Notes under the pieces: generated by a model
Seen by the model: the letters and a program-made list of their open reading frames with translations, nothing else
The model's database searches: none
What the model was told of the DNA's origin: nothing
Virus record (IMG/VR): IMGVR_UViG_3300025107_000004
Coordinates: 1-42,805 of that record
DNA: 42,805 nt
Strand: one strand, 5' to 3'
From: a virus
Shown here: positions 1 to 42,805 of the stretch, one piece after another
Position numbering within the stretch: position 1 is the stretch's first letter
Layout: each line of letters starts with the position of its first letter
Translations under genes and position numbers: made by a program

Positions 1-2
1 TT

Positions 3-116
3 ATTCATCATAATTTAATGGTTTCTTTATATTTAAATGAAGCGGATAATATGAGCCACCAGATTTTAGTCTGTCGCTCACATCATACCCATAAAGATTG
101 CTTTAATAAGTCATAA
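3..116 (+). CDS. Possible 3' end of an upstream gene (partial)
   Basis: One frame is open from the window edge to a TAA at 114-116; it also contains an ATG at 18 that could start a 32-residue peptide. The other two forward frames hit stops within 20 bases. The stop lies just before the GGGAG ribosome site of the next gene, as expected for the end of a preceding gene in a packed operon. No family is recognisable from about 37 residues, and an open frame of this length can occur by chance. Confidence 0.3.
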   Translation: MHHNLMVSLYLNEADNMSHQILVCRSHHTHKDCFNKS

Positions 117-132
117 TTAAGGGAGAAAAATT

Positions 133-1359
133 TTGACTACAGAATCACAAGAGATCCAAGAATTGATTGTTGAAACATTCCTGAAACTGGATAAAAACGC
201 CAGAGCAACAGCCAGGGAGCTTAACCTTCCCAGAACAACAGTACGCAACCACTTGAGGCGGGCTAAAAACAACACAAGATACAAAGAAATTTTTAAAGTA
301 CAATCAGAAAATGGTAACGAAACACTTATCCTTAAATCACAAATCCAGGACTTAAGAAAAGAATTAGTGGAAGCAAATAAAAATAGCGTTTCCGCTGAAT
401 ATATAAAGAGATTTATTCTCAATTTAAAAGATTCCAATCATATCATCCCAGAATGGCTAAGTAAAGAGTCAAATTTTAATGATGGGACGATTGGAGTACC
501 TACTTTATGTATTAGCGACCTGCATTTTGGAGAGGTGGTTGATCCTGACCAGATATTCGGAGTAAATAAATACAATATTGAAATTGCTAAACATAGATTG
601 CAAGTAGTGGTTGATAAAGCTATTGATTTATCATTTAATCATATAGCTAATGCTAAGTATCCAGGGATCATTGTCCCTCTACTTGGTGACCTCAGCACTG
701 GACTCATTCATGACGAATTGAAGATAACAGGTGAAAAAGAAGTATTACAAGTGAGCCTTGAACTTTTAGATGCAATGATTGAAGCAATTAAAAAATTAGC
801 TGATTCATTTGGGAAGGTATTTGTTCCCTGTGTAGCCGGGAATCATGGGCGATTGACTCTTAAACCGAGAGCGAAGGGGTACGCATACGATTCAATGGAC
901 TGGCTTCAATATCAACTCCTTGCTAAGTTCTTTGAAAATGACAAAAGAATTAAATTTTTAATTGCAGATGGTGAAGATGCTCAATATAAGGTGTACGATT
1001 ACACTTATAGAATCACACATGGTTCGCAATTTTCCGGTGGAAACGGAATCCTCGGCGCGCTTGGACCGATTTTGCGCGGTGACATGAAGAAACGCTCTTC
1101 TGCTAGGTCAATGAATGCAGATTACGATGTATTATTGATTGGGCACTTCCATCAATCTATGACATTTGCTCAACGGTGTATATGCAACGGTTCATTGGTT
1201 GGATTTAGTGAATATGCAGCGAAGGGGAATTATCCATTTGAACCACCTACCCAAAATTTCTTTATTACACACCCTGTTCATGGTATTACATTTAATCTGC
1301 CTATTAGAATTGAAGATAAAGAATTAACTAATAAAGAGTGGGTCAGTTGGGAGGAATAA
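133..1359 (+). CDS. HTH domain plus calcineurin-like metallophosphoesterase
   Basis: Residues 24-43 look like a helix-turn-helix (AREL, then PRTTVRNHLRRA). From about residue 122 the protein has the metallophosphoesterase metal-binding motifs in order: SDLHF (D129, H131), GD (185-186), GNHGR (236-240), ITHG (H296) and GHFH (337-340). This family uses a two-metal centre to hydrolyse phosphodiesters or phosphomonoesters; the substrate here is unknown. The start is TTG at 133, chosen because GGGAG lies 7 bases upstream and no in-frame ATG precedes the HTH. It is the first full gene of the head module, a place where phages sometimes carry phosphoesterases. The HTH suggests that it contacts DNA. 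Confidence 0.85.
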   Translation: MTTESQEIQELIVETFLKLDKNARATARELNLPRTTVRNHLRRAKNNTRYKEIFKVQSENGNETLILKSQIQDLRKELVEANKNSVSAEYIKRFILNLKDSNHIIPEWLSKESNFNDGTIGVPTLCISDLHFGEVVDPDQIFGVNKYNIEIAKHRLQVVVDKAIDLSFNHIANAKYPGIIVPLLGDLSTGLIHDELKITGEKEVLQVSLELLDAMIEAIKKLADSFGKVFVPCVAGNHGRLTLKPRAKGYAYDSMDWLQYQLLAKFFENDKRIKFLIADGEDAQYKVYDYTYRITHGSQFSGGNGILGALGPILRGDMKKRSSARSMNADYDVLLIGHFHQSMTFAQRCICNGSLVGFSEYAAKGNYPFEPPTQNFFITHPVHGITFNLPIRIEDKELTNKEWVSWEE

Positions 1360-1360
1360 A

Positions 1361-1537
1361 ATGAGAACATGTAATTGCACTCTACCTTATACAAATCCAA
1401 AGGCATGTGAAAATTGTTCGAATAACATTAAATATGATTTTAATAAAAGTTATGAATATAAACCAATTATTATAAAAGGTATTTGCCTGCACACGGACGA
1501 GAAGAAGGATTATAAATTAGGACAATTTGAGGCTTAA
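1361..1537 (+). CDS. 58-residue cysteine-rich zinc-ribbon-like protein
   Basis: ATG at 1361 follows the phosphoesterase stop by one base, and GGGAGG (1350-1355) inside the end of that gene is the ribosome site. The 58-residue product starts with a CxC (C4, C6) and then CxxC (C16, C19), giving four cysteines spaced like a small zinc site; a fifth cysteine lies near residue 42. Its stop overlaps the Shine-Dalgarno region of the next gene, so it fits a translationally coupled operon. Function is unknown. It is easily missed because of its size. Confidence 0.7.
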   Translation: MRTCNCTLPYTNPKACENCSNNIKYDFNKSYEYKPIIIKGICLHTDEKKDYKLGQFEA

Positions 1538-1538
1538 A

Positions 1539-1793
1539 ATGAGAGCATCAGTAAATCAAGATGATATTGGTTATACACCAAAGGCTTACAAATATACGGC
1601 ATTTTTGAATGGAATTAAAGTAAATTATTGTAGGACTGCTGATGAAGAATTGGGATATATTCTTAAATTTAAAGAAGATAAAGATGGAAAACTTATTATA
1701 AAAGATGACGAACTGGAAACCGAAGAATTGTACGGAGAAGTTGAAATAAGAAAAGTAGAGAAAGAAGATAAAGACGAGAACAAGGAGGAATAA
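1539..1793 (+). CDS. Hypothetical acidic small protein
   Basis: 84 residues from ATG 1539, preceded by GAGG at 1529-1532; an in-frame TTG at 1527 is a less likely start because it lies inside the previous gene and on top of that ribosome site. The N-terminal half (NQDDIGYTPKAYKYTAFLNG) looks folded, and the last 25 residues are highly charged Lys/Glu, probably disordered. It sits two genes before the capsid protein. I do not recognise the family. It ends with an AGGAGG that serves the next gene. Confidence 0.7.
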   Translation: MRASVNQDDIGYTPKAYKYTAFLNGIKVNYCRTADEELGYILKFKEDKDGKLIIKDDELETEELYGEVEIRKVEKEDKDENKEE

Positions 1794-1797
1794 AATA

Positions 1798-4332
1798 ATG
1801 ATTGAAAATAAAATGTTCGCCACTTGCTTTAAAAAGGAAGTGAATGACGAAGAGAAATCAGTAGTTGCATGGGCAAATAAGTCAGACTCCATTGACAGGT
1901 CAGGCGACCTTATCGAAGACGAAGCTTGGGATTTAGAGAACTTTTTGAAAAATCCGGTTATCCCCGCGTTCCATCAATATGACAGGCCTCCTATCGGTAA
2001 AGCACTTTGGGCACGGGTAATTCCGGGACAAGGCTTAAAATTCAAGGTTAAGTTCGCTTCAACTTTGGAAGGACAAGAATTCTATGAGCTGTACCGGGAT
2101 GGGGTGCTCAATGCGTTCTCTGTGGGCTTCCGTGCGTTTGACTATCTCGAAAGGGAAGATTTTAAAGAAGCAGATATTATTAAATATAATAGGAATGGAA
2201 AATTGCCTAATCGGGTTTACAAGAAAGTGGAATTGTTTGAGGTAAGCGCAGCAGTTGTCCCTGATCACATGAATGCGCTGGTGGAACGATCTGCTTCTGG
2301 CATGATTAAGACTAAGTGTGTAATGGATTTCGCAGAAGACGCTAAATCCTCCCCAGAATATATCGAACTCCTCTCCACCCAGCCGGATTCTCTACCGGAT
2401 TTCCCAATGGAAGATAAAGCAAAAGTAATCGGATTTATTAACCTCAGTGAAAAATCACTTGATGAACCAGAAGAAGTAATCGAAGAGGTACAAGAGGTTC
2501 AGGAAACCGTAGAAAACGAAGGTGCAGTAGAAGAAAAATCAGAAACGATTGAAGAAGTTGTCGATGCTAAACCAGTAGTAGAGACTGAGACTGTCGAAGA
2601 TGCTGAACCAATTGAAAAAATAGTAAATGTGGAAGTCCTTGAAGACGCCGAAGAAAAAGGTTTAGACCTTGAAATTATTAATGAAATAGAGAAAATCGGA
2701 GAAGTAGCTGAACCAGAAACTATTGATGTCGTCGAAGAAAAAGCGACAGACGAAGTTAAAAGCATTAAAAAAGAAATCAATGATATTATCTTAGAAGTTC
2801 AAAAAGAAGAGAGTATTGAATCAGTAGCGACTGTAGAAAAGGTTACTCAAGAAGAAGTAGATAGAATAACAAATATTCTGAAATCTTGCAAGATTAAAGA
2901 TATTTCTGATGAAGATAAGAAAATTATCTCAAAACAGTATGGCGAAGAAGAATTTGATATTACTTCAGTAAGAACTGAACCTGCTGGTTTTGAACTAAAG
3001 GTCTTCTGTAAATTCCTGAATTGCAAAATCAAGAATATGTTTGTTACTGATTTCTTTATCCCTAGCGCAATGAAAGGTAATTATTTATCTGGCTTTAGAA
3101 ATTCACTAACTAAACACGAATTATTAGATCAGAGGAATTTGTATGGAAATGGTGGGGAAATTCCTCTTCGCCATTCAGTTATCCAGTTGAATTCAAAAAG
3201 ATCAGAAGAATTCTTAACTCAAGGGACACAGTTTTATAAAGCAGATTCTGGTGAAAGATTTGTATTCCAGATTGAACCAGATTGGGGTGGGTATGGGATT
3301 AATATTTATACTACCGATAAAAATATTGAACTAAATAAATCATTTGCTATGGATGCCATTCAGTGGGTAAAAGAAAACAATCTACTGAAAGGTGAAAAAT
3401 TCTCTATTATGGGAGAATTTCTTGATAAAAAAGAAATTGGTTGGGATGATGTAATTTTCCCTGATGAAGAAGCGAAGAATAAAGTCAAAGGTAGCATTGA
3501 TAGACTTACTAAGACTTCCCCCAGTAGAGGGATTATGCTTATCGGCCCCCCAGGGACAGGCAAGACGATGACTGGTAAGGTATTGATGAATCAGCCTGAT
3601 ACTACTTTTATTTGGGCATCTTCTAAAGATTTTAGATATGGGGCTGCTGGTGCATTAGCTCTTGGTTTTGAAATGGCAAGGGATCTTGCTCCTTCTGTAT
3701 TTTTTCTTGAAGATATTGATACTTGGTTGAAAGATTATACGATTGATCTTCTCAAAACTGAAATGGATGGGATTAGAGACAATAAAGGCGTTTTAACTGT
3801 CTTAACTTCAAATTTTCCTGAGCAAATGCCAGAAGCATTGATTGATCGCCCAGGTAGATTTCACCATATTATAAATTTTTCTTTACCAAATAAAGAAAAT
3901 AGAATTAAATTATTAAAGTTTTTTGTTGATTATGCCGATAAGGTAATAATAGAGAAATTTGCGGAAGAGACTGCTGGATATTCTGGTTCTCATTTAAAAG
4001 AATTAGTGGAATTTGCAAAGATGATTGCTGAAGATCTAAACATTTCTATCGACGAGGCGCTTGTTAAATCTTTAGATCAAATGAAAGCACAACGGCAATT
4101 AATTATCGATGTAAGAAGTAATAAGAAGAAAGGATTAGAAATCCAAATGCCTGAAACTAAAATGGTAGAATTTTTAACTTCAACTAAAAAAGAAACCGAA
4201 TTAAATTTTACTCCTGAACAGGTACAGGATATTTTTACTAAGAATTTAAAAGAAGTATTCAGTAAAATTAATATCAGTGAAATAGTAGAAGACAGAATTA
4301 AAATGGCTAAAGGTATTATTGAGTTTGAATAA
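1798..4332 (+). CDS. HK97-family prohead protease fused to an AAA+ ATPase
   Basis: Residues 1-175 match the HK97 prohead protease pattern: a DRSGD start segment, His59 (AFHQYD followed by PPIGKA), Ser108 in AFSVGF and an EVSAAVVP strand (E148). This protease cleaves scaffold and capsid N-termini during procapsid maturation. Residues about 215-350 are a Glu/Val-rich linker. Residues about 380-575 resemble the N-terminal region seen before the ATPase core in some cellular AAA proteins (KGEKFS, then WDDVIFP). The AAA+ core has Walker A GPPGTGKT (583-590), Walker B VFFLEDID (634-641), sensor TSN (670-672), arginine-finger region DRPGRF (683-688) and GYSGSHLKE. About 80 residues follow. The reading frame is unbroken. 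Prohead proteases are usually about 200 residues, so the ATPase is an unusual addition; it may unfold or remodel scaffold or capsid. The ribosome site is AGGAGG at 1784-1789. Confidence 0.9.
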   Translation: MIENKMFATCFKKEVNDEEKSVVAWANKSDSIDRSGDLIEDEAWDLENFLKNPVIPAFHQYDRPPIGKALWARVIPGQGLKFKVKFASTLEGQEFYELYRDGVLNAFSVGFRAFDYLEREDFKEADIIKYNRNGKLPNRVYKKVELFEVSAAVVPDHMNALVERSASGMIKTKCVMDFAEDAKSSPEYIELLSTQPDSLPDFPMEDKAKVIGFINLSEKSLDEPEEVIEEVQEVQETVENEGAVEEKSETIEEVVDAKPVVETETVEDAEPIEKIVNVEVLEDAEEKGLDLEIINEIEKIGEVAEPETIDVVEEKATDEVKSIKKEINDIILEVQKEESIESVATVEKVTQEEVDRITNILKSCKIKDISDEDKKIISKQYGEEEFDITSVRTEPAGFELKVFCKFLNCKIKNMFVTDFFIPSAMKGNYLSGFRNSLTKHELLDQRNLYGNGGEIPLRHSVIQLNSKRSEEFLTQGTQFYKADSGERFVFQIEPDWGGYGINIYTTDKNIELNKSFAMDAIQWVKENNLLKGEKFSIMGEFLDKKEIGWDDVIFPDEEAKNKVKGSIDRLTKTSPSRGIMLIGPPGTGKTMTGKVLMNQPDTTFIWASSKDFRYGAAGALALGFEMARDLAPSVFFLEDIDTWLKDYTIDLLKTEMDGIRDNKGVLTVLTSNFPEQMPEALIDRPGRFHHIINFSLPNKENRIKLLKFFVDYADKVIIEKFAEETAGYSGSHLKELVEFAKMIAEDLNISIDEALVKSLDQMKAQRQLIIDVRSNKKKGLEIQMPETKMVEFLTSTKKETELNFTPEQVQDIFTKNLKEVFSKINISEIVEDRIKMAKGIIEFE

Positions 4333-4344
4333 CATAGTTTAATT

Positions 4345-4384
4345 TTAAAATGGGAGGAAGACTGAGTATACCCTCCCATTTTAA
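4345..4384 (+). terminator. Strong hairpin terminator before the capsid gene
   Basis: TTAAAATGGGAGG (4345-4357) pairs perfectly with CCTCCCATTTTAA (4372-4384): 13 base pairs around a 14-base loop, with a T tract forming the 3' arm. It lies 12 bases after the protease-ATPase stop. The A/T tracts on both sides make it potentially bidirectional. It would lower or stop read-through into the capsid gene, so the capsid gene may have its own promoter in 4385-4480, but no clear promoter is visible there. Confidence 0.75.
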
Positions 4385-4491
4385 CAATACGATAAAAATA
4401 GCATTCCGTCAAGGAAAATTTTCGCTGGAGACATTTAAGAGATGTTAGGCGATCTAAACAAACGAACAAAGAGATAAAGGAGATTTAAATA

Positions 4492-5745
4492 ATGGATACT
4501 GAAAAGAAAACTATGACCGTTGAAGAATTGAATGAAGTAATTGCGAAGGGCGCGGTTGGCGTTGTGGATGAGGCTGTTGCTAAGTTTAAGGAAGCACTTG
4601 CTACTGAAATTGACGCTAAGATCAAGGCGGCTGTTGAGCCGATTGAACAGCGGATTCAGGTGGGTGCTGACCCTATTGACAAAGACCCCACTGCTGGCTT
4701 TAAAACTTTGAGCAACTTCGGTGTTCACGTTTATAAGGCTAATCGCGGCAATGTTTCTGAAGAGTTGAAGAAGTGGGAAACCAAAGCTGCTGGTTCTCCG
4801 TCTCAGAATGTTACTGATAACGAAGCTGGTGCTTATCTTATCCCGCCTGAGTGGAGTTCTGATCTCCTGCGTCCCGTTATGCAGGAAGACCTTGCATTCG
4901 GTCGGACTCGGAAGGTCCCCCTTCAGCGTAACACCATCGAAATGCCTTATGTAAATGGCTTTGATGAGAGTTCCGGCAAGACTTATGGTAATGTTCAGGC
5001 CACCTGGATGGACGAAGAGGACACCCACACTGGTAGCTCTATGAAGTTCGGTAAGCTCCGGCTTTCTCTGAAGAAACTCGGCCTGATGGCTTTCGTTACT
5101 GACGAAATGATCTCTGATAGCCCTGCTTCCATGGAAGTTATTCTTCGTGATTCTTTCCGTGACGCCTTGACTTTTGAGATGAATGATGCTCTAATTCGTG
5201 GCTCAGGTGCTGGTAAGCCGCAAGGGATCTTAAATTCTGCTGCTCTTGTTACCGTTTCTAAGGAAACTGGGCAGGGCGCAAATACTATTCTCTTCGAGAA
5301 TATCCTTAATATGTACACCCGTATTAATGATAAGGTAAATGCTATCTGGATGGTAAATCCTGCTTGCCTCCCGACCCTTGCCACTATGTCCATGGCCGTA
5401 GGAACAGGCGGAATTCCTGTCTGGCTCCCGGCTAATGGGGCCGCCGGTCGCCCATTTGATACTTTGATGGGTCTTCCAGTTGTATATAACAAGCATTGTT
5501 CTGCACTTTCTTCTGCTGGTGATATCATTCTTGTAGATTGGAGTCAGTATTATGTTGCAATTAAAGCTGGCGCAGAAGCAAATGGTGTTTATAGTTCATC
5601 TGTGCATCTAAAATTCGACGCAGACCAAACAGCGTATAAATTCGTTTTCAGAATGGACGGAAGTTGCGCCTGGAAATCAGCAGTCACACCTCCTCAATCC
5701 ACAGCAACTACAATCTCCCCGATTGTAACTCTTGAGGCTCGGTAA
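4492..5745 (+). CDS. Major capsid protein, HK97 fold
   Basis: 417 residues with the typical phage HK97-type capsid features: an N-terminal helical, charged delta-like segment (about 1-70, EVIAKGAVGVVDEAVAKFK), then GAYLIPPEWSSDLL, a FGKLRLSLKKLG strand, the TDEMISDS spine-helix region, GSGAGKPQGILNS, and a C-terminal LKFDADQTAYKF / FRMDGSCAW P-domain pattern. It forms the icosahedral shell; the N-terminal segment is probably cut off by the protease encoded upstream, which fits the lack of a separate scaffold gene. AAAGGAG lies 10 bases before ATG 4492. GC content and codon use look optimised compared with the neighbouring endonuclease gene. Confidence 0.95.
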   Translation: MDTEKKTMTVEELNEVIAKGAVGVVDEAVAKFKEALATEIDAKIKAAVEPIEQRIQVGADPIDKDPTAGFKTLSNFGVHVYKANRGNVSEELKKWETKAAGSPSQNVTDNEAGAYLIPPEWSSDLLRPVMQEDLAFGRTRKVPLQRNTIEMPYVNGFDESSGKTYGNVQATWMDEEDTHTGSSMKFGKLRLSLKKLGLMAFVTDEMISDSPASMEVILRDSFRDALTFEMNDALIRGSGAGKPQGILNSAALVTVSKETGQGANTILFENILNMYTRINDKVNAIWMVNPACLPTLATMSMAVGTGGIPVWLPANGAAGRPFDTLMGLPVVYNKHCSALSSAGDIILVDWSQYYVAIKAGAEANGVYSSSVHLKFDADQTAYKFVFRMDGSCAWKSAVTPPQSTATTISPIVTLEAR

Positions 5746-5760
5746 GATTAGTTAAACTTT

Positions 5761-5829
5761 AGTGCGGATAGGGGGCACCCGATAAGTCAATATCTCCCGA
5801 TTGACTTCCGCACTGATTATCATACGGGA
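5761..5829 (+). promoter_or_regulatory. Structured RNA element copy A (three-way junction with pseudoknot)
   Basis: Starts 16 bases after the capsid stop. P1: AGTGCGGA (5761-5768) with TCCGCACT (5807-5814), 8 pairs. P2: GGG (5771-5773) with CCC (5778-5780). P3: AGTCAAT (5785-5791) with ATTGACT (5800-5806), 7 pairs. The P3 loop TCCCG (5795-5799) is complementary to CGGGA (5825-5829) beyond P1, forming a pseudoknot. Shared single-stranded parts with copies B and C: a TA step between P1 and P2, and GA(T/C)AAG after P2. The pseudoknot strand ends just before the GGGAG ribosome site of the HNH gene. Function is not known; it may control translation of that gene. Confidence 0.75.
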
Positions 5830-5850
5830 TTATAGTGGGAGTATGTATGT

Positions 5851-6795
5851 ATGGGTAAAAGAGCGAATAAAATTGAAGTAAAATGTGAAACGTGCGGCAA
5901 ACCAAAGATTATTACTGAACGGGCATACAACGCCAATAAAACAAAAAGATTTTATTGCAATACTACTTGTAGGAATAATGATAAGTTTAAACAAGTAGAA
6001 GTAATTTGTGAAAATTGTGAAACAGTATTTATGATTCACAAGTCAAGATATGATAAGCGTAAAAATAAAAGATTCTGCTGTAGTCGTAAATGTTTATCAT
6101 CATATAAAAATGTGACACTTACCTGTGATGGGTGCGGTAGTGATTTTAAAAGAAAAGAGTACGAACACAAAAAGACAAACGGAAGTTTTTGTTCTAGGAA
6201 GTGTTATTTAAATCATATCAGGAATAAAGTAGAAACAAATTGCATAAATTGTAATGAAATTATTTTTGTTAGGCCGGAAGATTTAGAGAATAAAGAAAAT
6301 TGTTTTTGTTATAGGAAGTGTTTACACAATTGGCAACATTTAAATTGGCAAGGAGAGAATCATCCTAATTTTTCGCAAGTAGAAGTAAAATGTTCTGTAT
6401 GCGAAAAGGGGAAAATGGTAACAAAAGCAGTGTCAGAAAGGCACTCTAAATTTTACTGTTCTGATGAATGCTTGTCAATTGGTAAAACTGGTGAAGGATC
6501 TTCAACTTGGTTAGGAGGAATATCTTTTGGTGAATATTCTCCTAGTTTTAATAAAAGACTTAAAAAGAAGATAAAGAAACGAGACAACTTTCGTTGCCAA
6601 CTTTGTGGAAGAAAAGGGAACAAGAAAATATTTTTAGTTATTCATCATAAAAATTATATAAAGACCGATTCGGATGATGATAATTTAATAACTTTATGCT
6701 CTAGTTGTCATGGTAAAACTAACCACAACAGAGAAATTTGGCAAAGATGGTTTAATTCAAGTAGTAGTTTTTGGTTTGCTGCACGTTCACAATAA
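5851..6795 (+). CDS. HNH endonuclease with five zinc-ribbon repeats
   Basis: 314 residues. Five consecutive units of CxxC followed about 20 residues later by (F/Y)C-x3-C fill residues 12-207 (CETCG, CENCE, CDGCG, CINCN, CSVCE), probably zinc fingers that read DNA. The C-terminal HNH nuclease has FRCQLCG (C249, C252), VIHHKNY (H265, H266), N278 and LCSSCH (C283, C286). Such genes are free-standing homing endonucleases that spread between phage genomes. It separates the capsid gene from its usual decoration partner and is much more A+T-rich than both, consistent with insertion. ATG 5851 is chosen with GGGAG at 5837-5841. Confidence 0.88.
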   Translation: MGKRANKIEVKCETCGKPKIITERAYNANKTKRFYCNTTCRNNDKFKQVEVICENCETVFMIHKSRYDKRKNKRFCCSRKCLSSYKNVTLTCDGCGSDFKRKEYEHKKTNGSFCSRKCYLNHIRNKVETNCINCNEIIFVRPEDLENKENCFCYRKCLHNWQHLNWQGENHPNFSQVEVKCSVCEKGKMVTKAVSERHSKFYCSDECLSIGKTGEGSSTWLGGISFGEYSPSFNKRLKKKIKKRDNFRCQLCGRKGNKKIFLVIHHKNYIKTDSDDDNLITLCSSCHGKTNHNREIWQRWFNSSSSFWFAARSQ

Positions 6796-6817
6796 AAAAT
6801 AACGGAGGAATAAAATC

Positions 6818-7300
6818 ATGAGTGGAAGACTGATTGAAGAAGTACATTTTGTTAACGCAATGCCTACTGGTGCTGCAATGGATGATCTCTATGAAGGTGG
6901 ATTTTCAACCGATATCGTGAATCTCTCTAACTTTGAGAGAGCGACTTGGGTTATCTCCCGTGGAGTAGGCGCTACTGGCACCGCAACGATCACTGTTGAT
7001 AGTTGTGACACTACTGCCCCTGGCACTGCAACCGCCATCCCGTTTGTTTACGCGGTAGCGAGTTCTGGCGATACCCTTGGGGCAGTTACTGCGGCCACGG
7101 CTGTAGGCTATACGACTGCCGCTGGGGCCGGGAGTATGGTGGTGGTGGAAGTTAATGCTTCTGAACTTAGTGGCACTGACAAGTTCGCCCGCCTTACTGT
7201 AACTGAAGGGACTGATTCTCCAGTTTCCGGTAGTGTTGCTTGTATTATGTCTGCTCCTCGGACTATTGCTGGGACTTCTACCCCTACCGCAATCGTTTAA
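6818..7300 (+). CDS. Putative capsid decoration or stabilising protein
   Basis: 160 residues, Gly/Ala/Thr-rich, almost entirely beta-strand in character, beginning MSGRLIEEVHFVNAMP. No signal peptide or membrane segment. Small beta-rich proteins of this type are commonly encoded right after HK97-fold capsid genes and sit on the outside of the shell; that role is inferred from position and composition, since no catalytic motif is visible. It has a strong GGAGG ribosome site 8 bases before ATG 6818 and the same capsid-like codon use as the major capsid gene, suggesting high expression. Originally it probably followed the capsid gene directly, before the HNH insertion. Confidence 0.65.
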   Translation: MSGRLIEEVHFVNAMPTGAAMDDLYEGGFSTDIVNLSNFERATWVISRGVGATGTATITVDSCDTTAPGTATAIPFVYAVASSGDTLGAVTAATAVGYTTAAGAGSMVVVEVNASELSGTDKFARLTVTEGTDSPVSGSVACIMSAPRTIAGTSTPTAIV

Positions 7301-7330
7301 CCCTTATTCCTTAATCTTTTAAAGGGTTAA
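7297..7330 (+). other. Inverted repeat after the decoration gene
   Basis: TTAACCCTT (7297-7305) pairs with AAGGGTTAA (7322-7330), 9 pairs around a 16-base loop. The arm starts within the stop codon of the upstream gene. There is no following T run, so it looks more like an mRNA 3'-end or processing structure than a classic terminator. A competing CCTTAA/TTAAGG pairing inside it is possible. Confidence 0.45.
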
Positions 7331-7354
7331 GGGATAAAACATAGCGGAAATTAC

Positions 7355-7378
7355 GGGGCTGAAATATGCCCCAATTTT
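7355..7378 (+). terminator. Weak hairpin with short T run just before the tRNA
   Basis: GGGGC (7355-7359) pairs with GCCCC (7368-7372), loop of 8 bases, followed by AATTTT. Five pairs and four T make at best a weak terminator; it may instead mark processing of the tRNA 5' end, which starts at 7380. Confidence 0.4.
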
Positions 7379-7379
7379 A

Positions 7380-7454
7380 AGCGGGATATAGTAATGGTTA
7401 ACTTTTTAGGCTCATATCCTAAATATTCGGGTTCAAGTCCCGATCCCGCCTCCA
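7380..7454 (+). tRNA. tRNA with CAT anticodon (Met or Ile2 type)
   Basis: A full cloverleaf: acceptor 7380-7386 with 7444-7450 (GCGGGA pairs with TCCCGC, but position 1-72 is an A-C mismatch); T8; D arm with an eight-base loop holding GG; anticodon stem TTAGG/CCTAA around CTCATAT, anticodon CAT at 7413-7415; four-base variable loop; T arm TCGGG-TTCAAGT-CCCGA; discriminator T at 7451; encoded CCA 7452-7454. The anticodon stem lacks the three G-C pairs of initiator tRNAs, so it is elongator Met, or Ile if C34 is modified to lysidine. It lies inside the virion operon between two structural genes, an unusual place. Confidence 0.88.
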
Positions 7455-7489
7455 CTAAAATCAATTAAATCCATTAACCGGGAGAACAA

Positions 7490-7798
7490 ATGGAATATTT
7501 AAAAGTAAGAATGGTAAAAGGTGAATGGCTCGGGCGCGTCCCCCCGGACACCTTTACTATTATCAAGCAAAAGGCTCTTGAATTAGTCCAAAGAGGAGTA
7601 GCCGAAATTGTAGATGCAACGTCTACCGCTAAACCAGTAAAACAAACGCAAGAACCAGAATTGAAGAAAGAGCAACAAGAAGAGCAAAAGAGTATCGATG
7701 CCCCTGAAGTAGATAAAATGATTCATGAGACACCGATGAACAAAATGATTCAGTCTCCGCCTAAGAAGAAAGCGGGAAGGCCGAAAAAGAAAACTTAA
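7490..7798 (+). CDS. Hypothetical small protein with basic AT-hook-like tail
   Basis: 102 residues. The N-terminal 45 residues look folded (KVRMVKGEWLGRVPPDTFTI, then an amphipathic helix KQKALELVQRGVAEIV). The rest is low-complexity, rich in Gln, Glu and Lys, and ends with KKKAGRPKKKT; a GRPKK core is typical of AT-hooks and other DNA- or RNA-binding tails. CGGGAG lies 7 bases upstream of ATG 7490. It sits among capsid-associated genes, so an internal head protein touching packaged DNA is conceivable, but this is only inference. Confidence 0.65.
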   Translation: MEYLKVRMVKGEWLGRVPPDTFTIIKQKALELVQRGVAEIVDATSTAKPVKQTQEPELKKEQQEEQKSIDAPEVDKMIHETPMNKMIQSPPKKKAGRPKKKT

Positions 7799-7875
7799 AG
7801 TGTTTTAAAATAATTTAATAGGGGGAACCGCTTCCTTAAACCGGAATAAAAGCCGGTACGGAGAAGGAGATTATT

Positions 7876-8196
7876 ATGCCAGTAACAAATGTAAAATCAA
7901 CGTGGGAATCTGGAAAATTAATTTTTAAACGGAAAGTTGCAGGAACTGCTGCAAGTGTATCCTTCGGCGTTGACGATTCCGGCGTAGATGTGATCATGTA
8001 TGGTGACACTGCATCAAGCAACGCCACTTGGGATGCCTCAGCGGATAAATTAATTTTAACTGGGGCGAGCGCAGACCTTGGAACTTCTTGTTCTGCGGAC
8101 GCATATGTCGTAGGACTGACAGCCGGTATTGACTTCAGTTCTGGAGCCGTCACAAATATTCATGTTGTAAAAGGGTTAGTCGTGTTCGCTGCATAA
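7876..8196 (+). CDS. Hypothetical beta-rich structural protein
   Basis: 106 residues, alternating hydrophobic/polar pattern typical of an all-beta fold (SGKLIFKRKVAGTAASVSFG, then DVIMYGDTASSNATWDASAD). No catalytic residues, signal or membrane segment. AGAAGGAG precedes ATG 7876 by 6 bases. The 77-base gap before it contains a small hairpin, ACCGG (7840-7844) with CCGGT (7853-7857). Position in the head cluster and a balanced, capsid-like codon use suggest a virion component, possibly another decoration or fibre-base protein; the family is not recognised. Confidence 0.65.
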   Translation: MPVTNVKSTWESGKLIFKRKVAGTAASVSFGVDDSGVDVIMYGDTASSNATWDASADKLILTGASADLGTSCSADAYVVGLTAGIDFSSGAVTNIHVVKGLVVFAA

Positions 8197-8219
8197 GTAG
8201 TTTAAATTATTATATTATT

Positions 8220-8291
8220 TTGGGGATAGGGATTCGAACCTGACAAGAAGACTTAATCCATCTTTTTCCCCAATTTTTATTAAATGGATTA
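8220..8291 (+). promoter_or_regulatory. Structured RNA element copy B (three-way junction with pseudoknot)
   Basis: Starts 24 bases after a structural gene. P1: TTGGGGA (8220-8226) with TCCCCAA (8267-8273). P2: AGG (8228-8230) with CCT (8239-8241). P3: AAGA (8248-8251) with TCTT (8261-8264), extendable by a G-T and an A-T pair. P3 loop TAATCCA (8254-8260) is complementary over 7 bases to TGGATTA (8285-8291). The order of parts equals copies A and C, while helix sequences differ with pairing kept. The pseudoknot strand is followed by GCATAGGAGG, so the ribosome site of the next gene is immediately adjacent. Confidence 0.78.
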
Positions 8292-8307
8292 GCATAGGAG
8301 GAATACT

Positions 8308-9039
8308 ATGAGAGGTGGGCAGAATAGAATTAATGTAGTAATTGGACAAGAATTTGGTAGATTAAAAATTGTCGAAGAAATTGATAAAAATAAATGGGGA
8401 AGACGGAGATTTCTTTGCGAATGTAATTGCGTTGATAAAACAAAAGTCGAGGTTCTATTGTATTCTTTAACTTCAGGACATACGAATTCTTGTGGTTGTT
8501 TTAATTTAGAAAAAATTAAAGAAAGAAATACAAAACACGGGTTCTCCCAAAGAAATAATATCGATAAGTTTTATAGTCTTTGGTTGAGTGTCAAGAGACG
8601 TTGTTATAATAAAAATCAAAAACAGTACAAAGATTATGGCGGTCGTGGTATTTATGTATGTGATGAATGGTTGAATGACCCACAAAAATTTATCGGTTGG
8701 TGTAAAGTTAATGCATATTCAGAAGGATTAGAAATTGATAGGGAAGACAATGATGGACCTTACTCCCCAGAGAATTGCAGGTTTGTTACTTGTCAAGTAA
8801 ATTCGTTAAATTCAAGGTTATTAAGAGATTCGAATTCTAGTGGATATTGTGGCGTAAGTTATCATAAAGGCAGTGATAGTTTTCAAGCAAGGATAATGTA
8901 TAACGGCAAGGTTGTATTTACTACCGCAGGTTTTAATTCTCCACGGAATGCAGCATTAGATAGAGATAAATTCATTATAAGGGAAGGATTGCTGCATAAG
9001 TTAAACTTCCCCGAACTAGCAATCAACGGGCCTCTATAA
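8308..9039 (+). CDS. AP2-domain homing-endonuclease-like protein
   Basis: 243 residues. The N-terminal part (GQEFGRLKIVEEID, then CECNC and SCGC) looks like a small zinc-ribbon, the middle has YGGRGIYVCDEW and GLEIDREDNDGPYSPENCRF, typical of phage endonuclease-like proteins of the HNH/AP2 group, and the C-terminal 60 residues (SSGYCGVSYHKGSDSFQARI onward to NFPEL) match an AP2 DNA-binding domain. The canonical HNH residues are not obvious, so nuclease activity is inferred from family. It is paralogous to the gene at 22944. AGGAGG is 7 bases before ATG 8308. It is A+T-rich and is followed with one-base overlap by a glycosyltransferase. Confidence 0.82.
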   Translation: MRGGQNRINVVIGQEFGRLKIVEEIDKNKWGRRRFLCECNCVDKTKVEVLLYSLTSGHTNSCGCFNLEKIKERNTKHGFSQRNNIDKFYSLWLSVKRRCYNKNQKQYKDYGGRGIYVCDEWLNDPQKFIGWCKVNAYSEGLEIDREDNDGPYSPENCRFVTCQVNSLNSRLLRDSNSSGYCGVSYHKGSDSFQARIMYNGKVVFTTAGFNSPRNAALDRDKFIIREGLLHKLNFPELAINGPL

Positions 9040-9665
9040 TGGGAGAATTAAACATCGCCATCGGTCTCCCCTGTAATTGGGACTTCCTCAATATCCAATT
9101 CTTCGAATCATGGATAGAATTAAAGAAACCCCAACACAGCGTAATAATCGGGAACCGAGGCAGAGTAGACGACCAACGCAATTCGATAATTCATGCAGCT
9201 CTTAAAGACGATTCATTTAGCCATGTACTGTTCCTTGACACCGATCATCGCCACCACCCTGATACTATTCCTAAATTATTGCAGCACGACAAACAGATAG
9301 TGTCGGGCTTGAGTTTTAGACGGTCAGAACCCTATGACCCGATTATGTTCAAGGAAGAAAATAACAGATTCAAAAACATAACCGAATGGGAAGAGAACGA
9401 ATTAGTTCAAATTGATGCAGTAGGCGCAGCTTCTTTATTGGTTAAGACAGAAGTATTTAAAAGAATGGATAAAAATAAGTGGTTCGAGATGAATTACCCT
9501 TATCACAATGGAGTTGTCAGTGAAGATTTTGGATTCTGCATTAAAGTGAGAAATTTAGGATACAAGATCTTTGTTGATACCAGTTGCACAAACGCTCACA
9601 TCGGGACATTGAACGTAACACAAGATACTTGGATTAAGAATGGGAGAAAAGTAAATGGACTTTGA
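9039..9665 (+). CDS. Short GT-A glycosyltransferase, paralog 1
   Basis: 208 residues. IAIGLPC start strand, a conserved D-x-x-R-N segment (VDDQRNSIIHAAL), then SHVLFLDTDHRHHPDTIPKL with the DxD metal/nucleotide-sugar motif at D67-D69, a VSGLSFRR strand, an EIDAVGAASLLV-like block (IDAVGAASLLVK) and SEDFGFCIKV near the C-terminus. These are the landmarks of a single-domain GT-A fold enzyme that transfers a sugar from a nucleotide donor. The acceptor is unknown: virion protein, phage DNA or host surface glycan. The start overlaps the stop of the AP2 gene. Paralogs lie at 22325 and 28826. Confidence 0.85.
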   Translation: MGELNIAIGLPCNWDFLNIQFFESWIELKKPQHSVIIGNRGRVDDQRNSIIHAALKDDSFSHVLFLDTDHRHHPDTIPKLLQHDKQIVSGLSFRRSEPYDPIMFKEENNRFKNITEWEENELVQIDAVGAASLLVKTEVFKRMDKNKWFEMNYPYHNGVVSEDFGFCIKVRNLGYKIFVDTSCTNAHIGTLNVTQDTWIKNGRKVNGL

Positions 9666-9972
9666 GTTAAATGTTTATGACCGGATTATATTATTGAATG
9701 TATTACCGGATATTAGAGATGTAGATTTAACCCTTTATGGATGTTATCACAATTTGATTCAAGAATTATCATTTTCAGAAGAAGAACACCTGAAATTCCA
9801 AATTACACATAATGAAGAGAATAATGTAAAATGGATTAATGATGAAACGAAGAAAATTGATATCGGCCATAAGATGTTAAACATTATTCAAGGTAGACTG
9901 AAAGCGTGTAAAGAAAAAGAACTGCTTGAATATTCCCATAAGTCTCTTTATGAGAAATTCGTCAATGATTGA
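9655..9972 (+). CDS. Hypothetical phage protein
   Basis: 105 residues, helix-rich. The pattern YDRIILLNVLP followed by an ELSFSEEEHLKF motif and a short C-terminal helical part resembles small helical phage proteins of unknown function, but no family assignment is secure. ATG 9655 overlaps the glycosyltransferase end by 11 bases and has GGGAG 8 bases upstream, so translation is coupled. It is A+T-rich like the preceding two genes and may belong to the same inserted block. Confidence 0.65.
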   Translation: MDFELNVYDRIILLNVLPDIRDVDLTLYGCYHNLIQELSFSEEEHLKFQITHNEENNVKWINDETKKIDIGHKMLNIIQGRLKACKEKELLEYSHKSLYEKFVND

Positions 9973-10111
9973 GTATATTAAAAACTTAATAAATAGAATT
10001 AAATCCTTCTTTATAAAACCTGAATTTGTTAAAGAAGATAGATACATCAAAAGTATCATGAACCCAATATTTTCTTCAGTAGTAGAAAAGGAACGATATG
10101 GCAATCAATAG
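9965..10111 (+). CDS. Small hypothetical protein with amphipathic helix
   Basis: ATG 9965 gives a 48-residue product beginning MIEYIKNLINRIKSFFIKPE, a basic amphipathic helix. It overlaps the stop of the preceding gene by 8 bases and its own end overlaps the next gene by 14 bases, a packing that suits a real coupled gene. An in-frame TTG at 9926 would lengthen it but lies deep in the previous gene. The ribosome site is weak (TGAGAA). Function unknown; coding status is moderately uncertain. Confidence 0.45.
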   Translation: MIEYIKNLINRIKSFFIKPEFVKEDRYIKSIMNPIFSSVVEKERYGNQ

Positions 10112-10391
10112 ACCAGTTAAAAAAGTCGAAAGAACCATCTCTACTTCTAATATTTTCACTGATTCTGCTGAATTAAAAGGGTATTTTAATTGCTCTATTT
10201 CTGGAACATTTGTAGGAGTAGTTACTATTCAGCGTTCATTTGATTCTGGCGATACTTGGTATGATGTAAAATCGTTCTCTATTGTTGCACAAGAGTTTGG
10301 GTTTGAGCCAGAAGCTGGTGTCGTATACAGGGCTGGAATTAAAGAAGGTAATTATACATCCGGCGAAGCAATAGTGAGGCTTAGTCAGTGA
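10098..10391 (+). CDS. Small beta-rich virion-associated protein
   Basis: 97 residues with a beta-sandwich-like pattern: FNCSISGTFVGVVTIQRSFD, then SGDTWYDVKSF and VVYRAGIKEGNYTSGEAIVR. The SGDTWYDV segment recalls the Asp/Trp turns found in binding modules of fibres, but the protein is too short for a propeller. Its last codons overlap the GTG of the next gene, and GAACGA precedes its ATG with only a weak ribosome match. Located at the start of the block of fibre-like genes; a role as a small structural or adhesin component is inferred. Confidence 0.65.
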   Translation: MAINRPVKKVERTISTSNIFTDSAELKGYFNCSISGTFVGVVTIQRSFDSGDTWYDVKSFSIVAQEFGFEPEAGVVYRAGIKEGNYTSGEAIVRLSQ

Positions 10392-11005
10392 CAACTATTT
10401 TTAATGAAAGCGCAGAGCTTAAAGATAGTTCTGGGGTTATTAATCGCTCGAACCCTCTACAAGTACAATCTCTTTCTGCAAGTAAGAAGCCTTATGCTGA
10501 TGACCCTCATTCTCGTATTCACCAGGGAGTAATGTTCAATATTGATTCGACTGGGTCAAGTACGAATGTGGTGGTGGCTAATAATGCAACACTGGATGTT
10601 GTAATTAAAGCCACCGGAACCAATTACCCGCATATTTCAATTTCCTACCGATTAGGAGGAAAGGGTAGAATTTTAGTTTATGAATTGGCAAGTAATGAAA
10701 TGAGTACTGGAGGTACTGAGATTATAATTGTGAATAAAAAGTGGGGATCTTCCATTGTATTCGGTGGAACTGCCTGGCGCAACCCTACCATTGATTTAAC
10801 CGGTGCAATTTGTAAAGAAGGATGCGCTATTTTAGGAATACATCAAGGGCAGACTCGCAGTGGGTCAGCAGGCACATTTGCTGATGAAATAATTTTAACT
10901 CCAATAAAACCCTGTTTAATTAGGGTTTTGAATGAATCTGGTGGGGCGGTTGATGCCTGTCTATGTATCAACGCATATAATGCGTCAACAATAGCTGATA
11001 ATTAG
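10388..11005 (+). CDS. Putative structural protein, fibre-associated
   Basis: 205 residues starting at GTG 10388, which overlaps the previous stop (GTGA). It contains a polar N-terminal segment (SAELKDSSGVINRSNPLQVQ), then long beta-prone stretches (TLDVVIKATGTNYPHISISY, ILVYELASNEM) and a Gly-rich C-terminal half. No catalytic motif. The look is that of a soluble virion component without membrane segments. The family is not recognised; assignment as structural rests on composition and on its place in a run of similar genes. Confidence 0.65.
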   Translation: MTTIFNESAELKDSSGVINRSNPLQVQSLSASKKPYADDPHSRIHQGVMFNIDSTGSSTNVVVANNATLDVVIKATGTNYPHISISYRLGGKGRILVYELASNEMSTGGTEIIIVNKKWGSSIVFGGTAWRNPTIDLTGAICKEGCAILGIHQGQTRSGSAGTFADEIILTPIKPCLIRVLNESGGAVDACLCINAYNASTIADN

Positions 11006-11020
11006 TTAAGGGGAATCAAT

Positions 11021-11347
11021 ATGAGAGTACAAAGATCAACGGCAGAAACTGGGGCAATATCATTAACTATCGATCCCGGCATTAATTTTAGGTTAATCGC
11101 AATTAAGGTTCATCTTAGTGAAGCAGGCGGCGCAGGCAATCTTACCGTTACGACTGATGCTAATGCTGGCGCTACTTATGATGCTGTTCTTGCCCTTCAG
11201 GATATGACTTCTATTTCTGATTATATTTATGTTCCTGATAATCCAGTGCCGTTTGTCGCTGGTGATAAGGCTGTTATTGCATGGGCAAATGTTGGCAATA
11301 AAACATACGGGATAGAAGTATTCTGGACTGCTGACAATTTAGGATAA
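11021..11347 (+). CDS. Small beta-rich structural protein
   Basis: 108 residues: TGAISLTIDPGINFRLIAIK, GAGNLTVTTDANAGATYDAV and ISDYIYVPDNPVPFVAGDKA are consistent with a compact beta-sandwich. AAGGGG lies upstream of ATG 11021. Genes of this size and composition often encode fibre-base or decoration proteins, but no specific family is recognised. The 71 bases that follow contain only a small hairpin, TTGGC/GCCAA, around 11376-11395. Confidence 0.65.
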   Translation: MRVQRSTAETGAISLTIDPGINFRLIAIKVHLSEAGGAGNLTVTTDANAGATYDAVLALQDMTSISDYIYVPDNPVPFVAGDKAVIAWANVGNKTYGIEVFWTADNLG

Positions 11348-11418
11348 AACAAATTTGATTTTATTAAGACGAGTATTGGCTATACCAGGCCAAATTTATA
11401 GTATATCGGGGTGAATAA

Positions 11419-11640
11419 TTGTTAGCTAAACAGATAGTCCCAGGATTGGCCGGATTTGTTCATGAGCAAGCCGTTCCCTTAAGTGAATGGGTGATAAATC
11501 ATAATTTAGGTCGTTATCCTGTTGCAGTAGTATTGGATTCAGGAGGAACAACTGTTGAAGGTACAATAATTCATACAGATGCAAATTCTCTAACTATAAC
11601 CTTCTCTGGTATTTTTTCTGGGGTTGCACGTCTAATCTAA
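11419..11640 (+). CDS. Small tail-fibre module protein
   Basis: 73 residues. The pattern WVINHNLGRYPVAVVLDSGG, then VEGTIIHTDANSLTITFSG and a final GVARLI is a module that commonly forms the C-terminal end of phage fibre proteins; here it is a free-standing gene. The start is TTG 11419 with GGGG 7 bases upstream; the GTG at 11411 is out of frame. The next gene (11659) also ends in a related HSLGNRGVAVSVYR segment, so the two are probably built from the same module. Confidence 0.65.
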   Translation: MLAKQIVPGLAGFVHEQAVPLSEWVINHNLGRYPVAVVLDSGGTTVEGTIIHTDANSLTITFSGIFSGVARLI

Positions 11641-11658
11641 AACAAAGAGGAACCTATC

Positions 11659-13116
11659 ATGGCTAAACAGTTTCTAACATCAATCGATCTCAACAAAAAC
11701 GAACTTCAAAACGTAGCACTTCAGTCCCTTGCTACGCCTCCGGCAACGCCCGCAACCGGGCAACTGTACCTCAACACTGCCGGCAGCATTAACCAACCCA
11801 CTTATTACAACGGCACCGACTGGCTACAGCTCGCGACTCGCGCCACGAACACGTTCAGTGGCAAACAGACACTCGCCACCCCCAGCGCAACAGTAACCGC
11901 CTCTTTGAACCTGCCTGCTGGCGCGGACAACACAGCAGTCAGCGGCGACGTATACAATGCCAGTAACCGGCTGAAGTTCCATAACGGATCAGCAGAAAAG
12001 AACCTGGCGTTCTCTGATGATGTTACCTATATTGGTACGACTTCTGTAGCCCTTAACCGCGGCAGTGGGGCGCTTGCCCTGGCCGGTATTACTGTCAATG
12101 GTTTGACGGTTTCTACCTCCACCGGTACGTTGACGATTGCCGATACAAAAACTTTCACTGTCAACAACACACTGACGATTTCCGGCACCGATGGTTCTAC
12201 CCTCGCGATAGGTACCGGCGGCACCTTGGGCACGGCAGCCTACACCGCTGCAACTGATTACGCTACTACCGCTACTACATTAAATTCGTTTGCTGCGCCT
12301 TCTGCTGACGTAGCAATGAACAACAAGAAGATCACCGGGTTGGCTACGTGTACAGAAGACACTGACGCTGCGAACAAAGGCTATGTTGACGCGGTTAAAC
12401 AGGGCCTGGATATTAAGGATTCTGTCCGGGTTGCCTCCACGGAGAACATCACAATCGCTTCTGCTTTGGTTGACGGAGTTACCATCGACGAAGTTGTAGT
12501 TGCTACTGGCGATCGAGTACTCTTGAAAAATCAGAGCACTGCGAGCCAGAATGGTATCTACGTCGTTGCTGCGTCTGGGGCGGCATCTCGGTCCACTGAT
12601 GCTAACACCACCGCCAAGGTGTCCTCCGGCATGTATGTGTTTGTTTCTGAGGGCACTGCAAGTGCCGACGCCGGGTATGTTCTGACCACGAATGATCCTA
12701 TTACCCTTGGCTCGACTGGCCTTTCCTTCACCCAATTCTCTGGTGCCGGGCAGATTACGGCAGGCAGCGGCTTAGACAAGCTCGGGAACACCCTCTCTGT
12801 AAAACCAGACACCGGGGGCACCTCCGGCTTGTCCGTGTCCAGCACCGGCGTTAAGGTTGACCCGACTGTAGCTTTGGGCGCGGCAAACACCTATGTTGCT
12901 CGGCGGATTGGGTTCCTGGTGGGAGACGGGGCGGAAACTTCGTATGTTCTTACTCATAGTCTTGGCAACAGAGGAGTCGCTGTTTCTGTTTACCGTAACT
13001 CTACTCCTTGGGATGAGGTTGGCGTCGATGTAGAGAAGACCACAACCAACACCGTGACCTTACGGTTCTCGGTTGCCCCGACCACTGATCAATTTGCGGT
13101 TTCGATAGTTGGGTAA
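11659..13116 (+). CDS. Fibre protein (tail- or head-fibre type)
   Basis: 485 residues, Ala/Thr/Gly-rich. N-terminal region: QFLTSIDLNKNELQNVALQS and GQLYLNTAGS..YYNGTDWLQL, a common fibre start. Residues about 220-360 hold a recurrent fibre domain: KKITGLATCTEDTDAANKGY, GLDIKDSVRVAS, GDRVLLKNQSTASQNGIYVV. The C-terminus (TSYVLTHSLGNRGVAVSVYR) ends in the same type of module as the gene at 11419. Such proteins form trimeric fibres that bind the host surface. AGAGG lies 10 bases before ATG 11659. GC content jumps upward here compared with the endonuclease and glycosyltransferase genes. Confidence 0.82.
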   Translation: MAKQFLTSIDLNKNELQNVALQSLATPPATPATGQLYLNTAGSINQPTYYNGTDWLQLATRATNTFSGKQTLATPSATVTASLNLPAGADNTAVSGDVYNASNRLKFHNGSAEKNLAFSDDVTYIGTTSVALNRGSGALALAGITVNGLTVSTSTGTLTIADTKTFTVNNTLTISGTDGSTLAIGTGGTLGTAAYTAATDYATTATTLNSFAAPSADVAMNNKKITGLATCTEDTDAANKGYVDAVKQGLDIKDSVRVASTENITIASALVDGVTIDEVVVATGDRVLLKNQSTASQNGIYVVAASGAASRSTDANTTAKVSSGMYVFVSEGTASADAGYVLTTNDPITLGSTGLSFTQFSGAGQITAGSGLDKLGNTLSVKPDTGGTSGLSVSSTGVKVDPTVALGAANTYVARRIGFLVGDGAETSYVLTHSLGNRGVAVSVYRNSTPWDEVGVDVEKTTTNTVTLRFSVAPTTDQFAVSIVG

Positions 13117-13543
13117 GTTATTAAGCCCACAAACAGTTCCCGTAGTGTCCTCCCTGCCTGCCGCAAGTGCGGATTTGGCAGGGGCGACCCTGCGGTTGGC
13201 GGCAGACAATAAGCCGTACTGGTGTACTGGTACCGCATGGGTGGATCTCACCCTGACATCAGGAGATGACAGTAGGATAAACAGCCTGGAATTAGAGCTG
13301 GCTATCGCAACGGCCAACCCTGAGTTCTTCAAAGAATTTGAATACACAGGAGATGTTCTTGATGGTTTTACCTTGTATGCAGACGACACGAAGGTGGTGG
13401 CATTGTTGGCTGTGTCGTTTAACTACACAGGCGAGAACCTCACTCGTAAGACGATCCTGCGATCGTCTGATAACGCTTCTCTGCAAATAGATTTTAATTA
13501 TTCTGGCGATTCTCTAATCTCTCAGGCAAGGGTTATTACATAA
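13109..13543 (+). CDS. Fibre-associated hypothetical protein
   Basis: 144 residues from TTG 13109, overlapping the fibre gene's stop by 8 bases; no in-frame ATG or GTG precedes the conserved-looking SPQTVPVVSSLPAASADLAG start, and the ribosome match is weak, so coupling is likely. ADNKPYWCTGTAWVDLTL is a turn seen at the N-termini of many fibre proteins. The C-terminal part has two similar beta units, EFEYTGDVLDGFTLYADD and FNYTGENLTRKTILRSSD. Probably a fibre cap or accessory subunit. Confidence 0.65.
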   Translation: MGKLLSPQTVPVVSSLPAASADLAGATLRLAADNKPYWCTGTAWVDLTLTSGDDSRINSLELELAIATANPEFFKEFEYTGDVLDGFTLYADDTKVVALLAVSFNYTGENLTRKTILRSSDNASLQIDFNYSGDSLISQARVIT

Positions 13544-13544
13544 A

Positions 13545-15164
13545 ATGGCAGCTCCTTCGTATACAACAGATTTAGCGACAGTCTCAGCCGATACCGCAAA
13601 AGGTACGATCTATCGGCAGGACTCTACATCTGCGCTGACTACGACAGGGTGTCTGGGTACGCTTACGCACGGTGAGCCAACAGGAAGTACAGCAGGCGGG
13701 CTCCCCACACAGGATACTGATTACTTTATCCTGGGGGTAGCAACCGCAGACAAATCGTTCAATGCCACAGGTGTTGGTGGGTTAGGAGCAGGAACAACTA
13801 ATGCTGCGTCGCTGCCTACAGACGGGGCATTTATGTTCTGGCAGATGTTTACCTGCCCGAACTCCGTGACAGCAAAAGCAAGCGGCGGGATTCAGTGTCT
13901 CGTGGGCAGCAGCCTGGCGAATTACTACAGGTTCTATGTCGATGGGGACGATACTCATCCGTACGGTGGCTGGAAGTGTAACCCCATCAATCCAACGGTA
14001 ACAGCCAGTCTGGCGCAAGGAACTCCGTCGGGCACGAACCAATACTTCGGCGTGGCCTACAACGTAGACAACGCAGTGTCCAAGGGCAATCCGGCGGCAC
14101 TGGGCGCGATTCGCTTTGGTAGGTGTTATCTGCTCTGTACCGGGGGGGAGTCTGGGAACTACGCTACCTTCGCGGGGGCGGGCATATTCAACGATTACAA
14201 TGATGGCACTAATGGTTGGAATCGTCTGGGGTTATTGCAGCCTGATGGTGCGTCTTTCAAGATGCAGGGCTTGTTCCAGATGGGTTCCTCAGGGGCTACG
14301 GTTGATTTTCGTGACTCAAACAAGACCCTCAACATCCAGGCCACTCCATTTGTTACAGCGAGTTTTAACACCTTTGAAGTACAGAACTCTGGGAGTCGTG
14401 TTGACTGGACAGGTATCACTATTAACGCACTCGGCACTGTTTCACGTGGAAGATTCCTTGCCACAGGCAACGCAGATATTAATTTTGAGAACTGTACCTT
14501 CAATGACATGGATGCCTTTACGTTCCAGTCTAACAGTACAGTTAATCTCACTGTTTTCCGCCGTTGCGGGCTGGTGACAGTGGGCGCAGGGACACTTACA
14601 AATTGCACCTTCGACCAACCTTCAGGGGCTATCGGGTGTTCTACGTCGGCATTAAGCTATTTGTCTGATTGCATTTTTGTCTCTGATGGAACTGGTCATG
14701 CTGTGGATCTCGGCACCATATCTGCGACGACCTCGATGACTTGGGATTGTGTGGACTCAGGGTACGGCTCAACCGGGACTGCGAATGCCACAATCAAGGT
14801 CAGCGTAGCGAGTGGGCAGACACTGACTATTAACGTCGGGGCGGGGAAGAGTACGCCTACCTATTACAATACAGGCAGTGGCTCAGTAAGCGTGGTTTCA
14901 GGGCAGGTGACGTTGACTTTATCTGGTCTAATTTCTGGTTCTGATGTTGTAATTAAAACCAGCGACACGAATACAGCATTAGTAAATGTAGACCAAAATA
15001 GTGGATCTACGTATGGGTACATATATACATATGCCGCAAGTACATATGTTGATATATCTATTATGAAAGCGGGCTATATGCCATTAACTATTTACGACTT
15101 TTTGCTTGCAGACAGCAATGCTACCTTACCGATTGCACAAGTTATAGATAGGGCATATACATGA
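13545..15164 (+). CDS. Large beta-rich virion protein, possibly beta-helical
   Basis: 539 residues, rich in Thr, Ser, Gly and Asn. The central part (about 270-410) has stacked short beta units with Asn/Cys turns (INFENCTFNDMDAFTFQS, FRRCGLVTVGAGTLTNCTFD, SYLSDCIFVSDGTGHAVDLG), resembling a parallel beta-helix as in tail spikes. The C-terminal part (TINVGAGKSTPTYYNTGSGS) is Ig-like in character. No glycosidase motif is identified. It overlaps the next small gene by ATGA. A role in the virion fibre system is inferred from fold-like features and neighbours. Confidence 0.7.
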   Translation: MAAPSYTTDLATVSADTAKGTIYRQDSTSALTTTGCLGTLTHGEPTGSTAGGLPTQDTDYFILGVATADKSFNATGVGGLGAGTTNAASLPTDGAFMFWQMFTCPNSVTAKASGGIQCLVGSSLANYYRFYVDGDDTHPYGGWKCNPINPTVTASLAQGTPSGTNQYFGVAYNVDNAVSKGNPAALGAIRFGRCYLLCTGGESGNYATFAGAGIFNDYNDGTNGWNRLGLLQPDGASFKMQGLFQMGSSGATVDFRDSNKTLNIQATPFVTASFNTFEVQNSGSRVDWTGITINALGTVSRGRFLATGNADINFENCTFNDMDAFTFQSNSTVNLTVFRRCGLVTVGAGTLTNCTFDQPSGAIGCSTSALSYLSDCIFVSDGTGHAVDLGTISATTSMTWDCVDSGYGSTGTANATIKVSVASGQTLTINVGAGKSTPTYYNTGSGSVSVVSGQVTLTLSGLISGSDVVIKTSDTNTALVNVDQNSGSTYGYIYTYAASTYVDISIMKAGYMPLTIYDFLLADSNATLPIAQVIDRAYT

Positions 15165-15340
15165 AAGTAAAAATAACTGCAACAACTGATAACAAATTTT
15201 TAGGATTTAAGTTTAATTCTACAGCAAATCCTATTATGCTCCCCCAGGGCATAAAAGTATTTGTAGAAAGAGTCATGCCGCTACCTGATGGTTTGCGGTT
15301 TATAAGTAGTTCATACATCATTGATACTCAGGAGGCTTAG
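15161..15340 (+). CDS. 59-residue hypothetical protein
   Basis: ATG 15161 overlaps the preceding stop as ATGA, giving a 59-residue product: MKVKITATTDNKFLGFKFNS, then a VFVERVMPLPDGLRFISSSY segment. The pattern of alternating residues suggests a small beta-barrel. Its last codons contain CAGGAGG, the ribosome site of the gene at 15343, so the three genes are translationally linked. The family is unknown; the junctions make it likely to be a real gene despite its size. Confidence 0.65.
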   Translation: MKVKITATTDNKFLGFKFNSTANPIMLPQGIKVFVERVMPLPDGLRFISSSYIIDTQEA

Positions 15341-15342
15341 GC

Positions 15343-16983
15343 ATGGCAAAGATCACCAATAAATCATCGCTCAACATCGGTACAGAATTAACTGTGAATG
15401 TAGGGACAAGAATAATTACGTTAAATGTAGCGGGCAACTTAGTTGCCAAAGACGGCTGTACATGGCAAGCACTGTACTCGAAGATGATTGCTTTGTGGCA
15501 AACTGAAAGCTACAACGAACATCCGTTCCCATTCTATACCATTGATGCACTATCTGGTCAGTTTAACATCGGTTTCGACGGTTCACGTTATAATGACTGG
15601 ACATTCGAAACCAATACTAAACTATACCTGCGAGACGGCGGTTGGAATGAGTATACCCCGACGGCACCAGGTGCTGATGGGACCTCTGCATCAGGTACTA
15701 TCTCTAAAACATTTGTAGGTATTGTGTCCCTGGGTACAGTGTCCTCCGGCACTCAGTTGTACTATCAGAAAGTTAGCGGTGGTTCTGCGGCTAACTTTAC
15801 TTACACCGATGCAGCGAATATCGGCGTAGATGTAACAGCCGATACCACTTACTTTAAAGGGTATTGCCGAGAGTATTTCAAGAAGTACAGCGAATCCATA
15901 TTGGCAGATACCGGTAAAACGGCGACCGGCGCTTATCTGGTAAACTTACTTCTATCCAATTCCGATGACTTGGATATTGTTAATGATGATACTGATGTTA
16001 TCGACACCCCTATCAGCCCGTATGATTCAATGCGAATTAGTTATTTTGCTTCTGCGTATACAAAGGCTGTTGAATCTGCAACAGGAAGAAACTTCGGCAT
16101 TGTGGTAGATATTGGTACGCATTCAGGTGTTGATGGCTCAATGACCGCCGCGGGTAGCACCCTTACAAGTGCGATTGGAGGTATTGATATTGCTGGGAAC
16201 CCTTTTGCTGGCGGGACACTAACTGTCCATGAAGGTACTAATAAAGGTATTTACACCATTAGCGGTAATCCAACAGCAACTGTAGTTACCATCACAGGTA
16301 CATTTGCTGCCTCTGAATCAGCCGCTTCATTTACAATCCAACGTGCAGCCCCAGTTACTGCGTCATTGAAACAGTTGTATACCTTTGTTCAAGCGAAATT
16401 GCGCCAGTCAGGTAGCATCAATGATGTAGCAGGCGGAACAAGTGTAACAGGTAAAATTGCCTCCCTGTTGATGAATTGGACAGCAAAACTTAACTGTGGC
16501 TTCTATGCTCCAAGTAACTTAGCTGGTGGTGGATCTGGTGTAATAGTAGAAGGTCTTTCAGATGCCGATGTAAACAGTATTATATTCTATGACAACTCAG
16601 CAGTCTCTCGTGAATACCCGTATGCAGCGGCTGGTAGCCTGAATTTCAACAGTAATTTGACCTCTGGTGGAACTGGTTATTATGTTCTTTATTACACAGA
16701 CCTCAGTGGCACCAATGATTATGGAACAGCAGATGCGGTTATTGTTAAGAACAAGCTTGGCGTGGACATCTCCGGGACAATCACGGGGGCAAGTATCTCA
16801 TTCAACTATGACTACACCAATGATACCGCTGGTGGGTTTAGAACGGGTGGAACCGAAACAGCAGTGACCCTGGTTGCCGGTAATCCTGGTGTCGCTAAGC
16901 CTGTGGTTGCAACAGGCACCTTGATTGAGTCAAAATCTATCGCAATATCTGCGGTTGCTGAACAAGATCGGGCTTACCAATAA
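15343..16983 (+). CDS. Large putative virion structural protein
   Basis: 546 residues, no membrane segments or signal. Begins with a beta-rich segment (LNIGTELTVNVGTRIITLNV), then ALYSKMIALWQTESYNEHPF and FNIGFDGSRYNDWTF. A helical middle (AYLVNLLLSNSDDLDIVNDD, SYFASAYTKAVESATGRNFG) is followed by Gly/Thr-rich beta regions and ends in SIAISAVAEQDRAYQ. Both this gene and the one at 13545 end with DRAY, hinting at a shared C-terminal signal. Its size, composition and place between fibre genes and connectors suggest a major appendage or shell protein; the family is not recognised. Confidence 0.7.
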   Translation: MAKITNKSSLNIGTELTVNVGTRIITLNVAGNLVAKDGCTWQALYSKMIALWQTESYNEHPFPFYTIDALSGQFNIGFDGSRYNDWTFETNTKLYLRDGGWNEYTPTAPGADGTSASGTISKTFVGIVSLGTVSSGTQLYYQKVSGGSAANFTYTDAANIGVDVTADTTYFKGYCREYFKKYSESILADTGKTATGAYLVNLLLSNSDDLDIVNDDTDVIDTPISPYDSMRISYFASAYTKAVESATGRNFGIVVDIGTHSGVDGSMTAAGSTLTSAIGGIDIAGNPFAGGTLTVHEGTNKGIYTISGNPTATVVTITGTFAASESAASFTIQRAAPVTASLKQLYTFVQAKLRQSGSINDVAGGTSVTGKIASLLMNWTAKLNCGFYAPSNLAGGGSGVIVEGLSDADVNSIIFYDNSAVSREYPYAAAGSLNFNSNLTSGGTGYYVLYYTDLSGTNDYGTADAVIVKNKLGVDISGTITGASISFNYDYTNDTAGGFRTGGTETAVTLVAGNPGVAKPVVATGTLIESKSIAISAVAEQDRAYQ

Positions 16984-17001
16984 GAATAGGGAGAATTAAG
17001 T

Positions 17002-18603
17002 ATGGGACACGCACACATCAGAGTACCGCCCGACAGCACAGGTAAGCGGATGCACGCCAGAGCCTTCGTAGATTTTAATTATGAAGGGTTAACGCAGGCT
17101 TTTGAGCTTGGTGATGTTGTTACTTTTTTTGAATCCGGCATCATTGCAACTATTTCAAGGATTGAAGTTACCACCAGTACCACCGGGCAAGTTCACGCCG
17201 GGATAACTGCCAATAGTGCCGAGGATGACCCTGTAGCTGGAGAGTCTATTTACCTTGGAGGTGTCGAGGTTGCTACCGTCTCAGGCACTGCCGTAAAGTA
17301 TTATGATCAAGCAATGATCCTGACCGGCAAAGATATCGACTCTTGGCTTGAGGTTGATTCTTATGGGGCCGCGTATACCAGATACCAAGGGGGTGCGCCT
17401 CTCTTCTCTACCAGCGGGGAAGAGATAGTAGCGGATATTCATACCCAAAATACATATCTGTTCACTTACTCCGAACTCCCGGAGTTAATTGAATCAAAAG
17501 AAACCGCCAACGGAACCGTTGCATATAATGGCACAGCGGGGGGTGTTGATCTGTCTCTTACCGCAGCGTCTGGTGATAAAGCAGAAATGAGGACAAACAA
17601 TTACCACAAGAATGTGTACGGGGCTTCCCGTATACTCAAATTTGCAGTGGTGGCTTCTGATAATGGAACTGCCAATGTTGACCGCAAATTCGGTTATTTT
17701 GATGATAGCGACGGGGTATTTATTGGGCATAACGGGGAACAGTGGTACGTTGGATACCGTAGCTCTATGTCTGGTTCTGTTGTTGACTACATCACATTGC
17801 AGGAGGATTGGAACATAGATCGCCTTGACGGCTCTGAAGGCGTGATGAATAAGACAAAGACTGACTTGGACTTGTCTAAAATAAATCTGCTTTCTATTGA
17901 TATTAACTGGATGAATGCAGGCGACGTTAGATTTGGAGGAATTATTGGCGGTGGCGCTGGCACAGCCTCTTTTGGGTCGTTTCATATCCTTCATTTGCAC
18001 AACGTCAACGCTCTTTCCTTCATGAGAACCGGATCCTTACCTTTGTCGTGGGAAACGTCGAATACTGGCGTCGCAGAAGGAGCTTCTTGGCTCAGGTGCC
18101 ATACGGCTGTTGTCCAGTCTGCTGGTGTAACTTCGATGTATTATGAACCATTCTCTGCGTATTCTGCGCCTGTTACTCTAAACTCGGCAGAGAACTACAC
18201 AGTGATTGGTTCTATGCGGGCGGCCCAGTTATTCTTGACGAAACGAAACACCAAAAGGATTGTACCGCAAAAATTTGATATCTATTCAACAGCCCCTATT
18301 CTGGTCAAGTTGGTGAAAAATCAAACACTTGCTGACGAAGAGTGGACAAGTGCCGGGGCAGATAGTGGTCTTGAAATATCTTTTGATGGAAATATTACCG
18401 ATACGGGGAAGCTCCTTTTGTCGGTACTTATCCCCAGCCATGAGGTCATGGATTTGTCCAATGTTTTTGACTTGAACAAAGAGCTCATTATCCGCAAATG
18501 TTTTGATAATCTCGCAGCCGATGAGTATACTGTTCAGGCCAGGCTGCTTTCGGCGGGTAGTGCAACCGTCTATGCTACCCTTCTTTGGAATGAGATTAGA
18601 TAG
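17002..18603 (+). CDS. Putative virion protein with jelly-roll-like domain
   Basis: 533 residues. The N-terminus (MGHAHIRVPPDSTGKRMHAR) carries three His in the first 25 residues. Residues about 160-360 alternate beta strands with SRILKFAVVASDNGTANVDR, FGYFDDSDGVFIGHNGEQWY and LLSIDINWMNAGDVRFGG, typical of a lectin- or laminin-G-like sandwich as found in phage appendages and capsid-associated proteins. The C-terminal region is another beta domain. AGGGAG lies before ATG 17002. Its stop overlaps the GTG of the next gene. Carbohydrate or surface binding is inferred from the fold pattern only. Confidence 0.7.
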   Translation: MGHAHIRVPPDSTGKRMHARAFVDFNYEGLTQAFELGDVVTFFESGIIATISRIEVTTSTTGQVHAGITANSAEDDPVAGESIYLGGVEVATVSGTAVKYYDQAMILTGKDIDSWLEVDSYGAAYTRYQGGAPLFSTSGEEIVADIHTQNTYLFTYSELPELIESKETANGTVAYNGTAGGVDLSLTAASGDKAEMRTNNYHKNVYGASRILKFAVVASDNGTANVDRKFGYFDDSDGVFIGHNGEQWYVGYRSSMSGSVVDYITLQEDWNIDRLDGSEGVMNKTKTDLDLSKINLLSIDINWMNAGDVRFGGIIGGGAGTASFGSFHILHLHNVNALSFMRTGSLPLSWETSNTGVAEGASWLRCHTAVVQSAGVTSMYYEPFSAYSAPVTLNSAENYTVIGSMRAAQLFLTKRNTKRIVPQKFDIYSTAPILVKLVKNQTLADEEWTSAGADSGLEISFDGNITDTGKLLLSVLIPSHEVMDLSNVFDLNKELIIRKCFDNLAADEYTVQARLLSAGSATVYATLLWNEIR

Positions 18604-19211
18604 TGTTTATTTTTAATACATTCCAAGATTATTGGAATCTTCGTTCCCCGGTCACGATTGATGGGGTGTTGAAGAGGATTGTAGTCAACCCAGGCGTAAC
18701 TGAACTTGATATCAGGGTGATGTGGTCAAGATGGATAGATTGGATTACCCTGAGCGGAAACACTAACTTTCTTTTGGCTATGCGCATCTCTGGATTCGAC
18801 GTGATCCCAGGGGGAAACACAGGAGCTGTCTTCTTCTTGCAGAATGGCTGGAAGCTGATTCTTGATCTACGGAAGGTTCGGGTTCGAGGTGTTTTGTTTT
18901 CAGACGACTATGATACTGCCTATTACGATGAGAATTTAAAGCCCCAGTATCCGGCAGAGGTTTCCTCAGTGGTGAATACGGCCACCACGATTCAGAATGT
19001 CGTAACAGGGGATGTATCTACTGTCCCAGCGGCAGTGTGGGCGCATGAAGGGAGAGCATTGGACAATATAACCAATCTTGCTGATCTTATGGGGGAGATA
19101 CCAGAAGAAGTCTGGAACGTGACCCCAGCGTCGATGGCTACCGGCTCGATAGGCGACATCTTGAACAAGGTGTACACGAAGGTTAAAAATATATTCTCTT
19201 TGGCGGCATAA
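18603..19211 (+). CDS. Putative virion protein, fibre block
   Basis: 202 residues from GTG 18603, sharing its first base with the previous stop (TAGTG). Aromatic-rich N-terminus (FIFNTFQDYWNLRSPVTIDG), a central segment DVIPGGNTGAVFFLQNGWKL and a C-terminal helical tail with AAVWAHEGRALDNITNLADL and EEVWNV. The repeated (A/E)xVW motif in the tail resembles short interaction peptides seen in phage structural proteins with AAVW segments. Exact family unknown. The next gene starts one base after its stop. Confidence 0.65.
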   Translation: MFIFNTFQDYWNLRSPVTIDGVLKRIVVNPGVTELDIRVMWSRWIDWITLSGNTNFLLAMRISGFDVIPGGNTGAVFFLQNGWKLILDLRKVRVRGVLFSDDYDTAYYDENLKPQYPAEVSSVVNTATTIQNVVTGDVSTVPAAVWAHEGRALDNITNLADLMGEIPEEVWNVTPASMATGSIGDILNKVYTKVKNIFSLAA

Positions 19212-19212
19212 T

Positions 19213-19638
19213 ATGATTGTTTCGGCAGTATTTTTAAACAACGGTGGGCCGGTAACAGGGCTATCTCCTATAATCAGGATCAGGAATGTAGCCACTGGTG
19301 CGCTTGTCGTTAACTCGGCTGATATGACAGAGATAGGTGACGGTTTTTACACCTACGATTTTAGCGAGATCGTAGCAGGTGTTTCTTATACTGTCCTTTG
19401 TGATAGCCTGACGTTGCCTGTGGCTGAAAGATACGCGGTGGGGGATATAGAGCCAGTATTATCAGTTGACGGATTAACCATAGAGCAAGCACTTACTCAA
19501 ATGAATTCGGTTCTCGCAGGGAATGCCGTTGGGTTAGACTCTACTACTCCTATCTTTTATGGGCAAGATGGAACTACTACAAGAATTAGGGCTACTCAGT
19601 CTAATGGGAATAGGACAATTACTGAAAGGAATCTCTAA
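19213..19638 (+). CDS. Small structural protein with Ig-like N-terminal domain
   Basis: 141 residues. The first 80 (VSAVFLNNGGPVTGLSPIIR, TEIGDGFYTYDFSEIVAGVS, YTVLCDS) are typical of a small Ig-like or carboxypeptidase-regulatory-like beta domain found in phage neck and fibre proteins. The C-terminal half is helical then polar (IEQALTQMNSVLAGNAVGLD). It overlaps the next gene as TAATG. Function inferred as structural from context. Confidence 0.65.
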   Translation: MIVSAVFLNNGGPVTGLSPIIRIRNVATGALVVNSADMTEIGDGFYTYDFSEIVAGVSYTVLCDSLTLPVAERYAVGDIEPVLSVDGLTIEQALTQMNSVLAGNAVGLDSTTPIFYGQDGTTTRIRATQSNGNRTITERNL

Positions 19639-19868
19639 TGAGTTATTTTGGTAATTGGAACGGAAATTATTTTAGTAGTTGGTTTTCCCATTTAATTAAA
19701 CCAGTAGCCGAATTTTTAACTGAAATTATTTTATATGCAAGAAATGCTATATTTACAACATTTGGTAAAAAGATATTGACATTAAAGACAGAACCAAGAA
19801 CTATTAATGTCTTCAGTAAAGGGAAAAAATCTCAATTTATAATTTTCGGAAGAAATATAATTCAGTGA
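19638..19868 (+). CDS. Small hypothetical protein
   Basis: 76 residues, aromatic at the N-terminus (YFGNWNGNYFSSWFSHLIKP), then a hydrophobic stretch VAEFLTEIILYARNAIFTTF that could be an amphipathic helix rather than a true membrane segment, and a basic tail. The TAATG overlap with the previous gene supports translation. No family recognised; base composition returns to A+T-rich from here on. Confidence 0.6.
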   Translation: MSYFGNWNGNYFSSWFSHLIKPVAEFLTEIILYARNAIFTTFGKKILTLKTEPRTINVFSKGKKSQFIIFGRNIIQ

Positions 19869-19876
19869 GGAGATAA

Positions 19877-20218
19877 ATGGATTTTACAGGGAGTGGCACA
19901 AATATTTTAAGAGATGGGGTTATAAACTTTCCGTTAATTTTTTCCTTTTTGCCTTGTTCAGGTGAAAGGACGAATGATGGGAGCATCCCTTATGGATCAA
20001 TAGTGTCAACAGCTACGGCTGTTTTATATTCTTCCGCTAATGTAGATATATCAACTAATATTATTGGCTCTGTTCAGGTTGAACGGAATACAGATGTCAG
20101 GATTCTTTTAAATTATTCAGCAATTCCAGCAAAGGGTAGATGTAAATTGCTTTTATCTCTTAATTTAAATACTGGTTCTGTATTAGTTAAAAGATATGAT
20201 AGATTAACAATAGAATAA
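19877..20218 (+). CDS. Small beta-rich head/neck-region protein
   Basis: 113 residues: INFPLIFSFLPCSGERTNDG, STATAVLYSSANVDISTNII and VRILLNYSAIPAKGRCKLLL read as a beta-sandwich. A GTGAGGAG ribosome site lies 6 bases before ATG 19877. It comes just before the connector gene, where many phages encode a small neck or fibre-like protein with this Ig-like pattern. Assignment as structural is by position. Confidence 0.6.
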   Translation: MDFTGSGTNILRDGVINFPLIFSFLPCSGERTNDGSIPYGSIVSTATAVLYSSANVDISTNIIGSVQVERNTDVRILLNYSAIPAKGRCKLLLSLNLNTGSVLVKRYDRLTIE

Positions 20219-20235
20219 ATTAATAGGGTAATATT

Positions 20236-21075
20236 ATGTCAATTGTATCTTTAGATGATTGTTTGATTTTTTTAGGAATAGACACAGATGAAACAGATAA
20301 TAGCATATCTGGGACAATAGATTCTTTCCGCTTAGAGGCAGAGGAATTTATATCCAGTTATTGTAGGCGTTCATTTGATGAAACTTCATATAGATTAGAA
20401 AGATATGATGGAAATAGTGGAACGACTTTAAATCTTAATAATTACCCAATTACAGCTGTCGATAGGGTTGCTATTGGAACATTGAATGTAATGCAGGTTA
20501 GGAACACTAATCAATACTCCACCACTACAGTGTCAGCAACGACTACAGGGATGCGGTTGGTACTTAATGGTACTGCTAACACAACCGTTACGTTCGCCGC
20601 TAATACGACGATGATAGCAGTCGTAAATGCTATAAACGCATTAGGTAGCGGATGGGAAGCAAGAATAACATCAAATATTTATTCTAATTTTAAATCTACT
20701 GAAATAATTCCTTGTTATGGATTAAACTCTATTGATAGCAATTGGGTTGATTTATATAAAACTGATGTTCCTCTCAGTGATTTTCATGTGTATTTAGATA
20801 GAGGGCAAATTAAAAGATACAATGGCTTCCCTTCTGGTGGGCAGAATATTTATATCGATTATACAGCCGGGTTCACTTCTTCTAATATGCCATCTGATTT
20901 ACAACTTGCGGTAAAGATCATAGTTCAATATCTTTACAATAAAAATCAAGAAAGCTCCTTCGGCTTAACTCAATACAGAATTGGTTATAACTCAGTATTA
21001 TCAATTTTTGAAGAAGGCTCTATCCCTAAAGAAGCAGAAAGGATTCTCTTCAAATATCGTAGGAATCGGGTATAG
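20236..21075 (+). CDS. Head-tail connector protein (HK97 gp6-like)
   Basis: 279 residues. The N-terminal helical part (VSLDDCLIFLGIDTDETDNS, then RLEAEEFISSYCRRSFDETS) and a C-terminal helical part (DLQLAVKIIVQYLYNKNQES followed by LSIFEEGSIPKEAERILFKY) are the marks of gp6/gp15-type connectors, which form a ring under the portal and bind the closure protein. A beta-rich insert of about 100 residues in the middle (MQVRNTNQYSTTTVSATTTG) makes it longer than typical members of about 100-200 residues. Next genes follow the canonical order. ATG 20236 has a modest AGGG site. Confidence 0.82.
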   Translation: MSIVSLDDCLIFLGIDTDETDNSISGTIDSFRLEAEEFISSYCRRSFDETSYRLERYDGNSGTTLNLNNYPITAVDRVAIGTLNVMQVRNTNQYSTTTVSATTTGMRLVLNGTANTTVTFAANTTMIAVVNAINALGSGWEARITSNIYSNFKSTEIIPCYGLNSIDSNWVDLYKTDVPLSDFHVYLDRGQIKRYNGFPSGGQNIYIDYTAGFTSSNMPSDLQLAVKIIVQYLYNKNQESSFGLTQYRIGYNSVLSIFEEGSIPKEAERILFKYRRNRV

Positions 21076-21077
21076 TT

Positions 21078-21398
21078 ATGGCTCCTGGGTATAAAATAAG
21101 GATGATGTTGCAACAAGTATCTGGAGTCAGTGACGGGATGGGGGGATTTACCCCTACCTGGGCTGATATTAGAGAATTGAAAGGCTCTCTAATTTATTTA
21201 AAAGCGAAGGAAAGTTTTGCCAACAATGTAACGTCAACAATATCTACTCATTTTTTTCAATGTGATTTTCCTAAAGATATTACGGTAACAGAAAAAGATA
21301 GATTGACGCACAACGGGGATATTTATGAAATAACACTTTCTGAGAATGTGTCTAAGAGAGATATATCACTTTACTTAGAATTAAAGAAGATTAAATAA
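21078..21398 (+). CDS. Head closure (head-tail joining) protein
   Basis: 106 residues, all-beta, with the typical pattern of SPP1 gp16 / HK97-type joining proteins: an N-terminal strand, VSDGMGGFTPTWADIRELKG (the G-G-x-T-x-x-W signature of this family), a central AKESFANNVTSTISTHFFQC and DITVTEKDRLTHNGDIYEIT followed by a C-terminal strand. It closes the DNA channel below the connector. Position directly after the connector and one-base overlap with the next gene support this. Confidence 0.82.
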   Translation: MAPGYKIRMMLQQVSGVSDGMGGFTPTWADIRELKGSLIYLKAKESFANNVTSTISTHFFQCDFPKDITVTEKDRLTHNGDIYEITLSENVSKRDISLYLELKKIK

Positions 21399-21853
21399 TG
21401 GCGAAAACAGTCTGGAATGACAAAATTATTTTAGCTTTACTCGCTACTAAAATGGGTAATGCTATTGATAATTCATGTGAAATGTTGACGGATAAAGTTA
21501 AGGAATCTATGCAACCAGGAACAGGTAGATCATGGCCATCTAAACGACCTGAAGGCGGAATGCACACTGCATCGATCCCCAATGTTCCACCGGCACCCGA
21601 TACCGAAGAACTCCGTGATTCAATTAGCTGGGCCGCTTCTACTGGAAACAAGGGTGGCGGCATAAGATTAGAGAGTCCTGTTTATGGGGCTAATACTGGT
21701 AGGATAGTAGGGAAGGTAGGGACAACTAATAGTAAGGGATGGTGGCACGAACTTGGGTGGACCATAAATGGCGACAAACGTCCATTCTTGCGTCCAGTAT
21801 TGGCTAATAGTACAAAAGAAGTCCTTGAAATTATAATGAGAGAAAAAATATGA
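21398..21853 (+). CDS. HK97 gp10-like tail/neck protein
   Basis: 151 residues. Helical start (NAIDNSCEMLTDKVKESMQP), a SWPSKRPEGG region, LRDSISW, and the C-terminal WWHELGWTINGDKRPFLRPV with a final helix VLEIIMREKI; the (H/Y)E-x-G ... RPFLRP signature is typical of the gp10-like family, which acts at the head-tail interface. The order connector, closure, gp10-like, gp17-like is the classical one. It overlaps neighbours on both sides by 1-4 bases. Confidence 0.85.
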   Translation: MAKTVWNDKIILALLATKMGNAIDNSCEMLTDKVKESMQPGTGRSWPSKRPEGGMHTASIPNVPPAPDTEELRDSISWAASTGNKGGGIRLESPVYGANTGRIVGKVGTTNSKGWWHELGWTINGDKRPFLRPVLANSTKEVLEIIMREKI

Positions 21854-22272
21854 GTTCAACAGCTTTAGCGACAGGCATCTATAACTACTCTCAAGTAGCA
21901 AGTATGTTGAAAACAGCTATTGGCGGAAGAGTATATCAAGTCAGGGCTCCTCAAACGCCCATTTATCCATTCGTTATTTTCTTTTTCGTTAGTGATGTTC
22001 CTGATTACTATTTTACTGCTCCCTCAGATAGTCAGCAAGCGATTTTCAATGTCCAATTTCAGTTTAATGTTTATTCTAAAAACACCTCGACAACTGAAAT
22101 AAATACAATCAGTGATGCGTTAGTCGATAGATTCGACTTTGCATCACTGATTGTCTCTGGATATAACGTATTTAAATTAGAGAGAACAGCAAAATACCCT
22201 CCTGTTTGGATAGAAGAAGTCCAAGGATTTGTGAGTTCTGTTGTTTATAATATCCAGATGAAGAAAAGTTAG
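21850..22272 (+). CDS. Tail completion protein (gp17-like, DUF3168 type)
   Basis: 140 residues: ATGIYNYSQVASMLKTAIGG, RVYQVRAPQTPIYPFVIFFF, then AIFNVQFQFNVYSKNTSTTE and INTISDALVDRFDF. This order (helix, a PQ-x-x-x-YPFV strand, the Q-x-x-x-Y-S strand and a helix) matches gp17/DUF3168 tail completion proteins that cap the tail end facing the head. ATGA overlap with the previous gene. In most phages the tail tube gene follows directly; here 7 kb of sugar-enzyme genes intervene. Confidence 0.82.
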   Translation: MSSTALATGIYNYSQVASMLKTAIGGRVYQVRAPQTPIYPFVIFFFVSDVPDYYFTAPSDSQQAIFNVQFQFNVYSKNTSTTEINTISDALVDRFDFASLIVSGYNVFKLERTAKYPPVWIEEVQGFVSSVVYNIQMKKS

Positions 22273-22283
22273 ATTTATCGAAT

Positions 22284-22318
22284 AAATTATTAAAGTTTTG
22301 TGTTTAGTGTCCGATAAG
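22284..22318 (+). repeat. Dispersed repeat, copy upstream of glycosyltransferase paralog 2
   Basis: AAATTATTAAAGTTTT (22284-22299) is identical to 3907-3922 inside the AAA+ coding region, and CCGATAAG (22311-22318) matches 3935-3942 at nearly the same distance (one base shorter). A third, better match is at 28752-28790. Likely a recombination footprint, though the A+T-rich half could match by chance. Confidence 0.4.
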
Positions 22319-22324
22319 TATAAA

Positions 22325-22954
22325 ATGGATATTAAAATAGCAATAGCAAGCCCCCTGACTTATTCCTCTGTTCCGATTCAATTCTTTGAATCATATTTAA
22401 GTATGGTAAAACCATACCCTCACGCATTTTTACATTCTACGGGTTATCAAGGTTTAGACGTAATAAGAAATAATTTAGTTAAAGGTGCGAAGAATTTGAA
22501 TTGCACTCATATTTTATTCCTTGATATAGATCATCGTCACCATCCTGAAACAATACCAAAATTACTATCTCATAATTTACCAGTTGTATCTGGATTATCA
22601 TATATGAGGAGGGAGGATTTTGACCCCTGCATGTTCAGAGGGATGATCAATGGTTATCATCCAGTAAAAGAATGGGAAGAAAATTCTCTGATAGAGGTCG
22701 ATAGTGTAGGTGCGGCTTGCTTATTACTGGACATGAAAGTATTTGATAATATAGAGCCTCCATATTTCGCTTTTATGGCTAACCCTGATCCGGGAATCCC
22801 GTTCGGAATCGGTGAAGACGTATTTTTGTGTAATAAATTAAAACAGGCAGGTTATAAAATATACGTAGACACGAGTTGTCCAAATAAACATTTAGCAACA
22901 ATAGAAGTAGACAAAGAATTTTCGGACAATTGGAGAATAATCATTGATAAATAA
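22325..22954 (+). CDS. Short GT-A glycosyltransferase, paralog 2
   Basis: 209 residues from ATG 22325; an in-frame TTG at 22298 would add nine residues but would not match the paralogs, which begin near the first beta strand (IKIAIASPL). Landmarks align with paralog 1: LDVIRNNLVKGA, THILFLDIDHRHHPETIPKL (DxD at D67-D69), VVSGLSYMRR, VDSVGAACLLL and GEDVFLCNKL near the end. It transfers a sugar from a nucleotide donor to an unknown acceptor. The ribosome site is weak. The next gene overlaps by 11 bases, and that gene is of the same AP2 type that precedes paralog 1. Confidence 0.85.
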   Translation: MDIKIAIASPLTYSSVPIQFFESYLSMVKPYPHAFLHSTGYQGLDVIRNNLVKGAKNLNCTHILFLDIDHRHHPETIPKLLSHNLPVVSGLSYMRREDFDPCMFRGMINGYHPVKEWEENSLIEVDSVGAACLLLDMKVFDNIEPPYFAFMANPDPGIPFGIGEDVFLCNKLKQAGYKIYVDTSCPNKHLATIEVDKEFSDNWRIIIDK

Positions 22955-23669
22955 AAAACATCCATCTGAGTACGTGGGCGAAAAATTCGGCGAATTAACC
23001 ATTATTGAAGTATTAAACCCATATGTTCAACAAAATGGGAGGAAAAGGACCAAGGTTATGGCTCGATGCGAATGTGATGGTAATGTAGACGCATACCGTC
23101 TTGAGGCATTGCAATTTGGAAGCACAACATCTTGTGGTTGTGTTCAAAAGGAGAATACGTCAAAAACAAAAACTACTCATGGTCTAACGAAACATCCATT
23201 ACATCGGGTATGGCTTGGAATTAAGAAAAGATGCGATAATGAGAATGACCTTAGATATAAAGATTGGGGAGGAAGAGGGATTACAATTTGTGATGAATGG
23301 AAAAACAAATTTAAAACATTTTATGACTGGTGCGTAAATAATGGTTGGAACGGGAAATTACAAATCGATAGGATAAATAATGATGGTAATTATGAGCCGA
23401 ATAATTGTAGGTTTTTGACAGCACAAGAAAACAATGGTAATAAAAGATTAATAATGAGTTCTAATACATCTGGATACCGGGGAGTTAGTTTTATTAAAAG
23501 CAAAGGATGTTTTAGGGTAAAGATTAGCCATAAGAATGAAACTGTTTATTTGAAGTATGGCTTCTCCACCGCGAAAGGTGCAGCAATAGCACGAGATATT
23601 TATTGTATAAAAAATAATATTCCTTTCACCCTTAATTTCCCAGAATTGATTTATTGGATGGCTTTATAA
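22944..23669 (+). CDS. AP2-domain homing-endonuclease-like protein, second copy
   Basis: 241 residues from TTG 22944 (GGAG at 22932-22935). Paralogous to the gene at 8308: EKFGELTIIEVLN start, ARCECDG and SCGC cysteines, LHRVWLGIKKRCDNENDLRY, WGGRGITICDEW, QIDRINNDGNYEPNNCRFLT and a C-terminal AP2 domain (TSGYRGVSFIKSKGCFRVKI to LNFPEL). Presumably DNA-binding and possibly a nicking or homing enzyme, though canonical HNH residues are not clear. Unlike the other endonuclease-type genes here it has no structured RNA element in front; it follows a glycosyltransferase instead of preceding one. Confidence 0.82.
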   Translation: MINKKHPSEYVGEKFGELTIIEVLNPYVQQNGRKRTKVMARCECDGNVDAYRLEALQFGSTTSCGCVQKENTSKTKTTHGLTKHPLHRVWLGIKKRCDNENDLRYKDWGGRGITICDEWKNKFKTFYDWCVNNGWNGKLQIDRINNDGNYEPNNCRFLTAQENNGNKRLIMSSNTSGYRGVSFIKSKGCFRVKISHKNETVYLKYGFSTAKGAAIARDIYCIKNNIPFTLNFPELIYWMAL

Positions 23670-23704
23670 TTCTTTTATAAAGAAAAATCAATCAGGGAGG
23701 AAAA

Positions 23705-24421
23705 ATGACCGAAGGGAGACGGGAATGCATTACAGTAGTTATTCCAACAATGTTAATGTGTCCTAAAGATATTTTCGGGTATACATTAAATCAATTAGAA
23801 CAATCAGATTTAGTTAAAAATATCATCATTATTGATAATACAGAAGATAAAGATTTCGATAAGCATTTTGCTTTAAATAGTAAAATTCAGCATCTTAAAT
23901 TACCAGGGAACCAAGGGGCAACCTATAATCCAGGAATGGAATTATGTGATACTGATTATTATCTTTTATTAAATGATGATGTTGCTTGCCGAAGTAGTAT
24001 TTTGGATAATTGTTTTCGTATTATGGAATTAGATAAGAATATTGGTTTAATTCAAGTTAATACTAAAAGAATGCAACCATTAGATGAATATATCCAAAAT
24101 ACTAGTGAGAATGATAAAATAAGTGTCTTTTTCCCGGATAATCCTTCTCTCTGTATGACCGGCTGGTTCCAATTCGGAAGAAAAGAGGATTGGGAACCTA
24201 TCCCTGATGAATTGAAATATTTTTATGGGGATAATTTACTTCTTGCTCATATGGCCTTTAAGGGTAGAAAAGTAGCTAGGATAGTATCAGATCATGTGTC
24301 TCACATGGAATCATCTACAGTGAATAGAATAGTTCCTGTTCAATCAGCACTAAAAGATGAAGGAATTCTTTTTAATAAAATAATAAGGAATATGGTCGAT
24401 GAAAAGAATTCAACTAGATAA
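23705..24421 (+). CDS. Family-2-like glycosyltransferase
   Basis: 238 residues. CITVVIPTMLMCPKDIFGYT, KNIIIIDNTED, HLKLPGNQGATYNPGMELCD and YYLLLNDDVACRSSILDN give the standard GT2 order: Rossmann start, acidic DN pair, N-x-G and the DD metal motif. It likely adds a hexose or deoxyhexose to a glycan. GGGAGG lies 7 bases before ATG 23705. It starts a five-gene run (to 28484) with overlaps or short gaps, which looks like one biosynthetic unit. Confidence 0.82.
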   Translation: MTEGRRECITVVIPTMLMCPKDIFGYTLNQLEQSDLVKNIIIIDNTEDKDFDKHFALNSKIQHLKLPGNQGATYNPGMELCDTDYYLLLNDDVACRSSILDNCFRIMELDKNIGLIQVNTKRMQPLDEYIQNTSENDKISVFFPDNPSLCMTGWFQFGRKEDWEPIPDELKYFYGDNLLLAHMAFKGRKVARIVSDHVSHMESSTVNRIVPVQSALKDEGILFNKIIRNMVDEKNSTR

Positions 24422-25364
24422 AAGAACAGATTTGAAGTCTGAAATCCCCCTTGATACTCCTTATTGCATCTTTATAGACCCATCCACCGCCTGTAATTTT
24501 AAGTGCGGTTTTTGCATGAATCAATATATAAAACAACCATCCGTAATGAGTATGCCTTTATTCAAAAAGTTAATTGACGATTTAAATGAATTTAAAGACC
24601 CAGTTAAAACTATTAGACTTTATGGTTTTGGCGAACCTCTTCTGAATAAAAACTTCTGTGATATGGTTAGATATGCGAAGAAAAGTCCAAAAGTTTTAGA
24701 AGTCGATACAACCACTAACGCCAGTATGCTTACACCTGAATTGATAGATGATTTAGTTTATAGTGGAATAGATAGGATTAATATCTCTATAGAAGCGATG
24801 AACACAGAGAAGTATAGAGAATTCACCAATAATTCTACTGTTATATTTGAAAATATTGTCGAAAATGTTAAGGTGCTATTTGAAAAAAGTCAAGGTACTA
24901 TTATTTTTGTTAAGATATGTGGTGATTTTCTTACAGATGAAGAAAAGGAAAAGTTCCTGGACATTTTCATTCCTATCTCTCATGGGCGTGATATAGAACA
25001 CACGATGAATTGCTGGAGAGATGTAAAGGTCGAAAATGTTAATCAAGAAGTTGGAATATACGGCCAAGAATTGAAAGAAGTATCAGTTTGTCCGTATGTG
25101 TTTTACAGTTTCTTTATTCATTCAGATGGTCACGCCTCTGCTTGCTTCTTGGACTGGAATAAGAAGTTAGTTGTAGGTGATGCAAAAAACGAAAGCATCA
25201 AAAGTCTCTGGAATGATAAATTGATGGGTTCGATCAGGAAAACGATGCTTAATAAAGAACGAAAGAATCATCCAGTTTGTTATGAGTGCAATCAATTAAT
25301 CGCAGGGATGCCGGTTGATTTAGATGATTCAGCAAAAGACATTTTGGGTAGATTAAATGGGTAA
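24399..25364 (+). CDS. Radical SAM enzyme with SPASM-like C-terminus
   Basis: 321 residues. The 4Fe-4S/SAM motif is CNFKCGFC (C32, C36, C39). It is followed by IRLYGFGEPLLN (GE motif), TTTNASML and INISIEAMN, the usual radical SAM strand order. The C-terminal part (CPYVFYSFFIHSDG, ACFLDW, VVGDAKNESIKSLW, HPVCYECNQ) fits a SPASM/twitch auxiliary cluster domain. Such enzymes modify peptides or sugars and other small molecules by radical chemistry. Within a glycosyltransferase operon, sugar or peptide modification is plausible; the substrate cannot be read. ATG 24399 overlaps the previous gene by 23 bases. Confidence 0.85.
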   Translation: MKRIQLDKRTDLKSEIPLDTPYCIFIDPSTACNFKCGFCMNQYIKQPSVMSMPLFKKLIDDLNEFKDPVKTIRLYGFGEPLLNKNFCDMVRYAKKSPKVLEVDTTTNASMLTPELIDDLVYSGIDRINISIEAMNTEKYREFTNNSTVIFENIVENVKVLFEKSQGTIIFVKICGDFLTDEEKEKFLDIFIPISHGRDIEHTMNCWRDVKVENVNQEVGIYGQELKEVSVCPYVFYSFFIHSDGHASACFLDWNKKLVVGDAKNESIKSLWNDKLMGSIRKTMLNKERKNHPVCYECNQLIAGMPVDLDDSAKDILGRLNG

Positions 25365-26544
25365 AGGATGCGTTGTTTGTGGGGATAAAGAATATGAAGT
25401 CCTTCTTGATTTAAATTGCGGAGGGTTCGATAATTCGCCACTGTATGAGACTGTTACAGTCGTCGTATGTAAAAAGTGCAACCACATATATAATTTATTA
25501 ACTGAATCCCAAGTAAATGGAATATACGAGTATTATAGTAACGAATATAGCCAAGCGAATATTGAATCCCCTAATAAGAATGGCGATATCCCCGGTAGTT
25601 TTAGTAACGATTCTATTTCAAGATACGGTGATTTATATTTAGTCGTTGAAAAAGATATTAAAAAAGATAGTAATGTCTTAGATGTCGGCTGTGCTATGGG
25701 GGGATTGCTTAGTTTTCTTTCTCCTTGTTGTAATAACCTATTCGGGATTGATTCGACGGAGAATTTTGTAAACATTGCTCAGAAAAAAGTTAAAGGTGAT
25801 ATTAAACTGGCCAGTGCAGAATCACTACCGTTTGCTGATGACTTTTTTGATGTAGTTTTCGCGGATCAAGTTGTAGAACATTTAATCGACCCGAATATAT
25901 TTTTTAGAGAAGCAAGTAGAGTTTTAAAAGGAAATGGCGTTTTGTGTATAAGTGTCCCTGACGTAACGCATTATAGAGATACAAGTTTCTTCGATTTTTA
26001 TTTTTTTCTGATGAGGGAGCATGTCCATCATTTTTGCCTTCGATCTTTGACGGAAATTGCTAATAAATTTGGGTTTATCGTTGAACACGAAACACTAACT
26101 TTCCCCAATCTCATTAGTGACTCTGGGAGATTGCCAAACTTAACAATAAAATTTAGAAAAATTGGGACTGTCATTTGTAGCGATTATTTAATCGATCCCT
26201 TTGTTCTTAAGTCAGTCAAAAATTACATCCAAGGCAGTTACACAAGACTATCAGAATCGAATGAAGAATTTAAAAAAATACAAAAAACTAATGAGCTAAT
26301 AAATGTTTATGGGATCGGGAGGGAATTTCATTATTTATGGAAGAATACTGAATTAAATAAATGTAATGTAAAACTGTATGATGATACCCCGATTAAACAA
26401 AAAATGACAGTCAGTGGGCGTCCTGTCCTCTCATCTACTGATCTTGATTTAAGTGCTAAATCAACCATCATCACATCATTTGCTCATATAAATATTTTAA
26501 ATCGGAAATTAAGAAGTCTAGGATTCCAGGGAGAGATTTTATGA
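25357..26544 (+). CDS. SAM-dependent C-methyltransferase-like protein
   Basis: 395 residues. N-terminal zinc site CVVC (C5, C8) and CKKC (C38, C41); Rossmann SAM-binding motif VLDVGCAMGG (107-116); LPFADDFFDVVFADQVVEHL; HVHHFCLRSL; then a C-terminal domain with VYGIGREFHYLW that binds another nucleotide-like group in sugar C-methyltransferases. This three-part build resembles sugar C-methyltransferases of deoxysugar pathways, so it may methylate an NDP-sugar for the neighbouring transferases. Coupled to both neighbours (8-base and ATGA overlaps). Confidence 0.8.
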   Translation: MGKGCVVCGDKEYEVLLDLNCGGFDNSPLYETVTVVVCKKCNHIYNLLTESQVNGIYEYYSNEYSQANIESPNKNGDIPGSFSNDSISRYGDLYLVVEKDIKKDSNVLDVGCAMGGLLSFLSPCCNNLFGIDSTENFVNIAQKKVKGDIKLASAESLPFADDFFDVVFADQVVEHLIDPNIFFREASRVLKGNGVLCISVPDVTHYRDTSFFDFYFFLMREHVHHFCLRSLTEIANKFGFIVEHETLTFPNLISDSGRLPNLTIKFRKIGTVICSDYLIDPFVLKSVKNYIQGSYTRLSESNEEFKKIQKTNELINVYGIGREFHYLWKNTELNKCNVKLYDDTPIKQKMTVSGRPVLSSTDLDLSAKSTIITSFAHINILNRKLRSLGFQGEIL

Positions 26545-27197
26545 ATGTTCACATTTTAGTTCCATTCTACAGAAAATATTTATACAAGACCTTAATTCAT
26601 TATTATGGAAAGATGGGTGTTATATTCCACCCAATATGTGACTCAGTAGATATAGAACCGTTCAAAGATAATGAATTAGATTGGGTAAAACCATTTTTAT
26701 GTCAGCCTCTTAAACCGGGCGAACAATGTTATTCTAAATTCAATCACTTTATAAATTCAGAAGAAATAGTTGATGGCGATTATTATGGATTTATGGGCGA
26801 TGATGACATGATAGAAGAAGGACTATCGGATGAATTGAAGAAAAAGAATAGTGATGTAATTTATATATCTAATTATAGGGGTGATAGAATACCTTATGAT
26901 GATGGATGCCCTCACCCAGTTCATCCTATTATCCCCAGAGAACCGAAAGATGTAGCACCTTGTTTTATAGGGCTAGGAGAATTTTATGTAAAGGGCCATA
27001 TCTTAAAGAAGGTTCGTTTCAATACAACAAAAGGAGATGATGACGGAAGATTTGCACAGAACCTTCTGAATGTTGGTGACTCTATAGAATTTATGTCTGA
27101 TTGGTTTACCTTTGGTAATTATTTTCAACCGAGAAGGCACACCAACCCAGATAAATTCCTGAAACCTAATTGGAAACTGCCTGAAATTATTGAGTAA
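26541..27197 (+). CDS. GT-A-type glycosyltransferase-like protein
   Basis: 218 residues: NVHILVPFYRKYLYKTLIHY start, then YYGFMGDDDMIEEGLSDELK with an acidic GDDDM metal motif (86-90), a VIYISNYRGDRIPYDD block and a C-terminal GDDDGRFAQNL region. The order fits a compact GT-A enzyme. ATGA overlap with the methyltransferase gene indicates a shared pathway. The acceptor is unknown. Confidence 0.72.
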   Translation: MNVHILVPFYRKYLYKTLIHYYGKMGVIFHPICDSVDIEPFKDNELDWVKPFLCQPLKPGEQCYSKFNHFINSEEIVDGDYYGFMGDDDMIEEGLSDELKKKNSDVIYISNYRGDRIPYDDGCPHPVHPIIPREPKDVAPCFIGLGEFYVKGHILKKVRFNTTKGDDDGRFAQNLLNVGDSIEFMSDWFTFGNYFQPRRHTNPDKFLKPNWKLPEIIE

Positions 27198-27209
27198 TAA
27201 GGTAATATA

Positions 27210-28484
27210 ATGGGAATTAACATACTCCATATCGCTGTTCATTTAGGTGGTGGCGTAGGAACGGTTCTGAAAAATTGGGTTAAAAAGGATCAATTCAATA
27301 ACCATACAGTATTGTTATTGAATGAAAACTATTATGGTGAAGATCCCTCTTATATACATGATCAGATGCGTGGCAAAAATGAAGATATAAAGGGGTTTAT
27401 TCAAAAAGCCGATGTCGTTATTATCCATTTTTGGAATCATCCGTTCTTATTTGAATTTCTTGTTAATTTTAAATTCCCCAAGTGCCGGGTATGTGTTTGG
27501 TCACACGTATCCGGGCTGAACCCCCCATATGTTCATTTAGAGAAAATGGCTCAATTATCAGATAAGTTTGTTTTATCTTCACCTATCAGCTTTAATAGTG
27601 ATGTTAAGGACTTTGATACCGATTTACTTAATAAGGTTTCTGTTATCTGGACAACTGGGGGAGTTGAAGATTATTTAGAAATGAATAGAATTACAAAAAA
27701 TAAAGATTTCGTAATTGGGTACATAGGGACATTAGATTATTCTAAAATGAGTCCTAATTTTGTTCAGTTGTGCGAAGAGATACTTAAAAGGATTCCAGAA
27801 GCGAAATTCGTCATTTGTGGTATCGGGCCAGATGAAGAAAAAATAAAAGAAGAAATCTCCAATAGAGGGATTGAGAAGTCTTTTACTTTTATGGGTATGT
27901 GTCAGAATGTTAAAGATATTATCCCTATCTTTAGTGTTTTGGGATATCCATTGAATAGTAACCATTTTGGTACTTGCGAACAGGTGCTTGGTGAAGTGAT
28001 GGCGGTTGGCGTCATGCCTGTTGTATTAGATAATCCTGCGGAAAGGTATATAGTTTCTCCTGTTACGGCGGTAAGTAAAAATTTTGAGGAGTATATAGAA
28101 AATATAGTTCAGTTGTATTCAAAGCCAATAAACAAAGAAACTACTTCTCTTCTAAAAGGAAGAGCGGAAGAATTATATGATATAAATACAATGATGAGTT
28201 CGTGGAATGAATTATTGACTGAGGTAATGGGTACAGATAAAAAAGAAAGGGGGTGGGAGAAAAATAAAGACGCATACGGTGGATATGAAATATTTTTAGA
28301 ATCAATCGGCAAGTACTCTGATATTATAGAATCCGATAATTATGAAGAAATAATGAATCTTTTTAAATCAAATGAACAATGGCTCTCGAAAAATAAAGGT
28401 AGTGTTTATCAATATATGGAAGCCTTGCCTGATGAAAGATTGTTGAAACTTTGTCAGTTAGTTATTTATAATTTGAGTTTGTGA
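27210..28484 (+). CDS. Group 1 (GT4-like) glycosyltransferase
   Basis: 424 residues with a GT-B layout. N-terminal domain: NILHIAVHLGGGVGTVLKNW; inter-domain region, then the C-terminal donor-binding domain with FVIGYIGTLDYSKMSPNFVQ, KFVICGIGPDE, FTFMGMCQNVKDIIPIFSVL and the acidic GTCEQVLGEVMAVGVMPVVL (E-x7-E-like). The last 100 residues are a charged helical tail. It ends the five-gene sugar cluster; the stop is followed by the only long non-coding gap of the window. Confidence 0.85.
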   Translation: MGINILHIAVHLGGGVGTVLKNWVKKDQFNNHTVLLLNENYYGEDPSYIHDQMRGKNEDIKGFIQKADVVIIHFWNHPFLFEFLVNFKFPKCRVCVWSHVSGLNPPYVHLEKMAQLSDKFVLSSPISFNSDVKDFDTDLLNKVSVIWTTGGVEDYLEMNRITKNKDFVIGYIGTLDYSKMSPNFVQLCEEILKRIPEAKFVICGIGPDEEKIKEEISNRGIEKSFTFMGMCQNVKDIIPIFSVLGYPLNSNHFGTCEQVLGEVMAVGVMPVVLDNPAERYIVSPVTAVSKNFEEYIENIVQLYSKPINKETTSLLKGRAEELYDINTMMSSWNELLTEVMGTDKKERGWEKNKDAYGGYEIFLESIGKYSDIIESDNYEEIMNLFKSNEQWLSKNKGSVYQYMEALPDERLLKLCQLVIYNLSL

Positions 28485-28503
28485 AATAATTTTATATCAT
28501 ACC

Positions 28504-28531
28504 TTGACAAGTTTAAATTCGTGATTATAGT
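28504..28531 (+). promoter_or_regulatory. Sigma70-type promoter
   Basis: TTGACA (28504-28509, perfect -35) and TATAGT (28526-28531, five of six -10 matches) separated by 16 bases, in the only large intergenic space. It would start transcription near 28538 and feed the third glycosyltransferase and the tail genes. It follows the presumed inserted sugar cluster and may restore or boost tail gene expression. Confidence 0.6.
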
Positions 28532-28751
28532 ATGAGGTAATAGAGAAAGAAGACAACGCCAAAAATAACCTGCTGGCCTATGACATAACAGAAAACTGAA
28601 CCAAGCGTATCCCAGTCAGGTTGATTGTTTTGTTGGGCGGGTTTTCTAACGAACTATAAATGTGCGTTATTTTTTACTCTCTAATTTAAGTATTTAATTA
28701 AATACTCATCTGGAATTTATTTTCAAATAAATCATTAAATTCAATAAAATA

Positions 28752-28790
28752 ATTAAAGTTTTTTAATAGTTATGCCGATAAGGTAATAAT
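28752..28790 (+). repeat. Copy of part of the AAA+ coding region upstream of a glycosyltransferase
   Basis: Ungapped match of 35 of 39 bases to 3912-3950, including a 20-base identity (28771-28790) beginning TATGCCGATAAGG. In the reading frame of the AAA+ gene it would read LKFFNSYADKVIMK against LKFFVDYADKVIIEK, but a TAA lies just upstream, so it is a relic or a recombination footprint and not coding. Confidence 0.65.
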
Positions 28791-28825
28791 GAAAGGGAGA
28801 AGATTAACAATAATGGGAGGATTAA

Positions 28826-29521
28826 ATGGATAACAAAGAAATACGGTTAGGCATCGCGCTTCCGTTATGTGACACGAAGGTTCATTCAGGTTTTTTGGAT
28901 ACATTTATTTTACTAAAGAAACCCGATTTTGTTTATTTGCGTCCACAATTTCCTAGCATGGAAATTGATATAATTAGAAATCAGCTAGTCAAACAAGCAC
29001 TAGAAGCAGGCTGTACCCATCTTTTGATGATGGACACTGACCAAACATATAGTGACCGAGATATGATTTTTAAAATGCTCGCTCATAAGAAGGATGTAGT
29101 TTCAGCAATTGTACACCGCAGATATCCTCCGTTTGATTGCATCACTCTGAGGGGTGAGCCGGGGAAGTATACCCAGGTATCAGATGAAGAGATATTGGTC
29201 GCAAGAGATAGTGATAATCACTTAGTGGAAATTGATGCAACTGGTTGTGGTTGTTTATTATATGATACGGAAGTATTCAAAAAAATTAAACCGCCCTGGT
29301 ATGAGTTCTCTAAGACGGAAAGTGGTGATGTAGTAGGTGAAGATATTGGATTTTGTCATAAGTTAAAAGAAGCAGGATATAATATTTATTGTGATGTGTC
29401 GATTGATATTGGACATTTGGCGCAACTTGAAATAAATTGGGGCACTTATGCGTTATATAAACATTTGAAGAAAATACAGGCGGCGGAAGCTGAAAAAGAA
29501 GAAACAATTAAGGAGGAATAA
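28826..29521 (+). CDS. Short GT-A glycosyltransferase, paralog 3
   Basis: 231 residues. Shares landmarks with the genes at 9039 and 22325: RLGIALPLCD, IDIIRNQLVKQALEAG, THLLMMDTDQTYSDRDM (DxD at D70-D72), VVSAIVHRRYPP, EIDATGCGCLLYDTEVF and GEDIGFCHKLKEAGYNIYCD. It lacks the DHRHHP extension seen in the other two and has a charged C-terminal tail (AAEAEKEETIKEE). GGGAGG lies 6 bases before ATG 28826. Its end contains the AGGAGG of the tail tube gene, 3 bases away, so it is expressed together with a major virion protein. Confidence 0.85.
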   Translation: MDNKEIRLGIALPLCDTKVHSGFLDTFILLKKPDFVYLRPQFPSMEIDIIRNQLVKQALEAGCTHLLMMDTDQTYSDRDMIFKMLAHKKDVVSAIVHRRYPPFDCITLRGEPGKYTQVSDEEILVARDSDNHLVEIDATGCGCLLYDTEVFKKIKPPWYEFSKTESGDVVGEDIGFCHKLKEAGYNIYCDVSIDIGHLAQLEINWGTYALYKHLKKIQAAEAEKEETIKEE

Positions 29522-29524
29522 AAT

Positions 29525-29941
29525 ATGTCACAGAATTATGTTGGTAAAGATATGAAGGTAACACTCGGCGCTGATAAGATTAGTTTAATGGGAACTGTAA
29601 GCCTTTCGGGAGTCACGACAGATTTTTTAGAAATTTCACAGTTCGGAGATTCCTATAAATCTTACGCGGCAGGGATGAAGGATTCCGGGGATATAACTTT
29701 TAGCGGATTGGCTGATTTTACAGATACAAATGGCCAAACAGCTCTCCGCAATTACAATGCAGCGAATACCTCAGTGACGGACATAAGGGTTTACGTAGAC
29801 TCTACATCGTATTGGATGCCTTCGACGACTAACCCCTTGTCGTCGGTCTTCATTTCAACTTGGGATATTGGCGGCGATATGGGAGGAAATGTCACCGCTT
29901 CATTTACAGCAAAAGTGTCAGGTAAATTAATTCTCGTGTAA
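29525..29941 (+). CDS. Major tail tube protein (putative)
   Basis: 138 residues, beta-rich: NYVGKDMKVTLGADKISLMG, TDFLEISQFGDSYKSYAAGM, KDSGDITFSGLADFTDTNGQ, then TDIRVYVDSTSYWMPST and a C-terminal VTASFTAKVSGKLIL. This strand order, including the (F/Y)(G/D)D...K-S-Y pattern and the G-x-I-x-x-x-F-x-A-x-V-S-G end, is that of small siphovirus tail tube proteins of the lambda gpV type, which stack in hexamer rings. It precedes the chaperone and tape measure genes as expected, with an HNH gene and one small gene between. Confidence 0.8.
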   Translation: MSQNYVGKDMKVTLGADKISLMGTVSLSGVTTDFLEISQFGDSYKSYAAGMKDSGDITFSGLADFTDTNGQTALRNYNAANTSVTDIRVYVDSTSYWMPSTTNPLSSVFISTWDIGGDMGGNVTASFTAKVSGKLILV

Positions 29942-29954
29942 CTATCAAATAGTT

Positions 29955-30023
29955 ATAAGGGATAGGACGGCCATCCGACAAGCGAGAATCATTCACTCGT
30001 TTCCCTTATTAATAAATGAATGA
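29955..30023 (+). promoter_or_regulatory. Structured RNA element copy C (three-way junction with pseudoknot)
   Basis: Starts 14 bases after the tail tube stop. P1: ATAAGGGA (29955-29962) with TCCCTTAT (30002-30009), 8 pairs. P2: GGA (29965-29967) with TCC (29974-29976). P3: CGAG (29983-29986) with CTCG (29996-29999), extendable by G-T and A-T. Loop TCATTCA (29989-29995) is complementary over 7 bases to TGAATGA (30017-30023). Then CATAGGAG follows, the ribosome site of the endonuclease gene. The same architecture as copies A and B, with GACAAG after P2. Confidence 0.78.
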
Positions 30024-30038
30024 CATAGGAGAATGACT

Positions 30039-30893
30039 ATGGAAGAAAATAAAGAAGTTAAATATTGTGCCTGTAATTGTGGAGAGGTAGTTACAAGAAA
30101 ACGAACTAAATTCATATACGGGCATTCTAAAAATTTATCAGCGCAAGAACCTCCGAAGTGCCTCTGTGTTTGCGGTCTTCCAACAAGATTTGACCAATGG
30201 AGTAATTCTTGGAATGAATTTGTGAATAATCATTATTTAATGCCGGAAGAGATAAAGACTAAAATAACAGTTGGTAAAATTAAAGGAAATTTAGAAAGAA
30301 GAAATAAAATGGTGGAGGAGTTGCCAGAGCCTCCCGATTGTGCTTGCGGTTGTAAAGAAAAAGTAACCTTGAAAACAAGAGGCTACCCTGAATGGAATGA
30401 ATTTGTTCTTGGGCATTCAACGAAAAATAAAGAGATTCCAGAGGAGACAAAGAAAAAGTTATCCGATATCGGCAAGACTAGAACTGGGGAACAGACTAAT
30501 TTTTATGGTAAACATCATATTCCAGAATCAAAGAAAAAATTATCAGAATTAGCAAAATTAAGAGTAGGCCCAAAGTCTGGCGGCTGGAAAGGTGGTATCC
30601 ACCCGATTTATAAAAGAATAAGAACCTGTGAAAGATATACAATCTGGAGATTGGGGACATTTGAACGAGATCATTTTACTTGTCAACACTGTGAAGATAA
30701 GAAAGGTGGTAATCTCCACGCCCATCATAAAAAGTTATTCAACTCTATTATTAAAGAACATAATATTTTCACAATTGAACAGGCCGTAGCTTGCAAAGAG
30801 TTATGGGATTTGAATAATGGAATTGCTCTTTGCAGAAAATGTCACATAAAAGAGCATAAAAGGCTTAATAAATTAACCCAATTAGCCGCTTAA
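30039..30893 (+). CDS. HNH endonuclease with NUMOD3-type motif
   Basis: 284 residues from ATG 30039; the ATG at 30033 is in frame but too close to the TAGGAGA ribosome site. N-terminal region has three CxCxCG-like cysteine clusters (CACNCGE, CLCVCGL, CACGCKE). A NUMOD3-like DNA-binding helix region is visible (TNFYGKHHIPESKKKLSELA). The C-terminal HNH part shows FERDHFTCQHCED, LHAHHKKLF, N-G-I-A-L-C-R-K-C and a final H. Likely a free-standing homing endonuclease inserted between tail tube and chaperone genes. It is unrelated in layout to the HNH gene at 5851. Confidence 0.85.
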   Translation: MEENKEVKYCACNCGEVVTRKRTKFIYGHSKNLSAQEPPKCLCVCGLPTRFDQWSNSWNEFVNNHYLMPEEIKTKITVGKIKGNLERRNKMVEELPEPPDCACGCKEKVTLKTRGYPEWNEFVLGHSTKNKEIPEETKKKLSDIGKTRTGEQTNFYGKHHIPESKKKLSELAKLRVGPKSGGWKGGIHPIYKRIRTCERYTIWRLGTFERDHFTCQHCEDKKGGNLHAHHKKLFNSIIKEHNIFTIEQAVACKELWDLNNGIALCRKCHIKEHKRLNKLTQLAA

Positions 30894-30967
30894 AATTTTT
30901 ACCTTATACTTAAGAATTAAATTCAAAACTTACCACTTGAACACAACCGTAATCTAACCACCACCTA

Positions 30968-31210
30968 ATGAGGCTGAACTTGCATAAAGTTAAAATTAAT
31001 ATCGACAATATTAACAAAGAGAATAGTTCGATTGAAATTGATGGCAAGAACATTAGGTGTAAAAAGATTAAATTCGAAGCGGAAGTAGGTAAAATGCCAT
31101 CTGTAATACTGGAACTGACACCATCCCAAATTGAAATAGAAGCAAGTGCAAGCGTTCTTGAAGATTCAACAGCATTAAATGACGAATGGCGTCAGTACAA
31201 AGCACTATGA
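30968..31210 (+). CDS. Small hypothetical tail-region protein
   Basis: 80 residues: KVKINIDNINKENSSIEIDG, KNIRCKKIKFEAEVGKMPSV and ILELTPSQIEIEASASVLED. The pattern of a compact beta protein ending in ELTPSQIEIEA is common among small siphovirus proteins of unknown function near the tail module. ATG 30968 has no recognisable Shine-Dalgarno sequence, which is unusual here, so the start is less certain. The 110 bases after it hold hairpin CTGCC/GGCAG (around 31234-31250). Confidence 0.65.
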   Translation: MRLNLHKVKINIDNINKENSSIEIDGKNIRCKKIKFEAEVGKMPSVILELTPSQIEIEASASVLEDSTALNDEWRQYKAL

Positions 31211-31320
31211 ATTGTGACCTAAATAATAAGTAACACGGGAGACTGCCAAGGGACGGCAGAAATTTTATTTATAAATTTGGAAAGCAATCCAGCTATTCCA
31301 GTAAAACAGGAGAGTGAAAA

Positions 31321-31737
31321 ATGTTTGACATGTCAAACCTAAACCCCTCGAAAAGGTATATTTATGGCGAGGAAAGCAACAAAGAATACGTAGATTTTCG
31401 CCTCGTTTCAGACGAGAAAATGCAGGAAATCCGTAAGGCGGTCGGCCTGAAAACGAAACAGAAATACATTCCTAACCCCTCTACTAAGCGCATGGATACA
31501 GTACAAGATTTAGACATCTCCGATGAGAATATGTCTAAATTTAATGACGCTATGATCTGCTACCAGATTGAAGATTGGTGTCTGATCCAGAAGGACAAGA
31601 CTGAAATCCCTTGTACCGATGAGAACAAGAAGAAACTGTATTATGGTTCTCCTGTTTTTGCTAAGTGGGCTAATGCTTGCTTGACTAAAATGCAAGGTGA
31701 AATTGACGAAATTGAGGAAGCAGAAGTAAAAAACTAA
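31321..31737 (+). CDS. Tail assembly chaperone (lambda gpG-like)
   Basis: 138 residues, mostly helical, acidic at the C-terminus (EIDEIEEAEVKN). It lies between tail tube and tape measure genes and ends with a -1 slippery site immediately before its stop: together these identify the short form of the tail assembly chaperone, which coats the tape measure protein during tail assembly. Residues about 20-100 (VDFRLVSDEKMQEIRKAVGL, ICYQIEDWCLI) fit this kind of protein. ACAGGAGAG lies 8 bases before ATG 31321. Confidence 0.82.
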   Translation: MFDMSNLNPSKRYIYGEESNKEYVDFRLVSDEKMQEIRKAVGLKTKQKYIPNPSTKRMDTVQDLDISDENMSKFNDAMICYQIEDWCLIQKDKTEIPCTDENKKKLYYGSPVFAKWANACLTKMQGEIDEIEEAEVKN

Positions 31738-32093
31738 TAAGCTACACGGAACGGCTTGCGGCAAGGACATATAACTGTAGCACTTGCCGCAAGCTGGCTA
31801 GATATCAGCCACCAAATGAGCCTCCGTGTAGTGAATGTATGCCGGATTTAATGCCGATGAACATCAGCGCTTTAAAGGTTTGGCAATTAGTACAGGATCA
31901 AAGGATATGGGTTGGCGGTGGCATGGGAGCGCCTGTATCTGTAGCACTGAAGCATGAACCAATATGGAAATTGATTGATGAGTTTCATATTGAAGATAGG
32001 ATAAAAACATTCAGTAAAGTGCTTCGAGTTTTTGATAATATCCGTAGTATTGAACACCAAAATTCCAAAATGACTTCTACTCCCAAGAGGTAA
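31321..32093 (+). CDS. Tail assembly chaperone, -1 frameshift product (gpGT-like)
   Basis: Reading 31321-31734, then slipping back one base at A AAA AAC (31728-31734), continues without a stop to TAA 32091-32093: 138 plus 119 residues, about 257 in all. The extension contains a CSTC...CSEC zinc-like site and then a helical part (ISALKVWQLVQDQRIWVGGG, HIEDRIKTFSKVLRVFDNIR). A separate gene starting at ATG 31839 is unlikely, because there is no ribosome site and the frame is open right up to the slip. In lambda-type phages the longer form is made at a few percent and is essential for tail assembly. Confidence 0.82.
31728..31831 (+). promoter_or_regulatory. -1 ribosomal frameshift signal with three-way-junction RNA
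   Basis: Slippery heptamer A AAA AAC (31728-31734) in the correct phase, followed directly by a TAA in frame 0. After a 7-base spacer: outer stem CTACACGGA (31742-31750) with TCCGTGTAG (31823-31831), 9 pairs; hairpin GCTTGCGGCAAG (31754-31765) with CTTGCCGCAAGC (31783-31794), 12 perfect pairs; hairpin TGGCT (31795-31799) with AGCCA (31807-31811). Spacing and stability suit a stimulator of slippage. Confidence 0.85.
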
Positions 32094-32097
32094 TCTT

Positions 32098-32136
32098 ATG
32101 TCCTTATATCCCTTCTTTAAATTTGGTGAATTTTAG
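32098..32136 (+). CDS. 12-residue leader-like open frame before the tape measure gene
   Basis: ATG 32098 has AAGAGG (32085-32090) at good spacing and reads MSLYPFFKFGEF before TAG 32134-32136, whose last base begins the GTG start of the tape measure gene. It could couple translation of the 5.7-kb gene to the chaperones, or be a real short peptide. The GGTGA inside it may also serve the GTG directly. Coding status is uncertain. Confidence 0.45.
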   Translation: MSLYPFFKFGEF

Positions 32137-35100
32137 TGGCTGATCGTTCGCTGGGCGAGATTTTCGTAAATATCAGGGGAGATTTATCTAAGCTTCAAGG
32201 CGATTTTGATAAAGCCAAGAAGATGGGCGAAGATGCTGCTAAAGCCATCGAAGCGGGTATGGGGGGCACTGCCAAGAGAACTGTCAAATCAGCAGAAGAA
32301 GTAGCTGCGAAGAAACAAGAAATAGAGCAACGCGCCCAAATGCAGATGATTGGGAGGCATGAACGCGCTCTTACTTTGAACCAAAAGTTTGATTCTGATA
32401 AACTTAAATCTATGCAATCTGCTACGGCAGGACAAATGCAGTTGATAAAGAAATTGGAAGATACTGATGTTGTTAGTGGAAACAGAACACTTACCCATAA
32501 AAAAGCAATGAACCAACAACAGTTATCTGAGATTCAGAATACTGATAAAGGTATCCTTGCGTCTAAGAGGGCAATGAACCAACAGCAGTTGAGTTTAATT
32601 CAGCAAGAAGAAAAGGCTGTCCAAAGCAAGATTAGCAAGATACAGCAATTTGAAAACCAGATGGCATTCGCCGTCGCAAAAAACAATCAATTAGACGCAG
32701 ATAACCATCGTAAAAAATTAAACGATATTATTAATGCAGAAAAAGCATCGATGTCCGAAAGAATTAAGTCTCAGGATAAAGCCGCTGCTGCTATGATGCA
32801 ATCGGATATTGATTTGTTTAATAGAAAGAAAAAGGTGTCAGATGATTACGCGCAGCATGATGCAGCAGCGAGAAATTATCAAGCGAATCTTGCAAAAAAA
32901 GGAGAAATGTTCTTAGGCACTCAGAAAGATCAACTTAATACTGAGCAGTTGAAAACATATAACCAGCTAATTAGAGATGGGATTGCGCCTAAACAAGCAT
33001 GGGCAAAAACTACTGGAGAGATGAGCGAGCAAGCCACCTTCTTCGGTCACAATATCAATTCCTTAATGAAGCGTATTATCCTTACGCACTTTGCCCTGCA
33101 GGCATTGTACGGTACATTAAATGCTGTTAAACAAGGATTCCTCGCTGGATTAGCAGCCGTAGAAGATTATGAATTAAAAGTCGCTTCAATGTCGGCATTT
33201 TTGACTACCTTTAACAAAAATCTAACCGCTACAAATGCCGCTGATATCTACAAGGCTTCAAATGCTGAAGCCCAGAATCTTGTTAAGACAATGGAAATAC
33301 TGGATGCTAGAACGATTGCGTCTGGTAAAGACTTAACCACTATGGCAGAGCAGTTCATTAAGGGTGGAGTTAAGATTGATACTGCTAATAAAGGAGCAAT
33401 GGATGGCTTTGTAAATATAGCTAACGCACTGAAGTTATTGACGAAGGGCCAGAATCAAGAAATCCAAATGCGCCAAGAAATTAGGGCATTGACACAAGGC
33501 CAAGTCAGAGATCAGAATATTCTTGTCCAGACATTAAAAGGAATCGACCCGAATATTAAAGAACATATCAAATTATGGAAACAGCAAGGGACGGTTCTTG
33601 AGAATGTAGGCCAGTTACTTGCTGGATTCGGCCCTGCCGCTAAAGAATTAGAAAATACATGGGCAGTTGTCGGTTCCACTATGGAGACAGTCCACAACCG
33701 GGTATTGCGCGATGCCTTCAGACCGACTTATGAGGCATTGATACAGACTGCTAAGACATGGAATTCTTTATTGGTTGATTCTAATGGGAATTTGACTACT
33801 TTTGCTAAAACACTTCAAGATGTTCTTAGTGGGACACTAAAATTATTAGAGGTGTTATTAAAAATAGCAATCCCATTAGCTTTATTTGCGGCTTTTGTCA
33901 GTGTTGGAAAATTAATAGAATTAGCGATTTGGGGTGCTGCGGCGGCGATGGAATTCTTTACTGCCGCAGCAATGAAAAATCCTATTATTCTCGGGGCCAC
34001 TCTTTTAGGTGCAGCTATTTTGTATTTTTATGATTTCACTAAAGCAGCAGACGCAGCGACTGAAAAGACTAAAAAAATGAATGACGAGGTAGAGAGAATT
34101 GGGGCATCCTCGAATTCAGTCGGAGAGTTTCAAGATGCCTTGGCTAACCTGAGAGAAGAAGCTAATAAGAAACTAAATGAGGATTCTTGGTGGTATCAAG
34201 TTTTTGTAAAAGGGAATAGGGGTAATATCCCCACTTCTTTTGCTGACCCAGGTTCTCCTGCCGCTGCAAGAGTGCGGCAACCACCTCCCGTCATTCCCAG
34301 AGGAAAAACCTTTGATGATGTAGTAAGAGAACAACAAAATAATGCTTGGCAATTCGGTGATTCGCTTAAGCCAACTCCCTTGATTGAACTTTCGAGAAAT
34401 GAAGTTTCAGAACATGAAACCGCTTTAAGGAAAGGGGTGGATGAGGCAAGAAGGGCAAACGATTTAAGGGGGTTGACTGCTGTTCAAAAAGTTCAATATG
34501 AATACAATAATTCACTTGGAAAAGAATACGAACACTATAGCGCCTTGACTTCTGCCAGTGAAATCAGGACGGCCTCAGAATTAAAAAATCTTAGATTAAA
34601 AGAAGCTGCTAGAGAGGATGAAGCGAACGCGACTAAAAAAGCTACAGATGGTGAAGATAAACTCAACAGAGAAAAAATAAAACTAGCAAACGAAGCATTC
34701 CAATTCCTCCAAAAACAATCAGATAACGAACTCTCTAATTATAAAGAAAATCTCGATATCGAAACTCAATTATTAGAGGCTCAATTCAATGCTAAACTAA
34801 TTGGGGAAGATGCATACCTTAATAAAAAACGAGCAATGCAAGAAGAGGATATAAAGAATACGATTAGGGTAAAACAATCAGATATAGAAAAATCATATAA
34901 ACCATTGGAAGATCTGCTGTCTCAAAAGATAGGGATGGAGGAAGGTGGTATATTTGACAAGATGTTTGAAGAAGCAAGTAAAACAAGTGAAGAGGTCGCT
35001 ACTCTTGTTCAAAAAATAAAAACCTTAAGAGACGCATGGAAATTTGAGGACAAAGGAAAAGAAAATGCAATTAAAAGGTTGTTTCGTAGGGAAGACATAG

Positions 35101-37856
35101 AGCAAATAAAGATAAATTCTGCTAATATTCTTAATCAAAAAGAACAGGCTTTAAATGAAGAGCAGAAATTGCTCGATGCCTATAAAAGCAAGGCATTAAT
35201 TTCAGATAATGATTATTGGGATAAGACTCGTTTAAACCAAGAAAGAGGAATGGAGGTACAAGTAGAAAATCTCCAAAAACAATTAAGTGCGTCTACTGAA
35301 TTATGGAATGACGCCTATAGCAAATTAGCAGAATTAGGGGAAAGCGAAGAAAATTGGAATGCATTTAACACAGCAGATAAAGAAGTAGAGGCTTTAAACG
35401 AACAAATAAGGATACTTTTAAGACAATTAGAACAGTTTAGGAAATTAACCCCATTATTGAGAGAAGATACCTCAAACTGGGTAAAAGGAGCTAAACAGGG
35501 GTTCCGTGAATACGCCAATGATGCAAATAATGCCTTTAATTTTGCCCAAAGCGCAGCTAAACGCGCCTTTTCCAGCATGGAAGACGCCATTGTCGATTTC
35601 GTAAAAACCGGGAAGCTAAGTTTCAAGAGTATGATTGACGGAATGATTGCGGATTTGACACGGTTAGTCGTTCGAATGGGCATTACGAATAAATTAGCGG
35701 CTGCATTTGGGGGGTCTGGAGAAGGGGGGACACTCGGAGGGGGGATCGCTGCTCTTGGGGGTGCTCTCGTTGTGGGTTCAATGATTTCAGGCCCGTCAAC
35801 GGGAGAAGAGGCGGCAACGTCTATTGGTATAGGTCTCGCTGGACTGACTATGGAGGCGTACAACGAATCGGTGGGTGCTACGCTGGCATCCCTTCAAGCT
35901 GGCACTGCGAACGTAGCGCAACAACTTGGCATGGGCACAGTGAGCCAGACGACATTTACTTCTGCATGGACAAACGCTCAGGGTACGATGAGCATGGAGG
36001 CTGGATCTATTGGTGCGATAAAGACCCAGACCGTTGTAGCATTGGAAGGCTCAGGATTAGCTAACTCAATTTCCAATATGTCATCTGCCGCCTTTACTGG
36101 GTGGTCGGTTGGGATAGGTACGTTCCTGTTAGCCTTGCTTCGAGGAGCTGAATTCAAAGATGCTGCGTTGCAAGGTATAGGCGCGGGGTTGGGTGCTTGG
36201 GCGGGCGCTGCGGGTGGAACAGCAGTAGCCACATTTGCTTCTATCGGCGGCACATGGGGGAACGTAATCCCCGTAATCGGGGGGATAATTGGGGCCGCAG
36301 TGGGCGGGCTCATCGGGCTGCTTATAGGTGGGGGTGGTAAAGAAAACACATTTACTCTTACAGAACTGGTTAATCAGGGCATTGTCGATACAGTATTTGA
36401 AGAAACAGAGGGGTTAAAAGCTACTCTGTGGAGCCACGGGCCTGCGAGTAATGGTTGGTACATCCCAGTAGCTAATGCGTATGCGAGCGTCATTGGGGTA
36501 GCAAACGAGGCCTTTACCAATATGGTCTTCGATTTTGCCGGTAAAATGCCGGAAACTCTTGGTGATCTGTTTGTCAAGGAGATAGCAGCAACTGATTTTA
36601 CCTCGATTCTTACTGAGGCATCATCTGGGAGATGGGGGATTTCCGGTGCACAGGGTGCGATAGAGGGCATCGCGCAAAAGTACGTGGATCTATTAAGCAC
36701 GGCGGCAAATGAGGCTTATAACAAGGCTATCGCTCAATTTATGCAGGTAGGAGATCCCGCGCAACTCCTTGGCCCTGAATTGGCTAAGACTTTGAGTTTT
36801 CTTACGGAAGTAGCACAAGCCCAAGTTAAATCCTTGTTTGTAAAAGCTGGGGAAGCTATCGCTACAGGGGGGCTTGAGGCAGGTCTTACAGAAGCCGGTA
36901 AGATTTCGGAAGAGATTTCCAAGATATCTGAAGCTATGGCCCCAATTCAAGAGATTATTGATACAGAAAATCTCAGCGATTTAGAGAAAGATTTAAGAAA
37001 TATCAATAAGCAATTTGACGATTATTCAGAACAATTGAAATCGGCGGGCGTTGACCTTGAAAAATATACTGATCTTGAAAAAGCGAGAGGTATAGTCTTA
37101 AGGCAAAATATTGTTCCTATGGTAACTTCGCTTTATCAAGAGAATCTTGGAAGAGACCCAGACGCTGAAGGACTTGCTTTTTGGGTCGATGCTTTAACTT
37201 CAGAGATGTATGACGTTTCAGATGTAATAAAAGAAATGACCGACATTATGGTTAATGGTGCAGAGTACATGGCTTTTAAACTTAGAGATATTAATAAACA
37301 AGTTAATAAGTCAATTGAAGATACTATAAATTCGCTTATGCAAGGTAGTCTTGCGCCAGTCCAGTCGGTCGAATTTTTTGCTAGACGGTATGAAGGACTG
37401 CTTGAAGAAGCACAGGGAGCAAGAGGGACAGAGGAATACGCGAATAAAGTTAGTAATTTAACCAGCTTTATTCCACAATTCCTCGAATTTAGTGGCGCTT
37501 ACGGTGAAAATCCATATAAAGATTTGTTCGATAGGATTATTGGTGAACTTGGCGATCTAAAAGTTCCAGGATTTGCTACTGGGGGTTATCATTCTGGAGG
37601 ACTAAGAGTAGTTGGCGAAAAAGGGCCAGAAATTGAATGGACTGGTTCTAGCCAAATATTTAATCAAAGTCAATTTGGTGATGTAATAGCTGATGCAATT
37701 ACTAAATCTATCGGCTCTCAATCTTCTTCCACTGGAACAGGCGATGTAATAGTCAAAGTCTACCTTGGTCAGAAAGAATTAAAGGACGTTCATGTTCAAT
37801 GGCATAGGACAGATAGTGAAACGCATAGTGCAGTCAGAAGAGAGGTTGCTGCTTAA
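32136..37856 (+). CDS. Tape measure protein
   Basis: 1906 residues, the longest gene here. N-terminal 330 residues are coiled-coil-like with imperfect repeats (KKAMNQQQLSEIQ, SKRAMNQQQLSLIQ). A hydrophobic, membrane-type region lies near 570-640 (LLKIAIPLALFAAFVSVGKL, IILGATLLGAAILYFYDF); a long helical middle follows; Gly/Ala-rich hydrophobic segments occupy about 1190-1400 (VIPVIGGIIGAAVGGLIGLL). Near 1660-1715 there is a DUF4214-like segment (LYQENLGRDPDAEGLAFWVD), seen in surface and adhesin-type proteins. The C-terminus has FATGGYHSGGLRVVGEKGPE, a common tape measure ending. It sets tail length (roughly 0.15 nm per residue, so a very long tail) and passes DNA through the host membrane. 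Start GTG 32136 overlaps a preceding TAG. Confidence 0.93.
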   Translation: MADRSLGEIFVNIRGDLSKLQGDFDKAKKMGEDAAKAIEAGMGGTAKRTVKSAEEVAAKKQEIEQRAQMQMIGRHERALTLNQKFDSDKLKSMQSATAGQMQLIKKLEDTDVVSGNRTLTHKKAMNQQQLSEIQNTDKGILASKRAMNQQQLSLIQQEEKAVQSKISKIQQFENQMAFAVAKNNQLDADNHRKKLNDIINAEKASMSERIKSQDKAAAAMMQSDIDLFNRKKKVSDDYAQHDAAARNYQANLAKKGEMFLGTQKDQLNTEQLKTYNQLIRDGIAPKQAWAKTTGEMSEQATFFGHNINSLMKRIILTHFALQALYGTLNAVKQGFLAGLAAVEDYELKVASMSAFLTTFNKNLTATNAADIYKASNAEAQNLVKTMEILDARTIASGKDLTTMAEQFIKGGVKIDTANKGAMDGFVNIANALKLLTKGQNQEIQMRQEIRALTQGQVRDQNILVQTLKGIDPNIKEHIKLWKQQGTVLENVGQLLAGFGPAAKELENTWAVVGSTMETVHNRVLRDAFRPTYEALIQTAKTWNSLLVDSNGNLTTFAKTLQDVLSGTLKLLEVLLKIAIPLALFAAFVSVGKLIELAIWGAAAAMEFFTAAAMKNPIILGATLLGAAILYFYDFTKAADAATEKTKKMNDEVERIGASSNSVGEFQDALANLREEANKKLNEDSWWYQVFVKGNRGNIPTSFADPGSPAAARVRQPPPVIPRGKTFDDVVREQQNNAWQFGDSLKPTPLIELSRNEVSEHETALRKGVDEARRANDLRGLTAVQKVQYEYNNSLGKEYEHYSALTSASEIRTASELKNLRLKEAAREDEANATKKATDGEDKLNREKIKLANEAFQFLQKQSDNELSNYKENLDIETQLLEAQFNAKLIGEDAYLNKKRAMQEEDIKNTIRVKQSDIEKSYKPLEDLLSQKIGMEEGGIFDKMFEEASKTSEEVATLVQKIKTLRDAWKFEDKGKENAIKRLFRREDIEQIKINSANILNQKEQALNEEQKLLDAYKSKALISDNDYWDKTRLNQERGMEVQVENLQKQLSASTELWNDAYSKLAELGESEENWNAFNTADKEVEALNEQIRILLRQLEQFRKLTPLLREDTSNWVKGAKQGFREYANDANNAFNFAQSAAKRAFSSMEDAIVDFVKTGKLSFKSMIDGMIADLTRLVVRMGITNKLAAAFGGSGEGGTLGGGIAALGGALVVGSMISGPSTGEEAATSIGIGLAGLTMEAYNESVGATLASLQAGTANVAQQLGMGTVSQTTFTSAWTNAQGTMSMEAGSIGAIKTQTVVALEGSGLANSISNMSSAAFTGWSVGIGTFLLALLRGAEFKDAALQGIGAGLGAWAGAAGGTAVATFASIGGTWGNVIPVIGGIIGAAVGGLIGLLIGGGGKENTFTLTELVNQGIVDTVFEETEGLKATLWSHGPASNGWYIPVANAYASVIGVANEAFTNMVFDFAGKMPETLGDLFVKEIAATDFTSILTEASSGRWGISGAQGAIEGIAQKYVDLLSTAANEAYNKAIAQFMQVGDPAQLLGPELAKTLSFLTEVAQAQVKSLFVKAGEAIATGGLEAGLTEAGKISEEISKISEAMAPIQEIIDTENLSDLEKDLRNINKQFDDYSEQLKSAGVDLEKYTDLEKARGIVLRQNIVPMVTSLYQENLGRDPDAEGLAFWVDALTSEMYDVSDVIKEMTDIMVNGAEYMAFKLRDINKQVNKSIEDTINSLMQGSLAPVQSVEFFARRYEGLLEEAQGARGTEEYANKVSNLTSFIPQFLEFSGAYGENPYKDLFDRIIGELGDLKVPGFATGGYHSGGLRVVGEKGPEIEWTGSSQIFNQSQFGDVIADAITKSIGSQSSSTGTGDVIVKVYLGQKELKDVHVQWHRTDSETHSAVRREVAA

Positions 37857-38251
37857 TGTATAATCATTTATCAAGTATAGTTGCTAATTATACAACTACT
37901 ACATTAAGCGTAACTCCCCAAAGCGTCATGACCGAAACGGGGCAGAAATCCCAAAAGATTTATCAATCAGATGGGGGTGATATTTCTGTAATTACTATGT
38001 CAACGAGTAATTGGTTTTTAGTAAACTTACAGTGGGATATTATAAGCCCAACTGACGCTGCTACTATTTTTGATTTCTGGAATAATTCAGCAAAGGGGAA
38101 CGGAATGGCGAGAACCTTTTACTGGTTGCACCCTTTAGACGGATACACTTATACAGTTAGATTTTTTAGTGAATTGCAAAGGAAATACGGGCATCACGCT
38201 TATAGGGGAATTGACAATATAACATTAAGAGTAGAAGGTAAAAAACCATGA
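37856..38251 (+). CDS. Minor tail / distal tail region protein
   Basis: 131 residues: SVMTETGQKSQKIYQSDGGD, NWFLVNLQWDIISPTDAATI, FDFWNNSAKGNGMARTFYWL, then YTYTVRFFSELQRKY. The D-A-x-x-I-x-D-F-W-N-x-x-x-x-x-G...F-x-W-x-H-P-x-D-G-x-x-Y-x-V-R-F pattern is common in small proteins encoded right after phage tape measure genes. TAATG overlap with the tape measure gene. It probably belongs to the tail tip. Confidence 0.75.
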   Translation: MYNHLSSIVANYTTTTLSVTPQSVMTETGQKSQKIYQSDGGDISVITMSTSNWFLVNLQWDIISPTDAATIFDFWNNSAKGNGMARTFYWLHPLDGYTYTVRFFSELQRKYGHHAYRGIDNITLRVEGKKP

Positions 38252-38460
38252 GTAAATTTAATGAAAAACCTCTTCTTGATGCTATTCCTGCGAATGATGA
38301 TACTGCTCTTGTTTATGATGATAGTGCTGGAGTAGTAAAGCAAGTGACAACTTTGAATCTTTCTAAAAAATTAGCAGGGAGAACTGTATTTGTGCAAGAC
38401 ACTGAACCCAGTGCAGGAGAATCGATAGTAGGCGACATTTGGATCGAAACAACCGTATAG
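38248..38460 (+). CDS. Small tail-tip/fibre-associated protein
   Basis: 70 residues: FNEKPLLDAIPANDDTALVY, VVKQVTTLNLSKKLAG and TVFVQDTEPSAGESIVGDIW. The final D-x-x-P-x-x-x-x-x-x-G-D-x-W pattern is a short module used in many tail fibre proteins to join chains. Overlaps the previous stop (ATGA). Probably an adaptor in the tail tip; no enzyme motif. Confidence 0.65.
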   Translation: MSKFNEKPLLDAIPANDDTALVYDDSAGVVKQVTTLNLSKKLAGRTVFVQDTEPSAGESIVGDIWIETTV

Positions 38461-38468
38461 GAGAAATT

Positions 38469-38663
38469 ATGAGTAAGAAAGGGGTAAGAATGGAAATGAA
38501 GGGGGTTGCCAGAGTGAAAAAATTCGATGCGACTCAGGATGTTGAAATTGATGAACCGATTGAAGTATTAGAAAAAAAATTTAGTCTTACACAGGAACAA
38601 GCGGAAATGGTTCAGTCTGGTGGAACTATTATAATCGAAAATGGCAACGTGGAGGTAAGGTAA
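38469..38663 (+). CDS. Small hypothetical protein
   Basis: 64 residues from ATG 38469, which has AGGAGA just upstream (38459-38464); an in-frame TTG at 38439 would overlap the previous gene and lacks a ribosome site. Basic N-terminus, then DVEIDEPIEVLEKKFSLTQE and QAEMVQSGGTIIIENGNVEV. Looks like a small soluble protein of mixed fold. Its end carries GGAGG for the next gene. Confidence 0.6.
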   Translation: MSKKGVRMEMKGVARVKKFDATQDVEIDEPIEVLEKKFSLTQEQAEMVQSGGTIIIENGNVEVR

Positions 38664-38664
38664 A

Positions 38665-39081
38665 ATGGCATTAACTACTGTAGGGTGTAATTTAATCGCA
38701 TCTGCGCTGCTTGGGGATGCAGTATACGCGATTCTTAACAACGCGAATGCAGCTATCGGAGTAGGTGATTCTGCTACTGGGTTTAATGTTGCCCAAGTTG
38801 AATTAGTCGCTGAAACCACTCCAGGTAACGCAATTAGAAAAGGGATGAATTCGACTTACCCGATCAGAAATCCCGACAATGACGGTAGTCTGAATTTGAC
38901 CCGCTATCAGAGCACTTATGGGACTTCAGAAGGAAACTTTAATTGGAACGAATGGGGTATCTTTAATAATTCTACTGGTTCCGCAGGGCAGATGCTTTGT
39001 AGGGTAGTAGAGAATCTTGGAACAAAAACTAACGCCTCTCAGTGGGTATTTGAAGTTGACATTACGGTAGCTACTTCCTAA
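38665..39081 (+). CDS. Tail/baseplate-associated protein, fibre type
   Basis: 138 residues: NANAAIGVGDSATGFNVAQV, ELVAETTPGNAIRKGMNSTY and FNWNEWGIFNNSTGSAGQML followed by QWVFEVDITV. The N-W-x-E-W-G-I-F-N and IGVGDS patterns are common in small phage proteins that accompany fibre genes, possibly forming the fibre's base. No catalytic residues. A strong GGAGG ribosome site precedes ATG 38665. Confidence 0.7.
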   Translation: MALTTVGCNLIASALLGDAVYAILNNANAAIGVGDSATGFNVAQVELVAETTPGNAIRKGMNSTYPIRNPDNDGSLNLTRYQSTYGTSEGNFNWNEWGIFNNSTGSAGQMLCRVVENLGTKTNASQWVFEVDITVATS

Positions 39082-39085
39082 TCCG

Positions 39086-40699
39086 ATGATTTGGAGAGAT
39101 GCTGACATATCGTGGGCTTCTGTTGATGAAGTGTGGGCGGCTCTACAGGAATCTGCAACTGATATTATTCCTGTAGATACTCAGTCAAATCAACAGGTAG
39201 CATTATCAGTTGCAGATTTAGTAGCCCCTATTACTGGTGTTAACGCATCTCTGTCTGGCTCTCTCTCTGCTTCTGATGGTGTTGCCTTAACTATAAATGC
39301 TCCTTCTACGGGAATGGGTGTTTTTGGTTCAGATAGCGTTGCGCCTACTGTAAGCGTCCTTTCTATAGAGGGGAGTGTTTTTGGTTCAGATAGCGTTGCC
39401 CCTACTATAAGCGTCCTTTCTATAGAGGGTGGGTTATTCAGTACGGATGATGTTATCCCAACTGTTAATACTATATTCTCTATTGAAGGGGGTTTATTTA
39501 GTACGGATGATGTTATCCCTATAATATCAGAAACAAGAAGTATCTCTGCTGATGTGGCAACGGCGAGTACATTTGCTCCGGCATTAACGCATCTGAGTCA
39601 CATAGACTCAGAGATTAGTAGTTCGGATTTAGTACTCCCAGTTGTTAATTTTGATGTGAACATCAGTGTATTAATAACTTCAAACGGTACTATAATCCCG
39701 TTTGTTTCAGCAAGCACAACAGTAATCGAAGATATCTTTAAATTTTCTTCTGCTGGTGTTATTCCATTTTTAGGGGCAAATGTAGAATTACTTGAACTAC
39801 ACCAGTCGTCGGTAACATTAGTACCTGTTTTGGCTGATGGAGTTATCAAGCAAAATTTATTTATATCATTAAATTTAATTCCAGTAATAGAAACAGACAG
39901 ACTTATAGCCTCAGAATTAACAAGCTCCGAAACGATTGTACCAGTGTCAGGTGAAGATCGCAGCATTACTGGTTCACTATTAAGGGTGGATTCTGTTGTC
40001 CCTGTTATTGGCGTTTCTAATAGTATTCAAGCAGCTGTCTCGGCGGTTGAATCTGTAGTAGTTGTGGTTTCCGAAAATAACAATATTCAGGCAGAAGTAT
40101 CGTCATCAGGAGAAATAAATGTTACTGTATCGGTTGAGCCGTATATTGAATCAGGGCTGACAAGTTCAGAAACGATTGTTATAGCATTAAATAACGATTC
40201 TAATTTGCTATCGACTATTAGTTCTTCTGGAAGTATTAATCCTACTGTATTAGAAGAGGTGGTTATAGGCGCAACTGTAAATGTAGGCTATAGTATTATT
40301 CCTACTGTATCTCAGATGATAGGGGAGTTAGTTCTTGGATCTGAAGATAGCGTTATTACAGTTATAAATTCAAATAGCAATTATTTAGCAACTGTCAATG
40401 TAGGCTATAGTATTATTCCTACTGTATCTCAGATGATAGGGGAGTTAGTTCTTGGATCTGAAGATAGCGTTATTCCTTATTTTGCTGAAGGTATAGAATA
40501 TTTAGATTTATTTGGTGACGATCTTATTTCCCCTGTTGTCGGCGGAAGTGTGAATATTTTTGCTATTATTGACAGTAAGCTATACGTATTGATTGGGTCT
40601 ATTTGGACTGATATCACTGATCACATTTATGTGAAAACTGTTTCAGGCTGGGAACAGGCATTCTTGAGAACATATCAACCAGGCAATATTTGGCAATAG
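39086..40699 (+). CDS. Repeat protein of the tail-fibre region
   Basis: 537 residues made of about 20-residue beta repeats with the loose consensus (L/V)xSxDxVxPxVxxxxxIxxx; examples are VFGSDSVAPTVSVLSIEG, LFSTDDVIPTVNTIFSIEG and LTSSETIVPVSGEDRSITG. Some repeats are almost identical at DNA level. The last 60 residues differ: LYVLIGSIWTDITDHIYVKT and WEQAFLRTYQPGNIWQ resemble a fibre tip. The repeat pattern suggests a beta-solenoid or a stack of small sandwiches that lengthens a fibre. The ATG at 39086 has a poor ribosome site and the protein starts IWRDADISWASVDEVW, probably the attachment end. Confidence 0.72.
   Translation: MIWRDADISWASVDEVWAALQESATDIIPVDTQSNQQVALSVADLVAPITGVNASLSGSLSASDGVALTINAPSTGMGVFGSDSVAPTVSVLSIEGSVFGSDSVAPTISVLSIEGGLFSTDDVIPTVNTIFSIEGGLFSTDDVIPIISETRSISADVATASTFAPALTHLSHIDSEISSSDLVLPVVNFDVNISVLITSNGTIIPFVSASTTVIEDIFKFSSAGVIPFLGANVELLELHQSSVTLVPVLADGVIKQNLFISLNLIPVIETDRLIASELTSSETIVPVSGEDRSITGSLLRVDSVVPVIGVSNSIQAAVSAVESVVVVVSENNNIQAEVSSSGEINVTVSVEPYIESGLTSSETIVIALNNDSNLLSTISSSGSINPTVLEEVVIGATVNVGYSIIPTVSQMIGELVLGSEDSVITVINSNSNYLATVNVGYSIIPTVSQMIGELVLGSEDSVIPYFAEGIEYLDLFGDDLISPVVGGSVNIFAIIDSKLYVLIGSIWTDITDHIYVKTVSGWEQAFLRTYQPGNIWQ
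39318..39432 (+). repeat. 57-base tandem repeat in the fibre-region gene
   Basis: Two units (starting at 39318 and 39375) with only a few differences, each encoding 19 residues, VFGSDSVAPTVSVLSIEGS and VFGSDSVAPTISVLSIEGG. They are followed by two related units encoding LFSTDDVIP. The in-frame length and near identity point to recent duplication. Confidence 0.75.
40271..40474 (+). repeat. 87-base direct repeat, period 117
   Basis: 40271-40357 and 40388-40474 are identical over 87 bases except one (GTAAAT versus GTCAAT). The period of 117 bases equals 39 residues and keeps the frame: both encode ATVNVGYSIIPTVSQMIGEL and GSEDSVI. Recent duplication by recombination or slippage. Confidence 0.85.
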
Positions 40700-40708
40700 G
40701 AGAAGGTT

Positions 40709-41923
40709 ATGGCATTTTGGCCCGCGATAGCGTTGACTGGTGGAGCATCAGGGGCGTTGGACAATATAGATGGGGCACTTTTGAGTGATGGGGATGTTGC
40801 TATTGTAGTGACGGGCTCTCAGGCGTATACGTATCACCTTGATGCTACTTCGGCGGGGGCGGAATCATCCCCAAATATCATCACTCCTGATGTTAACGCA
40901 GGAGATAAACGCTGGTTGCTACAGGGGGCGATGGCTGGCTCCCTAAAATCCACCACCACAACCGGCAAAATCACAATCACCGGCCCGGCTGCTGGGGCGA
41001 CACGGGCGATTACCGTGCCTGACGCAGATTGCACGATGGCAACAACGACAACTAAACTCGACGATTTTGCTGCCCCTGACGATAATACAGACCTTAACGC
41101 CAGTACCACCGCGCATGGTTTGGTCGTGAAGGCTACGGCACCGGCGGCGGGGCTATACAATTATGTCGGGATAACCAATGGGGAAACAGCATACACCAAC
41201 AAAGCGTTGTTTGACGCCACCAACCCGACTACTCAGGCGTTCAGCGATGCTGCCGTTGTTGGCTCTGCCACCGCTGCCGCAAGACGAGACCATAAACATG
41301 CGATGATGGCGGAGCCGACTACAGTGTCGGGAAACGCGGGTTCCGCGACGGTGTTACAAACCACCCGTGCGATTTACGGGAACAATTTCGACGGTTCTGC
41401 GGAACTAACCCAGATAATTGCTGGCACCTACGGCGGCACGGGAGTCAACAACTCCACTCGTACGATAACCTATGCCGGTAACGTGGCGTTCACCGGGGCT
41501 TATAATGTCAACTTTACGATGCCTGGGGCTTACACTTACACTTACCCATCGGCTACGAGCACGCTTGCGGCCTTGGGCGTAGCGCAAAGTTGGACGGCTG
41601 ATCAGACATTTAAGGAACTTACTGAAACCGTCTACACCATCACGGACGGAGCAGCTTTCGAGATCGACCCGGCCAATGGCACGATTCAGACTATCACGCT
41701 GACAGCCTCCCGAACTCCTGCCGCGACAAACTTTGCCAGTGGGCAGTTTGTCATCCTACGGATTGCTGATGGTACTGCTTACACCATCACCTGGACGACC
41801 ATCGGCGTTGTCTGGGCGGGTGGTGTAGCTCCGACGCTGGCAGCAACCGGATATACCCATGTGGTGCTGTGGAAAAACGGCTCTACTGTTTACGGCTCTG
41901 CTTTGAAGGATGTGGCGTCATGA
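40709..41923 (+). CDS. Tail fibre protein
   Basis: 404 residues, Ala/Thr-rich. N-terminus: ALTGGASGALDNIDGALLSD and DGDVAIVVTGSQAYTYHLD, a well-known fibre start. Middle: KLDDFAAPDDNTDLNASTTA (compare FAAPSADVAM in the fibre at 11659), FDATNPTTQAFSDAAVVG, ARRDHKHAM and GTYGGTGVNNSTRTITYAGN. C-terminus: TVYTITDGAAFEIDPANGTI and YTHVVLWKNGSTVYGSAL, a receptor-binding type beta domain. High GC compared with the neighbours suggests exchange of this cassette between phages. AGGAGAAGG lies upstream of ATG 40709. Confidence 0.82.
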   Translation: MAFWPAIALTGGASGALDNIDGALLSDGDVAIVVTGSQAYTYHLDATSAGAESSPNIITPDVNAGDKRWLLQGAMAGSLKSTTTTGKITITGPAAGATRAITVPDADCTMATTTTKLDDFAAPDDNTDLNASTTAHGLVVKATAPAAGLYNYVGITNGETAYTNKALFDATNPTTQAFSDAAVVGSATAAARRDHKHAMMAEPTTVSGNAGSATVLQTTRAIYGNNFDGSAELTQIIAGTYGGTGVNNSTRTITYAGNVAFTGAYNVNFTMPGAYTYTYPSATSTLAALGVAQSWTADQTFKELTETVYTITDGAAFEIDPANGTIQTITLTASRTPAATNFASGQFVILRIADGTAYTITWTTIGVVWAGGVAPTLAATGYTHVVLWKNGSTVYGSALKDVAS

Positions 41924-42805
41924 GCTGGTTAGCGATGAAGTTATTGGCGGCTGGAGCAATTTTTGAGGGGATCACACCTGGTACCCCAGTGGTGTTTGAA
42001 AGTGCTGCCGCCGATTACACCTCAGTAGCTATGCTAACCAGCACCAAGGCCATTGTGACTTATAGGGACGTAGGTAATTCAAACTACGGCACTACCTGCA
42101 TCCTGGATATATCAGGCTCCACCATTACACCTGGTACCCCAGTGGTGTTTGAAAGTGCTGCCGCCGATTACACCTCAGTAGCTATGCTAACCAGCACCAA
42201 GGCCATCGTGACTTATCGAGATATAGGTAATTCAAGCTACGGCACTACCTGTATCCTGGATATATCAGGCTCCACCATTACACCTGGCACCCCAGTGGTG
42301 TTTGAAAGTGCAAGCAGTTATTACATCTCAGTAGCTATGCTCACCAGCACCAAGGCCATCGTGACTTATCGAGATATAGGTAATGGCAACTACGGCACAG
42401 CCTGTATTTTGGACGTTTCTGGCTCCACGATCACAAAGGGTACCCCAGTGGTGTTTGAAAGTGCAAACACTTATTCCACCTCAGTAGCTATGCTAACCAG
42501 CACCAAGGCCATTGTGATTTACTCGGATGGTGGTAACGGTGACTACGGCACTACCTGTATCCTGGACATTTCAGGCTCCACCATCACACCTGGCACCCCA
42601 GTGGTGTTTGAAAGTGCTGGCACTTATTACATCTCAGTAGCTATGCTCACCAGCACCAAGGCCATCGTGACTTATCAAGATATAGGTAATGGCAACTACG
42701 GCACAGCCTGTATTTTGGACGTTTCTGGCTCCACGATCACAAAGGGTACCCCAGTGGTGTTTGAAAGTGCTGGCAGTTATTACATCTCAGTAGCTATGCT
42801 CACCA
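41920..42805 (+). CDS. Tandem-repeat, beta-propeller-like fibre protein (runs off window)
   Basis: ATG 41920 overlaps the previous stop (ATGA) and the frame is open to the window end, so the 3' end is missing. After about 18 residues, repeats of 51 residues follow; each reads like TPVVFESAxxxYxSVAMLTS, then TKAIVTYxDxGNxxYGTxCI and LDISGSTIT. More than five units are present. Four-strand units of about 50 residues with a TKAIVTYxD strand are typical of beta-propeller blades in phage and bacterial adhesins. It is likely the receptor-binding end of the fibre system. Variable positions cluster in the xxxYx and GNxxY turns, where a ligand could bind. Confidence 0.8.
   Translation, partial: MSWLAMKLLAAGAIFEGITPGTPVVFESAAADYTSVAMLTSTKAIVTYRDVGNSNYGTTCILDISGSTITPGTPVVFESAAADYTSVAMLTSTKAIVTYRDIGNSSYGTTCILDISGSTITPGTPVVFESASSYYISVAMLTSTKAIVTYRDIGNGNYGTACILDVSGSTITKGTPVVFESANTYSTSVAMLTSTKAIVIYSDGGNGDYGTTCILDISGSTITPGTPVVFESAGTYYISVAMLTSTKAIVTYQDIGNGNYGTACILDVSGSTITKGTPVVFESAGSYYISVAMLT
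41974..42805 (+). repeat. 153-base tandem repeats
   Basis: Unit starts are visible at 41974 and 42127 and continue at the same 153-base spacing to the end of the window. Units differ at a few sites only; two variants alternate in part (ACACCTGG versus ACAAAGGG at the unit start). The period equals 51 codons, so changes in copy number would keep the reading frame. Confidence 0.88.

What the first reader, a model, noticed from the sequence alone, without database searches (positions are those of the whole stretch)
5761..5829. A structured RNA found three times, each between a virion gene and an endonuclease gene (copy A)
Seen: 5761-5829, 8220-8291 and 29955-30023 fold into the same plan: closing helix P1 (7-8 pairs), TA step, short P2, GA(T/C)AAG, hairpin P3, P1', and a P3 loop complementary to a strand 10-12 bases beyond P1, right before the ribosome site. 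Helix and pseudoknot sequences differ while pairing is kept, the hallmark of selected RNA structure. Each starts 14-24 bases after the stop of a virion-type gene (capsid, small structural, tail tube) and precedes an endonuclease-type gene of a different family (zinc-finger HNH, AP2, NUMOD3-HNH). Known: some T4 homing endonuclease genes are silenced by RNA hairpins over their ribosome sites. Inference: a shared RNA device limiting endonuclease translation on late transcripts, or a ribozyme, riboswitch or exonuclease-blocking fold. I cannot match it to a named RNA family.
Basis: partly seen in the sequence, partly recalled or inferred. Interest (0 to 1): 0.87.

Follow-up and report, generated by a model that had tools for sequence, protein, structure and literature searches.

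The report
Two-way RNA switch before phage endonucleases
A small folded RNA sits just ahead of DNA-cutting and other genes in many phages and integrated elements, and one of its loops can pair either with a nearby decoy strand or with the ribosome-binding site of the gene behind it, which suggests a widespread on/off switch for protein synthesis in a known RNA family whose function was not known.

Summary
The three RNAs are real and share one fold. A covariance model of their family finds exactly these three in the window (54-66 bits; all three were in its training set). Copy C alone passes Rfam's cut-off for int-alpA RNA (RF02996), which Rfam files as an sRNA; A and B do not. The fold is a three-way junction (P1; UA; P2; GAYAA; P3; U) whose P3 loop (L3) pairs with a strand S1 placed 5-12 nt beyond P1. 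New here: L3 is also complementary to a second strand, S2, in the ribosome-binding region, usually in the loop of a further hairpin, P4. Against loops swapped between copies the pairings stand at z=26 and z=21 (153 copies), and at z=12.6 and 8.8 in 39 copies chosen without the search pattern. S1 and S2 compete for the same loop bases. Over 100 phage contigs and 34 of 596 sampled bacterial genomes carry it. In phages it mostly lies after virion genes and before HNH, GIY-YIG or NUMOD endonucleases, but also before other genes; in bacteria, often after integrases. Best reading: a cis-acting, bistable translational switch; trigger unknown. The endonuclease-only reading is too narrow.

The parts
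5761..5814 (+). Copy A, three-way junction: P1 5761-5768/5807-5814, J12 UA 5769-5770, P2 about 5771-5773/5778-5780, J23 GAUAA 5781-5785, P3 5786-5791/5800-5805, J31 U 5806
   Evidence: fold z -4.25; pairs covary in the family
5792..5799 (+). Copy A, P3 loop L3 (AUCUCCCG)
5825..5829 (+). Copy A, S1 (CGGGA), pseudoknot partner of L3
5831..5845 (+). Copy A, P4 hairpin with S2/SD GGGAG (5837-5841) in its loop; S2 is the second partner of L3
5851..6795 (+). HNH endonuclease gene behind copy A
   Evidence: Pfam HNH
8220..8273 (+). Copy B, three-way junction: P1 8220-8226/8267-8273, UA 8227-8228, P2 8229-8230/8239-8240, P3 8247-8251/8261-8265, J31 U 8266
   Evidence: alone it does not fold better than shuffles
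8252..8260 (+). Copy B, L3 (CUUAAUCCA)
8285..8291 (+). Copy B, S1 (UGGAUUA)
8293..8310 (+). Copy B, P4 (CAUAG/CUAUG) with SD AGGAGG 8296-8301 in its loop; S2 weak here (3 nt)
8308..9039 (+). HNH/AP2-like endonuclease gene behind copy B
   Evidence: no Pfam match at E 0.001
29955..30009 (+). Copy C, three-way junction: P1 29955-29962/30002-30009, UA 29963-29964, P2 29965-29967/29974-29976, J23 GACAA 29977-29981, P3 29982-29986/29996-30000, J31 U 30001
   Evidence: Rfam RF02996 match 37.5 bits, cut-off 35.8
29987..29995 (+). Copy C, L3 (AAUCAUUCA)
30017..30023 (+). Copy C, S1 (UGAAUGA)
30024..30041 (+). Copy C, P4 (CAUAG/CUAUG), loop GAGAAUGA with SD 30027-30031 and S2 GAAUGA 30031-30036
30039..30893 (+). 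NUMOD3 endonuclease gene behind copy C (likely start 30039)
   Evidence: Pfam NUMOD3; start inferred from SD spacing

Best explanation
Each RNA is a cis-acting translational switch of the gene behind it. A three-way junction displays the loop L3. L3 can pair with S1, just beyond P1 (a pseudoknot), or with S2, which covers or abuts the Shine-Dalgarno sequence in the P4 hairpin loop; both cannot form at once, since they use the same loop bases. Shown by sequence statistics: the junction helices, S1, S2, P4 and their place ahead of the start codon. Inferred: L3-S2 shuts the ribosome site (OFF), L3-S1 keeps L3 away from it (ON), and the offset of S1 (3' part of L3) from S2 (5' part) lets one strand displace the other. 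What tips the balance (ligand, protein, the ribosome leaving the upstream gene, or folding order during transcription) is unknown. In this phage it would hold down, or time, endonuclease synthesis from strongly transcribed virion-gene messages.
For: P1/P2/P3 covary; outer P1 pairs 78/66/55% against 41/38/38% shuffled, all six pair types. L3-S1 4.89 vs 3.08+-0.07 bp and L3-S2 4.81 vs 3.39+-0.07 bp against swapped loops, n=153. 39 copies taken by the covariance model, outside the search pattern and the training set: S1 5.18 vs 3.40+-0.14, S2 4.97 vs 3.74+-0.14. Of 65 copies with both pairings at least 5 bp, 64 share 3 or more loop bases; S1 lies 3' of S2 on the loop in 38 against 6, and 19 against 8 in the other set. 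S1 starts 5-12 nt after P1', S2 ends 2-11 nt before the start codon. P4 stems 4.91 vs 3.77+-0.07. Within one GIY-YIG gene family the loop changes (GTCC, CTCT, CATTC, CACTC, CATCC) and S2 changes with it. T4 homing endonucleases are known to be held down by RNA over the ribosome site (PMC2988022).
Against: There are no expression, probing or ligand data. Copy B has only 3 nt of S2, and about 40% of copies have S2 under 5 bp. S1 and S2 duplexes have similar computed strength (-7.0 and -7.7 kcal/mol), so which state prevails cannot be told. Swapped-loop controls do not remove shared ancestry. The genes behind the RNA give no hint of a ligand.
Confidence: 0.6

Rival explanations
1. Ligand-binding riboswitch: the conserved junction (UA/GAYAA/U) is an aptamer, and the ligand fixes L3-S1 or L3-S2.
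For: The junction letters hardly vary while helices and loop vary freely, also in copies found without the pattern, where mainly GAYAA to GAAAA and the A-U to C-G closing pair change; a choice between two strands is a usual expression platform.
Against: Gene context is not metabolic (endonucleases, integrase neighbours, tail genes); the core may be needed for the fold alone. It is a special case of the best explanation, not opposed to it.
Confidence: 0.3
2. Plain repressor or insulator: the RNA simply lowers translation, or stops ribosomes of the virion gene from re-initiating at the next gene; S1 is only a structural pseudoknot.
For: The upstream stop codon lies within 30 nt of P1 in 53 of 92 copies with an upstream gene; T4 precedents for negative control.
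Against: Does not explain why S1 and S2 both match the same loop and change together; many copies lie far from an upstream stop codon.
Confidence: 0.2
3. Exonuclease-blocking RNA: a three-way junction closed by a loop-to-downstream pseudoknot protects the downstream message.
For: Same order of helices as flavivirus xrRNA (own knowledge): P1, P2, P3, then L3 paired with a strand 3' of P1.
Against: No role for S2 or P4; found in Pseudomonadota, many of whose members lack a 5'-3' exonuclease such as RNase J (own knowledge).
Confidence: 0.05
4. DNA-level element (recombination or homing site, hairpin of a mobile element) rather than an RNA.
For: It sits next to endonucleases and integrases.
Against: G-U pairs in P1 and P3; fixed place and strand relative to the ribosome site and start codon; kept without the endonuclease in L007.
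Confidence: 0.03

Closest known systems
int-alpA RNA (Rfam RF02996)
   Same: Same core (UAG-P2-CGAnAAG-P3) and plan; copy C and many relatives score over its cut-off; bacterial copies lie after integrase genes, as the family name suggests.
   Different: The Rfam model marks neither the L3-S1 and L3-S2 pairings nor P4, types the RNA as an sRNA, and misses copies A and B and most phage loci examined (5 of 17 loci reach the cut-off).
RBS-sequestering structures of T4-type homing endonucleases (I-TevI, segB, Aeh1 mobE; PMC2988022)
   Same: RNA structure over the ribosome site of a phage homing endonuclease embedded in other genes' transcripts.
   Different: Those are described as separate hairpins, relieved by a late promoter; this is one homologous fold with two alternative partners, in front of many gene families.
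ColIb-P9 repZ pseudoknot (own knowledge)
   Same: A loop pairing with a strand next to the Shine-Dalgarno sequence, linked to translation of the gene before it.
   Different: Different fold, plasmid-specific, controlled by an antisense RNA; no three-way junction or second copy of the strand.
Flavivirus xrRNA (own knowledge)
   Same: Three-way junction with L3 pairing 3' of P1.
   Different: Different conserved bases, no link to a ribosome site.

Membership tests
int-alpA RNA (RF02996) | Covariance-model score at or above the gathering score: copy C | tested here: met
   37.5 against 35.8 bits
int-alpA RNA (RF02996) | Covariance-model score at or above the gathering score: copies A and B | tested here: not met
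   No match even at E 10. They are linked to C only through the broader model R1, many of whose other matches score over the Rfam cut-off.
int-alpA RNA (RF02996) | Place between an integrase and an alpA gene (a name, not part of the score) | tested here: not met
   Window copies lie between phage genes and endonucleases; integrase context is seen in bacterial relatives.
T4-type RBS-sequestering structure | RNA pairing directly with the Shine-Dalgarno sequence | tested here: inconclusive
   The SD lies in the P4 loop, not its stem; L3 can pair with it in most copies.
T4-type RBS-sequestering structure | Relief by a late promoter inside the structure | not testable with these tools
   No transcript data.
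Riboswitch | Direct ligand binding that changes expression | not testable with these tools
   Needs binding and expression assays.
Known ribozyme or other Rfam RNA | Match to another Rfam family | tested here: not met
   Only int-alpA reaches a cut-off at these places.
Exonuclease-resistant RNA | Blocks a 5'-3' exonuclease | not testable with these tools
   The topology alone agrees.

The most novel reading that the evidence does not exclude
A widespread class of bistable translational switch working by strand exchange: one junction-presented loop alternates between a decoy strand and the ribosome site, and phages and integrative elements use it to time endonucleases and other genes in response to a common, unidentified signal.
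Probability: 0.4. Interest if true: 0.88.

Novelty: new variant of a known kind. Interest (0 to 1): 0.75.

Why it matters
It gives a concrete, testable function to an Rfam family typed as an sRNA, shows that the family is far wider than its model, and links it to the open question of how free-standing homing endonucleases are kept in check (a review of T4 says their translational control is not obvious; PMC2988022). The dual-partner loop would be a compact natural strand-exchange switch, and a cultured phage carries it (Salmonella phage Seszw_1, two copies).

Tried and rejected
Rfam scans of A and B alone gave only chance matches (SNORA29, a plastid 3'UTR). Endonucleases A and C as queries in viral contigs brought few relatives, so a pattern of the RNA core was used instead. 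Four phage-collection searches gave no useful match. The Seszw clones without the HNH gene are labelled mutants, so they are not natural empty sites. A terminator role was rejected: no steady U-run after P1'. A fourth weak model match at 23649 (8.9 bits, E 0.52) was judged chance. Bypassing, trans-splicing and guide-RNA readings were considered and dropped: nothing in the data needs them. The Weinberg 2017 paper that I recall as describing int-alpA is not held, so what it says on pseudoknots could not be checked.

Full report
Check of the observation. The window is an IMG/VR virus record. Copy A and copy C fold as described and better than shuffles (z -4.25 and -2.38); copy B alone does not (z -0.51). 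Rfam finds int-alpA RNA, RF02996, at copy C (37.5 bits, cut-off 35.8), and nothing at A or B.

The family. Nearly all of them show P1, P2 and P3, although the pattern fixes only three short blocks; 91 of the 94 contigs L009-L102 match model R1, which was trained on part of them. After removing near-duplicates, 168 viral and bacterial copies show P1 pairs outside the pattern paired in 78, 66 and 55% (fourth to sixth pair) against about 40% in shuffles, with all six pair types. On an 85-row alignment (A3) 80.3% of cells pair against 62.8+-0.7% when 3' letters are shuffled, and sliding the partners by one column drops it to 60% or less. A model from it (R1) finds exactly A, B and C in the window (all three were among its training rows). 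The family core is: P1 closed by A-U or C-G, UA, P2, GAYAA or GAAAA, P3 opening with G-Y, a single U, P1'. Concerted change of the closing pair from A-U to C-G is seen in copies found without the pattern.

A second partner for the loop. L3 matches S1, which starts 5-12 nt after P1', and also S2, which ends 2-11 nt before the start codon and mostly includes SD letters. Against loops swapped among copies: S1 4.89 vs 3.08+-0.07 bp (z 26), S2 4.81 vs 3.39+-0.07 (z 21), n=153. The swap keeps the pyrimidine-rich make-up of loops and the purine-rich make-up of ribosome sites, so it is not merely an anti-SD effect; S2 cases without SD letters exist, copy C among them. I then took copies that the model found but that neither the pattern nor the training set contained, most from bacterial genomes: S1 5.18 vs 3.40+-0.14, S2 4.97 vs 3.74+-0.14, n=39. 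This set is not wholly independent, since it includes a few copies already used under another locus name (window copy B among them). Of 65 copies with both pairings of 5 bp or more, 64 overlap by 3 or more loop bases, so the two exclude each other; where they are offset, S1 takes the 3' side of L3 and S2 the 5' side (38 against 6; 19 against 8). S2 usually lies in the loop of a hairpin P4 directly behind S1 (stem 4.91 vs 3.77+-0.07). In homologous GIY-YIG genes the loop and S2 change together. All three window copies have P4 with the SD in its loop; S2 is 5 nt in A, 6 nt in C and only 3 nt in B.

Context. Behind 86 viral copies Pfam finds HNH_3 (13), GIY-YIG (10), AP2 (6), NUMOD3 (5), NUMOD4 (5), HNH (4) and others. 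By N-terminal sequence and these matches I judge roughly half or more to be endonucleases; this is an estimate. Others are a tail assembly chaperone, a tail tube protein, a glycosyltransferase, a replication protein and unknowns. The genes before are often structural: tail sheath, major and minor head proteins, portal, tail. In bacterial genomes phage integrases often precede the RNA (eight of nine upstream genes scanned; these were picked, not sampled). In sampled genomes the RNA is found in 11 of 249 (phylum of an Ancylobacter), 1 of 199 (phylum of a Streptococcus) and 22 of 148 (phylum of a Syntrophobacteraceae MAG) (two of the positives are the genomes on which the samples were centred).

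With and without the endonuclease. L007 lacks endonuclease B; an RNA with the CUAG/GAAAAG core, S1 and ribosome site stands directly before the next gene, the one that follows the endonuclease in the window. L256 lacks endonuclease C, S1 and the ribosome site, but keeps the junction, with P1 slightly decayed. L254 keeps RNA A with compensated P2 before a diverged HNH gene. So the RNA is not simply part of the endonuclease cassette, and it can serve other genes. Salmonella phage Seszw_1 carries two copies, one before an HNH gene and a divergent one between the portal gene and another endonuclease; the divergent one, found only by the model, has both S1 (UCUACG) and S2 (CUACG).

Mechanism. Shown: the fold, the two exclusive pairings, P4, and the place at the ribosome site. 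Inferred: translation is low when L3 holds S2 and possible when L3 holds S1; the offset lets one displace the other. The trigger is unknown. Known precedents are T4 endonucleases silenced by RNA over the ribosome site (PMC2988022). I find no paper in the held library on the function of int-alpA RNA, but the library is incomplete.

Verdict. A real and widespread RNA, related to Rfam int-alpA, with a second pairing that was unreported as far as I could check and that makes it look like a translational switch.

Noticed in passing
window 3913-3950 and 28753-28790: A 38-bp promoter-like element, TTAAAGTTTTTT-N5-TTATGCCGATAAGGTAATAAT, occurs exactly twice, same strand, none expected by chance, and is kept in relatives. 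It lies ahead of the capsid unit (RNA copies A and B) and of the unit with copy C: perhaps late promoters.
   Followed up: partly
window 1798-4332: One 844-aa frame joins a prohead protease (Peptidase_S78) and an AAA ATPase.
   Followed up: no
window 7380-7454: A tRNA-Met (cat) gene between small structural-type genes, also in L007.
   Followed up: no
window 22944-23669: A fourth, AP2-type endonuclease-like gene without the RNA; its start overlaps the gene before, as if translationally coupled.
   Followed up: no
window 9039-9665, 22298-22954, 28826-29521: Three similar Anp1-like glycosyltransferase-type genes spread through the late region, with radical-SAM-like and methyltransferase-like genes nearby.
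   Followed up: no
G003 (L265, L272, L274, L277-L279) and G011 (the record of L003): Six copies of the RNA in one Syntrophobacteraceae genome and four in one 74.7-kb virus record.
   Followed up: no
L023 11459-11522: A further int-alpA match of 44.5 bits that model R1 did not list: the family is wider than R1.
   Followed up: no
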